A stretch of DNA of 64,000 nucleotides from the NCBI GenBank assembly GCA_025057275.1, contig JANWXQ010000020.1, positions 65,004-129,003 of the forward strand, in the 5' to 3' direction. The notes beneath the pieces were generated by a model. The model had not been told where the DNA came from. It made no database searches and saw only the letters and a program-made list of their open reading frames with translations. The DNA comes from Chitinophagales bacterium (GTDB taxonomy: Bacteria > Bacteroidota > Bacteroidia > Chitinophagales > UBA10324). Below, one piece after another: positions 1 through 64,000 of the stretch. A program made the translations under genes and the position numbers. How positions within the stretch are numbered: the stretch's first letter is position 1; the number at the start of each line of letters is the position of its first letter.

Positions 1-2186
1 AGGATTCGGCAATGGCTGAACTGCTGAATCGTTTTGCTGTGGACTACGACAGCTTCAAGGCTGAATTGGAATATCAGGCGCAGGAGTTACGCGGTCAGGC
101 ACCCAATGAGCCACACGAAGAGGAAGAATACGAAGAAGAAAAAGTGCGCAGCAGCGGCACTACCTCTTCGCGCAAAAGCTCCTCTGCCAAGTCGCGCACG
201 CCGGTGCTGGACAATTTTGGCCGCGACATTACCCGGCAGGCCGAAGAAGGTCAACTGGATCCCATTGTCGGTCGCGACATGGAAATTGAACGCGTATCGC
301 AAATCCTTTCGCGACGCAAAAAGAACAACCCGGTGCTCATCGGCGAACCAGGGGTTGGCAAAACGGCCATCGTGGAAGGCCTGGCCATGCGCATTCATCA
401 ACGCAAGGTGTCGCGCGTATTGTTCGACAAGCGCATCGTCATGCTGGACCTGGCGGCTTTGGTGGCCGGCACCAAATACCGCGGTCAGTTTGAAGAGCGC
501 ATGAAAGCCATCATGAATGAGCTGGAAAAGAACCGCGACGTCATCCTGTTCATTGATGAAATTCATACCATAGTCGGCGCCGGAGGCGCTACCGGTTCGC
601 TGGATGCCTCCAACATTTTCAAACCGGCCCTGTCGCGCGGCGAACTGCAGTGCATCGGCGCATCCACTCTGGACGAATACCGCCAGTACATTGAAAAGGA
701 TGGTGCCCTGGACCGCCGCTTCCAGAAGGTGCTCATTGACCCGCCTTCGCCGGAAGAAACCATGGTGATCCTGAACAACATCAAAAGCAAGTATGAGGAT
801 TTCCATAATGTTACCTACACCGATGAGGCGATAGAAGCCTGCGTGAAGCTTTCCTCACGATACATCACCGACCGCCTGTTGCCCGACAAGGCCATTGACG
901 TGCTGGATGAAGTAGGCGCCAAAGTGCACCTCAAAAACATTCACGTGCCGCAGCGCATTGTGGATCTGGAAAAGCGCATTGAAGACATCAAGCAGGAAAA
1001 AAATCGCGTGGTAAAAAGCCAGCGGTACGAAGAAGCAGCCCGTTTGCGCGACAGCGAGAAAAAGCTCCTGGAAGAGCTGGAGCGCGCCAAAATGGAATGG
1101 GAGGAAGAGTCGCGCGTCAAACGCTATCCGGTTACCGCTGACGACATTGCCGAAGTGGTGGCCATGATGACGGGCATTCCGGTCAAGCGGGTAGCCGAAA
1201 GCGAAAGCAGCCGCCTGTTGCGCATGGCCGAGGAATTGCGCAGCAGCGTTATCGGTCAGGAAGAAGCCGTGGCCAAGATCACCAAAGCCATTCAGCGCAA
1301 CCGGGCCGGATTGAAAGACCCGCGCAAGCCCATTGGTTCGTTCATCTTTCTGGGGCCTACCGGCGTAGGTAAAACCGAACTGGCCAAGGTGCTGGCCAGG
1401 TACCTGTTCGACACGGAAGATGCCCTGATCCGGATTGACATGAGCGAATACATGGAAAAATTCTCCGTCTCGCGGCTCATTGGTGCTCCTCCGGGGTATG
1501 TAGGCTATGAAGAAGGCGGCCAGCTTACCGAACGCGTGCGACGCAAGCCTTATTCCGTTGTGTTGCTGGACGAAATTGAAAAAGCGCATCCCGATGTGTA
1601 CAACATCCTGCTTCAGGTGCTCGATGATGGCCAGCTCACCGATGGTTTAGGACGAAAAGTGGACTTCAAGAACACGCTCATCATCATGACGTCCAACATC
1701 GGAGCCCGCCAGCTGAAAGATTTTGGTCAGGGCATCGGCTTTTCCACCCAGGCGCGCCAGGAACAGGAGGATCTGCATGCACGTACCGTGATTGAAAATG
1801 CTCTAAAGCGTACCTTCTCTCCGGAATTTCTCAACCGGGTGGATGATGTGATCATTTTCAATTCGCTGTCCCGTGAACACATCTTCCAGATCATTGAACT
1901 GATGCTGCGCGACCTGAAAAAGCGCATTGCCGGCATTGGTTACCGGTTGGAACTTTCCGAGGCAGCCCGTGGTTTTCTGGCCGATAAAGGTTACGATGCC
2001 AAGTATGGCGCACGTCCGTTGCAACGGGCTATTCAGCGATATGTGGAGGACCTGCTGGCCGAAGAACTTTTGAATGCTTCCCTCAAGCCCGGCGATACAC
2101 TGGTGGTGGACGTGGATGCCGGAAATCCCGACAAGTTAAAGACCGAAATTCAGCAAGCGAAAACGGAAGAGCGGGTAGATACGTAA
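1..2186 (+). CDS. clpC: ClpC-type AAA+ protease ATPase, 5' end cut by window
   Basis: ATP-dependent unfoldase that feeds substrates to ClpP in the cytoplasm. The visible 728 residues hold the end of the N domain, an acidic/serine-rich linker, the first AAA+ module (Walker A GEPGVGKT at about residues 111-118 counted from the ATG at 12), a short UVR-like coiled middle domain, and the second AAA+ module (GPTGVGKT at about 448-455) with the Clp C-terminal domain. The ATG at 12 is internal: the frame is open to base 1 and the family normally carries about 110 more N-terminal residues. The UVR-like middle segment separates ClpC from ClpB, which has a long coiled coil, and from ClpA, which has none. 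It converges on fabI with 60 bp between. No clear terminator is visible there. Confidence 0.93.
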
Positions 2187-2246
2187 GCTGCTTGCCTTAT
2201 TCGTCCGGAAAGTTTTTGGAACAGGCAACACCCGGTGCCATGCGCA

Positions 2247-3062
2247 CTACGGTTTGGTAAACAGCTCCATCAGCTTTTCACTGACCCCCACAAAGGAGTA
2301 ACCGCCATCGTGGAAGAGGTTTTGCATAGTTACCTTACGGCTCAGGTCGGAAAACAGCAGCACGCAGTAGTTGGCGCAATCTCCGGCTGTGGCATTGCCC
2401 AAAGGCGACATCATTTCCGCATAGCGGTAAAACACATCAAATCCTGAAACGCCGGAACCTGCCGTGGTAGGAGTTGGCGACTGCGACACTGTATTAACAC
2501 GCACTTTTTTGCGAATGCCGTAATGATAACCCCAGCTGCGGGTGATGGATTCCAGCAGCGCCTTAGCATCTGCCATGTCGTTGTAATTGGGAAACACCCG
2601 CTGGGCGGCAATGTAGCTAAGCCCGACGATGCTGCCCCATTCGTTGATGGCATCCAGCTGATAAGCCGTCTGAATCATCTTATGAAAGGAAGCTGCCGAT
2701 ATATCCAACGTTTTCAGGTAAAATTCATAGTTCAGATCGGTGTAGGGTTTGTTTTTGCGCACATTGGGCGACATGCCTATGCTGTGCAAAACAAAATCCA
2801 CTCCGCCGCCATGCAACTCCTTGGCCCGGGCAAACAGCTTTTGCAGATCCTCAATGCTGGTGGCATCAGCCGGGATTACCTCTGCGTTAACTTGTCGGGC
2901 GAGTTCATTGATTTTTCCCATGCGCAGGGCAATTGGAGCATTGGTTAAGGTAAGGGCTGCTCCTTCTTCATGGCAGCGCAGGGCCACGTGCCAGGCAATG
3001 GACTGCTCGTCCAGGGCTCCGGAGATAATGCCTTTTTTACCTTTCAACAATTGATAGGCCAT
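2247..3062 (-). CDS. fabI: Enoyl-[acyl-carrier-protein] reductase (NADH)
   Basis: Catalyses the last step of each fatty-acid elongation cycle, reducing trans-2-enoyl-ACP. The 271-residue protein is a short-chain-dehydrogenase-fold FabI. It has the divergent N-terminal dinucleotide-binding stretch typical of FabI (GALDEQSIAWHVA, where most FabI have a similar N-S-I-A-x-G), a conserved Tyr150 in GLSY, and the catalytic Tyr160-x6-Lys167 in YNDMADAK. The length is normal for the family. The ATG at 3062 follows a perfect TAnnTTTG promoter element by 17 nt. It is probably monocistronic, divergent from the arylsulfotransferase-like gene and convergent with clpC. Confidence 0.95.
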   Translation of the reverse strand: MAYQLLKGKKGIISGALDEQSIAWHVALRCHEEGAALTLTNAPIALRMGKINELARQVNAEVIPADATSIEDLQKLFARAKELHGGGVDFVLHSIGMSPNVRKNKPYTDLNYEFYLKTLDISAASFHKMIQTAYQLDAINEWGSIVGLSYIAAQRVFPNYNDMADAKALLESITRSWGYHYGIRKKVRVNTVSQSPTPTTAGSGVSGFDVFYRYAEMMSPLGNATAGDCANYCVLLFSDLSRKVTMQNLFHDGGYSFVGVSEKLMELFTKP

Positions 3063-3079
3063 GGCGTCGGGTTTTGCGG

Positions 3080-3087
3080 CAAAGGTA
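3080..3087 (-). promoter_or_regulatory. Bacteroidota -7 promoter element of fabI
   Basis: The minus strand reads TACCTTTG, a perfect match to the Bacteroidota -7 consensus TAnnTTTG, 17 nt before the fabI ATG. I see no clear -33 TTTG. Confidence 0.6.
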
Positions 3088-3164
3088 GGAGACGAATGCA
3101 GGTTGGCACCGTCCTTTTATCCCAAAGGCCGGCGTTTTCCTTTTACCGTAATGCATAAAAGCGT

Positions 3165-3171
3165 TACTTTG
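3165..3171 (+). promoter_or_regulatory. Possible promoter of the arylsulfotransferase-like gene
   Basis: TACTTTG followed by CG, 46 nt before the ATG at 3218. It is one base shorter than TAnnTTTG. The same variant precedes the tricorn-like gene (17555-17561), and a related TATTTTG precedes acs (53996-54002), which supports it as a promoter variant in this genome. Confidence 0.35.
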
Positions 3172-3217
3172 CGTTGATTACGGAATTCTGTTCATCCCTA
3201 AAAAATCCTGTTGCAAC

Positions 3218-5299
3218 ATGAAAGCATTACGAATGGTTCTGATGCCTGCGCTGCTTCTGTTCGCCTTTCAGGTAAGTGCACAGTATCCCTATGTGTCGCC
3301 GCGACCGGGTTCGGTTATGCAGCCGGTAACCAAACATATTATCCTTAAGCCCGGCGAGCTGGTGGATGCAGCTTCGTTGCAGAAAGAAAAATTCTCTATT
3401 TCCGGCAGCAAAAGCGGCACCCATGACTTCCGCGTAGTGCTTTCCAGCGACGGCAAAACCATTCTGTTGTATCCATTGAACCCCTACGCCTATGAAGAAG
3501 AAATAACCGTTACGGTTCATCCGGGAGTGCACACGCTAACAGGAAAAATGCTGGAAGGACGCACCTTCAGTTTCCACACGCGCCGTTACTACACGCCCGA
3601 AGAGGAAGCTGCCATGAGGCAGGCGGCACGCCAGGCCCGGTTGCAGGAACAAGCCTACTACCGGGAATACTACCGGCAACAGGAACAGCACATTGCCGAT
3701 AGCCGCGGCGATGTAACAGGACAATTTGTAATCAAAGTCAATACCAATCCCAGTGAAGGCGTTTTCATGTACGATGCATGGAGCGCAGGCATACTGGGCA
3801 ACAGCAAGTGGGATGGCTTTTATATCATATCCAACAACGGCGATTCCCTGTATGGAAGCGAAAAGCTGGGTGGTGCTTTTGATTTTTCCCTGAATCCCAA
3901 CGGGTACCTGTCTCATTACAACGAGAAAGTAGCCTTGTGGGAGGTACGCGATTCCAACATGAACGTTATCGATGGTTACACCCCTGGCAACGGCTATAAT
4001 TTCGACGCCCATGAGTTTACTATTTATCCGAACGGACATGCCTGGATGGTAGTGGCTGAAGACAACATTGTGGATCTGTCGGTTTACGATCCTTCCTATC
4101 CCGATGACGCTATCGTTATGACCACCCTGGTGCAGGAATTTGATGCAGATAAAAACGTGATCTGGGAATGGCGCGGCTTTGACCACATTATTCCCACCGA
4201 AACCAATCAGAACCTGGATGCCAACTATGTGGACGTGATTCATACTAACTCTATTGAGTTAACTCCTGACGGCGATGTGCTTTGTTCCCACCGCCACCTC
4301 AACCAGGTAACCCTGATTGATTACGAAACCGGTGAATTCATCTGGAGACTGGGCGGAGTCAACAACCAGTTTACGTTCATCAACGGCTCGGAAACCTTCA
4401 ACTTTCAACACGATGCCCGTATCCTGCCCAATGGCCATATTACCCTCTGGGACAATGGTAATGCCCATTTCCCGGCTCGCTCCCGAGCCAAAGAATACCG
4501 CCTGAATCTGGACAGCATGACGGCTGAACTGGTATGGTACTATCAACCGAAAACCTATAACAACAACAATGCGTTCTGGTTTGCTATGGGTAGCACCCAG
4601 CGGTTGGACAACGGTAACACGGTAATTAACGGTGGTTGGGATTACAGCAGCAACCAGTCCAACTTTTATGAAGTAACGCCTGCCGGCGTGGTGGTCTGGG
4701 AGCTGGCACTGCAAAACAGCAAGAGCCTGGTATCGTACCGGTGCAGAAAATTCCAATGGAAGCCCTGCGCACCGGTAGCCATCGGCTCTGTTTCGGTAAC
4801 AGAAATTACCGACAGCACGGCGCTGATCAGCTGGGTGCCTGTGGCCAATGCCGTTTCCTATACCGTCAGTTACCGGGAAGCGGGAGCAACCACCTGGAAT
4901 ACCCTCACAGCTACCGCCACTTCCGTGCTGCTTCAGGGTTTGCTGGCCAAAACCGATTACGAATTCACGGTGATGGCCTCATGCGCCAACAATTATTCCT
5001 CTGATGAATGTCCCGTGCAAACCTTTACCACTACCGGCGATATTGCCACCGGACTTGCTGCTGCTGATGCGTTGCTGCGGGTATTCCCCAATCCTGCCAG
5101 CGAAACGGTGGTGCTGCGTTTTCCGGTAAACAGCGACTGGCGGGTGGTGGTTTATGATGCACCCGGCCGGGTAGTAAAGAGTGCTTTTCACAAGCAGACC
5201 GAAGAAGTAAGATTGGACCTCGGGGGACTGTCAGCCGGCATGTACCGGATTGAAGCTTTGGGCAGCCGGTTGCTACACACAACAGTGGTAAAGAATTAG
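3218..5299 (+). CDS. Secreted arylsulfotransferase-like protein with FN3 and T9SS type A sorting domain
   Basis: This 693-residue exported protein starts with a signal peptide (cleavage near VSAQ). An Ig-like domain of the type often found before bacterial enzymes follows (about 25-115), then an Arylsulfotransferase (ASST)-family beta-propeller (about 160-510), a fibronectin type III domain (about 520-605) and a T9SS C-terminal domain (about 620-693, with VFPNPASETVVLRF and LSAGMYRI). His398 in the QHDARILPNGH motif is the residue I would expect to correspond to the catalytic histidine of PAPS-independent ASST enzymes, which move sulfate between phenolic compounds. Substrate and activity are inferred only. 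The sorting domain implies transport across the outer membrane and surface attachment or release. The 3' end overlaps convergent recN by 4 bp. Confidence 0.8.
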   Translation: MKALRMVLMPALLLFAFQVSAQYPYVSPRPGSVMQPVTKHIILKPGELVDAASLQKEKFSISGSKSGTHDFRVVLSSDGKTILLYPLNPYAYEEEITVTVHPGVHTLTGKMLEGRTFSFHTRRYYTPEEEAAMRQAARQARLQEQAYYREYYRQQEQHIADSRGDVTGQFVIKVNTNPSEGVFMYDAWSAGILGNSKWDGFYIISNNGDSLYGSEKLGGAFDFSLNPNGYLSHYNEKVALWEVRDSNMNVIDGYTPGNGYNFDAHEFTIYPNGHAWMVVAEDNIVDLSVYDPSYPDDAIVMTTLVQEFDADKNVIWEWRGFDHIIPTETNQNLDANYVDVIHTNSIELTPDGDVLCSHRHLNQVTLIDYETGEFIWRLGGVNNQFTFINGSETFNFQHDARILPNGHITLWDNGNAHFPARSRAKEYRLNLDSMTAELVWYYQPKTYNNNNAFWFAMGSTQRLDNGNTVINGGWDYSSNQSNFYEVTPAGVVVWELALQNSKSLVSYRCRKFQWKPCAPVAIGSVSVTEITDSTALISWVPVANAVSYTVSYREAGATTWNTLTATATSVLLQGLLAKTDYEFTVMASCANNYSSDECPVQTFTTTGDIATGLAAADALLRVFPNPASETVVLRFPVNSDWRVVVYDAPGRVVKSAFHKQTEEVRLDLGGLSAGMYRIEALGSRLLHTTVVKN

Positions 5300-6954
5300 T
5301 TTTTTTCCAATAATTCCCTTGCGCTGGCCAAGGCTGCTTCCGTGATCCGCTGGCCTGAAATCATGCGGGCAATGGCATGAATTTTTTCTTCTTCACTTAA
5401 GGCCGAGATGTGCGCCTGGGTGCGGCCGTTCTTTATCCCCTTGGTAACCAGAAAATGGCGTTCCCCCTTTGCGGCCAACTGGGGCAGATGGGTGACGCAC
5501 ACCACCTGATGCCTTTCGGCCAGGCGGCGCATCAGCCGGGCCACTTTCATGGCGGTTTCACCGGAAATGCCGGTATCGATCTCATCGAACACGAGGGTGG
5601 GCAGTTCTGCTTCTGCAGCAATTAAAGATTGGAAGCAAAGCATCAGTCGCGACAGTTCCCCACCGCTGGCAATGCGTGCCAGATCCTGAAACGTTCCTCC
5701 CCGGTTGGGAGCAAACAAAAACCGGATGCGATCTTTTCCCCAAGCGTTCAGTTGCCCCTCGGGCAGGCACTCGTGATGTGCGGCGATGCGCGCCTGCGGC
5801 ATGCCCACATCGGCCAGCATGTCGTTGATGCGGCTGACCGCCGCCTCCAGTTGCAGCTGCCGCTGGTACGACAGGGCCTCCGCCTGCTCCAGCAAAGCCC
5901 GATGCTGCCGGGCCACCGACTGGCTTAACTCTTCCCGTTGTTGCAGTTGCAACTGTTGCTGCTGCATACGCTCTTCCAGTTGCCGGGCGCGCTCCAGCAG
6001 ATCCGTTACCGTAGCCACGCGGTGCTTTTTCTGGAGACGATACAAAACATCCAGCCGGTCGGTTACCTCCTGCAGCCGCTGCGGGTCGGGCTGAACGAAA
6101 TGACGCAGCCGGTGAAGTTCATGGGCTATGTCGCCCAACTCCTGATGCAGTTGGTCAAGCCGATGCACCAGCTCATCTAATGCCGGCAAGGCAGAAGCCA
6201 CCGCACGAAGCGCCTGCCGTACCTGATGCATTCGGGTCAGCAGCGGCTCATCGGCATCAGCCAGAGCATAGGATGCCTGGTGCAGGGTTTCCAGAATCTG
6301 GCCGGCATGCATCAATTGTTTGTGTTCCTGCTCGAGTTGCTCCTGTTCCCCTTCGCGCAAGGCAGCTGCTTGCAGTTCATGGAGCTGAAAGGAAAGGTAG
6401 TCCAGGTCTTGGTCAGCCTGCTGCTGTTCCAGCAGGTGAAGCCGGTCCAGGTCGCGACGATAGTTCCGGTATTGCTGCCGGAACCGTTGCACAGCCTGCT
6501 GCTGGCCGGCCAGCGAATCCAGCACCGAAAGCTGAACGGTGTGGTCGGCCAGCTCCTGACTATCGTGCTGGCGGTGCATGTCCACCAGCAAACCGGCCAG
6601 TTGGCGCATCAGGCTGGCCTGAACCGGTGTGTCGTTGACAAAGAAGCGCGATTTGCCGTTGGGCATCAATTCACGACGCAGCAACAGCGAAGGGCCGGCG
6701 TCGGTGTCGGTGGTCAAAAGCAGTTCGCTGACATCCTCACCGAAGTTGACAAACTCGGCTTCAATGATGCATTTCTTATCCGGAAGGCGAAGCACCGATG
6801 AATCGCCCCGTTCGCCCAGGACGAGCATCAAGGCCTCCAACAAGATGGATTTGCCCGCTCCCGTTTCACCGGTAATTACGTTGAGGCCCTTGCAAAAGGA
6901 AAGCTCAAGCTGGTCAATGATGACGTAATTGGAAATACTCAACCGCTGAAGCAC
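5296..6954 (-). CDS. recN: DNA repair protein RecN
   Basis: SMC-like ATPase of double-strand-break repair. About 552 residues: an N-terminal ATP-binding half with Walker A GETGAGKS, a long Gln/Leu-rich antiparallel coiled coil, and a C-terminal half with the signature region (ASGGELSRLML) and Walker B (LVFDEIDTGISG). I chose the GTG at 6954 because the protein then begins VLQRLSISNY, where family members start. The frame stays open to a TTG at 6981, which would add nine unconserved residues. It lies downstream of the DUF4835 gene in the bamD-rpoZ-coaBC-DUF4835-recN cluster and is probably its last gene. Confidence 0.93.
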   Translation of the reverse strand: MLQRLSISNYVIIDQLELSFCKGLNVITGETGAGKSILLEALMLVLGERGDSSVLRLPDKKCIIEAEFVNFGEDVSELLLTTDTDAGPSLLLRRELMPNGKSRFFVNDTPVQASLMRQLAGLLVDMHRQHDSQELADHTVQLSVLDSLAGQQQAVQRFRQQYRNYRRDLDRLHLLEQQQADQDLDYLSFQLHELQAAALREGEQEQLEQEHKQLMHAGQILETLHQASYALADADEPLLTRMHQVRQALRAVASALPALDELVHRLDQLHQELGDIAHELHRLRHFVQPDPQRLQEVTDRLDVLYRLQKKHRVATVTDLLERARQLEERMQQQQLQLQQREELSQSVARQHRALLEQAEALSYQRQLQLEAAVSRINDMLADVGMPQARIAAHHECLPEGQLNAWGKDRIRFLFAPNRGGTFQDLARIASGGELSRLMLCFQSLIAAEAELPTLVFDEIDTGISGETAMKVARLMRRLAERHQVVCVTHLPQLAAKGERHFLVTKGIKNGRTQAHISALSEEEKIHAIARMISGQRITEAALASARELLEKN

Positions 6955-6996
6955 AAGACAAAATAAATCGGAAAGCCGCAATAGCTTTTTACCCGA

Positions 6997-7905
6997 TCAA
7001 TTGGCCTTCATGATCTGCTGGTAACGCGCAGCATTGGAAGGGTCCAATGACACCAGAAGCTGAACGGCCTGACTTTTTTCCTGAGGTAAGCCTTTGCTGA
7101 AAATGTTAACCAGTTCTTCCCCTTTGGTCTGGCAAAACACCTGGGTGAACATGGCCGTAGGCTCATCATCGCGGATTTTGGCAAAGCGCGTAAGCGCATC
7201 CAATATGGCTTTCCTACCCTTATCGGTTTGTTCATACATCTGATCCAGCCCCTGCCGGTGGTAGCTGTACAGCATGTCGTGAATGTAATCCAGCTTGGGA
7301 TTGGTCAAATTATTGATGAGCCAGAAGCGGTTGCGGGTACCTTCAAAAGATTTCCAACCCGGGCCGGCCGCATTGGCGCTTTGCGCCATGGCCACAATCT
7401 GACTGGCTCTCTGGAAATACGGATTGCCTCCTTTGGGCGAAAAACTATCGTAATCCAGACCGATGATAACGTAGGCATAGTACGCCAGAAATGCGACCAG
7501 TGAGCTGGTAAACTGATTTTCCACATATTCCAGCGGCTGATACTGCGCATACTGAAACTGGAAGTCTTTATCCACCAGATAGAGCAGCGGCGAATTGTAC
7601 GAAGAGTGGTACACCGGCCTTGAACTTTGAATAGTAACCTGAGCGGCAAAGCGGTCGGAAGAAATTTCCTGCGTGATGCTGATCAGCATGCTGCAGTCAA
7701 TGCGCTCTTTGGGCAGGAACTGATCGTTGGTCCAGCGACGGTTATTAAGAAATTCGCTAATGCTTTGTTCCAGCGTTTCAAAGACCTTCGGATCGGTGGC
7801 CTGCAGGTTAGGAGCCAGCACCTTGACGTTGCAGTTGAGTTCCTGCGCTTCAGCAGAATCTGCCAGCCCGCCAACCAAACCCAGGAACAGGACCAGCCGC
7901 TTCAT
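6997..7905 (-). CDS. DUF4835 family envelope protein (PorD-like)
   Basis: A 302-residue exported protein with a signal peptide ending near AEAQE. It matches the Bacteroidota-specific DUF4835 family: Asn-rich N-terminal segment, paired QPLEYVENQF and GLDYDSFSPKGG motifs, and a C-terminal KAN end. From memory, some databases label this family PorD and link it to type IX secretion; I treat that as tentative. Its start overlaps the coaBC stop by 4 nt (ATGA), so the two are translationally coupled. The constant neighbourhood with bamD suggests a general role in the periplasm or outer membrane. Confidence 0.8.
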   Translation of the reverse strand: MKRLVLFLGLVGGLADSAEAQELNCNVKVLAPNLQATDPKVFETLEQSISEFLNNRRWTNDQFLPKERIDCSMLISITQEISSDRFAAQVTIQSSRPVYHSSYNSPLLYLVDKDFQFQYAQYQPLEYVENQFTSSLVAFLAYYAYVIIGLDYDSFSPKGGNPYFQRASQIVAMAQSANAAGPGWKSFEGTRNRFWLINNLTNPKLDYIHDMLYSYHRQGLDQMYEQTDKGRKAILDALTRFAKIRDDEPTAMFTQVFCQTKGEELVNIFSKGLPQEKSQAVQLLVSLDPSNAARYQQIMKAN

Positions 7906-9140
7906 GAGGTATGTTCCGCTGTTTGCCTGCCTAATAGCGACAGGATAAAGGTAACGATGTCGTCGGCAGCCTCCCTTTTGGATTTCAGGGGAAAAGCATG
8001 GGCATGCCCTTCACGGTCCAGAATGGTAATGCGGTTGGTGTCGTGCCCAAAGCCGGCACCCGGTTCATTGAGTGAGTTGAGGACGATGCCATCCAGATTT
8101 TTCTCTTCCAGCTTTTGGCGGGCATTAGCGAGTTCGTTTTCCGTTTCCAGAGCAAAACCCACCAGCACCTGACCATTCTTTTTTTGCCTGCCCAGCTCGC
8201 TCAGAATATCGGCTGTGGGCTGCAGGGTGAGGGTCAGTTCCTTTTGTGCGCCCTTCTTGATTTTTTGAGCGGATGGTTGATGCGGGGTAAAGTCGGCCAC
8301 AGCAGCAGCCATGACAACAACCTGAGCATCGGGAAAAAAGCGCAGGGCCTGCTGGTACATTTCCTTTGCCGTTTGCACACGCACCACATGGAGTCGCTCT
8401 GAAGCAGGCGCAGCAACAGCTGATGGTCCGAGGATCAAGGTAACCTGTGCTCCTTCTTCCAGAAGAGCCTCGGTGAGGGCAATACCCATTTTGCCGGTAC
8501 TGTGGTTTCCGATATAACGGACGGGATCAATGGGTTCGTGCGTAGGTCCGGCGGTTACCAAAGCATGCAAACCTTCAAGCCGGGGAACCCCAGTTTTTTT
8601 TTGCAGCAGTTCTTCTATGTAGGCAACGATCTGATCGGGCTCGGGAAGGCGACCTTCGCCCACCAGGCCGCTGGCCAATTCACCGCTTTCCACCGGCATC
8701 AGATGATGGCCCCGCTGTCGAAGCGTGTGGACATTGGCCTGCGTGGCCGGATGATGCCACATGTCGGTGTCCATGGCCGGAGCCAGGACCACCGGGCATC
8801 GGACGGATAAGTAAATGGCCGTAAGCAGATTGTCGCATAAACCACAGGCCATTTTTGCCAGCGTATTGGCAGTGGCCGGAGCCACAACAAAGAGGTCAGC
8901 CCAGTGAGCCAGATGAATGTGGTTGTTCCATGTAGCTGCTGTGGGTTCGGTTAGGTCGCGCAGTACCGGGTGGCGCGAAAGGGTGGCCAGGGTAACAGGG
9001 GGCAGAAACTGCTCGGCAGCGGCCGTCATCACCACACGCACCTCTGCACCTTTTTTGATCAAGGCGCGAACCAGAAAAGCACTTTTGTACGCTGCAATGC
9101 TGCCGGTAACGCCCAACAGAATTTTTCTGCCCTGCAGCAT
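7902..9140 (-). CDS. coaBC: Bifunctional phosphopantothenoylcysteine decarboxylase / phosphopantothenate-cysteine ligase
   Basis: Carries out two consecutive steps of coenzyme A synthesis: joining cysteine to 4'-phosphopantothenate (CoaB) and decarboxylating the product (CoaC). The 412-residue protein has the N-terminal flavoprotein domain (GVTGSIAAYK start, PAMDTDMW motif) and the C-terminal ligase domain (VTAGPTHEPIDPVRYIGNHSTGKMG begins at about residue 190, with AAAVADFTP later). Length and domain order are normal. It sits 24 nt downstream of rpoZ in a compact minus-strand operon and overlaps the DUF4835 gene by 4 nt. Confidence 0.95.
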   Translation of the reverse strand: MLQGRKILLGVTGSIAAYKSAFLVRALIKKGAEVRVVMTAAAEQFLPPVTLATLSRHPVLRDLTEPTAATWNNHIHLAHWADLFVVAPATANTLAKMACGLCDNLLTAIYLSVRCPVVLAPAMDTDMWHHPATQANVHTLRQRGHHLMPVESGELASGLVGEGRLPEPDQIVAYIEELLQKKTGVPRLEGLHALVTAGPTHEPIDPVRYIGNHSTGKMGIALTEALLEEGAQVTLILGPSAVAAPASERLHVVRVQTAKEMYQQALRFFPDAQVVVMAAAVADFTPHQPSAQKIKKGAQKELTLTLQPTADILSELGRQKKNGQVLVGFALETENELANARQKLEEKNLDGIVLNSLNEPGAGFGHDTNRITILDREGHAHAFPLKSKREAADDIVTFILSLLGRQTAEHTS

Positions 9141-9164
9141 GATGGCCCGAGCTGCCGTTAGCGT

Positions 9165-9572
9165 TTAGCTCTTCTTCCTGCGGCCCGCTTCAGTGCCGGT
9201 ACCGTTCTGACGCAGAGGTTCCAATACCGGAGTCAACTCCGGTTCGTTTTCTTTCTGCGGATTGCGGAAGTAAATTTTTCCTTCTAAAAATTCCTGGGTG
9301 GCCAGCAGTGCCGGATTGGGCATCCGCTCGTACATGCGCGAAAGCTCAATCTGTTCCCGGTTTTCGTGAACTTCTTCCAGATTGTCGGTAACGGTGTTGA
9401 ACTCTTCCAGTTTGCTGTGCAGTTCCTCACGCAGCTTGTTGGCAATCTGGTTGGCCCGCTTGGCAATGATGACAATGGCCTCATAGACATTGCCCGTCTT
9501 GGCCTGCAAATCCACCAGGTTTCGCGGCACCAGGTAGCCCTGCGTGTTGTAATCAGTTTTGGACGAACTCAT
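9165..9572 (-). CDS. rpoZ: RNA polymerase omega-like subunit (Bacteroidota form)
   Basis: A 135-residue Bacteroidota omega/Rpb6-like protein. The helical region (NVYEAIVIIAKRANQIANKL) matches the omega core that wraps the beta' C-terminus and helps RNA polymerase assembly. It is longer than proteobacterial omega, with a charged C-terminal tail ending in RRKKS. The first 20 nt overlap the end of bamD, so translation of the two is probably coupled. The bamD-rpoZ-coaBC order is conserved in this phylum. Confidence 0.85.
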   Translation of the reverse strand: MSSSKTDYNTQGYLVPRNLVDLQAKTGNVYEAIVIIAKRANQIANKLREELHSKLEEFNTVTDNLEEVHENREQIELSRMYERMPNPALLATQEFLEGKIYFRNPQKENEPELTPVLEPLRQNGTGTEAGRRKKS

Positions 9573-10371
9573 TTTTTTCTAATTTATTTAGTTGCTGTAA
9601 GGCGTTTTGGTAGAGTTGTTCCGCTTCGGTTCCGTATATGCTGTCCGGATAACGGGTACGAAAGGCGGCATACAGCCGGGTTACCTGCTGGAACCGCTCC
9701 TGTTGTTTGGACGGCACGCTGTTGGCAGCGTACAGATACCACGACTTCAAAATCAGAAAGCGGCATTGTTCGGCCTGGGGGGCATCGGGGTAATCGCGCA
9801 GCATGTTCTCAAAGGCGGTTGCGGCCGCTTTGTACTTGTCCATTCGGTAGTACAGGTAGGCATTAAAAAAGGCCTTGTCCTGCAACCTGGCGATCAGGTC
9901 GTCCATCATAACGTTGGCATCAGCCAGAAAGCGGCTTTGGGGATAATTGTTGGCGAAAATCTGGATGGCATTCATGCAGTCGTAGGTGTAGCTCTGGTCC
10001 AGCCGCATGGGAGGAGCGATTTCGTAGTAGCAGCGGGCATGCATGAACAGGCATTCTTCCGCCCGTGCCTCGGTCGGATACGTTGTGGCGTAATTTTTAA
10101 AGTGGTAAGCAGCCACCAGAAATTCATCGGTATGATAATGACACCAGGCCAGGTGATACAAGATGTCCTCCATTTCCGGTCTGCCACGGAAATAGCCCAT
10201 CAGTTCGTCAAACAGGGGCAGGGCCCGATAGTATTTCTTTGCCTCGAAATACTTTTTAGCCAATTCCAGGCGGGCCTGCGGGTCAGACTGCTTCTGCGCC
10301 TTATGCGAGCTGGTGCAAGCGGAAAAAACCAACAGGCAACAGACCATAAAGCTGAAAACGGCTGAGCGCAT
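9553..10371 (-). CDS. bamD: Outer-membrane assembly lipoprotein BamD
   Basis: Periplasm-facing lipoprotein of the beta-barrel assembly (BAM) machine, which inserts outer-membrane proteins. The 272-residue protein has a lipoprotein signal peptide (LLVFSAC lipobox, Cys at about 19) and five TPR-like helical repeats (for example ARLELAKKYFEAKKYYRALPLF). The length is typical. It is the first gene of the minus-strand operon. A perfect TAnnTTTG element lies only 7 nt before its ATG, so the mRNA leader must be very short or absent. Confidence 0.92.
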   Translation of the reverse strand: MRSAVFSFMVCCLLVFSACTSSHKAQKQSDPQARLELAKKYFEAKKYYRALPLFDELMGYFRGRPEMEDILYHLAWCHYHTDEFLVAAYHFKNYATTYPTEARAEECLFMHARCYYEIAPPMRLDQSYTYDCMNAIQIFANNYPQSRFLADANVMMDDLIARLQDKAFFNAYLYYRMDKYKAAATAFENMLRDYPDAPQAEQCRFLILKSWYLYAANSVPSKQQERFQQVTRLYAAFRTRYPDSIYGTEAEQLYQNALQQLNKLEKNEFVQN

Positions 10372-10378
10372 GGGGGTG

Positions 10379-10386
10379 CAAAGTTA
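10379..10386 (-). promoter_or_regulatory. -7 promoter element of the bamD operon
   Basis: TAACTTTG on the minus strand, a perfect TAnnTTTG match ending 7 nt before the bamD ATG. The promoter would produce an almost leaderless transcript. Confidence 0.55.
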
Positions 10387-10488
10387 ACCTAAGACTTGCA
10401 TTTGGCCTGCCGGCGCCCTGCACGTCCTTGCGCAACAGCCTGGTACTGAATTATTACCTTAGCCCCGACCCAAACGGCAGATCAACTC

Positions 10489-11730
10489 ATGGACTTATTT
10501 GAAAAAATACTGGAAAAACCCGGACCCATCGGGCAGTATTCCAAAATAGCTCATGGCTACTTTTCCTTTCCCAAGCTGGAGGGCGAAATCGCCAACCGCA
10601 TGGTGTTCCGCGGAAAGGAGCGCATTGTCTGGAGCCTGAATAATTACCTGGGCCTCGCCAATCACCCCGAAGTGCGTAAGACCGATACGGAAGCCACAGC
10701 CCGATACGGCCTGGCCTATCCCATGGGCGCGCGAATGATGAGCGGCAATACCGACCAGCACGAACAACTGGAACGCGAACTGGCTGCCTTTGTATCCAAG
10801 CCCGATGCGATGCTCATGAACTATGGATACCAGGGCATAATGTCAGCCATTGACTGTCTGGTGGACCGCCACGATGTTATTGTTTACGATGCCGAATCGC
10901 ATGCCTGCATTATTGATGCCCTGCGCATGCACATGGGTAAACGTTTTGTTTTTGCCCATAACGACGTGGAAAGCTGCGAAAAACAGTTGCAGCGGGCTGT
11001 CGAGCTGACCAAAGGCAACAAAGGAGCCATTCTCGTGATCACGGAAGGCGTTTTCGGCATGGCCGGCGATCAGGGTAAGCTGAAAGAGATTGTGGCTTTG
11101 AAAGAAAAATATCCGTTCCGCCTCATGGTGGACGATGCCCACGGCTTTGGCACTATGGGTAAAACCGGAGCCGGTACCGGCGAAGAGCAATCTGTTCAGG
11201 ATGGCATAGACCTGTACTTCTCCACGTTTGCCAAAAGCATGGCCAGCATAGGAGCCTTCATTGCCGGCGACGAAAGCGTAATCAACTACCTGCGCTACAA
11301 CAGCCGGTCGCAGATTTTCGCCAAATCGTTGCCCATGCCTATCGTGATCGGCAACCTGAAGCGGCTGGAATTGCTTAAAAAACATCCGGAATTACGCCAG
11401 AAGCTGTGGCATAACGTAAACCGCCTGCAACAGGGTCTGCGGGAACGGGGTTTCAACATCGGAAAAACGAACTCGCCGGTAACCCCGGTTTATCTGAGCG
11501 GCAATGCCTCTGAAGCGGCCAACCTTATTATTGACATTCGCGAGAACTACAACATTTTCCTTTCCATCGTTGTCTATCCGGTAGTGCCCAAAGGCGTTAT
11601 GTTGCTGCGGCTCATTCCCACCGCCGTGCACACCGACGAAGACATTGATCTGACGCTGCACTGCTTCAGTGAGGTTGCTGTGAAGCTCAAAGATGGATAC
11701 TACATGGCCCAAAAGCTGGTGGCCGTCTAA
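10489..11730 (+). CDS. Alpha-oxoamine synthase family enzyme, probable serine palmitoyltransferase
   Basis: PLP-dependent fold-type I enzyme of the alpha-oxoamine synthase family (413 residues). The family joins an amino acid to an acyl-CoA with loss of CO2. Visible features are SLNNYLGLANHPEV, the conserved DAESHACIIDALR segment, the VDDAHGFGTMG motif, and the probable PLP lysine in STFAKSMASIGAF. Sphingolipid-making Bacteroidota carry a serine palmitoyltransferase of this family, and this is my preferred reading. 2-amino-3-ketobutyrate CoA ligase (kbl) is the main alternative and cannot be excluded from sequence alone. TACCTTAG at 10455-10462 is a possible -7 element. No other sphingolipid gene is nearby. 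Confidence 0.7.
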   Translation: MDLFEKILEKPGPIGQYSKIAHGYFSFPKLEGEIANRMVFRGKERIVWSLNNYLGLANHPEVRKTDTEATARYGLAYPMGARMMSGNTDQHEQLERELAAFVSKPDAMLMNYGYQGIMSAIDCLVDRHDVIVYDAESHACIIDALRMHMGKRFVFAHNDVESCEKQLQRAVELTKGNKGAILVITEGVFGMAGDQGKLKEIVALKEKYPFRLMVDDAHGFGTMGKTGAGTGEEQSVQDGIDLYFSTFAKSMASIGAFIAGDESVINYLRYNSRSQIFAKSLPMPIVIGNLKRLELLKKHPELRQKLWHNVNRLQQGLRERGFNIGKTNSPVTPVYLSGNASEAANLIIDIRENYNIFLSIVVYPVVPKGVMLLRLIPTAVHTDEDIDLTLHCFSEVAVKLKDGYYMAQKLVAV

Positions 11731-11888
11731 GTCACGGCAGGTGTGAACCGCCACTTCTGCCTTCCTTCTGTGGTTTGAACTTTTGGATTTAAACCCGGAC
11801 AGTGAGGGCTGAAAAGGCCATATGTCCACATTCTATCCACAATTTTATTCATGAAAACATGGGAACGGTTTGCTGCCCCGGCTGATGT

Positions 11889-11896
11889 TATCTTTG
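11889..11896 (+). promoter_or_regulatory. Promoter element upstream of carB
   Basis: TATCTTTG is a perfect TAnnTTTG match. A TTTG at 11869-11872 could be the -33 box (16-bp spacing, slightly short). Initiation would fall at about 11903, right before a 10-bp hairpin with a T tract. Confidence 0.5.
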
Positions 11897-11921
11897 TGTT
11901 TTAATGCAACCCAAAAAATAT

Positions 11922-11956
11922 AGGCTTTCTGTTCCGGCAGAAAGCCTGTTTTTTTT
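11922..11956 (+). terminator. Intrinsic terminator / possible attenuator before carB
   Basis: AGGCTTTCTG at 11922-11931 pairs perfectly with CAGAAAGCCT at 11938-11947 across a 6-nt loop. A G and eight T follow. It is a textbook rho-independent terminator ending 21 nt before carB. It lies downstream of the TATCTTTG promoter element, so it could control carB itself; alternatively it simply ends the preceding gene's transcript. Confidence 0.75.
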
Positions 11957-11977
11957 CTGTACCCCTTAACCTGAACC

Positions 11978-14806
11978 ATGCCCCGCGATCCGAACATCCG
12001 CCACGTGCTTATCATCGGATCAGGGCCTATTATCATCGGCCAGGCCTGTGAGTTTGATTATTCCGGCAGCCAGGCCAGCCGAAGTTTGCGTGAAGAAGGG
12101 ATTACCGTTTCCCTCATCAACTCCAACCCGGCAACCATTATGACCGATCCGGTAACGGCCGATCATGTGTTTCTGCTGCCATTGGAAGTGGCCTCACTGG
12201 AACGGGTTCTGCAACAGCAAATTGCCAACGGTCATCCCATTGACAGCGTTTTGCCTACCATGGGCGGACAAACAGCCCTTAACCTGGCCAAAGAGGCTCA
12301 TGAACTGGGGCTGTGGCGGCAATACGGTGTCCGGCTTATCGGTGTGGATATTGATGCCATTGACCGCGCTGAAAACCGGGAAGCCTTCCGAAAGCTGATG
12401 AAGGAAATCGGCGTGGCTGTCGCTCCGTCGCAGATAGCCACTTCTCTTTTGGAGGGCAAGGAAATAGCCCAGCGCATCGGCTTTCCGCTGGTCATTCGTC
12501 CTTCCTATACCCTGGGAGGCACCGGCGGGTCGTTTGTGCACCGCAAGGAAGATTTTGAAGAACTGCTGGACCGCGGGCTGTCGGCTTCTCCGGTGCATGA
12601 AGTGCTCATTGAAAAAGCCGTACTCGGCTGGAAGGAGTTTGAGCTGGAACTGTTGCGTGATGCAGCCGATAACGTGGCCATCATCTGCGTGGTGGAAAAC
12701 TTTGATCCCATGGGCATTCATACAGGGGATTCCATCACGGTGGCGCCGGCCATGACGCTGAGCGACACAACCTATCAGCAGATGCGCAATCAGGCCATGC
12801 GCATGATGCGGGCATTGGGCAATTTTTCCGGCGGTTGCAACGTGCAATTCGCCGTTCATCCGGTAACTGAAGAAATCCTGGCGGTGGAAATCAATCCGCG
12901 GGTGTCGCGTTCATCGGCTCTGGCATCCAAAGCCACCGGTTACCCCATCGCCAAGATTGCCGCCAAGCTGGCCATCGGTTACCGGCTGGATGAACTGCGC
13001 AATCAGATTACGGGAACCACATCGGCCTATTTTGAGCCGGCGCTGGATTATGTCATCGTAAAAATTCCGCGGTGGAATTTTGACAAGTTCCAGGGTGCCG
13101 ATGAAACATTGGGCCTGCAGATGAAAAGCGTAGGCGAGGCCATGGGCATTGGCCGCTCCTTCATGGAAGCCCTGCAAAAGGCTTGTCAGTCACTGGAAAA
13201 CGACAGCATCGGTTTGGGTGCCGATGGCAGACCCCTGAAACCCATAGAGGAAATAAAGGAAAAACTACCGTTTCCTTCCTGGGACCGCGTGTGGCGCATC
13301 AAAGATGCGTTGACGCTGGGTTTGCCTGAGCAAACCATTCAAAAAATCACTCATATTGATCTGTGGTTTATTCATCAGATTGCGGAAACCGTACGGGCAG
13401 AGCAGCAGCTCAGGGGACGCACCTTGCAGAACCTCAGTCCGGAAGAATTGCGCCATCTGAAACGCCTGGGCTATTCCGATCAGCAGTTAGCCGTTCTGTT
13501 GCAGTGCTCTGAGGATGAAGTGTATCACCATCGCCGGCAACTGGGCATCAAACGGACATACAAGGTGGTGGACACCTGCGCCGCCGAATTCGGTGCACAG
13601 ACACCTTACTACTATTCCACTTTTGAATCAGAAAACGAAAGCATCCCTTCCGACCGGAAAAAAATCGTCGTTTTGGGCTCAGGCCCTAACCGCATCGGTC
13701 AGGGCATAGAGTTTGACTACTGTTGTGTGCACGGTGTGCTGGCCATTCGCGAATGCGGCTTCGAAGCCATCATGGTCAACTGCAATCCCGAAACGGTTTC
13801 TACCGATTTTGATATTGCCGACAAGCTCTACTTTGAACCGGTTTACTGGGAGCACCTCCGCGAACTGATTGATCTGGAACAGCCCGAAGGCGTTATCGTG
13901 CAGTTAGGCGGGCAAACGGCGCTGAAACTGGCCAAAAAGCTTCACGAAGCCGGCATCCCTATCATTGGCACCTCCTTTCCCGACATGGATGTGGCTGAAG
14001 ACCGCGGCAAATTCTCCGACCTGTTGCGCTCGCTGCATATTCCATATCCGGAGTACGGAGTGGCCTACACCGCAGAAGAAGCGGTGGAAGTGGCCAGGCG
14101 CATCGGATACCCGGTGCTGGTACGGCCTTCCTATGTTCTTGGAGGCCAGCGCATGCGCATCGTCATTAACGACGATGAAATGCACCAGGCCGTCAACCGA
14201 TTGCTCAAGCATCTTCCCGGCAACAAAATTCTGATTGACCATTTTCTGGACCATGCGGCGGAAGCCGAAATTGACTGCATCTGCGACGGGGAACAGGTGC
14301 ACATCATGGGAGTGCTGGAACACATTGAGCCGGCCGGTATCCACAGCGGCGACTCCAGTGCCGTGCTGCCGCCTTTTGATCTGAATGTGGAAATGATCCA
14401 TACCATGATGGAATATGCCGAGCGGCTGGCATTTGCACTGAACGTTAAGGGACTGCTTAATGTTCAATTTGCCGTAAAAGACAATCGCCTGTACGTTATT
14501 GAAGCCAATCCGCGCGCCTCGCGCACCACGCCCTTCATCGCCAAAGCCTATCAGATACCCTACCTGAACATAGCCACCAAGGTGATGCTGGGGGTTAGCA
14601 AGCTGAGTGAATTTCGTTTTGAACGAAAACTCAGCGGTTATGCCGTAAAGGAACCGGTGTTTTCGTTCAACAAGTTTCCCGACGTAAACAAAGAGCTGGG
14701 TCCGGAAATGAAGTCCACCGGTGAAGCCATCCGATTCATCAGCGACCTGTACGATCCATTCTTCAGAAAGCTGTATAAAGAAAAAAACCGGTACCTGAGC
14801 CGTTGA
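11978..14806 (+). CDS. carB: Carbamoyl-phosphate synthase large subunit, lacking the allosteric domain
   Basis: Makes carbamoyl phosphate from bicarbonate, ammonia and two ATP for pyrimidine and arginine synthesis. The 942-residue protein has both ATP-grasp synthetase halves: first half starting HVLIIGSGPIIIGQACEFDY with SYTLGGTGGSF, second half with VVLGSGPNRIGQGIEFDYC and SYVLGGQRMRIV, joined by the helical oligomerisation segment. It ends (KLYKEKNRYLSR) where the E. coli enzyme (1073 residues) begins its MGS-like allosteric domain, so the site that binds UMP and ornithine is absent. A shorter form is, as I recall, known in other Bacteroidota. The small subunit carA is not in the window. 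A terminator hairpin ends 21 nt upstream. Confidence 0.95.
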   Translation: MPRDPNIRHVLIIGSGPIIIGQACEFDYSGSQASRSLREEGITVSLINSNPATIMTDPVTADHVFLLPLEVASLERVLQQQIANGHPIDSVLPTMGGQTALNLAKEAHELGLWRQYGVRLIGVDIDAIDRAENREAFRKLMKEIGVAVAPSQIATSLLEGKEIAQRIGFPLVIRPSYTLGGTGGSFVHRKEDFEELLDRGLSASPVHEVLIEKAVLGWKEFELELLRDAADNVAIICVVENFDPMGIHTGDSITVAPAMTLSDTTYQQMRNQAMRMMRALGNFSGGCNVQFAVHPVTEEILAVEINPRVSRSSALASKATGYPIAKIAAKLAIGYRLDELRNQITGTTSAYFEPALDYVIVKIPRWNFDKFQGADETLGLQMKSVGEAMGIGRSFMEALQKACQSLENDSIGLGADGRPLKPIEEIKEKLPFPSWDRVWRIKDALTLGLPEQTIQKITHIDLWFIHQIAETVRAEQQLRGRTLQNLSPEELRHLKRLGYSDQQLAVLLQCSEDEVYHHRRQLGIKRTYKVVDTCAAEFGAQTPYYYSTFESENESIPSDRKKIVVLGSGPNRIGQGIEFDYCCVHGVLAIRECGFEAIMVNCNPETVSTDFDIADKLYFEPVYWEHLRELIDLEQPEGVIVQLGGQTALKLAKKLHEAGIPIIGTSFPDMDVAEDRGKFSDLLRSLHIPYPEYGVAYTAEEAVEVARRIGYPVLVRPSYVLGGQRMRIVINDDEMHQAVNRLLKHLPGNKILIDHFLDHAAEAEIDCICDGEQVHIMGVLEHIEPAGIHSGDSSAVLPPFDLNVEMIHTMMEYAERLAFALNVKGLLNVQFAVKDNRLYVIEANPRASRTTPFIAKAYQIPYLNIATKVMLGVSKLSEFRFERKLSGYAVKEPVFSFNKFPDVNKELGPEMKSTGEAIRFISDLYDPFFRKLYKEKNRYLSR

Positions 14807-14899
14807 ACGGATGCAGGAAACCGTTTATGAATTTTGTACGAAACCAACTTTGTTCCCTACGCTCCGTAAAGGCCATTCTTCAAAACTTCTGCCTGCGAA

Positions 14900-15439
14900 A
14901 TGTGGCTTGATGTAGCCTGCGCACTGGTGCTGCTACTCGGCATCTGGAAAGGCTGGAAAGACGGTCTGCTGGCATCGGTGTTTGCGGCTCTGGCCTGGCT
15001 GATCGGCATCGTGGGCGGTCTGCAACTGACTGCCGAAGCAACGCAACTGCTTCGGCAACGCTTTAACCTGCAATCCGAACTGACCCCCGTAGTGGCTTTC
15101 GTTCTGGTGTTTGTGCTGGTAGCCATTGCCGTTTACCTTGCCGGCAAACTGTTGGAACGCTTTGTGCAACTTGCTCAGTTGGGTTGGCTCAACCGTCTGC
15201 TGGGTGTGGTGCTGCGCAGCGTGGTTTACCTGTTCCTGCTGTCGATAGGGGTTTGGCTGATCCATCAGGCCGGTCTGCTGACCCCGGAGTTCAAGGTTCG
15301 TTCGCATACCTTTCAGCCTTTGCTGCTGATGGCCGACGCTGGTCTGGCAATGCTTCAGGCATGGCTTCCCTCGTTGCGTGCCGCGCTGCAGGATTTGCAA
15401 CAGTTTTTTGAAACAATTGATGATTCCCTCATTTCCTGA
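14900..15439 (+). CDS. CvpA family inner-membrane protein
   Basis: A 179-residue integral membrane protein with about four hydrophobic helices in the first 130 residues. It matches the CvpA/colicin V production family (pattern DVACALVLLLGIWKGWKDGL at the start). The family is widespread, and its biochemical role is uncertain; links to envelope homeostasis and stress resistance have been proposed. A CAACTTTG at 14845-14852, one base off TAnnTTTG, could be its promoter. The next gene starts 6 nt after its stop, so the two are likely co-transcribed. Confidence 0.8.
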   Translation: MWLDVACALVLLLGIWKGWKDGLLASVFAALAWLIGIVGGLQLTAEATQLLRQRFNLQSELTPVVAFVLVFVLVAIAVYLAGKLLERFVQLAQLGWLNRLLGVVLRSVVYLFLLSIGVWLIHQAGLLTPEFKVRSHTFQPLLLMADAGLAMLQAWLPSLRAALQDLQQFFETIDDSLIS

Positions 15440-15445
15440 TGGTTC

Positions 15446-16069
15446 ATGATTCTGCTGCTGGATAATTACGATTCCTTTACCTACATCCTGCAAGATTACC
15501 TGCTTCAACTGGGGCAAAAGATTCAGGTCTTCCGGAACGATGCATTGACGGCACAGCAGGCAGAAGCGTTGCATCCGGAGGCACTGGTCCTTTCTCCCGG
15601 ACCGGAGCGACCCGAGCGGGCCGGAAATCTGATGTCGTTCGTTGCGCATTTTCATAACCGAATTCCCATCTTGGGTATTTGCCTGGGTCATCAGGCCATT
15701 GGTTTGTATTTCGGCGCCCGGCTTGGCCAGGCTGCTCGCATCATGCACGGCCGTACTTCCGAAGTGTATCACAACGGTCATCCGTTGTTTGACGGTATTC
15801 CATCTCCTTTTCCTGCCATGCGCTACCATTCCTTGCTGTTGTACGACCTGAATGCCACTCCGCTTCAGCTGCTGGCGCAAACCGATGAGCAGGAAGTGAT
15901 GGGCATCCTGCACCATCGCTATAAAATCTGCGGATTTCAGTTTCATCCCGAATCCATACTTACGCCGCATGGGCTGTTGCTGCTGCGCAACTGGTTGTTG
16001 TGGGCTGGGTTGGATGCCGCCGTCTTGCCTTGCTCAGGGGATAACGTACCTGCTCACCAAAAAAGGTGA
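15446..16069 (+). CDS. Glutamine amidotransferase component of anthranilate / aminodeoxychorismate synthase
   Basis: Class I glutamine amidotransferase (207 residues) that supplies ammonia to a chorismate-using partner. It shows LLLDNYDSFTYIL at the N-terminus, the nucleophile Cys in GICLGHQAIG and the His-Glu pair in FQFHPESILTPHG. TrpG (tryptophan) and PabA (folate) cannot be separated by sequence alone. Neither a trpE/pabB partner nor other trp genes are next to it. A folate gene (folP) is in the window but 28 kb away. The last 30 residues, rich in Leu and Cys, are unremarkable. Confidence 0.85.
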   Translation: MILLLDNYDSFTYILQDYLLQLGQKIQVFRNDALTAQQAEALHPEALVLSPGPERPERAGNLMSFVAHFHNRIPILGICLGHQAIGLYFGARLGQAARIMHGRTSEVYHNGHPLFDGIPSPFPAMRYHSLLLYDLNATPLQLLAQTDEQEVMGILHHRYKICGFQFHPESILTPHGLLLLRNWLLWAGLDAAVLPCSGDNVPAHQKR

Positions 16070-16109
16070 ATGCCTCAAAAAATCTATTTTAGCAGCAACG
16101 CTGCCAATT

Positions 16110-16883
16110 ATGGATGTGACTGTTAAAGAAGAAGGAGGATTCAGTTACATTGAAGAAGGGCAGGGCGATGTGCTGTTGTTGCTGCATGGCTTGTTTGGTG
16201 CTTTGAGCAACTTTCAGGGTATCCTAGAAGAATTCCGCTCGCGTTCGAAGGTCGTTATTCCGCTGCTGCCTATCTACGAAATGCCTTTGCTCCAGGCCAC
16301 GGTGCGCGGTTTGGTGGATCATGTTCATCGTTTTGTACGTTTTAAAAATTACGACCAGGTTATTCTGGTGGGCAATTCGCTCGGCGGCCATGTGGCGCTG
16401 ATGTATGCCTTAATGTACCCGCAAAAGGTGCGGGCTATGGTGCTGACGGGCAGTTCCGGACTTTTTGAAAACACGCTCGGCGGTACTTTTCCCAAACGCG
16501 GTGATTACAATTTCATAAAAGAAAAAACAGAATATACGTTTTATGACCCCAAAACAGCCACCAAGGAACTGGTGGATGAGGTTTACGAAATCTGCAACAA
16601 CCGGTCTAAGGCCATGCGCGTAATCAGCATGGCGCGGTCAGCCATGAAAGAGCATTTGGGGCCTCACCTGCATAAACTGCAAATGCCGGTATTGCTGATA
16701 TGGGGAAAAGAAGACCGCATTACCCCCCCGTTTGTTGGAGAAGAATTCCATAAACTGCTGCCCAACTCTGAACTGGTGCTCATTGACCAGTGCGGCCATG
16801 CCCCTATGATGGAGAAGCCGCATGAGTTCAATGTAATATTGGAAGAGTTTTTGCAGAAGCTCAATGTAGGGATTGAGCCATGA
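16110..16883 (+). CDS. Alpha/beta-fold hydrolase
   Basis: A 257-residue cytoplasmic alpha/beta hydrolase of unknown substrate. It has the oxyanion motif LLHGLFGA, nucleophile Ser in VGNSLGGHVAL, Asp in WGKEDRITPP and His in CGHAPMMEKP. The ATG at 16110 gives MDVTVKEEGGFSYIEEG and is preferred. The open frame runs 47 codons further upstream into the 3' end of the amidotransferase gene, but that stretch looks like out-of-frame translation. TATTTTAG at 16085-16092 is a weak promoter candidate. It overlaps the following CBS-protein gene by 4 nt (ATGA). Confidence 0.82.
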   Translation: MDVTVKEEGGFSYIEEGQGDVLLLLHGLFGALSNFQGILEEFRSRSKVVIPLLPIYEMPLLQATVRGLVDHVHRFVRFKNYDQVILVGNSLGGHVALMYALMYPQKVRAMVLTGSSGLFENTLGGTFPKRGDYNFIKEKTEYTFYDPKTATKELVDEVYEICNNRSKAMRVISMARSAMKEHLGPHLHKLQMPVLLIWGKEDRITPPFVGEEFHKLLPNSELVLIDQCGHAPMMEKPHEFNVILEEFLQKLNVGIEP

Positions 16884-17542
16884 AAGCTGCCGATTTCATT
16901 TCTCCTGATGTGCCGGCGCCGCTGGACAGCGACAGCGGCTTTTTTGCTCTGGCCAAAATGCAGGAGCAGCAGCTTAATCACCTGCCGGTAGTGCGCGGCA
17001 AACACCTGATCGGCCTGATTTCCGATGCCGACCTGGATGCCTTGGCCGACCTGTCGCTGCCGCTGGGGCACGATGCAGGTTCGTTGGGTCTGGCATTCGT
17101 ACGCGAAAACGACCACGTGTTCCAGGCTGTCAAACTGGCCGTCGAACTCAAGCTGACCGTAGTGCCGGTAGTGGATGACGAGCTGGCCTATCAGGGCAGC
17201 ATTCGTACCGGCAGTCTGTTGCAGGCGCTGGCCCAGCATACCGCTGTAATGGAATCAGGCAGCATCATTGTGCTGGAAATGAACCTGCAGGATTTTTCTC
17301 TGGCCGAAATTGCCCGCATCATTGAAGCCGACAAAGCACGCATCATGGGTTGCTATGTGATGAAAAGCCCGGTTGCCGGTCGGATGTTGCTTACGCTCAA
17401 AGTTAACAAAAGCGAAACCCAACCCATTGTCGCTTCGCTGGAGCGGTTCAACTATCAGGTAGTGTGTGTCTTTGGCGAACCCGAGCATTTTGCCATGCTG
17501 CGCGAACGCTACGATGCATTGATGAATTATCTGAAGATTTGA
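16880..17542 (+). CDS. CBS-domain protein with C-terminal ACT-like domain
   Basis: A 220-residue probable regulatory protein. Two CBS motifs (about residues 1-125; LPVVRGKHLIGLISDADL and VVPVVDDELAYQG) form one Bateman module, which usually binds adenine nucleotides. An ACT-like region (about 130-205) has alternating strands and helices. The layout resembles AcuB-type proteins. The target is unknown. Its start overlaps the alpha/beta hydrolase stop, which implies an operon and perhaps a functional link. Confidence 0.75.
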   Translation: MKAADFISPDVPAPLDSDSGFFALAKMQEQQLNHLPVVRGKHLIGLISDADLDALADLSLPLGHDAGSLGLAFVRENDHVFQAVKLAVELKLTVVPVVDDELAYQGSIRTGSLLQALAQHTAVMESGSIIVLEMNLQDFSLAEIARIIEADKARIMGCYVMKSPVAGRMLLTLKVNKSETQPIVASLERFNYQVVCVFGEPEHFAMLRERYDALMNYLKI

Positions 17543-17601
17543 CCGGCCTTGCCTTACTTTGGCCCGTCAACGTTGAATTTTCTGGTTTAAAAGTTTCCCT
17601 G

Positions 17602-20600
17602 ATGAAAAAGGTGCTGTCAGTTTGCCTTGTTGTGTTTTCCCTGCCCGTTTGGGCCCAGACCGATCAGGCCCGGCTCATGCGTTTTCCGGCCGTGCACGGC
17701 AACCAGGTGGTCTTTACCTATGCCGGTGATCTGTACGCAGTAGCACTGCAGGGAGGACTGGCCAGAAAACTTACTTCCGACCCCGGCTACGAATGCTTCC
17801 CCCGATTTTCCCCCGATGGCCGCCATATTGCCTTTACCGGTCAGTTTGACGGGAACACCGAAGTGATGCTGATTCCGGCACAGGGAGGCGAACCGCGCCG
17901 CCTGACCTACACCCCTACCCTTTCGCGTGACCAGATCAGCGACCGCATGGGCCCGAACAACATTGTGATGACCTGGAAAGACAATGAGCACATCGTTTAC
18001 CGTTCGCGGATGCGCTCATTCAACGACTTTAAGGGCCATCTGTACAGCGTAAACATCAACGGAGGCCTGAGTGAGCAACTGCCGTTTGCCGTTGGAGGTT
18101 TCTGCTCGTTTTCTCCTGACGGAAAGCAGATTGCCATGAACCGGGTATTCCGCGAATTCCGCACCTGGAAATACTACCGCGGCGGCATGGCCGATGACAT
18201 CTGGATCTTTGATTTCACCACCAAACAATGGACCAACCTGACCAACAACAATGCACAGGACATTCAGCCCATGTGGTGGAAGAACAAGATTTTTTACCTC
18301 AGCGACCGCGACCGAACCATGAACTTGTTCGTGTACGACGTCACCAGCGGCACCACCCGGAAGGTAACCCAATACACCGACTACGACATCAAGTTTCCTT
18401 CACTGGGCGACGGAAAAATCGTTTTTGAAAAAGGCGGCTATCTGTTCGTCATGGATTGCGACAACGAGCAGGTGCGCCCCATTCCCGTTCAGATCAGCGA
18501 CGACATCATCTGGGCACGTAACGAACTGATTGATGCATCCAAGTTTATCGAAAGCTGGGACCTTTCGCCCGATGGCAATCGCCTGGCCTTCGTGGCCCGT
18601 GGCGATGTGTTCACCGTTCCCGCTGAAGCCGGCATAACCCGCAACCTGACGCGCACTTCCGGATTCCACGAGCGTCAGGCCGTCTGGAGCCCCGATGGCA
18701 AACATCTGGCCTACATCAGCGACGAAAGCGGCGAAGATGAACTCTACCTGATCGCTCAGGATGGAACGGCTGCCGCCGTTCGCCTGACCTCCGGTGGCGA
18801 CACCTACAAATACGCCTTGCGCTGGAGCCCCGACAGCAAAATGCTGCTGTTTGCTGACCGCAAACAGGTGCTTCAGATCCTGAATGTGGAAACCAAAAAA
18901 ATCACCGTCGTTGACCAATCCGATGTGGGGGAATTCTGGGATTACCAGTGGTCGCCCGACAGCCGCTGGGTTTGCTACGTACGTCCCCAATGGATGACCA
19001 ACAACATCATTGTCATTTACGACGTGCAGAATGCCAAGGCCTACCCCGTCACCGATCATTGGTACGACAGCTACAGCCCGGTGTTTTCTTCCGACGGAAA
19101 GTATCTGCTCTTTATCAGTGACCGCGATTTCAACCCGACCTTTTCTACAGCCGAATTCGAGATCGCCTACCTGAATATGGCCCGATTGTATCTGATTCCG
19201 CTCAGCAAAAAAACCCCTTCACCCCTGGAGCCGAAGAACAACGAAGTCCAGATCAAAAAGGAACCGGAAAGCTCCGAAAAGGAAACGGCTTCCAAAAAGA
19301 AGGAAAAGGAAAAAGGGGGAAAAGAAGAAAGCAAGCCGGAAAGCATCAAGGTGGAAATTGACTTTGACGGCATCATGCAACGCATCGTTGGCCTGCCGGT
19401 TGAGCCGGCCCGCTACAGCATGCCCGGATATCGTGACGGAAAGGTGTATTACCTCAAGAGCAAAACCGGAGCCAATGAAACTACCCTGATGCTTTACCAT
19501 CTGGACAAGCGTGAGGAAACCGAACTGGGAAAATTCGATGCCTACCGGATCAGCGCCGATGGCAAAAAAATGGCCCTCAAGAAGGGAGAACAGTATTACG
19601 TCATGGATCTGCCCTCGTCAAAAATTACTGCCGACAAGCCGGTAAGCCTGTCCAACATGCAGGTATGGGTAAACCGTCGGCAGGAATGGCAAGGCATATT
19701 CAATGAATGCTGGCGCCAGATGCGCGATTTCCTGTATGCCCCCAACATGCATGGCGTGGACTGGAAGGCTATGAAAGAAAAATACCAGCCGCTTGTGCCC
19801 CACGTGGCTCACCGGGCTGACCTGACGTACCTCATCGGGGAAATGATTGGCGAGCTGAATGTAGGTCATGCCTACGTGGGCGGCGGCGATGAACCGGAAG
19901 TCAAGCGCATCCCTATGGGCATGCTGGGCGCACGGATCAGCCGCCATGCCTCAGGCTATTTCCGGATTGACCATATTCTCCCCGGAGCCAACTGGTCGTC
20001 GTCGCTGCGTTCCCCTTTGCGCGATGTGGGGGTTCATGTGCAAACCGGCGACTTCATTCTGGCCGTCAACGGCATCTCTGCTCAGAATTATCCTGACCTC
20101 TACCAGGCATTGGTGAATACGGCAGGCAAAACCATTGAACTGACCGTCAACAGCAAACCCGAGCTTTCCGGCGCCCGAACCGTAAAAGTTGTGCCCGTGG
20201 AAGATGAAAGTGAGTTGTACTACTACGAGTGGGTGCAGAAAAACATCCGGTACGTGGACAGCGCCACAGGAGGTAAAGTAGGTTATCTGCACATCCCCAA
20301 CATGGGCACTGAAGGATTGAACGAATTCATGAAGCATTTCTACCCGCAACTCAACCGCAAGGCGCTCATCGTGGACGATCGCGGCAATGGGGGTGGTTTT
20401 GTTTCTCCCCTGATCACCGAGCGGCTGGCCCAACGGCTGGTGTATTTTGAAATGATGCGCAACACGCGCGGATTCCCCGATCCGATCATGATGCTGGGTC
20501 CTAAGGTGTTGCTGATTGATCGTTACTCCGCTTCCGATGGCGATATCATCGCTTATCGCTTCCGCAAGTATCAGGCCGGCAAAATCATTGGCGTGCGCAC

Positions 20601-20865
20601 CTGGGGCGGCGTGGTAGGCATCCGCGGCAGTCTGCCCTTGCTGGATGGCGGTTATCTGATGCGTCCCGAATTTGCCCCCTACAACGAAGAAGGTTGGCTG
20701 ATTGAAGGCTATGGCGTGGATCCGGACATTGTCGTGGATAACGACCCCTACCGCGAGTACATGGGCATTGACGATCAGTTAAACCGCGGTATCGAGGAGA
20801 TATTGAAAGACCTGCAAACGCAGGAACGCAACGTGCCTCCTGTACCTGAATTCCCCAAGCGGTAG
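17602..20865 (+). CDS. Tricorn-like S41 peptidase with beta-propeller and PDZ domains
   Basis: A 1087-residue exported protease (signal peptide ending VWAQ). It contains WD40/PD40-type propeller repeats with repeated FSPDG or WSPDS motifs (about 25-520), a Lys/Glu-rich linker (about 540-585), the tricorn core helical domain, a PDZ domain (about 790-870) and the S41 catalytic domain. Candidate active-site residues by analogy with archaeal tricorn are His756 in [10 protein letters not shown], Ser978 in YSASDGD and Glu1035 in [13 protein letters not shown] lies between. Bacterial tricorn homologues are thought to degrade peptides; the periplasmic location here is inferred from the signal peptide. 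The ATG at 17602 was chosen for the signal peptide; the frame extends upstream without conserved sequence. TACTTTG at 17555-17561 may be its promoter. Confidence 0.88.
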
Positions 20866-20901
20866 GCGGTTTCGTTGCATCGGAACTCCCCGCATTTACA
20901 C

Positions 20902-20909
20902 TATATTTC
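20902..20909 (+). promoter_or_regulatory. Possible -7 element of accB
   Basis: TATATTTC, one base off TAnnTTTG, 24 nt before the accB ATG in a 68-bp gap after the tricorn-like gene. Confidence 0.35.
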
Positions 20910-20933
20910 GGCCTCCTCATCGAATCTTTTCTC

Positions 20934-21464
20934 ATGAAAAAGAAAAAGCCCAAACAACCGGCAGGGGCATCTTCTACCCAAAGTCCGATCAGTGAAGTAG
21001 AGGAGTTGGTGCGCCTGTTGCAATCCACGAACGTGTCTGAAGTAAGTATTGAACGCAACAACATTAGAATCACCATCAAAACGCACCAACCTTATGCCGC
21101 TGGCGCCGTAGTGGTGGCGCCGGCTGCCGCTCCGATGCCTGCCGCTCCCCTGCCGGCTGCCGCTCCGCCCCCGGAAGCCAAGGCCCCTGCGGCTCCATCC
21201 ACCCCTGAACCCGACGAAAGCAAGCTCATCACCATACGCTCTCCGATGATCGGCACCTTTTATCGCAGTCCGGCACCCGACAAACCTCCCTTCGTTAATG
21301 TCGGCGATGAAATCAAGCCGGGCACCATATTGTGCATGATCGAAGCGATGAAGTTGTTCAACGAAATTGAGTCCGAGCACCATGGCCGAATTGTGAAGGT
21401 GCTGGTGGAAAACGGAAAACCGGTGGAATACGACCAGCCCCTGTTCCTGGTTGAACCCCTGTAA
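20934..21464 (+). CDS. accB: Biotin carboxyl carrier protein of acetyl-CoA carboxylase
   Basis: Carries the biotin that shuttles CO2 between biotin carboxylase and carboxyltransferase in malonyl-CoA synthesis. The 176-residue protein has a basic N-terminus, a small folded N-terminal segment ([20 protein letters not shown]), an Ala/Pro-rich swinging arm (about 55-95), and the biotinyl domain with the modified lysine in [13 protein letters not shown]. Size and layout match AccB. It is followed after 49 bp by accC, and both serve the same multienzyme complex. Confidence 0.95.
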
Positions 21465-21513
21465 TCCGCTAGTGGATCTTGTTTTTTTTCCGAAAAGATG
21501 ACCTGAGTGCGGT

Positions 21514-22875
21514 ATGACCAAAAAGAAAGTGACCCTTCGTCCATTCAAAAAAATTCTTATAGCTAACCGGGGTGAAATTGCCTTGCGCATCATCCGCACC
21601 TGCCGCGAAATGGGCATCCGCACTGTTGCGGTTTATTCCACGGCCGACCGCGATTCGCTGCATGTACGATTTGCCGACGAAGCCGTCTGCATCGGGCCGC
21701 CGCCCAGCAAGGAATCCTATCTGAACATGCCCCGCATCATGTCGGCTGCCGAAATCACCGGCGCCGATGCCATTCATCCCGGCTACGGCTTTCTGGCCGA
21801 AAACGAAAAGTTTGCCGCCATCTGCAAGGAATACCACATCAAGTTCATCGGTCCCACCCCCGAGCAAATCGCCGCCATGGGCGACAAAATCACAGCCAAG
21901 GAAACGATGAAAAAGGCCGGTGTGCCCGTTATTCCCGGCAGCGACGGGCTGGTCAGTGATTTGCAGGAAGGCAAACGGCTGGCTGCCGAAATCGGTTACC
22001 CCATCATCCTGAAAGCTACAGCCGGCGGGGGCGGTAAAGGGATGCGCATCGTAGAAAGCGAGTCGGATTTTGAAAAGGCATTCACCACGGCCCGCACCGA
22101 AGCCGATGCAGCTTTCGGCAACGACGGCATTTATCTGGAAAAATACATTGAAGAACCCCGGCACATTGAAATTCAGGTGGCCGGCGATCAGTACGGCAAA
22201 GCCTGTCACCTCTCCGAACGCGACTGCTCCATTCAACGGAGGCATCAGAAGCTGGTGGAAGAAAGTCCTTCGCCGTTCGTTACGCAGGAGCTCCGCGAAC
22301 GGATGGGCGAAGCAGCCATCCGCGCCTGCCAGAGCATTCAATACGAAGGCGTCGGCACGGTGGAATTTCTGGTGGACAAATACCGGAATTTTTATTTCAT
22401 GGAAATGAATACCCGCATCCAGGTGGAACATCCGGTTACCGAAGAAGTCATCAACTACGATCTGATCAAAGAGCAGATCAAAATTGCCATGGGGGAACCG
22501 ATCAGCGGTCGAAACTATTTTCCCACCCTGCATGCCATTGAATGCCGGATCAACGCAGAAGATCCGTACAACGATTTCCGACCCGCGCCCGGGCGAATAA
22601 CCGTTCTGCACACGCCCGGCGGTCACGGCGTTCGGGTGGATTCACATATTTACGCCGGTTATATCGTTCCACCCCACTACGATTCGCTGATTGCCAAAAT
22701 CATCTGTATGGCTCAAACCCGCCTGGAAGCCATCCGCACCATGGAACGTGCCCTGAGCGAGTACGTTATTGAGGGAATCAAAACCACCATACCCTTCCAC
22801 CTTGCATTAATGAAAAACAAGCATTTTCAGGAAGGAAACTTTACCACTGCCTTCTTCAGCAATTTTACCTACTGA
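21514..22875 (+). CDS. accC: Biotin carboxylase subunit of acetyl-CoA carboxylase
   Basis: ATP-grasp enzyme that carboxylates biotin on AccB. The 453-residue protein begins with basic residues and then [20 protein letters not shown]. It shows the glycine-rich ATP loop [14 protein letters not shown], the [12 protein letters not shown] segment, the biotin-site [13 protein letters not shown] motif and [13 protein letters not shown]. Length is normal (E. coli AccC has 449). Its TGA shares one base with an ATG at 22875 that opens the frame of the next gene. Confidence 0.96.
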
Positions 22876-22940
22876 TGGCCGGCAAAGTGGCTGTACGGTT
22901 TACAGGTCCGATTATCCTTTCAGGCAGCATCAATTCTTCC

Positions 22941-24044
22941 ATGCTTCAAAAATGGTGGGGCCGCAAACGCAACAGCAGGTTGCTGCGACTTTTGCTGTCC
23001 GCTGCCCTAGCACTGGCAGGAATGCAGGCAAAGGCGCAATGCTACCTGGGTGACTGCACCTCCGGATGGGGAACCTATGTGTGGGAATCCGGTGAAGAAT
23101 ACACCGGCCAATGGGTGAATGGCAAACGCACCGGGCTCGGCGTTTACGACTGGCCCGACGGCAGTTTTTACATCGGCTATTTTGCCGATGATCTGCTGCA
23201 TGGCCGGGGGATCTACATCTCCGGACAAGATGGCCCCAACCTGGTCGGCTTGTTTGAACAGGGAAATTTTGTGCAGAAGCTCATCTTCGACACCATCGGC
23301 TGCATCCTGGGCAACTGTTTCAATGGGGCAGGAGTTTATATATGGGAAAATGCTGAAATGTATATCGGCCAATGGAAAAACGGCCGTCGCACCGGTTACG
23401 GCCGTTACGACTGGGCAGACCGCAGCTCGTACATCGGCGAGTTCCGTGACGGCATGCTGGAGGGCATGGGGGAATACACCGGAGCCGACGGACAACGCCT
23501 TAAAGGAATTTTCCGGGCCAATGAGCTCGTTACTCCGGTTATCGACTCCCTCCCGGCTGCAGACAGCTTATCGGCAGCAACGCTTTGCGCAGAATTAAAC
23601 CAACTGCTTGTTCATTTCGTCGGAAATTTTGAATCCATTAAAGGGGAACGCATTTCGGGCGAATACCGTCTGGCGGAAAGCTGGCGGGCTACGGTCAGTC
23701 TTTCCAACTGCCAGCAAGCGCTGGTGGTAGATCCGCCCGGCAGCGCCGGCAATCAGTACCAATGCCTGCTGTTACGCTCCGCTCCGTTGCAGCAAACCAT
23801 GAGCCTGTATTATGCCCTCAGCGATGCGTTGAGCGCCTGTACGTTGAATTGCTGCAAGTTGGATGCCCATGAACTGGAAACCGAGCAGGGCAATTACCTG
23901 CGCTACGCTACCTTTTGGACTCCTGTTGCTGACCCTCCTCCTGCCGACGCCCGCTACAGCAACCTGCTCATTCAACTGGAAGCAGAAAGCGAAAGCTACC
24001 AGACCGGCTACCGGTTGCGCCTGCTGATCAGCACTCAGCCCTGA
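22941..24044 (+). CDS. Exported MORN-repeat protein with duplicated repeat block
   Basis: A 367-residue exported protein. From the ATG at 22941 it has a basic n-region and a hydrophobic signal segment ending near AKAQC. The frame opens earlier at 22875, overlapping the accC stop, but that would put 22 extra residues before the signal. The N-terminal half holds two similar blocks of about 80 residues. Each has a C-x4-C segment (CYLGDC, CILGNC) followed by MORN-type repeats (YTGQWVNGKRTGLGVY and YIGQWKNGRRTGYGRY). The C-terminal 190 residues have no motif I recognise and contain several cysteines. MORN repeats often mediate membrane or protein contact. Function unknown. Confidence 0.75.
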   Translation: MLQKWWGRKRNSRLLRLLLSAALALAGMQAKAQCYLGDCTSGWGTYVWESGEEYTGQWVNGKRTGLGVYDWPDGSFYIGYFADDLLHGRGIYISGQDGPNLVGLFEQGNFVQKLIFDTIGCILGNCFNGAGVYIWENAEMYIGQWKNGRRTGYGRYDWADRSSYIGEFRDGMLEGMGEYTGADGQRLKGIFRANELVTPVIDSLPAADSLSAATLCAELNQLLVHFVGNFESIKGERISGEYRLAESWRATVSLSNCQQALVVDPPGSAGNQYQCLLLRSAPLQQTMSLYYALSDALSACTLNCCKLDAHELETEQGNYLRYATFWTPVADPPPADARYSNLLIQLEAESESYQTGYRLRLLISTQP

Positions 24045-24149
24045 AGCAATTTGAACTGCTGAGCAACTGCAGGGATTTTTTTGATTCCTGCCAGCTAAAG
24101 GAAAGCTCCTGCTAAGCCGCTTCAGCGCGACAGCCACCTGGTCGGTTAC

Positions 24150-25694
24150 CTAATAGTAGCGCCGGCTTCTGCGGGGACGGCCGCCCAGTCCCAAAGCACC
24201 CAGCAGACTGCGCACAATGGTATTCCCTGCTGTTCGCGTCATGCTGCGGATGACCGGATCGTCCAACAGGCTTTTGTGTTTTTTGGCATTTCCCGATTCG
24301 GTTTGTTTCTGTTGTTGCAGCTCGCGCGTCCGCTCGGCAGCTTCCCTGAGCTTTTCCGTGAGCAGTTCGTAGGCGCTCTGGTTATCAATGACTTTGTTGT
24401 ACTTGGCAGCAATTGCTGATTTGGCTACAAGCATATCAATTTCCGCATCGGTCAGTATGTCCATTCGGCTTTGTGGCGGCCGGATCATGCAATGCACCAA
24501 GGGCGTCGGTATGCCTTTTTCGTTGAGCAGGGTAACCAAAGCTTCGCCAATCCCCAGTTGCGTGATCAGATCTTCCGTTTGATAAAATGTCGTTTCGGGA
24601 AAATTTTCCGCTGTCTTTTTGATGGCCTTGCGGTCGGCAGCCGTGAAGGCGCGGAGCGCATGCTGAATCTTCATCCCCAACTGGGCCAGCACCGCAGCGG
24701 GGATGTCGTTGGGATTCTGTGTACAGAAATAAATGCCGATGCCTTTGGAGCGAATCAGTTTGATAACCGTTTCCAATTGTTCAAGCAAAGCCGCACTGGC
24801 CTCCTGAAAAACCAGATGCGCCTCATCAATAAACATGACCAGTTTAGGCTTATCCAGATCGCCCTCTTCCGGGCAGGAGGCATACAGCTCAGCAAGCAGC
24901 TGAAGCATGAAGGTAGAAAACAGCTTAGGGCGATCCTGCAGATCGGTGACGCGGACGATAGATAAGACGCCGCGGCCATCGTCGCTGATGCGCATCAGAT
25001 CGTCCAGGTCAAAACTGGGTTCGCCCAGAAACCGGTCGGCACCTTGTTGCTGCAACTCGATGACTTTGCGCAGGATGGTACCGGTGGAAGTGGTGGAAAT
25101 GTTGCCATAGGTCTGTTCCAGCTCCTCCCTGCCTTCTTTGCTCACGTACTGCAGCACCTTGATAAAGTCCTGCAGGTTCAACAGCGGGAGCTGATGGTCG
25201 TCGCAGTACTTGAAAATCATGGCCACAAGGCCTGACTGCGTGTCGTTAAGACCTAAAATCTTGGAAATAAGCACAGGGCCAAATTCGCTGACCGTGGCCC
25301 GCAGCCGCGTGCCCTTTTGCTCGCTGAGCGTAAGCAATTCCACCGGATATGCGGTGGGTTTGAACTCCAGTTCCAGCAGCCGGCAGCGCTCAGCAATTTT
25401 TTCATTTTGCGTTCCCGCAGCAGCCAACCCGCTCATATCGCCCTTGATATCCATGAGCAAAACCGGAATACTTGCCTCACTGAGCTGCTCGGCAATCACC
25501 TGAAGCGTTTTGGTTTTACCGGTGCCGGTGGCTCCCGTGATCAGGCCGTGCCGGTTTAAGGTCCGAAACGGAACACGTACCTGCGCACCGGGTACGATTT
25601 CGCCCTCAAGCAAGGCACCACCCAACAAGAACGACTCCCCTTTGAACGAGTACCCCTCTTTAACGACATCGAGAAATTTCCCTGCTTCTCTCAT
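24150..25694 (-). CDS. HerA/YjgR-type ATPase (DUF853 family)
   Basis: A 514-residue cytoplasmic P-loop ATPase of the HerA/FtsK-like superfamily, DUF853/YjgR branch. Walker A is GLITGATGTGKTKTLQV (about residues 50-66), a Walker B-like strand is KLVMFIDEAHLVF, and the tail contains a charged coiled segment (AAERTRELQQQKQTE) ending in an Arg-rich RPRRSRRYY. The exact function of YjgR proteins is not established. The ATG at 25694 is preferred over a TTG three bases upstream. TAACTTTC at 25709-25716 (minus) could be its promoter. It is separated from ftsZ by about 170 bp and is probably a separate unit. Confidence 0.82.
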   Translation of the reverse strand: MREAGKFLDVVKEGYSFKGESFLLGGALLEGEIVPGAQVRVPFRTLNRHGLITGATGTGKTKTLQVIAEQLSEASIPVLLMDIKGDMSGLAAAGTQNEKIAERCRLLELEFKPTAYPVELLTLSEQKGTRLRATVSEFGPVLISKILGLNDTQSGLVAMIFKYCDDHQLPLLNLQDFIKVLQYVSKEGREELEQTYGNISTTSTGTILRKVIELQQQGADRFLGEPSFDLDDLMRISDDGRGVLSIVRVTDLQDRPKLFSTFMLQLLAELYASCPEEGDLDKPKLVMFIDEAHLVFQEASAALLEQLETVIKLIRSKGIGIYFCTQNPNDIPAAVLAQLGMKIQHALRAFTAADRKAIKKTAENFPETTFYQTEDLITQLGIGEALVTLLNEKGIPTPLVHCMIRPPQSRMDILTDAEIDMLVAKSAIAAKYNKVIDNQSAYELLTEKLREAAERTRELQQQKQTESGNAKKHKSLLDDPVIRSMTRTAGNTIVRSLLGALGLGGRPRRSRRYY

Positions 25695-25865
25695 CAAAAA
25701 TTTTTGGAGAAAGTTAGCCGAATCAAAGCAAAACTGCTGTGGAACAACAACGACAGGCCCTCAACCGAAGATCTTAAAACGGATCTTATTGGAGAAAACG
25801 TGAGCGCCTGTGGGAATAGTTTGCTTTTGAATGTATATGCACACCGCCTTCAGGGGCATGAGGGA

Positions 25866-27401
25866 TTAATCCACCCGATCCTGCCCGTGCAGAAACCGGT
25901 TGTTGCGTTTCACCTCTGCCTGTTGTTCGGCATTCTCGCCGTTGCCCAAAACAAATTCGGAGCGCGCCGATTCCGATGAATGGGGCACATCTGCCCATTG
26001 CGCCGATCGTCGCTTGTAGGCCGGAATGCGTTCCATATCGGCTATCTGCGACGGATTGGTCAGGTTCACACTCAAAGCGCGCAATTTGTTTTTACGCTCT
26101 TTGTTACGGTCGGATTCGGCACTGGCATTAGCCATAAGAGCATTCTGATTTTTCTGCTCCATGGTTTCGCTTACCGGCCGCTCGTGTAAAACAAATTCTT
26201 CCTCTTCATCCTGTTGCTCATGGTCAGGCAGCACTTCGCGAATGGTCAGGTTCGGTGTTTCGATTACGGCCGGATGCTCCGGACCATCCAATTGCAGCGG
26301 CAACTGTGTTGCGTCCGGTTTGACGCTTGTACGGGCAGTTTTTTTCTTAGCCGATCCCTCAGCCTCCGGCTTTTCTGCATGTTCGTTCAGCGACAATACC
26401 TGACTGCGTTTTCCCCCATCTGATGGCAACGTCGCTGACGACTTGAAGCCGGTGGCTATAACGGTAACCATGATTTTTTCGCCAAGGCTTTCGTTGTAGC
26501 AGTTGCCCCAGATCAGATTGGATTCAAAGCCCGCTTCGCGCTGCACGTATTCCGTAATCTCCCCTACTTCATCCAGAGTCACCTCCGCAGCTCCCGAGCT
26601 GATATTGACCAGAATGTTGCGGGCGCCGCGGATATCGTTATCGTTGAGCAGTGGAGAGTTCAGGGCCGTTTGAACGGCCTGCAAGGCCCGATTTTCACCC
26701 TCGGCAGCAGCCATGCCCATGATGGCCACGCCGCTGTTGCGCATCACGGTGTTGACGTCTTCAAAATCCACGTTCACGTAACCGGGAACCGTGATGATTT
26801 CAGCAATGCTTTTGGCTGCATTGGCCAGAATGTTGTCTGCCTGGGCAAAAGCCGCGCTCAGGGTTTGATTGCCATACATTTCGCGCAGCTTTTCATTGGA
26901 AACAATAATGAGTGTATCCACATGCTTTTTCAGTTCGGCAATACCTTCCTGCGCCTGCTGATAGCGGCGGGGGCCTTCGGCATTGAACGGCAATGTTACC
27001 AGCCCTACGGTCAGAATGTTAAGCTCACGGGCCAGCTCAGCAATGACCGGAGCAGCTCCCGTACCAGTTCCTTTGCCCATACCCGCCGTCACGAACAACA
27101 TGCGCGTCTGATGAGCCAGAATGGCTTTGATTTCTTCTATGGATTCCAAAGCCGATCGACGGCCAACTTCCGGATTCATGCCCGCGCCGCGGCCATCGGT
27201 CAGGTTGCGGCCTAACTGCACCTTGCAGGGAACCGGACTCATATCCAATGCCTGACGATCCGTATTGGCCACGACAAAATTGACACCAACAATTCCCTGA
27301 CGGTACATGTGGTTGACGGCATTGCCGCCTCCGCCGCCTACGCCTATGACCTTGATGATGGAGTTCGTTTCGACTCCGGGAAGATCAAACTGTATGCCCA
27401 T
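25866..27401 (-). CDS. ftsZ: Cell-division GTPase FtsZ
   Basis: Tubulin-like GTPase that forms the division ring at mid-cell. The 511-residue protein has an N-terminal GTPase domain with GVGGGGGNAVNHM and the tubulin signature GMGKGTGTGAAP, then a C-terminal domain to about residue 320. A long, variable acidic/basic linker of about 120 residues follows. Near the end it has RIPAYKRR, resembling the FtsA-binding peptide, and then a Bacteroidota-style tail (NNRFLHGQDRVD), so the conserved peptide is not at the extreme C-terminus as in E. coli. It is the last gene of the dcw cluster, 15 nt after ftsA. Confidence 0.97.
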   Translation of the reverse strand: MGIQFDLPGVETNSIIKVIGVGGGGGNAVNHMYRQGIVGVNFVVANTDRQALDMSPVPCKVQLGRNLTDGRGAGMNPEVGRRSALESIEEIKAILAHQTRMLFVTAGMGKGTGTGAAPVIAELARELNILTVGLVTLPFNAEGPRRYQQAQEGIAELKKHVDTLIIVSNEKLREMYGNQTLSAAFAQADNILANAAKSIAEIITVPGYVNVDFEDVNTVMRNSGVAIMGMAAAEGENRALQAVQTALNSPLLNDNDIRGARNILVNISSGAAEVTLDEVGEITEYVQREAGFESNLIWGNCYNESLGEKIMVTVIATGFKSSATLPSDGGKRSQVLSLNEHAEKPEAEGSAKKKTARTSVKPDATQLPLQLDGPEHPAVIETPNLTIREVLPDHEQQDEEEEFVLHERPVSETMEQKNQNALMANASAESDRNKERKNKLRALSVNLTNPSQIADMERIPAYKRRSAQWADVPHSSESARSEFVLGNGENAEQQAEVKRNNRFLHGQDRVD

Positions 27402-27416
27402 GACTGTTGATTCGAA

Positions 27417-28721
27417 TTATTTATCAATGACTTCATCCAGCAAAATACCCTTGACGCCGCCCAACAGCCGGTCCATCAGGTTTTGAATCCGGTTTCCTTT
27501 TTCCTTCCGTGGGGATCCGGATGACTCAGCCGCTTCATCGGTTGGCTGCAAAGACGGCTGCTGCGCATAATGGCGGTATCCATTGATCACCAGTCCCACG
27601 CATGTGGAATACATCGGGTGCTTCAGCTCATCGCCCGGCATCGGAGCCAGATATTCAGTCGGAATGCCGATGCGGGTCCCCAATCCGGTGACGTACTCTG
27701 CCAGTTGCACCAGATTCTTTAGTTGGGCTCCGCCGCCGGTAATCACCATGCCGGCAACCAGTTTTCGCTTGAAGCCGGACCGCTCAATCTCATCATCCAC
27801 CAGCTCCAGAATTTCTTCCATGCGGGCATTTATGATGTTGGCCAGATTGCGTACGGAAATTTCCTTGGCCGGGCGACCCCGAATGCCGGGTATGGAAATG
27901 ATCTGATTATCCATTTCCGCTGAAGCGATGGCGCTGCCGAACCGCCGCTTGAGTTTTTCGGCCTGGTCGCGTGTAACGCGGCATCCTTCTATGATATCAT
28001 CCGTAATCACATTACCACCAAACGGAATGACACAGGTATGCCGGATAATGTGGTCATGAAAAATGGCCACATCGGTGGTTCCGCCGCCGATATCCACGAG
28101 CACCACACCGGCTTCTTTTTCTTCTTCATCCAAAACGGCGGCTGCACTGGCCAAAGGTTCCAGAATCAGTTCTTTCAGATGCAACCCGCACTTGTTCACG
28201 CAGCGCAGGATGTTTTGCGCGGCACTGATCTGACCGGTGATGATGTGAAAGTTAGCTTCCAGGCGCACGCCGCACATGCCTACGGGATCCTTGATGTTGG
28301 GTTCGTTATCGACAATAAACTCCTGAGGCAGCACATGAATAATGCGATCTCCGGGATTGACTACCATCTTGTGCATATCGTCGGTAAGCTGCCGGATATC
28401 CTCGGCGCTGATTTCCGATTCTCCGTCTTTGCGCACCAGCAGGCCGCGGTGCTGCATGCTGCGGATGTGCTGACCGGCTATGCCTACAAAAACCTCGCGG
28501 ATTTCCACCTGCGAAGCCTCGGTGGCCTGTTTGACTGCCCGTTCGATAGAATCTACCGTTCGCTCGATGTTGGAAATCATTCCGCGCTGCACCCCCAGTG
28601 AGTCGGCATGACCCATACCCAGCACCTCAAAACGGTCGCCCTGCCGGCGGGCCACGATGACACAAATTTTTGTTGTGCCGATATCCAGCCCTACAACGAT
28701 TGGTTCTCTGTTCATGAACAT
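27417..28721 (-). CDS. ftsA: Cell-division protein FtsA
   Basis: Actin-like ATPase that anchors FtsZ to the inner membrane. The 434-residue protein has phosphate-binding IVVGLDIGTTKICVIV near the N-terminus, the SHS2/1C region, VLVDIGGGTTDVAIF and the adenosine motif VITGGGAQLKNLV. The C-terminal end (NLMDRLLGGVKGILLDE) can form the amphipathic membrane helix. Its ATG at 28721 shares a base with the ftsQ stop (TGATG); a second ATG two codons later is equally possible. FtsQ, FtsA and FtsZ are encoded consecutively as in most bacteria. Confidence 0.95.
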   Translation of the reverse strand: MFMNREPIVVGLDIGTTKICVIVARRQGDRFEVLGMGHADSLGVQRGMISNIERTVDSIERAVKQATEASQVEIREVFVGIAGQHIRSMQHRGLLVRKDGESEISAEDIRQLTDDMHKMVVNPGDRIIHVLPQEFIVDNEPNIKDPVGMCGVRLEANFHIITGQISAAQNILRCVNKCGLHLKELILEPLASAAAVLDEEEKEAGVVLVDIGGGTTDVAIFHDHIIRHTCVIPFGGNVITDDIIEGCRVTRDQAEKLKRRFGSAIASAEMDNQIISIPGIRGRPAKEISVRNLANIINARMEEILELVDDEIERSGFKRKLVAGMVITGGGAQLKNLVQLAEYVTGLGTRIGIPTEYLAPMPGDELKHPMYSTCVGLVINGYRHYAQQPSLQPTDEAAESSGSPRKEKGNRIQNLMDRLLGGVKGILLDEVIDK

Positions 28722-29566
28722 CAGTTTGCGTTAATAGAAAAAGGTTTGAAGCTGGCGTTCGCCTTTTCCTGAGCCTGAGCGGCTGAGTGGCTGCGGCGGG
28801 AGCAATACACCTGCTGATGAAACCGGACATCAACCCGGTCGTAATCGTCCCAACGGCCCGAACGCATCAGCTCCCGGTACAGCGGGCGGATCTTACCCAG
28901 TTTTTCATTCAGGTGTTCGGCATCGCCAATCACGATGCGGTGCTTGCCGTGAAAAGGAATGAGCTCAAAATCGCCATCAGCATTGCGATGAATCTGCTCC
29001 ACCAGGGCAAGCAGAAACGTATCGCTTCGCACCTGCCGGACGATTTTTAGCACCCCATCGGTAAACAAGCTATCATCTTTTTTGTTAATGCCCTGCCCCT
29101 GGCGCCATTCCCGCGTGGCTACCGGTACCCTTGCCGTAAATTTATCGCTGCGTGGTAGGCGGCTGCCGGATTCATCCAAATAGTAACTCACACCATGGCT
29201 GTTGATTATCCTGATAACGGGAAGTTTTTGCCGCACGCGCACGCACAACCGGTTTTGTGCATCAACGAATACCTGCGCCCCGGCCACATAGGGCTGAAGG
29301 AGTAATTCCTGTTCCAGCTCTGCCGTGCGCAGGCTACGCACCGGCATGCCACCTTCTGCAGCAATCTGCTTGGCAGCAAGCCAGCCGATAAGCTCGGTCT
29401 CATCCACAAAGGAAATTTCCTCCGGCCCGGTCACAATCGCATGTACCCCTGAGGTCCGGGGCATGGCCTGATGCTGCACCGCAGCGGTGAGCACTGCCAG
29501 CACGAAGAAAGCAAGAACCATCAGGCCGACAGTCTGAAACAGCTTATACCAGCGGTTGCGTTGCAT
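28721..29566 (-). CDS. ftsQ: Cell-division protein FtsQ/DivIB-like
   Basis: A 281-residue single-pass membrane protein: short cytoplasmic N-terminus (MQRNRWYKLFQ), one transmembrane helix (about residues 12-30), then a periplasmic domain. The first part of that domain fits a weak POTRA-like fold (IVTGPEEISFVDETELIGWL). Sequence conservation of FtsQ is low, so the assignment rests on size, topology and its place between murC and ftsA. It connects early and late division proteins. Spacing to murC is 11 nt and it overlaps ftsA by 1 nt. Confidence 0.85.
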   Translation of the reverse strand: MQRNRWYKLFQTVGLMVLAFFVLAVLTAAVQHQAMPRTSGVHAIVTGPEEISFVDETELIGWLAAKQIAAEGGMPVRSLRTAELEQELLLQPYVAGAQVFVDAQNRLCVRVRQKLPVIRIINSHGVSYYLDESGSRLPRSDKFTARVPVATREWRQGQGINKKDDSLFTDGVLKIVRQVRSDTFLLALVEQIHRNADGDFELIPFHGKHRIVIGDAEHLNEKLGKIRPLYRELMRSGRWDDYDRVDVRFHQQVYCSRRSHSAAQAQEKANASFKPFSINAN

Positions 29567-29577
29567 AATAGATTTTA

Positions 29578-30933
29578 TTAAAGTTTATCTAGAAAAGATG
29601 CCAACTTATCAACGAGCTCTTCAATGTCGCCGGCACCCACTGTGGTCAGCACCTCGGGCGGCTGTTGCCGAAGCAGGTCAAACAAATCGTTTTTCTCGCT
29701 CAGCTGCACCTCAGGGCCGCTGATCAGCGGAACCAGCATGGACGATTCTACGCCGGGTATGGGTTCTTCACGCGCCGGATAAATCGGCAAAAGAATCACC
29801 CGATCCGCCAGCGAAAGTGCCTGACCAAAGCCTTCGGCAAAGTCGCGGGTACGTGAGTAGAGATGAGGTTGAAACACGCAGGTGATGCGACGCTTTCCGC
29901 ACGTCTGACGTACGGCATTCAGAAACGCTTCCAACTCGGCCGGATGATGGGCATAGTCATCAATGAACCAATAGCGGGCCGTGCGGCGAATCCATTCAAA
30001 ACGCCGCTTAACACCGGCAAAAGTTTCCAGGCCCTGACGGATGAAGTCCGGAGTGACACCCAGGTGCAGGGCTACTGCAGCCGCACCCACAGCATTCTCT
30101 ACGTTGTATGCACCGGTCATCGGCAGTTGGATGCCGTTCAGCCTGCCCTCCGGCCAAACCAGATCGAACTGCTGGCCCGTTTCAGTATTTATCCGGTTTT
30201 CGGCCCATACATCCACTTCTCCCTGCAGGCCATAATACCGGATATTGAAAATGTTTACGTACGGCAGAAAGGCAAGTCCAGGACGGGTTACCAGTAAACC
30301 TGAAGGCTTCAGCCGGCTGGCAAATTCACCAAACGAACGCACCACTTCCTCCGACGATTCATAGATATCCAGATGATCTGCATCGCAAGAAGTAACCAGG
30401 GCCACCTCAGGCCGCAGTTTCAGGAACGACCGGTCGTATTCATCGGCTTCCACCACACACAGTTCAGAGGTGCCGAACAGAAAGTTCGACCCGTAGTTGC
30501 GGGCAATGCCTCCCAGAAAAGCGGTGCAGTCTTTGCCGCTACATTTCAATAGATGCGCCAGCAACGCCGAGGTAGTGGTTTTTCCATGCGTGCCGGCGAC
30601 GGCCACAGTAACCATCTCGGCAGTTATCCACTGCAAGACCTCAGCCCGCTTCATGACCGGATAATCGTGCTTTCGGTAATAATCCAGTTCGGCATGTTCT
30701 TCGGGTACGGCTGGCGTATAAACCACCAGGTCGGCTTCCTTCATGACTTTGCCGATATCTTCCTCGTAATGGATGTTCATGCCTTCCTGCTCCAGTTGCC
30801 GGGTCAGTGCTGTGCACACCCGGTCGTATCCGCTGACGGCAGCACCACGGGCCCGGAAATAGCGCGCCAAAGCACTCATGCCAATCCCTCCGATTCCGAT
30901 AAAGGCAATGTGGCGTATGTTCTGCAGGTTCAT
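29578..30933 (-). CDS. murC: UDP-N-acetylmuramate-L-alanine ligase
   Basis: Adds L-alanine to UDP-MurNAc, the first amino acid of the peptidoglycan stem peptide. The 451-residue Mur ligase begins IAFIGIGGIGMSALARYF, has the ATP loop VAGTHGKTTTSALLAHL, the EADEYDRSFL region and the C-terminal domain with DDYAHHPAELEAFL. The length is typical. It overlaps murG by 4 nt (ATGA), consistent with translational coupling within the dcw cluster. Confidence 0.97.
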   Translation of the reverse strand: MNLQNIRHIAFIGIGGIGMSALARYFRARGAAVSGYDRVCTALTRQLEQEGMNIHYEEDIGKVMKEADLVVYTPAVPEEHAELDYYRKHDYPVMKRAEVLQWITAEMVTVAVAGTHGKTTTSALLAHLLKCSGKDCTAFLGGIARNYGSNFLFGTSELCVVEADEYDRSFLKLRPEVALVTSCDADHLDIYESSEEVVRSFGEFASRLKPSGLLVTRPGLAFLPYVNIFNIRYYGLQGEVDVWAENRINTETGQQFDLVWPEGRLNGIQLPMTGAYNVENAVGAAAVALHLGVTPDFIRQGLETFAGVKRRFEWIRRTARYWFIDDYAHHPAELEAFLNAVRQTCGKRRITCVFQPHLYSRTRDFAEGFGQALSLADRVILLPIYPAREEPIPGVESSMLVPLISGPEVQLSEKNDLFDLLRQQPPEVLTTVGAGDIEELVDKLASFLDKL

Positions 30934-32051
30934 GAGGCAGTTTGGTTTGAGGTTACCACCAGGTTCCAGATTTCCTGAGCTATGGCCTTATCGGCAAAGG
31001 GCCGGGCCAGCGTGGCTATGCGTTGGCTCAGACGGTGCCGCAAAGGCTCATCGGCCATCAGATGCAGGAGCGTATCCACCAGTTGGCTCAACGCATCGGC
31101 ATCTGCAATCATGAGAGCAGCCTGTTGTTCAACCAGGGCCTCAGCATTGCGGCGTTGGTGGTCTTCAGCCACATGAGGCGAAGGCACCAGAATAGCTGCT
31201 TTACCGGTCAGGCATAGCTCCGCAATGGCCAACGCCCCGGCACGGGAAACCACCACATCGGCGGCAGCATAGGCGGCTCTCATGTCGCGGATAAAGGCCT
31301 GCACGCGCACGGTTTTCGTATTGAGCTTTTCAAAATGTTTATATTTCTCGTAATAGTTGGCGCCTGTCTGCCACATCACCTGAATACCTGAGGCCAGCAA
31401 ACGGTCTATGCCGGCAGCAAGACTTTGGTTGAGCGTTGCTGCGCCCAGGCTACCGCCCACAATCAGGGCCACCGGCTTGTCGGGCAAGAGGCCCAGGGAT
31501 GCCCGTGCTTCAGCCGGATTCATGGGCTCAGTGAGTTCCCGGCGAACCGGATTTCCTGTGATCACCAGCTTATGCGCGGGAAAGAAACGCTCCATGCCCT
31601 CGTAAGCCACGCAGATTTTTTTTGCCCATCGCCCCAACAGGCGATTGGTAAGACCCGCATAGGAATTCTGCTCCTGAATTACAGAAGGAATACCAGCCAC
31701 TGCAGCCGCTGCCAAAACCGGAAGACTGGCATAACCACCTACGCCGGCCACCACCTGCGGCCGGTATTGGCGCAACAGCCTCCAGGCCTTCACCACGCTG
31801 ACCAGAACGCGCCAGGGCAGCAGCAGATTGCGCCAGTCCCATCGTCGCTGCAGCCCGGAAATCGGTAAGCCTATAATCCGAAAGCCTGCTTCCGGCACGA
31901 CCCGCATTTCCAGACGGCCCTCTGCACCCACAAAAAGCAGGTCGATGCCAGGATAATTCTGCTGCAGCGCCTGCGCAATGGCCAGGGCCGGAAATACATG
32001 TCCTCCGGTTCCACCGCCGCTAATCACCACTCTCACTGTTTGCGGGTTCAT
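30930..32051 (-). CDS. murG: UDP-GlcNAc:lipid I N-acetylglucosaminyltransferase
   Basis: Converts lipid I to lipid II at the cytoplasmic face of the inner membrane. The 373-residue GT-B fold protein has VVISGGGTGGHVFPALAIAQ at the N-terminus, VAGVGGYASLPVLAAA, and the C-terminal donor-site region RAGALAIAELCLTGKAAIL with PSPHVAEDHQRRNA. Length is normal. It overlaps ftsW by 32 nt at its start and murC by 4 nt at its end. Confidence 0.97.
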   Translation of the reverse strand: MNPQTVRVVISGGGTGGHVFPALAIAQALQQNYPGIDLLFVGAEGRLEMRVVPEAGFRIIGLPISGLQRRWDWRNLLLPWRVLVSVVKAWRLLRQYRPQVVAGVGGYASLPVLAAAAVAGIPSVIQEQNSYAGLTNRLLGRWAKKICVAYEGMERFFPAHKLVITGNPVRRELTEPMNPAEARASLGLLPDKPVALIVGGSLGAATLNQSLAAGIDRLLASGIQVMWQTGANYYEKYKHFEKLNTKTVRVQAFIRDMRAAYAAADVVVSRAGALAIAELCLTGKAAILVPSPHVAEDHQRRNAEALVEQQAALMIADADALSQLVDTLLHLMADEPLRHRLSQRIATLARPFADKAIAQEIWNLVVTSNQTAS

Positions 32052-33189
32052 GGTTTTGCTCTGTGGCCCGGCTCACACTCAGAATGATGCCCACTGCCAG
32101 GCTGGTAAACAAAATGGAAGTGCCCCCCATACTGATCAGGGGCAGCGTTACGCCGGTGGTAGGCAACAGATGCACTACCACAGCCATGTTGATCAGCGCC
32201 TGCCCGACGATAGCCACGCTGAGCCCAATGACCAGATAGGCGCCGAAAAAACCCGTACTTCGCCGGGCTATCTGAATGCAGCGCAACAGAAAAAAGAGAT
32301 ACAACAAAATCAGCATAACTCCTCCGATCAGACCGTATTCCTCCACGATAATGGCATAGATAAAATCCGAATATGGACTGGGCAGAAAGTTTCGCTGAAT
32401 GCTGTTGCCCGGACCCACTCCCAATAGCCCTCCGTGAGCAATGGCCATCTTGGCCTGCTGCACCTGATAGGGCTCTTCGCTTCGTTCGGTAAACGATTCC
32501 AGCCGGCTGCTCCAGGTATCCACCCGGGTGCTGAAGGGGGTCAGATGATCCAGCAAAAGCAAAAATCCGAGCAGCAGCACCGCCAGCAGCAACACCGAAC
32601 CCAGGTACAACACCGGAACCCGGCCGACGAACATCAGCGTCATGCAGGTAACCAGCAGAATGCTTGCTGTGGAAAAATTGGAAGGAGCGATTAACCCGCA
32701 AACCAGTAGCACCGGAAGCACAAGAGGAAGAAATCCATTGCGGAAATCATGCAATTGATCTTTGTTCACCACAAGCATTCGTGCCACGTACAGAATCAGG
32801 GCCAGACGGGCCAGATCGGACGTCTGAAAGGAAATGTTGATCACCGGGATGGTCAACCAGCGACGCGCATCGTTTATTTCCTGACCAAACAAAAGGGTTA
32901 TCACCAGTAAAGGCACCGACAACAGCAACAGCAGTTGAGCGATGCGCGAAAAAAAGGGAAAGGGAATGCGGTGCGTAACATACATCAGTCCCAGGCCGGT
33001 AAGAATCATGAGCAACTGACGCAGCATGTAGTATTCCATATTTCCCCCCTGAACCCGAAAGGCCAGCGTGCCGGTGGAGCTGTACACGGCCAGCATAGAC
33101 ACCAAAAACAGCACGACCACCACCAGCCAGATGTAGCGGTCACCGCCGGTCTGACGAAAAACGCGCTGCACCGATTGTTCTACCTGCAT
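32020..33189 (-). CDS. ftsW: Septal peptidoglycan polymerase FtsW (SEDS family)
   Basis: Multi-pass SEDS-family glycosyltransferase that polymerises lipid II at the septum with a partner transpeptidase. The 389-residue protein shows about ten hydrophobic segments, the early SMLAVYSSTGTLAF stretch and the conserved YPSDFIYAIIVEEYG-like motif (here PYSDFIYAIIVEEYGLIGG). The C-terminal helix region contains PTTGVTLPLISMGGTS. Within the dcw cluster this identity is preferred over RodA. The gene ends 32 nt inside murG. Confidence 0.94.
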   Translation of the reverse strand: MQVEQSVQRVFRQTGGDRYIWLVVVVLFLVSMLAVYSSTGTLAFRVQGGNMEYYMLRQLLMILTGLGLMYVTHRIPFPFFSRIAQLLLLLSVPLLVITLLFGQEINDARRWLTIPVINISFQTSDLARLALILYVARMLVVNKDQLHDFRNGFLPLVLPVLLVCGLIAPSNFSTASILLVTCMTLMFVGRVPVLYLGSVLLLAVLLLGFLLLLDHLTPFSTRVDTWSSRLESFTERSEEPYQVQQAKMAIAHGGLLGVGPGNSIQRNFLPSPYSDFIYAIIVEEYGLIGGVMLILLYLFFLLRCIQIARRSTGFFGAYLVIGLSVAIVGQALINMAVVVHLLPTTGVTLPLISMGGTSILFTSLAVGIILSVSRATEQNHEPANSESGD

Positions 33190-33198
33190 ACGGTCTGA

Positions 33199-34530
33199 TC
33201 AGAGTTCCCTGACGTTTTCCTTGAACTGACGGCCGCGCTCTTCGTAATTCTCAAACAAATCAAAACTGGCGCAGGCGGGTGAGAGCAACACGCAATCTCC
33301 CGGCGCCGACAGATGAAAAGCAGCCTTTACGGCATCCCTCATGTTGTTGGTGTTTACAATCAGATCCACACACGTGCTGAATGCCTCGTGCAGCTTGCGG
33401 TTGTCTGCACCCAGACACACCAGCGCTTTCACCTTTTTGCGAACCAGGTCCTGCAATACGCTGTAGTCATTTCCCTTATCCACCCCGCCGGCAATCCAGA
33501 TAATGGGTTTGCTGATGCTTTCCAGCGCATACCAGGCTGCATTGACGCTGGTCGCTTTGGAGTCGTTGATAAACTCCACTCCCTTTATGTCGGCCACCCA
33601 TTCCAGACGGTGCTCCAACGACTTAAAATCGCTTAGCGCCTCGCGGATCAATTCGCTTTTGATGTCAAACAGCCGGGCAACGATGCCTGCGGCCATGGAG
33701 TTGTACACATTGTGCTTACCCCGTAATGCTAATTGTTGTAACGGCATGGTGAAGGTTTGTTTGGTTAGAGAAAAAAAAATGTGTTCGTCCTGCCGCCAGG
33801 CACCCTGCGACAGGTGTTGATGTTGCGAAAACGTCAGTTGTTGGGCCCGGATGGTATGACGCCGTATGCCCTCCTGTGTTTGTTCATCGTCGGCGCAATA
33901 CACCAGAAAATCCTGTTCGTCCTGAGCCTGCGTAATGCGGAATTTGGTATCGGCATACCGTTGCACGCTGTATTCGTACCGGTCCAGATGATTGGACGTG
34001 ATGTTGGTGATGACGGCCACATACGGTTTGAACGCATAACAGTCTTCCAGTTGAAAACTGCTGACCTCAACCACATAGCAGGCAGCATCGCGTTCGGCGC
34101 GCTGGGCGGCAAAGCTTTTTCCTATGTTGCCCACCAGGGCTGCATCCAGTCCTGCCCGGCGCAGGATATGCCAGATCAGTGAGACCGTGGTGGATTTGCC
34201 ATTGGTTCCGGTAACGGCAATGATGGGCGAACGGGTGTAGCGCGCGGCAAATTCAATCTCCCCGATAATCGGAATGCCGCATTGCCGCGCATACTGCACA
34301 GGCGGCGCCTTGGGCGGAATGCCGGGGCTTTTGATGATCAGCTGTGCCTGCTCCAGCAGCGGCAGGTGATGACCTCCTTCCTCAAAAGGCACTCCCATCT
34401 GCTGCAGCTCGTGCCGGCGCTCGGGCCGGATCGCTCCGCTGTCGGATACGAGCACTTCGAATCCGAGCTGCTGCGCCAACCGGGCTGCCCCAACCCCGCT
34501 TTCACCGGCTCCCAACACGACGATCTTCAT
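33199..34530 (-). CDS. murD: UDP-N-acetylmuramoyl-L-alanine-D-glutamate ligase
   Basis: Adds D-glutamate to UDP-MurNAc-L-Ala. The 443-residue Mur ligase has VVLGAGESGVGAARLA at the N-terminus, the ATP loop VTGTNGKSTTVSLIWHIL, NHLDRYEY and the C-terminal motif FINDSKATSVNAAWYAL. Length is typical. Its ATG overlaps by 4 nt the stop of a small basic ORF that separates it from mraY. Confidence 0.97.
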   Translation of the reverse strand: MKIVVLGAGESGVGAARLAQQLGFEVLVSDSGAIRPERRHELQQMGVPFEEGGHHLPLLEQAQLIIKSPGIPPKAPPVQYARQCGIPIIGEIEFAARYTRSPIIAVTGTNGKSTTVSLIWHILRRAGLDAALVGNIGKSFAAQRAERDAACYVVEVSSFQLEDCYAFKPYVAVITNITSNHLDRYEYSVQRYADTKFRITQAQDEQDFLVYCADDEQTQEGIRRHTIRAQQLTFSQHQHLSQGAWRQDEHIFFSLTKQTFTMPLQQLALRGKHNVYNSMAAGIVARLFDIKSELIREALSDFKSLEHRLEWVADIKGVEFINDSKATSVNAAWYALESISKPIIWIAGGVDKGNDYSVLQDLVRKKVKALVCLGADNRKLHEAFSTCVDLIVNTNNMRDAVKAAFHLSAPGDCVLLSPACASFDLFENYEERGRQFKENVREL

Positions 34531-34715
34531 TGCTCCGTTTGATTGGATGGGTTCTTCCGGGTTTGGGCTTCCCGTATCATGGCGATCTGGCGGCTGATGC
34601 GACGCACCTGCTTCTTTCGCCAGCGGCGAAGCCGCCGCGCCGTGCGCTGCAGCAAAGCCTCCCGCTGCTTATCGTTCAGGCTTGGCCAATCCAGCATCGT
34701 ATGCTTTTTTTCCAT
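34527..34715 (-). CDS. Small basic protein between mraY and murD, unknown
   Basis: A 62-codon reading frame filling the gap between mraY and murD. The ATG at 34715 follows the mraY stop by 5 nt, and its TGA overlaps the murD ATG by 4 nt, exactly the spacing pattern of the surrounding genes. The peptide is highly basic: the middle, from about residue 18 to 46, is an Arg/Lys-rich amphipathic-looking helix (RRLRRWRKKQVRRISRQ). No signal peptide or transmembrane segment is present. The frame extends upstream inside mraY, but that part is a shadow. I do not recognise the family. It could be a real small dcw protein that contacts membrane lipids or nucleic acid, or a chance frame kept open by overlap; the tight spacing favours a real gene. 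Confidence 0.55.
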   Translation of the reverse strand: MEKKHTMLDWPSLNDKQREALLQRTARRLRRWRKKQVRRISRQIAMIREAQTRKNPSNQTEQ

Positions 34716-34720
34716 ATGCT

Positions 34721-35956
34721 TTAGCGCATTTTCAGGGTTACCAGCGTCAGCACAGCCAGCAGCATGCCGACAATCCAAAACCGGACTACGATTTTCGGCT
34801 CTGCATACCCCAGCATCTGATAGTGATGATGCAGCGGCGCCATCCGGAATACGCGCCGGCCTGCCCCATAGCGCCATTTGGTGTATTTGAAATACCCCAC
34901 CTGAATGATCACCGACAGATTTTCTACCAGGAAAATGCCGCACAGCAGCGGCAGCAACAGTTCCTTTCGCACCGTAATGGCCAGCGTAGCAATGATGCCA
35001 CCCAGTGCCAGCGATCCCGTGTCGCCCATAAACACCTGGGCCGGATAGGCATTGTACCAGAGAAATCCGACACAGGCACCGATAAAGGCAGCAGAAAAAA
35101 TGACCAGCTCGCCACTGTCAGGGATATACATGATATTTAAGTAATCCGCCAGTAAAATGTTGCCCGATACATATGCAAAAATTCCTAACGTACCCCCAAC
35201 TATGGCCGATACCCCTGTAGCCAGGCCGTCAATGCCATCGGTCAGATTCGTGGCATTGGAAACGGCTGTGATAATCAGCACGACCACGAGTATGTACACG
35301 ATCCAGGTGTAGCGCTCCCAGGAGTCACGAAACCATCCCAGCAATCGCCCATAGTTGAATTCATGATTTTTGACAAAGGGGATGGTGGTAATCGGCAACT
35401 TGGCGTCCACATATTGCGCCGATGCGCGGGCCACCCATGTGGACTGCGGCGCTGTTTGTTGCGGATTGACCAGCGGTCGGCGCACCACCACATCGGAATG
35501 GAAATACAACACCGAACCCACCACGATCCCCAGGGTAATCTGACCGAACAGCTTCGACCAGGCCGTTAAACCGCGCTTGTCTTTCTTAAAAACTTTAATA
35601 TAATCGTCTATAAATCCGATCAGGCCACACCACACCGTAGTGACCAGCAGCAGGATGACATAAATGTTGTGCAGCTTGGCGAACAACAGAGTGGGCAACA
35701 AAATGGCCGCCAGAATAATCAGCCCTCCCATCGTGGGAGTGCCTTCCTTTTCTGCCTGACCCTGCAGACCCAGATCGCGGATGCGTTCTCCAACCTGCCT
35801 GCGTTGGAGCAACCGGAGCATCCACTTGCCGAAAACCAGCGTAATGAGCAGCGACAGAATAATGGCCATTCCCGCCCGGAAGGAGATGTAGCCAAACAGG
35901 CCGGCCCCAGGCAGGTCAAACCGCTCATCCAGGAAATCAAACAGATAGTAGAACAT
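34721..35956 (-). CDS. mraY: Phospho-N-acetylmuramoyl-pentapeptide transferase
   Basis: Inner-membrane enzyme that transfers phospho-MurNAc-pentapeptide to undecaprenyl phosphate to form lipid I. The 411-residue protein has about ten transmembrane segments with the expected motifs: [56 protein letters not shown] and the [13 protein letters not shown] loop, and ends with [14 protein letters not shown]. It is somewhat longer than the E. coli enzyme (360) because of an extra periplasmic loop (about residues 180-210), as in other Bacteroidota. It lies 20 nt downstream of murE. Confidence 0.97.
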
Positions 35957-35976
35957 GACGTTCAGTTAAACAACCA

Positions 35977-37449
35977 TTAGCATTGCATGGATTTTTCTTC
36001 CAATGCCTTTTTCAGTTCATCCCAGTCATCAAAAGGATGACGCACTCCGGCGATTTCCTGATAAGGCTCATGTCCTTTTCCCGCCACCAACACCACATCG
36101 CCGGCTTGGCTTAAGGCCACCGCCGTCCGGATAGCTTCCCGCCGTTGCACAATAGTCAACACCCGCTGTCGGTCATTCACTGAAATTCCTGTCATCATTT
36201 CATCCAGAATCTGTTGCGGATCTTCCCATCGTGGATTATCGGATGTCAGAATCACCCGGTCGGCCAGTCGGGCAGCCACTGCTGCCATCAGCGGCCGTTT
36301 TTCGCGATCGCGATTACCGCCACAACCCACCACCACCAGCAGGTGGCCACTGCGTCGCACAAGCTGCCGCAGGGTTTGTAACACCTGTTCCAGGGCATCA
36401 GGCGTGTGAGCATAATCCACGATCCCGGTGATACCACCTGACACACCGCGTATTACCTGCAGGCGACCCGCAATAGGTGACAACTCACTTAACCGCTGCA
36501 AGGCCGGCTCCGCCGGCACTCCCAACAACCGCGCAACGGCATATACGGCAAGCAGATTGGAAGCATTAAAACTGCCGATCAGCCGCAGATAGACTTCCCT
36601 GCCCTCTACACGAACCAGGGTTCCGTCCAGCGATTGTTCCAATACGTTCATACGGAAGTCGGCCATACCTTTCAGGGAATAGGTATAACGGGTTGCGCGT
36701 GTGTTCTGCACCATGACCGATGCGCGCGCATCATCGGCGTTCACCAGAGCAAAGGCTTCCGCCGGTAAACCGTCAAACAGCTTCTTCTTTGCTTTGAGAT
36801 AAGCATCAAAAGTTTTGTGATAATCCAGATGGTCATGCGAAATATTGGTAAAAACACCACCGGCAAGCCGCAGCCCTGCTATGCGGTTTTGATCCAATGC
36901 ATGGGAACTGGCCTCCATAAAGCAATAGGTGCAAGCAGCTTCACGCATCTCGCTGAGCAGGCGGCTGAGTGTGATTGCTGCCGGGGTGGTGTGGGTAGCT
37001 TCCAGGACACGGTCATTTATGCGGTTTTCAATGGTGGAGATCAGCCCGCAGCGGTAGCCCAGCAATGAAAACAGTCGGTAAAGTTGGGTGGCTACTGTAG
37101 TTTTTCCGTTGGTTCCGGTTACGGCAACTACCGTCAGATGATATGAAGGAAAATCATAATAAGCTTCGGCCAGCCTGGCCAGTGCTTCTGCCGAATGGGG
37201 CACTTGCAGATAGGTAACGTTTGGATGCAGCCTTTCGGGCATGACTTCGCACAAAACCGCAACGGCCCCTGCAGCTACTGCCTGTTCAATAAAAGAATGG
37301 CCGTCCACGGTGGTGCCGCGGATGGCAGCAAACAGCGAACCCTGCTCCACAGATCGGGAATTGTCGGTAACCGAACGGATGACAACATCCGTATTGCCAC
37401 GCCGCTGCAGCGGTTCCAAAGCCGTCATCAGATCTGCCAGCCGCTTCAT
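35977..37449 (-). CDS. murE: UDP-MurNAc-L-Ala-D-Glu:meso-diaminopimelate ligase
   Basis: Adds the third residue of the stem peptide. The 490-residue Mur ligase has the N-terminal DNSRSVEQGSLFAAIRG motif, the ATP loop VTGTNGKTTVATQLYRLF and, near the C-terminus, DNPR in TSDNPRWEDPQ. That sequence is the signature of meso-diaminopimelate specificity, so the wall is predicted to be of the usual Gram-negative A1-gamma type. I chose the ATG at 37449: it overlaps the stop of the upstream penicillin-binding protein by 4 nt, and MKRLADLMTALE looks like a normal start. The frame stays open 22 codons upstream. Confidence 0.96.
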   Translation of the reverse strand: MKRLADLMTALEPLQRRGNTDVVIRSVTDNSRSVEQGSLFAAIRGTTVDGHSFIEQAVAAGAVAVLCEVMPERLHPNVTYLQVPHSAEALARLAEAYYDFPSYHLTVVAVTGTNGKTTVATQLYRLFSLLGYRCGLISTIENRINDRVLEATHTTPAAITLSRLLSEMREAACTYCFMEASSHALDQNRIAGLRLAGGVFTNISHDHLDYHKTFDAYLKAKKKLFDGLPAEAFALVNADDARASVMVQNTRATRYTYSLKGMADFRMNVLEQSLDGTLVRVEGREVYLRLIGSFNASNLLAVYAVARLLGVPAEPALQRLSELSPIAGRLQVIRGVSGGITGIVDYAHTPDALEQVLQTLRQLVRRSGHLLVVVGCGGNRDREKRPLMAAVAARLADRVILTSDNPRWEDPQQILDEMMTGISVNDRQRVLTIVQRREAIRTAVALSQAGDVVLVAGKGHEPYQEIAGVRHPFDDWDELKKALEEKSMQC

Positions 37450-39560
37450 GGTTGTAAGGCCAGTTGCAACGTAACCACCTGCCCGCGCCGCACAGGGGTG
37501 GCCGGCGCCGGCCATTGCTGCACGACCAGGCCGCTGCCTTCAGCCTGAACACGGCAACCGGCCGTTTCCAGCAGATACAACGCATTGCGCAGCCCCAAAC
37601 CGCGCACATCGGGAAGTCCCGCGTCCCACGCCACATCGGACTGGCGGTGCGGCTGTCCCTGCTCATCTACGGATATCCATTCGGAAAAGCCCTGGATGGA
37701 CAAGGGAGCATCCAGTGCAGCCAGAACGGTTTGCACATCACCGGTTCGCGCCTTGGGCACTACTGGAATTTTCGGAGCAGCGGAAGACGAATCTCTCTGT
37801 GGATGCTGATGAAACTGCAGATCGGATGCATAAATCTTATCGGCAATCTCGCGAAACACGGGTGCAGCTACCTGTGCACCGTAGTAGCGGCCGGCCGAAG
37901 GTTCATGCACCATGACGATCATGGTATAGCGCGGATCCTCGGCAGGGAAATAGCCGACAAACGAAGCCAGGTAACGCCGCTGTTCGTAGCCGCCGTCGTC
38001 ATCGGCCAGAAGCGACGTTCCGGTTTTGCCTGCAATAGAATAATAGGAATTCTTAATGTTTTTGGCTGTGCCTTTGCTGACCACCGTCTCCAGCGCTTTC
38101 TGCAGCGCCTGAAGGGCCTGCGGCGAACACAAAGGCTCCGATGCGGTTACCGGTTTGCGGCGCTCTACCACCGATCCATACGATTCCATATGCTCCAGCA
38201 GGTACGGCTGCACCCACTGACCCTGGTTGGCAATGGCATTGTAAAAACACAGCATCTGCAGCGGCGTCAGCTTAAGCTCATACCCCACCGACATCCACGG
38301 CAGTGAATACTGTGTAAATGCCGGATCCTTTACCGATTTGATATAAGGATTGGGTTCGCCGGGCAGGTCAATGCCTGTTTTTTTATCCAGCCCAAAACGA
38401 CGCAGATGAGCAATGAACCGTGCCGGATCCTTCTGATAGTGGCGGACTACCAGTCGAGCTATGCCCACGTTGGATGACAACGCAAAGGCTGTCAGCACAT
38501 CCACCTTACGATGGCCATGCGGTTCGGCATCGCGCATGACCTGATTCCAGAAAGCATACGTGCCATAATTCAGGTCAATACTGTCGGCCAGCGAAACGTA
38601 GCCATCCTGAAGCAGCGCCAAAAGGGATGCGAGTTTGAAGGTTGATCCCGGCTCATGACTTTCAGCAATCGCATAGTTGTAATCCTCGGCATAGGTCCCG
38701 TCGGGTTGTCGCGTCAGATTGACCAGTGCCCGGATGGCGCCGGTTCGGGTTTCCATGATTACACAGCAGCCGTGGTGCGCCCGATGCTCCTGCAAAGCGC
38801 GCTCCAGCGTGCTCTCGGCCACGTCCTGCAGTTGCACGTTGATGGCAATCACCAGGTCACGGCCGTTCACCGGCTCCATTTCGTTTTTGTCGGTAACGGG
38901 AAGAAACTGTCCTCCGTTCACCTTCTGCACCAGCCGTTTACCGGATTGACCGGTCAGGTAGGCATTGTATTGGGCTTCCAGCCCAACAGGCTGTACGCTG
39001 GCATCGCGCAGATAACCAATGGTGCGGTTAGCCAAACGACGATAAGGATACATCCGGCGATGGTGCGTGGCGACGATCAGGCCTCCCTTGAATTGCCCAA
39101 GCCGGAAAATGGGAAACGTGCGCAACTGCTGCAGTTGCGCATACGTTACATTTTTCTTGATAAGAAGATAGCGCTCCCCGCGCTTGCGGGCCTGAACCAG
39201 CATTTTCTTGTATTGGGCCGGACTGCGGTCACCAAACAATTGGGATAACATGCGGCTGAGCGAATCCACCCCAGACTGAAATACCGATGAGGTCAGTCCG
39301 TCGGCGCGCAGATCCATGCGCACTTCAAAGGAGGGCATCGTAGTAGCCAGCAATCGCCCGTCAGCGGAATAGATGTTGCCCCGCTGTGCCGGTACCGAAA
39401 CGTAGCGGGTGACCACACTGTCCATCAGCGCCAGATAGCGACGCCCTTCAATTTGCTGGATATACACCAGCCGCAATGCGATGCCGATGCTTAAGGCCAC
39501 CAACAGCACATACACCAGCGCAATGCGCCACAGCAGCTCCCGTTTCCGTTCTTCACTCAT
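37446..39560 (-). CDS. ftsI: Septal penicillin-binding protein (FtsI-type) with PASTA domain
   Basis: Transpeptidase that cross-links septal peptidoglycan. From the ATG at 39560 (704 residues) it has a short cytoplasmic tail, one transmembrane helix (about 13-33), a dimerisation/pedestal domain (RGNIYSADGRLLATT) and the transpeptidase domain. Ser306 and Lys309 lie in EPGSTFKLAS, followed by SSNVG and the KTG triad in IAGKTGTS. A C-terminal PASTA-like repeat (LPDVRGLGLRNALYLLE) is present, uncommon in proteobacterial FtsI but usual in Bacteroidota. The start overlaps the ftsL-like stop by 8 nt; an earlier GTG at 39599 would lie deep inside that gene. Confidence 0.94.
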   Translation of the reverse strand: MSEERKRELLWRIALVYVLLVALSIGIALRLVYIQQIEGRRYLALMDSVVTRYVSVPAQRGNIYSADGRLLATTMPSFEVRMDLRADGLTSSVFQSGVDSLSRMLSQLFGDRSPAQYKKMLVQARKRGERYLLIKKNVTYAQLQQLRTFPIFRLGQFKGGLIVATHHRRMYPYRRLANRTIGYLRDASVQPVGLEAQYNAYLTGQSGKRLVQKVNGGQFLPVTDKNEMEPVNGRDLVIAINVQLQDVAESTLERALQEHRAHHGCCVIMETRTGAIRALVNLTRQPDGTYAEDYNYAIAESHEPGSTFKLASLLALLQDGYVSLADSIDLNYGTYAFWNQVMRDAEPHGHRKVDVLTAFALSSNVGIARLVVRHYQKDPARFIAHLRRFGLDKKTGIDLPGEPNPYIKSVKDPAFTQYSLPWMSVGYELKLTPLQMLCFYNAIANQGQWVQPYLLEHMESYGSVVERRKPVTASEPLCSPQALQALQKALETVVSKGTAKNIKNSYYSIAGKTGTSLLADDDGGYEQRRYLASFVGYFPAEDPRYTMIVMVHEPSAGRYYGAQVAAPVFREIADKIYASDLQFHQHPQRDSSSAAPKIPVVPKARTGDVQTVLAALDAPLSIQGFSEWISVDEQGQPHRQSDVAWDAGLPDVRGLGLRNALYLLETAGCRVQAEGSGLVVQQWPAPATPVRRGQVVTLQLALQP

Positions 39561-39945
39561 CGGCAGAAAGTATTTGAGGTGGTTGCCGCGATTCCACAAG
39601 CCCCAGGGGCTGTACGAGCCGGGCGATCTGCGACTGCCGCATCAGATTATCCCACTCGGCTTTGCGAACGGTATATTCCCACGCACTTTCATTAAGCCGC
39701 TTTTCCACACCATGCAAGCGGCGCAGATAGGTTTCGGCCAGGTGAGCGTTGCCGATATATATGAGTCCCAGCAACGTGATAAACAGCAGCATGGGCAGAT
39801 GCTGAATGGCCGTTTCGTGGTGTACCCATCGGCTCAGATCCAGCCACCGCAAAAAGCCACGGCGACGGCGCGCAGGAGCTGCCGCCGCTGCGGGAGTGCC
39901 GGCAGAAGCGGACGAGGTGGCTGTTGCAGACTCCTGAACTTTCAT
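39553..39945 (-). CDS. ftsL: FtsL-like division protein
   Basis: A 130-residue bitopic membrane protein. An Ala/Ser-rich N-terminal tail (about 1-25) is followed by an Arg patch (PARRRRGF), one transmembrane helix (about 48-65, LPMLLFITLLGLIYIGNA) and a predicted periplasmic coiled coil (AETYLRRLHGVEKRLNES). FtsL sequences diverge strongly. The call rests on topology, size and position between rsmH and the penicillin-binding protein, which is constant in Bacteroidota dcw clusters. It begins 3 nt after the rsmH stop. Confidence 0.78.
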   Translation of the reverse strand: MKVQESATATSSASAGTPAAAAAPARRRRGFLRWLDLSRWVHHETAIQHLPMLLFITLLGLIYIGNAHLAETYLRRLHGVEKRLNESAWEYTVRKAEWDNLMRQSQIARLVQPLGLVESRQPPQILSADE

Positions 39946-39948
39946 GAA

Positions 39949-40854
39949 TCACCTTTTTTCAGCAATGCGCAAACGGGCGCTGCGGGCCCGTGGGTTGACA
40001 GCAACTTCTTCCGCAGAGGGAACAATCACTTTTTTCGTAATCAGATGAAAAGGACTCTCTGTGGTATGCTTCTGACCGGATTGCACTTCATCCACCGATC
40101 CGGTACGCATGAATCGCTTCACCAGCCGATCCTCCAGGGAATGGTAGGAGATCACGACGAGCCGTCCGCCCGATCGCAGCACGTCCTTGCATTGCAACAA
40201 AAATTCCTTGAGCGATTCCAGCTCATCGTTTACCGCAATGCGCAAGGCCTGAAATACCTGAGCCAGATAACGATTCGGATTGCCGCGGACACAACCTTTA
40301 ATAGCTTCTATCAGATCCTGAACGGTTCGCAGGGGTCGTTGCCGCCGATGCTGCACCAGGCGGCGGGCGAGCGTTCGTGCATTGCGCACTTCACCATAGC
40401 TGCTGAACAGTTTCTGCAATTCGGCTTCCGGCCACGACGCCAGCAACGCCGCAGCCGTCTGCGGCGCCTGACGGCTCATCCGCAGATCCAGCAGGCCCTG
40501 CGATCGGTAACTGAATCCTCGTTGTTCATCGGCTAGCTGCAGAGACGACAAACCCAGATCGGCCAGAATACCGTCCACCTGACTGATGCGCAGGTAACTC
40601 AGAACTCTTTTTAAATGCCGGAAATTGTAATGCAAAAGCTTCAGCCGGTCGTCGTTGCAGTCACTTACCTGAACGCTTTCATCCTGATCCAGCGCAATGA
40701 CGGTTCCACCCCGAAGCCGGCGCAACAGCTCCCGCGAATGCCCTCCTCCTCCATAGGTGGCATCTACATAAATCCCGCCCTCCCGGATGGCCAGCCCCGT
40801 CATGCTTTCCTCCAGCATAACCGGAACATGCAGTTGCGTCGCAGCGCTGTTCAT
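39949..40854 (-). CDS. rsmH: 16S rRNA (cytosine1402-N4)-methyltransferase RsmH
   Basis: SAM-dependent enzyme that methylates C1402 of 16S rRNA; formerly MraW. The 301-residue protein begins with HVPVMLEESMTGL, has the SAM-binding loop VDATYGGGGHSRELL, the ADLGLSSLQLADEQRGFSY motif and VISYHSLEDRLVKRFM near the end. I start it at the ATG at 40854, 4 nt after the mraZ stop; the frame opens at a TTG 15 nt earlier inside mraZ. Second gene of the dcw cluster. Confidence 0.96.
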   Translation of the reverse strand: MNSAATQLHVPVMLEESMTGLAIREGGIYVDATYGGGGHSRELLRRLRGGTVIALDQDESVQVSDCNDDRLKLLHYNFRHLKRVLSYLRISQVDGILADLGLSSLQLADEQRGFSYRSQGLLDLRMSRQAPQTAAALLASWPEAELQKLFSSYGEVRNARTLARRLVQHRRQRPLRTVQDLIEAIKGCVRGNPNRYLAQVFQALRIAVNDELESLKEFLLQCKDVLRSGGRLVVISYHSLEDRLVKRFMRTGSVDEVQSGQKHTTESPFHLITKKVIVPSAEEVAVNPRARSARLRIAEKR

Positions 40855-40858
40855 AAGC

Positions 40859-41323
40859 TTACCATTCAAACGTCATTCCACCCAACACTTTCTGAATCTT
40901 CCTCTGCATACCGACCACATTTTTCTTCCGGTACGCATAAAAGGTTTTTTCATCCCATAGCTCAATCCGGTTTAGAAAAGCTTTAATGAGCATATCTTTT
41001 TTGATGCCGGCATATTGCAACAGGTTTTTGGGTATCATGATGCGCCCGGCGGGATCAATTTTTACGCGCGTTGCCCCGTCGAACAAAAAGCGCAGGGCAT
41101 CGAGATTTTCCTGATTGAAATGTGAAATGCGACGGACGGTCTGGCTCAGAATATTCCAGTCGTGAATGGCATACAGCACCAGGCATTTATCCGTTGACCG
41201 CAGCAGCATAAACGTTTCACGGGCCTGAGCCGGAATCTGCTTCCGCAGTTGTGCGGGAAACAAAAAACGGTTCTTGGTATCCAGCGTCACCGGAAACTCA
41301 CCTGTGAAATCCGTCTTCGCCAT
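40859..41323 (-). CDS. mraZ: Transcriptional regulator MraZ
   Basis: First gene of the dcw cluster. MraZ is an AbrB-like, double-SpoVT domain protein that forms a ring and binds short repeats in front of its own gene. The 154-residue protein has both halves: FTGEFPVTLDTKNRFLFPAQLR and, in the second half, VKIDPAGRIMIPKNLLQYAG. The C-terminal 30 residues are basic. Directly upstream are a perfect TAnnTTTG element and three 10-bp-spaced GTGT-A repeats, which are likely its operator. Confidence 0.95.
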   Translation of the reverse strand: MAKTDFTGEFPVTLDTKNRFLFPAQLRKQIPAQARETFMLLRSTDKCLVLYAIHDWNILSQTVRRISHFNQENLDALRFLFDGATRVKIDPAGRIMIPKNLLQYAGIKKDMLIKAFLNRIELWDEKTFYAYRKKNVVGMQRKIQKVLGGMTFEW

Positions 41324-41339
41324 TCTGATTAAGACGTTT

Positions 41340-41347
41340 CAAATGTA
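41340..41347 (-). promoter_or_regulatory. -7 promoter element of the dcw cluster
   Basis: TACATTTG on the minus strand, a perfect TAnnTTTG match, 16 nt before the mraZ ATG. The repeats at 41352-41381 occupy the place of the -33 region. Confidence 0.6.
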
Positions 41348-41351
41348 ATAC

Positions 41352-41381
41352 GTTTTTACACTTTTTTACACTTTTTAACAC
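41352..41381 (-). promoter_or_regulatory. Three tandem repeats, putative MraZ operator
   Basis: On the minus strand three decamers follow each other: GTGTTAAAAA, GTGTAAAAAA and GTGTAAAAAC. The ACAC cores on the plus strand are at 41358-41361, 41368-41371 and 41378-41381, a period of exactly 10 bp. Three repeats on the same face of the helix directly before mraZ is the arrangement described for MraZ boxes, and the AAAGTGT core resembles the form reported in mollicutes. A palindrome CACAATTGTG (41379-41388) abuts the last repeat. Confidence 0.65.
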
Positions 41382-41551
41382 AATTGTGGAAAAAAATTTT
41401 GTGATGGACCGCAACGGCATCAAGCCCTATGCATTCTGCCCAGACCGGCTTAACCGGACACGATACAGGCAGATGCCTGAGCATTCGGGATGAACAAAGG
41501 GCAGAGTACTTGCAGGGGGCGGCCGGCAAACAACTGTGCCGATCTGCAGCG

Positions 41552-42067
41552 TTACGCGGCGTCTTGAAGCAGACGGAGCAACTGCGTAGCAGTCAGCCGG
41601 TCGGCGCAGGCAATCGTATGGGCCTGTTGGTAGAAGGGAATGCGCTCCTGAAGCGTGCAGTGAATAAACCGGCGAAGTGCTTCACCGGACAGGCCTTTAA
41701 GCAACGGGCGGTTTGCAGTCTGCGGCAGCAAACGTTCATACAACACCTCAGGGTCTACCTGGAGATAAACGGTATGGCCGCATCGGCTCATGTACTGCAT
41801 ATTGTCGGCATGGCAGGGGGTGCCGCCGCCGGTGGCAATGACCTGATTGAACAAGGGAATCGCCTGCAGGCAACGGCGCTCCTTTTCGCGGAACAGCGCT
41901 TCGCCGTCGCGGGAAAACAACTCGCTGATGGAGCATCCTTCCTGCTGTTCCAGCCGTTCATCCAGATCAACAAACGGACGATGTAGCAAGGCAGCTAACT
42001 GGCGGCCCAGATAGGTTTTGCCCGAACCCATGAAGCCGAGCAAAAACAGCGGCCGCTCCGCAAGCAT
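41552..42067 (-). CDS. aroK: Shikimate kinase
   Basis: Phosphorylates shikimate in the chorismate pathway to aromatic amino acids and folate. The 171-residue protein has Walker A LLGFMGSGKTYLGRQLA, the substrate-binding DLDERLEQQEGCSISELF and the IATGGGTPC strand, which together are diagnostic. Length is normal. It ends about 230 bp before mraZ and lies 13 nt downstream of the DoxX-like gene, so those two are probably co-transcribed. The gap to mraZ (41324-41551) holds the dcw promoter and repeats; I see nothing else in it. Confidence 0.95.
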   Translation of the reverse strand: MLAERPLFLLGFMGSGKTYLGRQLAALLHRPFVDLDERLEQQEGCSISELFSRDGEALFREKERRCLQAIPLFNQVIATGGGTPCHADNMQYMSRCGHTVYLQVDPEVLYERLLPQTANRPLLKGLSGEALRRFIHCTLQERIPFYQQAHTIACADRLTATQLLRLLQDAA

Positions 42068-42080
42068 CAGGAATAATTAA

Positions 42081-43256
42081 TTATTTAAAGTATTTCTTAC
42101 GGATCGTCTCCAGGTCGGATATATCATTGTGATGCCACATGGCCCGCACCACAGGCCCTTCCAGAAGCACCAGTCCGGGGTTGGAACGGATGATGGTTTT
42201 CAAAACGGTGGCATCGGCGAAATAAAAGGGAAACGCCCATTGCAGTTCATGCCGTATGGGCTCTGTTTGTTCCTGCGGCGTAGCCGTCAATCCGATGAAC
42301 GGAATGCCCTGCCGGTCGCATTCCGCTGCCAGGGCCCGGATGCGTTCAGCAGCCTTGCGGCTGGATTTATTCAGGTCGTAAGCCACCAGCCAGAAATGAT
42401 ATCCGCTGCGCTCATCCAGAATCTGCTGCGTGACTTCGTTGCGGCTGGCATCCCAAACATGAAAGTCGGTAATTCGTGGCTGATCCCCCTGTTGCACCAG
42501 CTCGCTTCGTGAGGTGACAAACTCCCAGGTGGCCACCCAAACCGAATCATTCCAAGGAAAGTTGTCGCTGGGATAATCACGAATCTCTCCGGTTTCTTTA
42601 TTCCGATACGTCAGATAAGTCTTGTACACGGTTGGCTTGGCATCCGGGGGCAAGGTCATTTGTTCGCGCAGATTGTTGCCTACCTTGTACGGACGGAAAT
42701 CAATGATAGGCAGGTGCCGCAGGCAATAAATCGGCAGATACACCGATCCAAACAGCCCGATCAGCAGAACGAGGTTGGCCAGTACCGGACGGAACAAGGG
42801 TTTCAACTTCCGCCGAACAATAAATAGCGGAACCAGCAGCACCAGCAGCACGACATCCTTGTAGAACGTTTGGGCCGGTGTTAGCTTGATCGCGTCGCCG
42901 AAACAGCCGCAGTCGGCGATCTTGTTGGTATACCACGCGTATCCGGTTAAAAAGGTAAAGAAGATCATCAGCAACAACATGGACGTAATGACCAGCGGCA
43001 TACGTATGAAAAAAATGGCCATCCAGCCCAGCAGCAGTTCCAGTACAACAAGAATCACTGCCAGCGGAAGCGACAGATTTTTCATCCACAGGAAAGCAGA
43101 AGAAATCCAGGGCCAGGCTGCCGTTTGCTCACTGAATACATCAAAGTATTCGTCCAGCTTATATCCAAACCCAATAGGATCTACTGCTTTGACAAAACCG
43201 GAAAATATGAAAAAAAGTCCTAACAGAATCACTAGGACTCTGGCCAACGCCATCAT
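42081..43256 (-). CDS. BT_3928-like membrane protein (DoxX/MauE-type)
   Basis: A 391-residue inner-membrane protein. The first 150 residues form a four-helix DoxX/MauE-like module: LLGLFFIFSGFVKAVDPIGF, further helices, and the conserved KIADCGCFGDAIKLTP segment. A second hydrophobic pair follows (about 155-195). The C-terminal 190 residues are soluble, probably periplasmic, and partly resemble a thioredoxin fold (PFIGLTATPQ, FADATVLKTIIRSNPGLVLL). MauE-like modules often serve redox or disulfide pathways; that role here is inference. It overlaps the DUF1599 gene by 4 nt. Confidence 0.75.
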   Translation of the reverse strand: MMALARVLVILLGLFFIFSGFVKAVDPIGFGYKLDEYFDVFSEQTAAWPWISSAFLWMKNLSLPLAVILVVLELLLGWMAIFFIRMPLVITSMLLLMIFFTFLTGYAWYTNKIADCGCFGDAIKLTPAQTFYKDVVLLVLLVPLFIVRRKLKPLFRPVLANLVLLIGLFGSVYLPIYCLRHLPIIDFRPYKVGNNLREQMTLPPDAKPTVYKTYLTYRNKETGEIRDYPSDNFPWNDSVWVATWEFVTSRSELVQQGDQPRITDFHVWDASRNEVTQQILDERSGYHFWLVAYDLNKSSRKAAERIRALAAECDRQGIPFIGLTATPQEQTEPIRHELQWAFPFYFADATVLKTIIRSNPGLVLLEGPVVRAMWHHNDISDLETIRKKYFK

Positions 43257-43792
43257 CGTTGCTCGCTGATTTTAATGAGGGCAAAAATAGCGTAGTTGAT
43301 GCTGTCGTACAGGTTGGCATCAATGCCTTCGCTGGTGGTTATCGGCTCGGGCCGGGATGCCAGACTTCGTATGCGCAACACCCTCATCAAAATCAGATCG
43401 GTAAACGAAGAGAGCAACATGTCACGCCAGGCTTCGCCGTAATCGTGGTTTTTGGCTTCCAGCAGCCGTTTGGCCTCGGCCACGTGATGATCGTATTGCT
43501 GCATCAGTTGTTCGTTGCTCACCTCCTGCCCCTCGGGCAGATGGAGCGATATCAAAGCCATCAGCGCATAGTTGGCAATGCCAATAAAATCCGTCTCCAG
43601 GTCATCGGCCACCCGCTGGGTTTCCAGCCGGTCTATGGTTCGGATGCGCTGGGCCTTGATGAATATCTGATCGGCTAATGACGACAAGCGCAGCACACGC
43701 CAGGAATGGCCGTAATCGCCAGCCTTTTCCTGAAAAATCTTCCGGCACCGGCGAAACTGTTCATCCACCTGACTGAGGGTTTTGTTTTCCAT
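43253..43792 (-). CDS. DUF1599 family protein
   Basis: A 179-residue, mostly helical cytoplasmic protein made of two similar halves, as in DUF1599: CRKIFQEKAGDYGHSWRVLR in the first, AKRLLEAKNHDYGEAWRDML in the second, each followed by SLADQIFIKAQRIRT- or SFTDLILMRVLRIRS-like segments. The K-x-x-DYG-x-W pattern recalls the metal-binding helices of all-alpha nucleotide hydrolases, but no function is established. The ATG at 43792 is used; the frame stays open for 124 codons upstream, across folP, without conserved sequence. It is divergent from folP, 21 bp apart. Confidence 0.78.
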   Translation of the reverse strand: MENKTLSQVDEQFRRCRKIFQEKAGDYGHSWRVLRLSSLADQIFIKAQRIRTIDRLETQRVADDLETDFIGIANYALMALISLHLPEGQEVSNEQLMQQYDHHVAEAKRLLEAKNHDYGEAWRDMLLSSFTDLILMRVLRIRSLASRPEPITTSEGIDANLYDSINYAIFALIKISEQR

Positions 43793-43813
43793 TTTTGCCT
43801 TTCTCCTGCTGCC

Positions 43814-44692
43814 ATGAACGGCGCACAAACTACGCCATTTTACTTCAATGCTTTTTTGCGATGCCGCGACCGGCTGCTGGACCTGAGCCGACCTCAGGTC
43901 ATGGGCATCATCAACATGACCGATGATTCGTTTTATGCCGGCAGCCGCTCTGCCTCGGTTTCCGAGGCCCTGCGACGTGCAGAACACATGCTCAGTCAGG
44001 GTGCAGCCGTGCTGGATATAGGCGGCATGTCCAGCCGCCCGGGTTCGCTGCCGGTGAGCGAGGCCGAAGAGCTGAAGCGCCTCATTCCCGCCGTCGAGGC
44101 CATTTGCCAATCGTTTCCGGAGGCCCTTGTGTCGGTAGATACCTGGCGCGCCCGGGTGGTGCACGAAGCCTGTGAGGCCGGCGCTTCCGTAGTGAACGAT
44201 ATATCAGCAGGTGCTCTGGATCCCGATCTGTGGCCGATGGTAGCAAAACTGAATATGCCTTATGTGCTGATGCATATGAAGGGCACTCCGGCCACCATGC
44301 AACAGCAGCCGCACTACGACCATGTGGTCAGGGAAGTATTTCTGTTCTTTCGCGATAAGTTAATGGAACTGCATGCAAGCGGCATTCACGACATCATTCT
44401 GGATCCGGGCTTCGGCTTTGGAAAAACCCTTCAACATAACTATCAGCTTCTTTCCCACCTCAAAACCTTTGCTGCCTTGGGCTATCCGGTTATGGCGGGC
44501 CTGTCTCGGAAATCAATGGTGTACCGGCCCCTGGGCCTTACACCCGAAGAGGCACTGAACGGCACAACGGCTTTGCACATGATTGCATTGCAGCAAGGTG
44601 CCCGATTGCTGCGGGCACACGATGTTGCAGAAGCCGTACAAACGATTCGGTTGTGGGAATTACTGACCACTCAAGGTCAGGATGGCATCTGA
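43814..44692 (+). CDS. folP: Dihydropteroate synthase
   Basis: Joins p-aminobenzoate to the pterin in folate synthesis and is the sulfonamide target. The 292-residue TIM-barrel protein has PQVMGIINMTDDSFYAGSR, GAAVLDIGGMSSRPGS, VSVDTWRARVV, VLMHMKGTPATMQ and LDPGFGFGKTLQHNYQLL, all in the correct order, and SRKSM near the end. I use the ATG at 43814. Its last 16 bp overlap the convergent TPR lipoprotein gene. Confidence 0.96.
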   Translation: MNGAQTTPFYFNAFLRCRDRLLDLSRPQVMGIINMTDDSFYAGSRSASVSEALRRAEHMLSQGAAVLDIGGMSSRPGSLPVSEAEELKRLIPAVEAICQSFPEALVSVDTWRARVVHEACEAGASVVNDISAGALDPDLWPMVAKLNMPYVLMHMKGTPATMQQQPHYDHVVREVFLFFRDKLMELHASGIHDIILDPGFGFGKTLQHNYQLLSHLKTFAALGYPVMAGLSRKSMVYRPLGLTPEEALNGTTALHMIALQQGARLLRAHDVAEAVQTIRLWELLTTQGQDGI

Positions 44693-45228
44693 AGACTATC
44701 GGGTTTTTGTTTGTCCAACAGTTCCTGCAACAACTGTTCCGGCGATTTTCCTAAATGCTCCAGCTCAAACCGCGCATTCTGCGTAAGCTGCTCATCCCAT
44801 TGTCCATACTGGTCCAGAAAATGCTGATAGGCTTTCCGCGCCCCTGCCGTATCGCTCAGTTCATTGGCCAGAATAAAACCTTCCAGAAACAAGGCTTTAT
44901 GCGCTGAAGGTGACGACGGATACAAGCTATACACGCGGCGAAGCAACTCAACGGCTTCAACAGATTTCTTTTGCCGCTGAACCACCAATGCCAGGCGGTA
45001 CAACAGATCCGGAACGGACGGATCGTCTTTGTAGGTTGCGGCAAAAGCTTCGATATGCTTGGCGGCCTGCTGCACTTTGACCGTATCTGCCGGAACTGCG
45101 GTAAAATCGGCCTGCTCGGCCGCCTGCAAGGCTTGCTCGGCTTGCTGTTTCATCCGCTCCAGCGAACCGCTGCACGCCATCAAAGCGGCCATAACCCACA
45201 GCGCAATTGCCATTTGCATGGTGTTCAT
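44677..45228 (-). CDS. TPR-like lipoprotein
   Basis: A 183-residue exported lipoprotein: signal peptide MQMAIALWVMAALMAC with the lipobox cysteine at about residue 19, a coiled segment (ERMKQQAEQALQAAEQAD), then two or three TPR-like helical pairs (LYRLALVVQRQKKSVEAVEL; AHKALFLEGFILANELSD). It is related in layout to BamD/YbgF-type helical-repeat proteins but too short to be BamD, which is present elsewhere. An ATG seven codons upstream (45249) is less likely because the -7 element at 45251-45258 lies next to it and would place that codon before the transcription start. Confidence 0.7.
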   Translation of the reverse strand: MNTMQMAIALWVMAALMACSGSLERMKQQAEQALQAAEQADFTAVPADTVKVQQAAKHIEAFAATYKDDPSVPDLLYRLALVVQRQKKSVEAVELLRRVYSLYPSSPSAHKALFLEGFILANELSDTAGARKAYQHFLDQYGQWDEQLTQNARFELEHLGKSPEQLLQELLDKQKPDSLQMPS

Positions 45229-45250
45229 GATGTGTTTCTTGCGGCGCATT

Positions 45251-45258
45251 CAAAAATA
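45251..45258 (-). promoter_or_regulatory. -7 promoter element of the TPR lipoprotein gene
   Basis: TATTTTTG on the minus strand, a perfect TAnnTTTG match, 22 nt before the ATG at 45228. It helps to decide that start. Confidence 0.5.
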
Positions 45259-45298
45259 CTGGTGCCGGCCATACATTGGCTATCCTTTTGTGGCTCCA

Positions 45299-45306
45299 TA
45301 GCTTTG
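45299..45306 (+). promoter_or_regulatory. -7 promoter element of the M43-type protease gene
   Basis: TAGCTTTG, a perfect TAnnTTTG match, only 4 nt before the ATG at 45311. ATTG at 45275-45278 could serve as the -33 box (20-bp spacing). The transcript would be leaderless or nearly so. Confidence 0.5.
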
Positions 45307-45310
45307 GGCA

Positions 45311-46597
45311 ATGCATCGGTGGCTGGGGTGCATACTGTTTGTTGGCTTTGCCCTGCCGGGTTTGGCACAACCAGGTAAAGGCCGATGGGCTGTTGCTGAC
45401 GATGTGCAGCGGGACTCCTTTCATCTGCGGCGTACGTTTTTTCCATGCAGCGTGCCTGAGCATTACGCCCCCGACACCTCCTTACTGCCCGAAAGTCTGG
45501 TCTATCGCATCCGGATTAATGTGCACATCATCAACGACTCCCGCGGCCGGTATAATTTTTCTGAGGCCGAAGGTCGCCGTTGGGTGCAGGACCTCGTGGC
45601 GCAGGCCAACAACCGGCTTGCAGCCAACCAAAAACCATGGCTACCGCAAGGCAACCAAATTCCGGCCTTACCTATTCCCTTTCGCTACGTGCTGACCGGC
45701 CGTCCATACGTCCCCGGCGATGACGGAATTTATTTTCATTACGATGATGAATTGTTTTATATGAATAAAAAGGCCAGGGGTCCCGGCGTGGTAAACAATG
45801 TGTATGATGAGCGTCAGTTTCAGCGCTACGGCATTCAGAAAGATACTGTCATCAATATATTTCTTATTGAACATCATCCCGACAGCCTGTTTAGCCCCAC
45901 GTACAAAGCTTCGCACGACGGCGTGGGAAAATCCAACCATGCCAAGCTGGTTGGTCAGTATCATCTTTCCCGAAAAATCACCCTGTTGCCCAACGGCGAC
46001 ACGTTGCGCTTTACTCCCTGGGAAGCTGCCGGCCTGTTCAATCACGAACTTGGCCATGTGCTTGGTTTGTCGCATACGTGGAATCTGGACGATGGCTGTG
46101 ACGATACTCCGAAACATGCCGGTTGCTGGAATTTCAACGAACCTCCCGGATGCGAAGAGGTGTCCAACAACGTGATGGACTATAATGCCTATCAAAGCGC
46201 TTACACACCCTGTCAGATAGGAAAAATGGTTATGTCTTTTCACCAGGATAAAGGCACCCGTCGCTTCCTGATCCCCGACTGGTGTTCCTATGATCCGCAA
46301 AAGACCTGGGTCATTCCCGGCGGCCGCACCGTGGAGCTGAACCGCTCGCTGGACTGGACGGGTGATATTATCGTGCGGAAGAAAGCCACCCTGGTGGTGC
46401 GCTGCACGTTATCGTTGCCTCCCGAAGCCCGCATCGTCTTGCAGCCGGGTTCAGCCCTGGTAGTGGACGGAGGCCTGATTACCAGCCGCTGTTCCCGACC
46501 CTTTGCCGGTATCTGGTTGCAGGAAAGCCGGCGCCAACGGCCTGCAATTGTCTGGAAAAGACAAGGCACCATTACCCATGCTTTGCATCCTCTTTAA
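45311..46597 (+). CDS. Exported zinc metalloprotease, M43/pappalysin-like
   Basis: A 428-residue protein with a signal peptide ending near GLAQP. The metzincin zinc site is clear: HELGHVLGLSH (about residues 245-255), with the Met-turn in NNVMDYNAYQ about 40 residues later. Cysteine pairs around it (DDGCDDTPKHAGCW, CEEVSNNVMDY) fit the cytophagalysin/pappalysin M43 family. The C-terminal 90 residues have a regular beta pattern with WVIPGGRTVELN and GSALVVDGG, an adhesion-like parallel beta segment. I see no T9SS sorting domain, so it may stay in the periplasm or leave another way. Confidence 0.8.
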   Translation: MHRWLGCILFVGFALPGLAQPGKGRWAVADDVQRDSFHLRRTFFPCSVPEHYAPDTSLLPESLVYRIRINVHIINDSRGRYNFSEAEGRRWVQDLVAQANNRLAANQKPWLPQGNQIPALPIPFRYVLTGRPYVPGDDGIYFHYDDELFYMNKKARGPGVVNNVYDERQFQRYGIQKDTVINIFLIEHHPDSLFSPTYKASHDGVGKSNHAKLVGQYHLSRKITLLPNGDTLRFTPWEAAGLFNHELGHVLGLSHTWNLDDGCDDTPKHAGCWNFNEPPGCEEVSNNVMDYNAYQSAYTPCQIGKMVMSFHQDKGTRRFLIPDWCSYDPQKTWVIPGGRTVELNRSLDWTGDIIVRKKATLVVRCTLSLPPEARIVLQPGSALVVDGGLITSRCSRPFAGIWLQESRRQRPAIVWKRQGTITHALHPL

Positions 46598-46609
46598 CGA
46601 AATGCGACC

Positions 46610-47590
46610 ATGACGCCTAAAGTAGTTGCCGGTATCGATCTGGGGGGAACCCATACCAAGCTGGGACTGGTCTCTGACCGGGGTCATATACTTTGGCGTC
46701 ATCAGATTGCCACCACCGACTTTGCCGAACCACAGACTTTTGCCGATGCCGTTGCTGCATTACTGCTTCAGGCTGCAGAACGACAACAGATGCAATTAGT
46801 CGGACTGGGCATCGGAGCTCCCAACGGAAATCCGCTTACCGGCACCATTGCCTTTGCGCCTAACCTGCAATGGAAGGGCACCATTCCCATGGTTGCCTTA
46901 TTGCAGGAACGGCTGCAGCTTCCGGTTTGCTTGACCAACGATGCCAAAGCGGCAGCCTTGGGCGAAAAGTATTTTGGAGCCGCCGCAGAATTCAATGATT
47001 TCATCGTCATCACTTTAGGCACAGGCCTGGGAAGTGGCATCTTTTCTGGTGGTCGTCTGGTTTACGGGCATGATGGCTTTGCCGGTGAGCTGGGTCATGT
47101 TACCATCAGGCACGACAGCAACCGGCGCTGTGGCTGTGGCAGATGGGGATGTTTGGAAACCTATGTATCCAACAGCGGACTACTGACTACTTACCAGGAA
47201 ATCCTTCAACGCCTGCAGTTGCAGGAAGTTCATCAGTCGGTCCATAGCGATGCAGCAGCCATTTACCAACTGGCACAAACCGGTTTTGGTCCAGCCCAAA
47301 TGGCCTTTGAACACTTCGGCAACATGTTAGGTGAAGGCCTGGCCTTGGCTGTTCAGTTGCTTCGGCCTGCTGCTGTTTTTCTTACCGGTGGCCTTTCGCA
47401 GGCATCGGAACTGTTTTTACCCGCCGTTATGGATTCCCTTCATGCCCATGTGCTTCCCATCTTCCAAGGAAAAATTCCCGTCACTCCTTCAGCGCTGCCG
47501 CCCGGCGATAGTGCCGTACTGGGGGCGGCCTCGCTAGTCTGGCAACAGCACGACGGCCTGTTCCGGTCTGCTGTCAGTGCACCTGTTTAA
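46610..47590 (+). CDS. ROK family sugar kinase (glucokinase-like)
   Basis: A 326-residue cytoplasmic ROK kinase. It has the phosphate-binding VAGIDLGGTHTKLGLV, the catalytic Asp in LTNDAKAAALGE, the LGTGLGSGIF loop, the zinc/ROK signature GELGHVTI with CGCGRWGCLE, and the C-terminal VFLTGGLSQASE. Glucose is the likely substrate in Bacteroidota, but ROK specificity (glucose, mannose, N-acetyl sugars) cannot be read from sequence. It is followed 9 nt later by a fragment of a GH92 mannosidase gene, which hints at a former mannose-related operon. Confidence 0.85.
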   Translation: MTPKVVAGIDLGGTHTKLGLVSDRGHILWRHQIATTDFAEPQTFADAVAALLLQAAERQQMQLVGLGIGAPNGNPLTGTIAFAPNLQWKGTIPMVALLQERLQLPVCLTNDAKAAALGEKYFGAAAEFNDFIVITLGTGLGSGIFSGGRLVYGHDGFAGELGHVTIRHDSNRRCGCGRWGCLETYVSNSGLLTTYQEILQRLQLQEVHQSVHSDAAAIYQLAQTGFGPAQMAFEHFGNMLGEGLALAVQLLRPAAVFLTGGLSQASELFLPAVMDSLHAHVLPIFQGKIPVTPSALPPGDSAVLGAASLVWQQHDGLFRSAVSAPV

Positions 47591-47599
47591 CTTTGAGAC

Positions 47600-47914
47600 A
47601 TGAGTTGCTGGCTGCTGCTGACGCTGCTTTGCCCGTTTTTCAGCTATGTGCAGCATCCGGCTCAATGGGTCAATCCCTTCATCGGCACCGGCGGTCATGG
47701 TCATACCTTTCCCATAGCGGTGAGCCCCTTGGGTATGATGCAGTCGTCGCCCGACACCCGGGCCGACAACAGTTGGGACGGTTGCAGCGCTTGGCTTTTC
47801 ATTGGTCCAGTCGGTTGCCGGTTTGAGCCTGTTAAAATTTTTGCGGGCCAGAACACGTTGCGGTACACCCTCCTGGCATCCGGCTGCCGGCCAATCCGCC
47901 TGGATTTTTTGTGA
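47600..47914 (+). pseudogene. Remnant of a glycoside hydrolase family 92 gene
   Basis: The first about 60 residues after a signal-like start match the N-terminus of GH92 alpha-mannosidases: VNPFIGTGGHGHTFPIA, then SPLGMMQSSPDTRADNSWDG (family consensus as I recall it: a VNP-IGTGGHGHTFPGA segment, then PFGMVQLSPDTR and GWDGCSGY). After GCSA the sequence stops resembling the family and the frame ends at residue 104, where a full protein has over 700. The rest of the gene is gone rather than shifted into another frame: neither other forward frame shows family motifs before the next gene. This looks like a large deletion. It starts 9 nt after the ROK kinase stop, so the original gene was probably in that operon. 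Confidence 0.65.
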
Positions 47915-47944
47915 TGAAATTTTGGTTGATTAAATTTTTCATAA

Positions 47945-48943
47945 ATGGCTCGTTGGACTTTGCGTTTTTTTTTGCTGAGCTGGGCTGCAGCCTGTGGCTT
48001 AACTGACATTCGGGCTCAGACCATTTTGGACCGGTTTTTTGCTCCGGACCGTTTTGCTTTTGACACAGCCTACCTCCGGCAACCCAGCATCTGGTCGGGC
48101 AGGTTATATATGGTGAACAAGCATTTGTCTTCAAAGACAGGACCACTGTTTTCCGGTCCGCACTTATCTTATGATCCCGACCGAATCGTATCCGCGGGTC
48201 TTGGAGTTTCCTAACGGCAGGTTGCCCTGGACCTGGGCGTTGGGGTCTGGCGCTTACGGCGCGACCCCACAGAAAAAACGTTATCTATCCACTTCATGGG
48301 CCAACTGTTTTACGGACCGCATCTCTTGCACATGAACGGACAACTGAACAAAGGGTATCTGGTTTCTTTTTCCGATTCAAACAACGAAAACCAACAGCAA
48401 TTTCATTCTCAGGGTAAACAGCGCATGCTTTCCCTGTGCTACTGGTATCATTTCAATGGTCTTCGCTACACGGCACTGGCTCCCATGACCGGCACGTTTA
48501 TTCAACGCAAAAGTGCCGGCTCGCCGATAGTCGGTGCTTTTGCCTGGTCAGGCCTGATGTCCGATCCGGAACGGCTTTTTCCGGAGGAAAGTCCCATCAC
48601 ATCAACCATACCCTCCGTTCAAGTAAGCGCATTCAGTGCCGGCCTGTCCGGCGGTTAAGCCCATACGTTCGTGCTTCCTGCATCGCTGTTCCTGCATCTG
48701 GCCGTAGTACCCGGTGTGGGTTTTTCTGTGCTGCAGCAACAGGATCAGTTTGAGCACCGCGATAATCGGAAGATCAGCGTGGTTCCCCATGGAATCGCTC
48801 AGGCGGCTGTGGGCTATTCCGGCCAAACGTATTACGCTATAGGATCAGCCAATTACTATGGTAGCTGGGCTCGTTCAGACCAGGATCAATTTTTTCAATT
48901 TCAATCAGAAAAATTCAAACTGACTTTAGGACGACGCTGGTGA
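47945..48943 (+). pseudogene. DUF4421-like gene with two in-frame TAA codons
   Basis: One reading frame runs from the ATG at 47945 (signal peptide MARWTLRFFLLSWAAACG) to the TGA at 48941, 332 codons, interrupted only by TAA at 48212-48214 and TAA at 48656-48658. Both sides of each stop are coherent protein: LSYDPDRIVSAGLGVS then RQVALDLGVGVWRL; SAFSAGLSGG then AHTFVLPASLFLHLAV. This matches DUF4421, a Bacteroidota outer-membrane beta-barrel-like family. In both places a Tyr (TAT/TAC) would fit the family best, so each TAA could be one substitution. There is no frameshift. TAA is a normal stop elsewhere in the window, so general recoding is unlikely. It ends 1 nt before the convergent MBL gene. 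Confidence 0.65.
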
Positions 48944-49780
48944 TCAGCTAGCCAGATCCGACAACCTAAAACGCTGATCAACGGCAAATCCCTTGTCGGT
49001 GCGCCGGACGGTGCAGGCTTCCGTTTGCGGATCGTGTTCAAAGAACAGGATGAATTGCTCTGACGCCGCCTGCTCCAGCAATTCCTGCTTTTCCTGTAAA
49101 GTGACCAAAGGCCGGATGTCGTAGGCCATTACATAAGGCAATGGAACATGCGCTGCACTGGGAATCAGATCGGCCATGTACACGACGGTGCGACCTTTCC
49201 ATTGCAGAACCGGCAGCACCATGGCTTCCGTATGGCCATACACCGTCTGATATGAAAAACCTTCGCAAATAGTGCCCTGATCGTCTACTAGGTTCAGGCG
49301 TCCGGAAGCTTCAAGGGGAAGAAAGTTTTCCTTGAGAAACGAAGCTTTTTCCCGCGCATTGGGCTGCAGGGCCCAGACCCATTGGCTGCGATGGATGTGG
49401 TATGTAGCCTGGGGAAAGGCAGGCAGCAGGGTATCGTTGATGCGTTCCACCGCTCCTCCGCAGTGGTCAAAATGCAGATGGGTGAGCACCACATCGGTAA
49501 TATCGGCGGGGCCGATGCCCAGCCGCTGCAGGGACTCCTGCAGGGAGCCTCCATGCGGTTCGTAGTGGCGAAAAAATTTTTCCTCTTGCTTGTTGCCGAG
49601 CCCGCAGTCGATGAGCACGCGCTTGTTGCCCTGCTCTACCAGCAGACACCGCAAAGCCCAGGTGCACAGGTTGCGCTCATCGGCAGGGTTTAACGCATTC
49701 CAGATCGTCTTGGGCACCACGCCAAACATGGCGCCGCCATCCAGTTTGAAGTATCCGGCCAATACAGGATAGAGGTTCAT
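48944..49780 (-). CDS. MBL-fold metallohydrolase
   Basis: A 278-residue metallo-beta-lactamase-fold protein. The metal ligands are visible: LTHLHFDHCGG (HxHxDH), a later His in TVYGHTEAMVLP, Asp in VVYMADLIPSAAH and His in LFFEHDPQTEA. The N-terminus (DGGAMFGVVPKTIW) resembles AttM/quorum-quenching lactonase-like and related hydrolases, but the substrate is unknown. No signal peptide. It is 13 nt downstream of ribH on the same strand, and its stop nearly touches the end of the DUF4421 pseudogene. Confidence 0.85.
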   Translation of the reverse strand: MNLYPVLAGYFKLDGGAMFGVVPKTIWNALNPADERNLCTWALRCLLVEQGNKRVLIDCGLGNKQEEKFFRHYEPHGGSLQESLQRLGIGPADITDVVLTHLHFDHCGGAVERINDTLLPAFPQATYHIHRSQWVWALQPNAREKASFLKENFLPLEASGRLNLVDDQGTICEGFSYQTVYGHTEAMVLPVLQWKGRTVVYMADLIPSAAHVPLPYVMAYDIRPLVTLQEKQELLEQAASEQFILFFEHDPQTEACTVRRTDKGFAVDQRFRLSDLAS

Positions 49781-49793
49781 CTGCCTGACCTTT

Positions 49794-50285
49794 TTACGGT
49801 TTTTTTCTGAGTTGATGCCAGAGGTTCAGCATGGATATCAGGGCCTGGGCGGCCTCTGCTCCTTTGTTGCCGTGAGCACCCCCGGCGCGGGCCCGTGCCT
49901 GCTCCAGATGGTCGGTGGTCAACACCCCGAAAATCACGGGGCAGGAACCCCTGACATTCAGCTGCTGCAGCCCGAAGGCTACCGATTGCGCAAGGTATTC
50001 GTGGTGCCGCGTTTCGCCCCGGATGATGCATCCCAGACAAATGATGCCATCGGGTTTGCGCTGCCGCATGGCCAAAGCCGCTGCTGCCGGCAGTTCGAAA
50101 CTTCCCGGAACCGAAAAACGATGGATATTTTTTTTCTTAATTCCTGATTGCTGCAACGTCTGTTCGCAGGCGGCATAGAGCGCGTCGGTTACGTCCTTAT
50201 GCCAGGAGGCCACCAGCACCACCACTTTTGCTGAGCGCGCAAACCGATAGACCGCAGGTGCCTGGTCGTTTTCAGAAGTCTTCAT
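49794..50285 (-). CDS. ribH: 6,7-dimethyl-8-ribityllumazine synthase
   Basis: Penultimate enzyme of riboflavin synthesis, forming large icosahedral or pentameric assemblies. The 163-residue protein has VVVLVASWHKDVTDALYAAC, FSVPGSFELPAAAALAM, GIICLGCIIRGETRHHEYLA and FGVLTTDHLEQARARAGG, all family hallmarks. The ATG at 50285 follows a perfect TAnnTTTG element that lies in the loop of an inverted repeat. Probably co-transcribed with the MBL hydrolase. Confidence 0.96.
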   Translation of the reverse strand: MKTSENDQAPAVYRFARSAKVVVLVASWHKDVTDALYAACEQTLQQSGIKKKNIHRFSVPGSFELPAAAALAMRQRKPDGIICLGCIIRGETRHHEYLAQSVAFGLQQLNVRGSCPVIFGVLTTDHLEQARARAGGAHGNKGAEAAQALISMLNLWHQLRKKP

Positions 50286-50289
50286 ATAA

Positions 50290-50323
50290 AACGAAACTCC
50301 GCCAAAAATAGCGGAGCTTCGTT
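50290..50323 (-). terminator. Inverted repeat between TonB receptor and ribH, with promoter in the loop
   Basis: Arms AACGAAACTCCGC (50290-50302) and GCGGAGCTTCGTT (50311-50323) pair with a single mismatch around an 8-nt loop. On the minus strand the second arm runs into TTTTATAT, so it can act as the terminator of the receptor gene. The loop (50303-50310) reads TATTTTTG on the minus strand, a perfect -7 element 17 nt before the ribH ATG. The sequence may therefore do both jobs. Confidence 0.55.
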
Positions 50324-50341
50324 CAACGATGGGGATAACGC

Positions 50342-52792
50342 TTAAAGCCGCATGCCTACAGAAAACACCACATTGCGACCGTCTCCGGGCCAGATACCGG
50401 GATCGGGAAAAAAGGTGGGGCGCTTGGTGAAATAAGGCTTATCAAACAAATTGGTTATGCTCATTTTCACATTCCAGTTTCCGTAATACCAGGCAGCAAA
50501 AAAATCCCACAGATGATATTCGGGCACCAGTCCCAGTGTGCCGGTCTTGTTGGGTTCACGGGTGTTAAGCGCATCGGCATAGGTTTCACTGACGTAGCTG
50601 TGCATGAGGGTGGCGGAGAAGCCGCGCCAGCGGTAGGTCAGGCCGGAGCGCAGGTTCCAGTCGGGAGCAGACTCCACATGGTTACCCGTTATGTCTATAT
50701 TCTCATTGCCCGAGCGCACAGTTCCTTTGGTGTACCGGGCCTGCATGTAAGCGGAAGAAGTAAACAGCGAAATTCCGCTTAACCCTTCGCGCTGCATCCA
50801 TTGCAGCGGACTGAATTCAAAAAACACCTCCACTCCTTTATTGAAGTTATCTCCGATGTTGGTCTTGTAGAAACGCGTGTTGCCCAGGCTGTCCGTAAGC
50901 ACTACGGTAGTGATGCGGTCTTTGTAGCTCAATCCAAACAGGCTAACATCGTAGTTGAGCCACTTTTTAACCGTTCCGCGAACGCCCAGTTCGCCATTCC
51001 AGCCGGTTACATCTTTCAGATTGGGGTCAATGGAATCGGTGGCGGCCAGCGGTATGATGTCTTTCAGCAACATGGGTCGGTAGGCCTGGCTCCATCCCGC
51101 ATACACATTGCCGGTTGTTGAAAAACGATATTCGGAACGGATACCGGTCAACAGGTAATTGTGATCAATGGTCTGAGGTACCTTTTCATCGGCATAGTAT
51201 TGAATTTTTCCAGATAGGTCGGAAGCGCCCCGTTCCAGACGCAATCCCGGAGTTATGGAAAACCGATCGGTAATGCCGAAGGAATTTTCCACAAACAAGG
51301 CCGAGGTTTTGGAAATCAGGTGCATGTCGCGGCGCCAATCACCGGTAATGGTCAGGTCGTAATCAATTCCGGTGGTTCCCTTTCCGCCGTTAAACCGGTG
51401 CAGATCGTTGTAAATCAGCCGAAGACCGCTGACCAGCCGGTTTTTTAGGCTGGCCAGATCGTACTCATGAGCAACGCGGATCTCAAAGTTGTTGCTGTTG
51501 TACTCATCAATGTCCACCTGCCGCGGATTGTATTGAAGGGTAGCAGCATTGATGGTATCCGGAATGTTGGGCGTGGCCAAGAACAGTACGGAATTTCGAT
51601 TGCCGCGAATTCCGGAAGCTATGATGTTGAGTGTGGTTTGGTCGCTCAGCTTCCAGTTAAAATTCAAGGCAGGCACCCAGATGCGCGGGGCATAGTAATT
51701 CCGGAATCGGGTGGATTGCCGAGGATCTTCATAGAACATGGAATCGGTAAGCGCTCCGGCTAACTGATTGACATAATACATATGACTCAATTCGGCCTTC
51801 AGCGACATTTCAGGAGAGAAATGATAGGTAGCTCCCACATGCCAGGAGTCGTACTGGTAGCGTGCATTTTCCCGGTACGTGTCCGATGTGCGGTGGTTAT
51901 AATAGAAATAATACTCCAGTTTTTTCACCTGACCGCCGCCATCTACAAAGGCGCTGAAGAAATCAAAGCTGCCCCGTGAAACCTGTGTGTGCATGGAGAA
52001 GGGCCGGGTGGTGTCGGGCCGGCTGAGGATGAAGTTGAGCATGCCGCCAAACTGCGCACCGTACTGCAGCGATGCAGAGCCGCGGATCAACTGCACCTGG
52101 TCAACAGCTTCCATAGGCGGATTAAAGTGGTTGGCCGGATAGCCGTACAGGTCGGAATTGATCAGCACATCGTTCATGCGGATATTGAACTCCCAGTTGC
52201 GGTGCGGATCCAAACCCCGCGTGGCGATGTTGAGCGCATTGCCGGTACCGTCAAATTCATACACAAAGGCACCCGGAACGCGGGCAAAAACCGACCGCCC
52301 GTTGTTTTGCATCGTGTTGATGCTGGAGTTTCGTATCTGAATGACTTCGTTCTTGATGCCGGTGGTCAGATAGGTGCCTTTTAGGTCGGGCAGGCGTTGC
52401 ATTTCTTCCATCACCGAAGGCGCCAAAACGGTAATGCCTTCGAGCATGCGGGTGCTGGTTACGCAGTTCAGCTCTGTTACACTGCCTGCCGTAACAGTAA
52501 CTTCCCGGACAAAGGGAACAAAACCCACGCGACTGGCTTTGAGCGTGTATATACCCGCCGGTATTCCGCTGAGCACGTAGTATCCGTCGGCATCGCTGGA
52601 GGTGTTAAACGAGGTGCCGGCCAAATACACCTGAGCGCCGGCAACCGGTTGCTGCAGATCATCGACCACACGACCCCGAATCGTACCGCCTGAGGCCTGG
52701 GCAAGAATTTCCGTTTGACTAAAACCTATGAGTATTATAGAAAAAATGAAATGAAAGAAAGCATCTAAGTAAAATCGTTTCATTTTTCTCAT
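50342..52792 (-). CDS. TonB-dependent receptor, FecA-like
   Basis: An 816-residue outer-membrane transporter. A signal peptide (ending near AQASG) is followed by a carboxypeptidase regulatory-like domain (about 37-115, GTIRGRVVDDLQQPVAGAQV), the plug domain (about 120-240, SVFARVPGAFVYE, ATRGLDPHRNWEF, VQLIRGSASLQYG) and the 22-strand barrel, ending in the aromatic-rich NVVFSVGMRL. The plug resembles ferric dicitrate/siderophore receptors. It is not a SusC-type protein and has no SusD partner. Neither a sigma/anti-sigma pair nor a Fur box was recognised nearby. The second Met (MKRFYL, 9 nt in) is an equally good start. Confidence 0.88.
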   Translation of the reverse strand: MRKMKRFYLDAFFHFIFSIILIGFSQTEILAQASGGTIRGRVVDDLQQPVAGAQVYLAGTSFNTSSDADGYYVLSGIPAGIYTLKASRVGFVPFVREVTVTAGSVTELNCVTSTRMLEGITVLAPSVMEEMQRLPDLKGTYLTTGIKNEVIQIRNSSINTMQNNGRSVFARVPGAFVYEFDGTGNALNIATRGLDPHRNWEFNIRMNDVLINSDLYGYPANHFNPPMEAVDQVQLIRGSASLQYGAQFGGMLNFILSRPDTTRPFSMHTQVSRGSFDFFSAFVDGGGQVKKLEYYFYYNHRTSDTYRENARYQYDSWHVGATYHFSPEMSLKAELSHMYYVNQLAGALTDSMFYEDPRQSTRFRNYYAPRIWVPALNFNWKLSDQTTLNIIASGIRGNRNSVLFLATPNIPDTINAATLQYNPRQVDIDEYNSNNFEIRVAHEYDLASLKNRLVSGLRLIYNDLHRFNGGKGTTGIDYDLTITGDWRRDMHLISKTSALFVENSFGITDRFSITPGLRLERGASDLSGKIQYYADEKVPQTIDHNYLLTGIRSEYRFSTTGNVYAGWSQAYRPMLLKDIIPLAATDSIDPNLKDVTGWNGELGVRGTVKKWLNYDVSLFGLSYKDRITTVVLTDSLGNTRFYKTNIGDNFNKGVEVFFEFSPLQWMQREGLSGISLFTSSAYMQARYTKGTVRSGNENIDITGNHVESAPDWNLRSGLTYRWRGFSATLMHSYVSETYADALNTREPNKTGTLGLVPEYHLWDFFAAWYYGNWNVKMSITNLFDKPYFTKRPTFFPDPGIWPGDGRNVVFSVGMRL

Positions 52793-52887
52793 TTTTTAGT
52801 TAAAAAAACACCTAAAGGGTATTTTGCCTGCAAACCTAACGAGGCCTGCGTAACGCAAAATCCAATAGCTTGTTAATAAGCTGTTAA

Positions 52888-53895
52888 CTAAGGCTTTGCG
52901 CCAGAATAAACCACCAAAGCCAGCTTATCACCGTTGGGACTTACAGCCAGCCGGTAAAACTGGCGCACCGGAGATTGTGAAAAGTCTGCTGCTTTTTCCC
53001 ACAATCCGGATGATTTTTTTTCTTCCTGCTTCTTTGCCTCTTCTTTTCCGGATTTGGCAGGAGGGGCCGGCGTGCGGGTTGTGGGTTGCAGGGCAGGTGT
53101 CTGATACCGATACAGCACCGAACCGCCTCCCATTAAAATGCTGCCATCGGGCATAAAGGCAAAGTCCTCAGCTTCCGCTTCGGCAACAGGCACCAGGTCC
53201 GATATTTTACCTGAGCGACCGTCGTATAGCCGAATGGTCCAGGTTTTCTTGTTCTTATCCACGAAAGCAAGCATGGGATTTTTTCCCGGCACGCGCTGCA
53301 CGCATCGGCCGACGTTTTGGGCAATCGTATCCACACGCCCCGTAGCCACATTTCCTATGGTAAGCACCAGTTCCTCTTCAGATGTCAGCAAAGCCATAGC
53401 CACCCGGTTGTTATCCAGCCAAGTGTAATAGGCGACTCCCAGCAGGCGCGGAAAAAGAGTCTTGCATTCATCATTCACATCGGCACATTTGGCCAGCACC
53501 TGCGTCTGATTGTCTTCCAGAATGCGCACTACAGAAATGTGCGTCTTGTCCGCCATCAGCATCGGAGAAAACTCTGACGTTCGCGGCGTATTGATTACGG
53601 TGAGCGTTCGTCCGGTTGCGAGAATGAACTTGTTGATGTCGGCACGGGGGGTGTCGCTTTCGGCAGGAACTGAAGTATATAGAATGGCGCTGCCATCAGG
53701 GTACCACCAGGGTTGGTTATCGTAGGCCGGGTTCTTGGTGATTTTTCTCGGATTCTCAAAAACCAGCTTGCCTTTGGCATTGGTCGTGATGTCCATCAGA
53801 TAAATATCGGTATCGGGAAGGTCGGGCTGGGCAACGGCCCATGCTGCCATCAGCAGCCCTGCGACAATGCCAAACGAACGGATCCTGCGCTCCAT
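52888..53895 (-). CDS. Exported beta-propeller-like protein (PD40/TolB-like)
   Basis: A 335-residue exported protein (signal peptide ending AVAQP). It has several PD40/WD40-like repeats: NQPWWYPDGSAILYTS, SEFSPMLMADKTHISVV, AFMPDGSILMGGG and LAVSPNGDKLALVV. Before the last repeat is a Pro- and Lys/Glu-rich linker (about 268-290). It is shorter than TolB and lacks its N-terminal domain, so a role in envelope or as a binding protein is only inferred. It ends 95 bp before the TonB receptor gene's start, on the same strand, so it lies downstream of neither operon partner clearly; divergent from acs. Confidence 0.7.
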   Translation of the reverse strand: MERRIRSFGIVAGLLMAAWAVAQPDLPDTDIYLMDITTNAKGKLVFENPRKITKNPAYDNQPWWYPDGSAILYTSVPAESDTPRADINKFILATGRTLTVINTPRTSEFSPMLMADKTHISVVRILEDNQTQVLAKCADVNDECKTLFPRLLGVAYYTWLDNNRVAMALLTSEEELVLTIGNVATGRVDTIAQNVGRCVQRVPGKNPMLAFVDKNKKTWTIRLYDGRSGKISDLVPVAEAEAEDFAFMPDGSILMGGGSVLYRYQTPALQPTTRTPAPPAKSGKEEAKKQEEKKSSGLWEKAADFSQSPVRQFYRLAVSPNGDKLALVVYSGAKP

Positions 53896-54030
53896 AACCG
53901 TGTGTTTGCGCCAAAGTTCTGCAAACCCTAACAGAAACGTAAATCAGGATTCCGGTTGATCAAAAAGTGTTAAAGAAAATTGCATATCCGCCTGTTATTT
54001 TGCCGTGAAAGCTTTTCAACCTACCTGGCC

Positions 54031-55947
54031 ATGGCCCTGCGAATCACCAGTCTGCAAGAATATCACCGCCTGTACGAGCAAAGCCTCAGGGATCCGGACG
54101 CATTCTGGGCCGAAGTAGCCTCCGATTTTCACTGGCAGCAGCCATGGACCAAAGTCTCGGAAGGGGGCTTTGCACGTGCCGACTTCCGATGGTTCTCCGG
54201 CGCCCGGCTGAACATTTCCGAAAACTGCCTGGATCGTCATTTGAAATCGTTTGGCTCCCGCACGGCTTTGATCTGGGAACCCAACGATCCCAACGAAATC
54301 AACCGCACGTTTACATACCGTCAGCTTTATGAAGAAGTCTGCCGATGCGGCAGTATGCTTCGGCAAATGGGCATTGGTAAAGGCGATACGGTGTGCATTT
54401 ATTTGCCCATGATCCCCGAGCTGGTCATCAGTGTGTTGGCTTGTGCCCGGATCGGTGCCGTTCATTCTGTGGTGTTCGGTGGATTCAGTTCCCAGTCATT
54501 GGCCGACCGCATACGCGACAGCCAAAGCAAGCTGCTCATCACCGCCGATGGCTATTTCCGCGGCAATAAGCCTGTATACCTCAAGCAAATGGCTGATGAA
54601 GCATTGGAGCAGTGCACCTCGGTAAAGCATGTGCTGGTGGTCAACCGGAGCAATTTTCCCATAGCCATCCACGCCGGCCGCGACAGTTACTGGGATCAGC
54701 ACATGGCTAAAAGCAGTCCGGTGTGTGAAGCCGAAAGCATGGATGCCGAAGATCCCTTGTTCATCCTGTATACTTCCGGATCGACGGGAAAACCTAAAGG
54801 TCTGCTGCATACCACAGCAGGCTACATGGTTTATACCGGCTTTACCTTTCTCAATGTCTTTCAATACCGTGAAAACGAGGTATTCTGGTGCACGGCCGAT
54901 GTAGGCTGGATCACCGGCCACAGTTATGTGGTTTACGGGCCGCTGCTCAATGCCGCCACCGTTTTGATTTTTGAAGGCGTGCCGCAGTATCCCACCTGGA
55001 GTCGTTGGTGGGAGATCATCGATAAATACCAGGTAAACATATTGTATACGGCTCCTACTGCTATACGCTCTTTTGAAGCGCACGGCGATCACCATTTGCA
55101 ACAGGCCAGCCTGCGTACGTTGCGTGTATTGGGCAGTGTGGGAGAACCCATCAACGAGGAAGCGTGGCATTGGTATTATGAAAAAATTGGTAAGGGAAAC
55201 TGTCCGATTGTGGACACCTGGTGGCAAACCGAAACCGGAGGCATTGCCCTGTCTGCCCTGGCCGGTGTAACGCCCCATAAGCCCGCTCATGTCGGTTGGC
55301 CTTTGCCCGGCATTGTGCCGGTAGTTATGGATGAAAACGGCAACGCCGTGACCGATACACAAACTGAGGGGAGTCTATGCCTGGCGCGTTCCTGGCCCGG
55401 TCAGGCGCGCAGCATATATGGGGATCATGAACGATTCATCCAGACCTATTTTTCCCGTTTTCCCGGATTTTATTTTACCGGCGATGGTTGCCGACGCGAT
55501 GCTCAAGGCTATTACCGCATTACCGGTCGAATAGATGATGTCATAAAAGTATCCGGCCATCGGTTGGGCACCGCTGAGCTGGAAAATGCCATCAACCAGC
55601 ATCCTGACGTGGTGGAAAGTGCCGTGGTTACCCTACCCCATCCCATCACCGGCGAATCCATTGTAGCCTTTGTGGTCAGCCCGGATGAAGTAACAGATCG
55701 CAACAAACTGGAAAAAGAAGTCATGGATCTGGTGGCCCGAACCATTGGCCCCATAGCCAGGCCTCGTCAAGTGTTTGCAGTCAGTGGCCTTCCCAAAACC
55801 CGAAGCGGCAAAATCATGCGCCGTATTCTGCGCAGGCTAATCCAGGGCGAACGGCAAGACCTTGGCGACAGCTCTACCTTGCTCAATCCCGAAATTGTGG
55901 ATGAAATTGCAAAGCTCCTGGAACACCAACCTGTCCGGACAGACTAA
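54031..55947 (+). CDS. acs: Acetyl-coenzyme A synthetase
   Basis: AMP-forming enzyme that activates acetate to acetyl-CoA. The 638-residue protein has the acetate-CoA ligase N-terminal domain, the ATP motif LYTSGSTGKPKGLLH, the DTWWQTETGG motif, YFTGDGCRRDAQGYY, GRIDDVIKVSGHRLGTAE and the conserved catalytic lysine in KTRSGKIMRRILRR, which in other bacteria is switched off by acetylation. Length is close to the family's 650. The ATG at 54031 (MALRITSLQEYHRLYEQ) aligns with family starts; an earlier in-frame ATG at 53980 lies before the likely promoter (TATTTTG at 53996-54002). Confidence 0.95.
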   Translation: MALRITSLQEYHRLYEQSLRDPDAFWAEVASDFHWQQPWTKVSEGGFARADFRWFSGARLNISENCLDRHLKSFGSRTALIWEPNDPNEINRTFTYRQLYEEVCRCGSMLRQMGIGKGDTVCIYLPMIPELVISVLACARIGAVHSVVFGGFSSQSLADRIRDSQSKLLITADGYFRGNKPVYLKQMADEALEQCTSVKHVLVVNRSNFPIAIHAGRDSYWDQHMAKSSPVCEAESMDAEDPLFILYTSGSTGKPKGLLHTTAGYMVYTGFTFLNVFQYRENEVFWCTADVGWITGHSYVVYGPLLNAATVLIFEGVPQYPTWSRWWEIIDKYQVNILYTAPTAIRSFEAHGDHHLQQASLRTLRVLGSVGEPINEEAWHWYYEKIGKGNCPIVDTWWQTETGGIALSALAGVTPHKPAHVGWPLPGIVPVVMDENGNAVTDTQTEGSLCLARSWPGQARSIYGDHERFIQTYFSRFPGFYFTGDGCRRDAQGYYRITGRIDDVIKVSGHRLGTAELENAINQHPDVVESAVVTLPHPITGESIVAFVVSPDEVTDRNKLEKEVMDLVARTIGPIARPRQVFAVSGLPKTRSGKIMRRILRRLIQGERQDLGDSSTLLNPEIVDEIAKLLEHQPVRTD

Positions 55948-56000
55948 CTGCCAAAGGATATTGCTTTTCCATGCTGCTTGTCTGATTCTGGACAACTAAC

Positions 56001-56008
56001 TACATTTG
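56001..56008 (+). promoter_or_regulatory. -7 promoter element of the Omp28-like gene
   Basis: TACATTTG, a perfect TAnnTTTG match, 24 nt before the ATG at 56033, with TTG at 55978-55980 at 20-bp spacing as a -33 box. This is the best-formed promoter in the window. Confidence 0.65.
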
Positions 56009-56032
56009 AATTGCTTTTTCCAAATCCACGAA

Positions 56033-56989
56033 ATGAAAAACCTGTTCTTCCTTGCGCTAGCCTTCACTTTGGTTACCGCCTCCTGTACGAAGGAATACAC
56101 CGGAAATCCGACAAACGGACAACAAAACAATCAGAATAACGACACCGGTGGTAGCGGCGGCGGTGGGGGCACGGGTGGGGGAGGTACCGGAGGAGGCGGC
56201 ACCGGAGGTGGTTCAGCCGTAGGGCCGGTTCCCAATACCTTCACCCAGAAAGTACTCATTGAAGAGTTCACCGGCGAATGGTGTGGCTATTGCCCTGACG
56301 GCGCCCTGAAACTGGAAGCAGCCGTCAACCAGCATCCGGGCAAGGTGTTTGGAGCCGCCATCCACGACGGCGACCCCTACGAAATTCCCTCGCTCAACTC
56401 CACTTTTCAGTCTACTTTCAATGTGTCCGGCTATCCCTCCGGCATGGTAAATCGTACTCCTTCGGGAAGTCAGGTTTGCCTGGACCGAAATTTCTGGCTC
56501 AGTTTTGCTACCAGTCAGTTGGCTAATAATGCCGTTTGCGGCCTGGCCATGACTTCTTACACGACCGGCACCGACAGTTTCTATGTGCAGGTACATGCCG
56601 GATTCAACCAGGCACTGACGGGTAATCACTACCTCACCGTGTACGTATTGGAAGATGGCATCGTCAGCAACGGCCAGGCCAATTACTATAACGACGGCTC
56701 CATTGATCCGAATTCTCCTCTGGTGGGATTAGGCAATCCTATTGTCAATTGGGAACACGATCATGTAGTTCGTCAGGTGCTTACCGCTCCGTTGGGCGAT
56801 CCGATTCCGGCTTCCAAACTTGTTCCCGGCGGCGAACACGTCGTCAAATTCGGCGGGCGCTACACCGGAATCAAGAAAGACAAAATGAGCTTCGTTGCTT
56901 TCGTCAACACTACCGGAACCACTTCGCTGGACCATAAAATTCTCAACGTGCAGAAAGCCAAGCTATACGAAATCAAAAAATGGGATTAA
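56033..56989 (+). CDS. Omp28-like lipoprotein with thioredoxin-type motif
   Basis: A 318-residue lipoprotein: signal peptide with lipobox LVTASC (Cys at about 18), a disordered Asn/Gln stretch, then a glycine-rich linker of about 25 residues (GGSGGGGGTGGGG repeats, 56147-56215). The Omp28/PG1058-type domain follows, with EEFTGEWCGYCPDGA, a thioredoxin-like CxxC, and the conserved VSGYPSGMVNR segment (cis-Pro position). Function in Bacteroidota is unclear; a surface redox or binding role is inferred. A strong terminator follows 21 bp after the stop. Confidence 0.82.
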   Translation: MKNLFFLALAFTLVTASCTKEYTGNPTNGQQNNQNNDTGGSGGGGGTGGGGTGGGGTGGGSAVGPVPNTFTQKVLIEEFTGEWCGYCPDGALKLEAAVNQHPGKVFGAAIHDGDPYEIPSLNSTFQSTFNVSGYPSGMVNRTPSGSQVCLDRNFWLSFATSQLANNAVCGLAMTSYTTGTDSFYVQVHAGFNQALTGNHYLTVYVLEDGIVSNGQANYYNDGSIDPNSPLVGLGNPIVNWEHDHVVRQVLTAPLGDPIPASKLVPGGEHVVKFGGRYTGIKKDKMSFVAFVNTTGTTSLDHKILNVQKAKLYEIKKWD

Positions 56990-57010
56990 GAAATTTTCTA
57001 TGCGTAAAAA

Positions 57011-57040
57011 ACGCCGTCAGAAAAAGACGGCGTTTTTTTT
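57011..57040 (+). terminator. Intrinsic terminator after the Omp28-like gene
   Basis: ACGCCGTC (57011-57018) and GACGGCGT (57026-57033) form a perfect 8-bp stem, with A-rich sequence before and seven T after; the flanking A and T tracts can extend the stem, so it could work in both directions. Confidence 0.85.
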
Positions 57041-57174
57041 GACTTCCCTCCCCTATGAATCGGTTTTCCACCTGTGTGCATTTCTGCTGTTAACATTTTG
57101 TGCATATTTTCCAAATAAAAAGCTTGCATGATCCATTTTGAGTTAAGATGTTTGGTATGCCGATCAAAACATCG

Positions 57175-57340
57175 CTTCTTCCGCAAGGGAGAGTTTTCCG
57201 GAGGCTGTGAGGCACCGGAAAATGGGAAGTGGAAACACGGAACGGCAATTCGAAGGTCGGCGTAGCCTAAGAAGCCAAGGTTTCTTAGGTTGCGGGAGCG
57301 GAAAAAGTTAGACCAACTTTTTCCGCTCTCTTCGTTTTAG
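57175..57340 (+). ncRNA. Candidate structured RNA, five consecutive hairpins
   Basis: The 486-bp gap between 56990 and 57475 contains no gene but strong secondary structure. H1: 57176-57182 with 57187-57193, GCAA tetraloop. H2: TTTTCCGG 57194-57201 with CCGGAAAA 57215-57222, directly next to H1. H3: 57229-57231 with 57236-57238, GAAA loop. H4: CCTAAGAA 57266-57273 with TTCTTAGG 57282-57289. H5: a perfect 14-bp stem, 57296-57309 with 57315-57328, followed by TCTTCGTTTT. The H2 loop (AGGCT, 57202-57206) is complementary to AGCCT at 57264-57268, a possible pseudoknot. Strand is not certain; the GNRA loops and the T-rich end favour plus. It does not match any RNA family I know. It could be a free small RNA or the leader of the protease gene. 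Confidence 0.45.
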
Positions 57341-57475
57341 CGGATAGCAACTCTACCGTCAAATGAACTGATAGGGACCGAAGCTTTGCGGTGTGGAAAG
57401 GATTACAAAACTGTTAGCAACTTTTCGCCCCTCCCCTTTCACCTAAGAGTAATTTTAGCAAAACATTTTGTTTTC

Positions 57476-60400
57476 ATGCGGTTGCTCATCCGGGGGCTTT
57501 TACTGAGCATGGCTCCCGTTCTGCTGCAGGCCCAATCCGGACAAATCATCCGCATCAATCACCAGCCCTTTGCAGCCCATGAAAACTCCAAACGATGCAG
57601 CAAGGAACTGGACATGATCCGGCAGCAGACCGTTATGGGATATGCACCGGCCCTGCTGCGTTTTCATGAGCTGCCCTCCGGTGATCAGCGTCTGTTGCTG
57701 AATGCCCAAACGGGTATCCGTCTGACGCGCTATGCCGGTCATCACACCTACTATGCCCTGATTCCTGAAGGCATCAGGGAAAACGACCTGAATGGCTGGA
57801 ATTTTTTTGGCATTTACCCGATACCGCCTGAAATCCGGTTGGCTCCTGCATTGCAAAATCAGGCCTTCCCGGACTACGCCCTGCAAAGTGACGGCTCTTT
57901 GCGCATCATCGTGGTGGGTTTCGAGCATATACCACCAGCCTTCATGATGCAGGAGTTGATGTCATTGGGTTATTCGCCACAGCGTTTTTCCGAACATGTT
58001 TCCATTTTTTCCCTGACTGTTCCGCCGCAAGAGCTACCTGCTCTGACCTCATTACCTTTTGTTGCCTACGTGGAGCCGGCCTATCCGCCGGCCCTGCCGG
58101 ATAATCGCGAAGAAGTAACCGGTAACCGTGCAAACCTGCTCCAGAATGGCTTGTTGTTTCCTTACGACGGCAGTGGCGTCTGGATCGGATTGAATGATGA
58201 CGGCGCCGTTTCCGCCCATATTGACCTGCAGGGTCGCATTGACAATACCGCAGTGGGACAAGCCGATGAAGGCAATCATGGCAATCATGTTGCCGGAACC
58301 CTGCTCGGTGCAGGCAACCTCAACCCGATTACCCGCGGGCATGCTCCCGGTGCTCAACTGAAAACCTATTTTGCTTATCAAAGCTATCAGCCACAATACG
58401 GAGCGTGGTTTGACATTCCCAACACCTACGTAGAGCCGGGCATCACTATTACCAATACGGCAGTGAGCGATCTGGTTTGCAACGGAGGCTATAATTCGTT
58501 ATCCCAACTGTTGGATCAGCAAACCCTGGATTATCCTTTGCTTAATCACGTGCTTTCGGCTGGTAATGCCGGTCAGGAAAACTGCGGACCCATTGCCGGA
58601 TTTTATACGATTACCGGCGGCCATAAAACAGCCAAAAACTGCATTACCGTCGGCAGCGTGGATGATTACGATAAGATCGACGAGATCAGCAGCCGGGGGC
58701 CAGCCAAGGATGGACGCCTCAAGCCCGAAATCATGGCTGCCGGTGTGGATGTGTACTCCACCTATGCCAACAACGAATACAAGTCGCTGAGTGGCACCAG
58801 CATGGCCTGTGCCGGCATCAGCGGCATCCTGGCCCTGCTTACCCAATCCTTCAAAGAACACAATGGCGAGAAAATGCCTCCCTCTGCCTTACTGAAAGCC
58901 GCCTTGCTCAACACCGCTGACGATATGGGGTGGGCTGGCCCCGACTGGAAGCATGGTTACGGTCGGGTGAATGCGCGAAGGGCGGAGCGATTGCTTACGG
59001 AAAACCGCTATGTAACCGGCCTGGTGGATCACGGACAAACCGTAACGTTTCCGCTGAATGTACCTGCCGGAGTACGTCAGCTTCGCGTCATGCTTTACTG
59101 GCATGACGCTCCGGCCGCTTTAGGCGCAGCCAAGGACCTGGTAAACGACCTACAGTTTCAATTGCAATTGCCCAACGGCAACATGCTCGATCCGTGGATT
59201 CTGGATCCCACGCCGGTAAAAGACTCTTTGAATAAAGCAGCCTGGCGCGGTGTGGATACGCTCAACAATCACGAACAGATTACACTAAACAATCCGATGG
59301 CCTCCGGCAGCTATACCCTGATCGTGCACGGAGCTACGGTGCCTTTGGGGCCACAGGAATTTTATATTGTTTACGATTTCTGTTACGATGAGCTCACCCT
59401 TACCTATCCCGTCGGTGGCGAAAGCTGGACGCCAAACGAAAAACAAATCATCCGCTGGGATAGCTACGGCCTGCTCAAGCCGCTTACATTAGAAATTTCT
59501 TATGACGACGGATTGACGTGGAACCTCATCGCGGCCGGTCTTGACTCGTTTCTGCGCTGCTACGAATTTACCGTGCCGCAGCAGTCCAGCGGCCGGTGCC
59601 GGGTACGCATTTCACGAAGCGACACCAGCAGCGTAAGCCAGTGGTTCTCCATATTTCCCACTCCTGCCGGTCTGAAATGGCAGCAAATCTGCCCTTTGAC
59701 TGCCCGCCTGTCGTGGAATGCGGTTCCCGGTGCTACCCATTACGAAACCTTTCTGCTGGGCCCTTACGAGATGCAGCCTGTAGGCACGACCACAAAGAAT
59801 TTTTTTGATTTCTCCGGACTCAATACCAATAACACAGACTGGGTAGCGGTGCGTGCCTATGGCAACGACAGTATTGTTAGCCGTCGTTCCTTAGCCTTAC
59901 TGAAGCCTGCCGGCCTGTTGAATTGTACACTTTCAGCAAACCTTTCGCTAACTGCCATTTCGCCCAAGCCGTATCCCTACTCGGCCTGCATGGACCTGAA
60001 GCAGTCCCTTATCAGCGTAACGATAACCAATACGGCACAGAATGATATGAGTGGTTTTTACATCAGTTATCAGGCCGATAACAGCCTGCCGGTTACCGAA
60101 TGGTATTCGGGCGTTGTAAGCACCGGAGAACAAGCTACCTACACGTTCGCCACTCCTGCTGATTTATCTGCCGAAGGTCCCCACGAAATCCGCTGCTGGA
60201 TATCTGCCGCTTCTGACCAAAACCCGTGGGACGATACGCTGAAGCAGCAGATTATGATTGCTCCGGGTCAGCTGGTTTTCCTTCCCGTGGTGGAGACTTT
60301 TGATGCTATTTCCAAGTGCGAAACCACCAACAGTTGTTCGGACGGCATTTGCCCGCTGAACCTGCCCTGGATCAATCTGACCAATCTGATGTACGACAGC

Positions 60401-61561
60401 ATTGACTGGCGGGTGCATGCCGGGAACACGCCGGGAGATCAAACCGGCCCCTCCGGCGACTTCAATACCAGCGACGGTAAAGGCCACTACATTTATCTGG
60501 AAGCCGGCAACTGCAAAAACAAAAGCGCCCACCTGCTGCTGCCCTGTGTGGATCTGACCACCGCCAAGCAACCCAGGCTGGTCTTTGCCCGCCATCAATA
60601 CGGGCAAGGCATGGGTAGCCTGAGCATAGACCTTTTCGTTCAGGGAGCATGGCTGACCGACTGGTTTTACTCATCAGGTAATCAGGGAAACTTCTGGATA
60701 GCCGACACATTGGACCTGAGTGCGTTTTGCGGACATGTGATAACTCTCCGCTTTCGCGGAACCACCGGCAACACCTCTACCAGCGACCTGGCTTTGGATG
60801 CTCTTGCGGTTTACGATGCCGCCGCGGTATATCCATCCATCACCGTCAACGGTGCTGCCTGCGCCGACAGTGCGTTGCAGGTGATCAACACTTCCACCGG
60901 CGAAATCACCTACACTTCGTGGTCTTTTGGCCCGGATGCCTTTCCTGCCTATGCAGAGCAAACCGACACAGTGACGGTCGTTTTTTCTTCTGCCGGATCC
61001 AAAACCGTTTCGTTGACCGTTGGAAACGCGTACGACACACTTACCCTTGTGCAGGATGTAATGATTCGCAAGCCACCGGTAGCTCAATTTACTTCGATGC
61101 AGAATAGTTCCGGAAGCTTTGTTTTCTCCAGCACTTCGCCGGATGCCGACCATTGCCTGTGGCTTTTTGGCGATGGAACGCAGACCACCGGTTGCGAGGT
61201 CATTCACGACTTTACCGTCTCGGGCATCTTCACCGTAACATTGGTCAGCAGCAACGAATGCGGAAGCGACACGGCTGTGGCCACCATCGTGGTCAGTCAT
61301 AATCCGTCAGAAGTAGCTTACGTGCCCATTGCGTTCGCTCCCAATCCTTTTGACCATCAATTAACCATCAGGACTGTTCACGACGTGCATTCGGATGCCT
61401 GGCTTCGTTTCTACCTCGCTTCCGGTCAGTTGCTCCATGAATTTCCTGTGGCTTCCGGCAGTACGGTTACCGTGGGGACAGCCTCGTGGCCGGCCGGTGT
61501 CTATCTGGCTACATACGAAGATGCCCGGCATATCTATCGCTTTAGGTTGATCAAGCGATAG
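57476..61561 (+). CDS. Subtilisin-like S8 protease with T9SS type A sorting domain
   Basis: A 1361-residue exported protease. Signal peptide (from ATG 57476, ending near LQAQS), an N-terminal prodomain-like region, then the S8 domain with Asp241 in GLNDDGAVSAH, His268 in NHGNHVAG (most subtilases have HGTHVAG) and Ser442 in LSGTSMACAG. A P-domain-like beta region follows (about 530-640), then FN3-like (around 740-830), a MAM-like/jelly-roll segment (about 960-1120), a PKD domain (about 1200-1290) and the C-terminal sorting domain (FAPNPFDHQLTIRT; WPAGVYLATYED). The frame opens 30 codons earlier, but the signal peptide places the start at 57476. T9SS would carry it to the surface or medium, where it probably digests protein. 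Confidence 0.88.
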   Translation: MRLLIRGLLLSMAPVLLQAQSGQIIRINHQPFAAHENSKRCSKELDMIRQQTVMGYAPALLRFHELPSGDQRLLLNAQTGIRLTRYAGHHTYYALIPEGIRENDLNGWNFFGIYPIPPEIRLAPALQNQAFPDYALQSDGSLRIIVVGFEHIPPAFMMQELMSLGYSPQRFSEHVSIFSLTVPPQELPALTSLPFVAYVEPAYPPALPDNREEVTGNRANLLQNGLLFPYDGSGVWIGLNDDGAVSAHIDLQGRIDNTAVGQADEGNHGNHVAGTLLGAGNLNPITRGHAPGAQLKTYFAYQSYQPQYGAWFDIPNTYVEPGITITNTAVSDLVCNGGYNSLSQLLDQQTLDYPLLNHVLSAGNAGQENCGPIAGFYTITGGHKTAKNCITVGSVDDYDKIDEISSRGPAKDGRLKPEIMAAGVDVYSTYANNEYKSLSGTSMACAGISGILALLTQSFKEHNGEKMPPSALLKAALLNTADDMGWAGPDWKHGYGRVNARRAERLLTENRYVTGLVDHGQTVTFPLNVPAGVRQLRVMLYWHDAPAALGAAKDLVNDLQFQLQLPNGNMLDPWILDPTPVKDSLNKAAWRGVDTLNNHEQITLNNPMASGSYTLIVHGATVPLGPQEFYIVYDFCYDELTLTYPVGGESWTPNEKQIIRWDSYGLLKPLTLEISYDDGLTWNLIAAGLDSFLRCYEFTVPQQSSGRCRVRISRSDTSSVSQWFSIFPTPAGLKWQQICPLTARLSWNAVPGATHYETFLLGPYEMQPVGTTTKNFFDFSGLNTNNTDWVAVRAYGNDSIVSRRSLALLKPAGLLNCTLSANLSLTAISPKPYPYSACMDLKQSLISVTITNTAQNDMSGFYISYQADNSLPVTEWYSGVVSTGEQATYTFATPADLSAEGPHEIRCWISAASDQNPWDDTLKQQIMIAPGQLVFLPVVETFDAISKCETTNSCSDGICPLNLPWINLTNLMYDSIDWRVHAGNTPGDQTGPSGDFNTSDGKGHYIYLEAGNCKNKSAHLLLPCVDLTTAKQPRLVFARHQYGQGMGSLSIDLFVQGAWLTDWFYSSGNQGNFWIADTLDLSAFCGHVITLRFRGTTGNTSTSDLALDALAVYDAAAVYPSITVNGAACADSALQVINTSTGEITYTSWSFGPDAFPAYAEQTDTVTVVFSSAGSKTVSLTVGNAYDTLTLVQDVMIRKPPVAQFTSMQNSSGSFVFSSTSPDADHCLWLFGDGTQTTGCEVIHDFTVSGIFTVTLVSSNECGSDTAVATIVVSHNPSEVAYVPIAFAPNPFDHQLTIRTVHDVHSDAWLRFYLASGQLLHEFPVASGSTVTVGTASWPAGVYLATYEDARHIYRFRLIKR

Positions 61562-61579
61562 CCCTTCATCCTGCTTTTC

Positions 61580-61587
61580 TATCTTTG
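61580..61587 (+). promoter_or_regulatory. -7 promoter element of the small lipoprotein gene
   Basis: TATCTTTG, a perfect TAnnTTTG match, 15 nt before the ATG at 61603 and inside the 41-bp gap after the protease stop. Confidence 0.55.
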
Positions 61588-61602
61588 CCCAGCTCCAAGT
61601 TG

Positions 61603-62061
61603 ATGAAAAACATTCCTTTTACCCTATACCCGCTGCTGCTGGCCTTTTTACTCATACAAAGCAGCTGCTTTCAATATCCGGAAGGTCCCTTCTTTACGTT
61701 GCAAACCCGCGACGAGCGTCTGCAGGGAACCTGGGGTGTTTCCCGGGTTACTGATGCCGGAGGCAGCGACGTAACCAACGCAACCGATGAAGGAGGCAAC
61801 CCATTGTACAGCAACATAACGCTTACCGTAGAGGTGAGCAGATCAGGCGAACGAAACTGGTCCGTATTCCGCAATTCGCTGATCCGTTCGCTGGGCACTT
61901 ATCAGTTCGCGCGTTATGGCGATGAACTGGTTATCCTCTATACCTTTTATAACGGTGCCGAAACGTATCTGCAGAAATTTTATACCATCAGAAAGCTGAC
62001 CGAAAAGGAATTTATCTACGTTGACGAAACGGGATTGAAGTGGGAATTCCGCAAGTTCTGA
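61603..62061 (+). CDS. Small lipoprotein, possibly lipocalin-like
   Basis: A 152-residue lipoprotein (lipobox near LIQSSC, Cys at about 22). The mature part begins with a short linker, then LQGTWGVSRVTDAGG, a run of beta strands (NITLTVEVSRSG, SLGTYQFARYGDELVILYTF) and a C-terminal KLTEKEFIYVDETGLKWEFRKF. The GTW start and the strand pattern resemble lipocalin-like lipoproteins of Bacteroidota. Ligand unknown. The ATG at 61603 is preferred to a TTG 18 nt earlier, which lies within the promoter region. Confidence 0.65.
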   Translation: MKNIPFTLYPLLLAFLLIQSSCFQYPEGPFFTLQTRDERLQGTWGVSRVTDAGGSDVTNATDEGGNPLYSNITLTVEVSRSGERNWSVFRNSLIRSLGTYQFARYGDELVILYTFYNGAETYLQKFYTIRKLTEKEFIYVDETGLKWEFRKF

Positions 62062-62132
62062 TTGGCCTTACTCTGTTTTTGCCTTAAAGGGCTGAATAAC
62101 GACTTAAAGCGGTGCGTCACAGCATCGCACGT

Positions 62133-64000
62133 TCAGCGAACCAGGGTGACGTTTCCTGTCTTGGTAATGGAAGCCCCGTTAATGAAAGTGGCCTGTGCTT
62201 TCCACACATAGACGCCTACTTCGCAGGGCTGGCCTTTGTAGGTACCATCCCAGCCCGGGCTGTTCATGTTGTTCGTTTCAAACAACAATTCGCCCCAACG
62301 GTTGTAAACGGCATAGTACAGCGACGTGATGCCCAGCCCGCCCAGTTCATGGAACAGTTCGTTTCGACCATCGTTGTTGGGCGAAAAGGCTGTCGGGAAG
62401 AAGACGTCGTTCCAATAGACAACGTAAATAGGTCCGATCTTGAACGTATCGGAGCAATAGGCATTGTAGGCAATGAGCAGCACGTAAAACGTATCTATGT
62501 ACGTGTAAGTATGCGTCGGATTGGGTTCGCTGCTGGTGGTGCCGTCGCCAAAGTCCCACAGCAGGCCGGTATAAAACTCGGAGCAATTGGTAAAATGAAA
62601 CGTCGCCTGGCTAATATCGTATTTTTTTGTAATATCTTCTGCTACGGTAGCACAGGCGATCGGTTGCGGCAGCACCTCAATATAATTGGTGAGTGTCAAT
62701 GAGGCCTGACAGCCCTCGTTGGTAGTTACCGTCAGGCTAACGGTATAAACCCCTGGCCCGTAGGTGTGTGTGGGATTGACTTCCGTGCTGGTTTCGCCAT
62801 CGCCGAAGTCCCACAGGTAGGTGTCGCCCTGTTCGCTCTGATTGATAAACGTAACGGTAAACGGGGCACAGCCTCCGGTTTCCGAAACAAAGCCTGCCGT
62901 AGGCGACTGAAATACCGATATGGTTTTTTGGTATGAATTGGTACAGCCGAAAGTGTCGGTTACGGTAAGACTAACGGAGTAAGTTCCTTCTGCAGACCAT
63001 GTAAGTTGATACGGACCGGCACCGCTGCCAGAGAGTACCTGGGCACCACCAAAATCCCACTGGTATTGGGCAGCAGGTCCTGCCCCGCCCAGATAGGTCA
63101 GAACTGCCGGCGCACCGGTACACAGCTCATCGGGCAAGGAAAACGTCGGGTCGGGCAACGGGATGACCAGCACCGTAACGGTATCCTGATGCACACAGCC
63201 GCCGCTGCTGCTGGTGAGAATGTATTGGGTTGTAGTGGTAGGCGAATGCGTCAGCGAGCTGCTGTTTCCGCTGGCACCCGGGGGTACAGAGCTCCATGAG
63301 TAAGTGTAATTGCCAATTCCCCCCGTTAAACTGGAAGTGAGTTGCACCGTTCCCTGCCCGCAGATCAAATCGGGCTGAGCGGTAATCTGCGATTGATAAT
63401 CTTCATGAACGGTCACCCAAACGGTGTCCCGGGCCTCGCAAATGCCCCCTACGCCGGCAGTGACAATAAACTGATAGCTTCCAATGCCCGGCAATGTGGC
63501 CGTCGGTTTCTGCAAGGTGGCATCATTGAGGTATTGGGCATTGTTCCATTGGTATGGAGAAGGACCGTCCACATTCAAGGTTACGGTCGGTGTGGTTTCG
63601 CACACCAGCAGGTCAGGACCGGCGTTGATTTTGGGTGGAAAAACAATAATCTGATATCCATAAACCGACTGACCGGAAATCGGACAGGCATCGTCTTTAA
63701 CGGTTACGGTAAAAATATAGGTGCCCGTATCGCCGGGAGTGGTTTGCCAGACAAAATGAAAGGTGGCCGGATTGGTACCACTGACCGAATAGGTTGCTCC
63801 GGGAATAGTTATTCCCAGATTAGACGAAATGGAGACTTTATTGCCTGCATTGTTATCTACCGCCACCAGATCAAATTCCAGCAAAGAACCCGGACACACC
63901 TGCACGGTGTTGCTATCAATCAACGTTCCGCCCACCACATTCTGAATACCTAACGGAATCTGTGGGGGATCGTTACTGCATCCCTGAATAACTACCTGCA
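62133..64000 (-). CDS. PKD-repeat surface protein with T9SS type B (CHU_C) domain, 5' end cut by window
   Basis: The visible 622 residues are the C-terminal part of a large secreted protein; the frame is open to the window edge, so the start is missing. Several Ig/PKD-type repeats are seen, for example DQYLWDFGDGETS-like cores (YLWDFGDGETSTEVNPTHTY and GLLWDFGDGTTSSEPNPTHT). The end is the gliding-motility-associated C-terminal domain used for T9SS type B sorting: FFPTAFSPNNDGRNELF, YAVYNRWGELLFETNN, GWDGTYKGQPCEVGVYVW and TGNVTLVR. Such proteins are usually adhesins or cell-surface structural proteins. It converges on the small lipoprotein gene with about 70 bp between. Confidence 0.88.
   Translation of the reverse strand, partial: QVVIQGCSNDPPQIPLGIQNVVGGTLIDSNTVQVCPGSLLEFDLVAVDNNAGNKVSISSNLGITIPGATYSVSGTNPATFHFVWQTTPGDTGTYIFTVTVKDDACPISGQSVYGYQIIVFPPKINAGPDLLVCETTPTVTLNVDGPSPYQWNNAQYLNDATLQKPTATLPGIGSYQFIVTAGVGGICEARDTVWVTVHEDYQSQITAQPDLICGQGTVQLTSSLTGGIGNYTYSWSSVPPGASGNSSSLTHSPTTTTQYILTSSSGGCVHQDTVTVLVIPLPDPTFSLPDELCTGAPAVLTYLGGAGPAAQYQWDFGGAQVLSGSGAGPYQLTWSAEGTYSVSLTVTDTFGCTNSYQKTISVFQSPTAGFVSETGGCAPFTVTFINQSEQGDTYLWDFGDGETSTEVNPTHTYGPGVYTVSLTVTTNEGCQASLTLTNYIEVLPQPIACATVAEDITKKYDISQATFHFTNCSEFYTGLLWDFGDGTTSSEPNPTHTYTYIDTFYVLLIAYNAYCSDTFKIGPIYVVYWNDVFFPTAFSPNNDGRNELFHELGGLGITSLYYAVYNRWGELLFETNNMNSPGWDGTYKGQPCEVGVYVWKAQATFINGASITKTGNVTLVR

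Follow-up and report, generated by a model that had tools for sequence, protein, structure and literature searches.

RNAs known to be coupled to bacterial replication control are few, and CcnA from Caulobacter crescentus is the one retrieved by our limited search of the literature. This 182-nt non-coding RNA is linked to the cell cycle; its gene, located at the replication origin, contains DnaA boxes (PMC8959179). In the Bacteroidota, where TAnnTTTG has been identified as the main -7 promoter element, Rfp18 and other sRNAs of Flavobacterium psychrophilum are independent structured transcripts; the main text of that study makes no mention of DnaA (PMC9723704). Another independent and highly folded RNA is 6S RNA (RF00013, RF01685), which acts by binding protein and folds into a single extended rod interrupted by a central bubble. 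In Escherichia coli, datA and DARS are clusters of DnaA boxes located away from the origin, which act as DNA.

Here, we analyzed a 64,000-nucleotide stretch of a Chitinophagales genome (the window), in which positions 57160-57338 form a structured RNA of about 180 nt between genes, apparently equipped with a promoter and a terminator of its own. CcnA is the nearest known case in logic, owing to its similar length, its DnaA boxes and a putative common tie to the cell cycle, homology not being implied; CcnA lies at the origin and is presumably activated by CtrA, whereas the Chitinophagales RNA shows no skew switch, has its array upstream of the promoter and belongs to another phylum. The independence, similar length and extensive folding of 6S RNA are also found here, with a multibranch domain followed by a terminator in place of the rod. 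The box cluster, probably off the origin like datA and DARS, differs from them in standing at a fixed distance from a covarying RNA gene. Rfp18 and the other F. psychrophilum sRNAs share an independent, structured nature, the phylum and the TAnnTTTG element, a likeness at the level of description, these being RNAs from another class of the phylum.

Architecture of an RNA with promoter-like and terminator-like ends

The minimum free energy of positions 57160-57350 is -81.8 kcal/mol, versus -55.6 +/- 5.0 for dinucleotide shuffles (z = -5.20; 0/200 as stable). The opposite strand folds more weakly (z = -3.23), and the corresponding values in three relatives are -6.3, -6.2 and -6.1. An original prediction, made from the letters of this DNA, had proposed five stems, which folding recovered at their positions, as well as the abutment of H1 and H2, a perfect 14-bp stem in H5 (57296-57309/57315-57328; 16 bp with the outer pairs) and a terminator upstream, which is real. 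Two points required correction: GNRA caps are indeed present but on three stems (GCAA, GUGA and GAAA) instead of two, and the folded region delimited as 57175-57340 exists but truly starts about 15 nt further upstream. The features of the locus are as follows:

57006..57040, + strand: terminator of the upstream Omp28-type gene (stem 57006-57038), separating that gene from the RNA gene
57064..57107, + strand: array of four DnaA-box-like 9-mers, upstream of the promoter
57064-57072: inverted DnaA-box-like 9-mer TTTTCCACC
57075-57083: direct DnaA-box-like 9-mer TGTGCATTT
57088-57096: direct DnaA-box-like 9-mer TGTTAACAT
57099-57107: direct DnaA-box-like 9-mer TGTGCATAT
57124..57154, + strand: Bacteroidota-type promoter, TTG (57124-57126), 20 bp, then GATGTTTG (57147-57154), which fits the -7 consensus TAnnTTTG
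57158..57338, + strand: RNA gene, approximate transcript, with the start predicted from the -7 element and the end from the terminator
57160..57165, + strand: P1 5' arm CCGAUC, pairing with GGUCGG at 57255-57260; maintained in 11 genomes through numerous compensatory changes
57171..57176, + strand: P2 5' arm AUCGCU, pairing with GGCAAU at 57244-57249; one C.A mismatch in the window
57177..57192, + strand: H1 stem, GCAA loop at 57183-57186; 7/9 pairs with double changes
57193..57223, + strand: H2 stem, inner GCU-GUGA-GGC cap; most relatives retain the GNRA cap, and this is the weakest of the helices by covariation
57229..57238, + strand: H3, GUG-GAAA-CAC; 3/3 pairs with double changes
57244..57249, + strand: P2 3' arm GGCAAU, partner of 57171-57176
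57250..57254, + strand: J3 UCGAA, conserved internal-loop strand between P1 and P2, facing AAAAC at 57166-57170
57255..57260, + strand: P1 3' arm GGUCGG, partner of 57160-57165
57262..57293, + strand: H4, 14-bp stem with a CAAG loop; 8/14 pairs with double changes
57294..57338, + strand: H5, 16-bp terminator hairpin with a UUCGUUUU tail; 9/15 pairs with double changes, positive in the terminator scan
57476..61561, + strand: gene for an S8 protease carrying MAM and PKD domains, adjoining the RNA only within the genus and outside the RNA unit

The 5' to 3' order is hence P1, the AAAAC/UCGAA internal loop, P2, the multibranch stems H1-H3 (each GNRA-capped), H4 and the terminator H5. P1 and the inner P2, both absent from the original prediction, unite H1-H3 into a single multibranch domain. 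P2 is perfect in five relatives (G001, G003, G008, G007 and G077), and two of its positions show C-G to G-C double changes. The J3 strand reads NCGAA in eight genomes (once UCGGA) and GCUAA in G025 and G021, and neither form is found in G067. Outside the genus, H4 is capped by a UACG tetraloop, mostly closed by C-G, and a UACG-capped stem immediately followed by a long hairpin was found only at the RNA loci in about 1.4 million bases scanned, a scan whose loop or stem criteria miss G000 (the genome of the window), G001 and G025. The distance from promoter to H4 is about 102-106 nt within the family and rises to 129-175, 211, 328 and 398 nt elsewhere, so the multibranch periphery appears free to grow between families.

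The TTG-N20-GATGTTTG promoter is conserved in relatives, against a background of 0.17 matches per kb per strand; neither this promoter nor the box array ahead of it figured in the original prediction. The locus is a covarying RNA whose ends resemble a promoter and a terminator, and its transcription as a unit is predicted from these ends. We are highly confident that 57158-57338 is a separate, stand-alone RNA gene; it combines the two marks of an independent structured bacterial ncRNA, namely a covarying structure and what reads as its own promoter and terminator.

As originally proposed, this structured non-coding RNA belongs to no family known to Rfam: Rfam 15 at gathering thresholds gave 0 families in the window, and relaxed thresholds gave only sub-threshold chance or terminator matches. 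The 6S model RF00013 had no match in the G000 genome, with control matches in 5 genomes; the search with RF01685 (6S-Flavo), whose control matched nowhere, is uninformative, and the fold is multibranched and not a rod with a central bubble. The SRP RNA (RF00169) of G000 lies on another contig. Judged by Rfam 15 and a limited literature search, the RNA is previously unregistered, and an earlier description may exist.

Covariation and distribution among relatives

The RNA is kept in ten related genomes, drawn from its own family and from four others in the order, with a varying sequence and a constant architecture. Relatives found by blastn had E-values of 3e-57, 6e-9, 1e-24 and 7e-22; the other genome of the genus (G001) matches at 85% and G003, from the same family, at 74% over the 3' half. 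The use of G003 as a query added G008 and G007, and a first covariance model built from these three recovered all five family genomes together with G077, G055 and G067 (one family) and G025 and G021 (two more families). A second model gave 129 to 184 bits on seven genomes, 53 on G067, 41 on G025 and 31 on G021. With models R1/R2, matches were obtained in 5/16 genomes of the family, 3/6 of another, and in G025 and G021. The models did not detect the RNA in the other 11 of the 16 family genomes, several of which are near complete, meaning either frequent loss or divergence beyond detection; the relatives are draft and metagenome-assembled genomes.

A scan of GTDB genomes for the H4/H5 core returned four true copies (L025 and L030-L032); four further matches in Alphaproteobacteria lacked covariance-model support and were rejected. 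Matches outside the order in a class-wide model search were judged, by reading, to be chance matches to the terminator only.

In an alignment of seven sequences, 91.7% of cells pair and 35 of the 52 pairs changed on both sides, which answers the check for covariation that the original prediction had put forward. Double-change cells numbered 63, versus 20.6 +/- 3.6 in shuffles, and every measure exceeded all 500 shuffles (0/500 as high), while shifting the partners by one to three columns abolished the signal; this alignment was fitted to the model, which biases the count towards structure, and the margin is large. An alignment-free test of P1 took as its input the 16 nt after the -7 element and the 14 nt at the domain end before H4 in 11 genomes: native pairs averaged 14.5 versus 10.1 across families, and 0/100000 re-pairings reached the observed sum, a result somewhat inflated by kinship as the statistics include related species.

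The DnaA-box-like array upstream of the promoter

Boxes were scored against the consensus TTWTNCACA. Those of the window are all imperfect (best 8/9, none 9/9), with direct repeats 13 and 11 bp apart. The relatives carry an inverted box at about -96 from the RNA start or P1 and direct boxes near -85, -74 and -62, of which the last two are spaced by 11 bp; TGTGCATAA occurs exactly at -85 to -87 in G001, G003, G008 and G055, and G021 harbors exact TTATCCACA and TGTGGATAA boxes. The distance from array to promoter is fixed in genomes of five families, so that boxes at a set promoter distance, the hallmark of a DnaA-regulated promoter, are found in the relatives, with imperfect boxes in the window. 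On these grounds the array is probably bound by DnaA, and its TGTG repeats could also be readable by another factor.

The array pattern, searched blind to the RNA, matched 9 times in 398 genomes of the order. Six matches were known RNA loci and a seventh, in G037, was a new RNA locus missed by the covariance model, in a family without any model match. G037 displays the array, promoter, P1 (GUCAAG/CUUGAU), a UACG stem and a terminator, and was assigned by architecture; it has only two good boxes, as many as are held by 3% of background windows. The match in G293 fell in coding-like sequence and was taken as chance, and that in G298 is a dense box cluster with no recognised RNA. In G077, the array and the RNA start first assigned were about 67 nt too far apart; moving the start to a TACTTTTG element at the right distance revealed P1 (CUUGAU/AUCAGG) and P2 (AUCCG/CGGAU), both overlooked by the model. 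The G037 RNA and the G077 start correction are predictions borne out, not fits.

Elsewhere on the contig, the densest DnaA-box-like spot by count is a short, low-complexity tandem run resembling TTTTACAC at window positions 41354-41393, and a similar spot occurs at G001:C19:104864.

Mode of action and genomic context

We propose a stand-alone RNA gene, probably controlled by DnaA, whose product would act via its fold or a protein bound to it, an explanation to which, taken whole, we give an even chance. A housekeeping-type Bacteroidota promoter would start the transcript and the H5 hairpin would end it, both elements being conserved in relatives. Covariation shows that the RNA folds into a closed multibranch domain (P1, the NCGAA internal loop, P2 and GNRA-capped stems), a long stem that in many cases bears a UACG cap, and the terminator. 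DnaA on helically spaced boxes just upstream of the promoter probably controls transcription, which would couple the amount of RNA to replication initiation or to the level of DnaA-ATP. GNRA and UACG tetraloops are stabilising loops. Because nearly all of the RNA is paired, its loops are of this type and no extended single-stranded segment is conserved between families, the RNA may bind or titrate a protein through its fold sooner than act by an antisense seed, a weak preference held with roughly balanced confidence. CsrB-like titration of CsrA, prompted by GGA motifs in the window, was rejected, as relatives such as G003 lack these motifs.

A classical orphan structured sRNA, whose array would bind an activator other than DnaA and which would pair with mRNAs via its loops or the strand around J1, is possible but rather unlikely. 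The Bacteroidota do possess independent sRNAs of conserved fold predicted to pair with protease mRNAs (Rfp18, PMC9723704), and the AAAACAU segment, mostly single-stranded, is conserved within the family. Outside the family, however, this segment is not kept; the loops are GNRA or UACG, and DnaA is the best fit for the exact consensus boxes of G021 and for the array of G055.

The locus might instead serve first as a chromosomal DnaA-binding site, for titration or reactivation in the manner of datA and DARS or as an origin, with the transcript as a by-product aiding opening or insulation. The combination of inverted and direct boxes with 11-bp spacing recalls origin arrays, and the cluster without recognised RNA in G298 is similarly dense. 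We consider this reading improbable: covariation denotes selection on the RNA itself, the boxes hold a fixed distance to the promoter, and cumulative GC skew keeps the same sign across the locus in G000, G001, G003 and G008 (G007 being too flat). Since no GC-skew switch occurs there, the locus is probably not oriC, on evidence that is good but not final, GC skew being weak in this group of genomes.

In G000, G001, G003 and G008, the direction of the RNA gene is opposite to that of the leading strand as suggested by GC skew. The G298 cluster (L126, G298:C1 about 1387184-1387500) has a weight of 17 in 300 bp, the next best in 400 kb being 4, and shows the same syntax as the RNA arrays; cumulative GC skew climbs to this point and is flat beyond, making it a possible oriC of G298.

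The original prediction placed the RNA in relation to the T9SS protease, and the two are indeed on the same strand, with about 140 nt between the RNA and the protease start downstream of it; the RNA also precedes the protease in G001. This arrangement could suggest a cis leader or riboswitch with H5 as a conditional terminator. The S8 protease follows the RNA only in the two genomes of the genus; the neighbours elsewhere are a P-type ATPase and an S41 protease in G003, an AlkB-type oxygenase in G007, a SpoU methylase in G008, a Rieske oxygenase in G055 and a prephenate dehydratase in G067, and the next gene is convergent towards the RNA in G008, G055 and G077. These different and partly convergent downstream genes make the leader or riboswitch reading very unlikely, and a tie to the protease is likewise unsupported. 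Nor did the suggested switch withstand comparison: the GGGAGAG/CTCTCTT alternative pairing, 7/7 in the window, drops to 6, 5, 4 and 3 of 7 elsewhere and fades within the family, so that no mutually exclusive conserved folds were found for it. A pseudoknot between the H2 loop and AGCCT, also suggested, forms 7 bp in the window and 3, 2, 4 and 5 in four relatives. A remnant of a mobile element or repeat, which changing gene neighbourhoods and patchy detection might evoke and which had been named as a refuting outcome, is scarcely credible for a region that evolves by compensation, is single-copy in its own genome (a second listed match is the H5 palindrome on the other strand) and has 0 matches in the plasmid and phage collections, two pattern matches in viral contigs being due to chance.

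No neighbour gene shared across most families was found; the only one seen in common across families encodes a PIN-PhoH protein, directly downstream of the RNA in two of them (L052 7519-9300 in G025; L125 1-1600 in G037). Upstream of the RNA in the window, the Omp28-type lipoprotein gene (56033-56989) encodes a protein in which the signal sequence is followed by a long glycine-threonine linker.

For the stand-alone, probably DnaA-controlled RNA gene, the promoter array offers a practical route to further members, as it revealed one RNA and allowed the 5' end of another to be corrected, both with bodies too diverged for the covariance model. Tentatively, and short of regarding it as probable, we suggest that a DnaA-controlled ncRNA is a general, previously undescribed part of the Chitinophagales, which would report replication initiation to other functions via a protein on the conserved P1/P2 core while its periphery expands among families, from about 100 to 400 nt. 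If DnaA control is true, the RNA would represent an RNA output of DnaA in five families of a phylum whose cell cycle is little studied.
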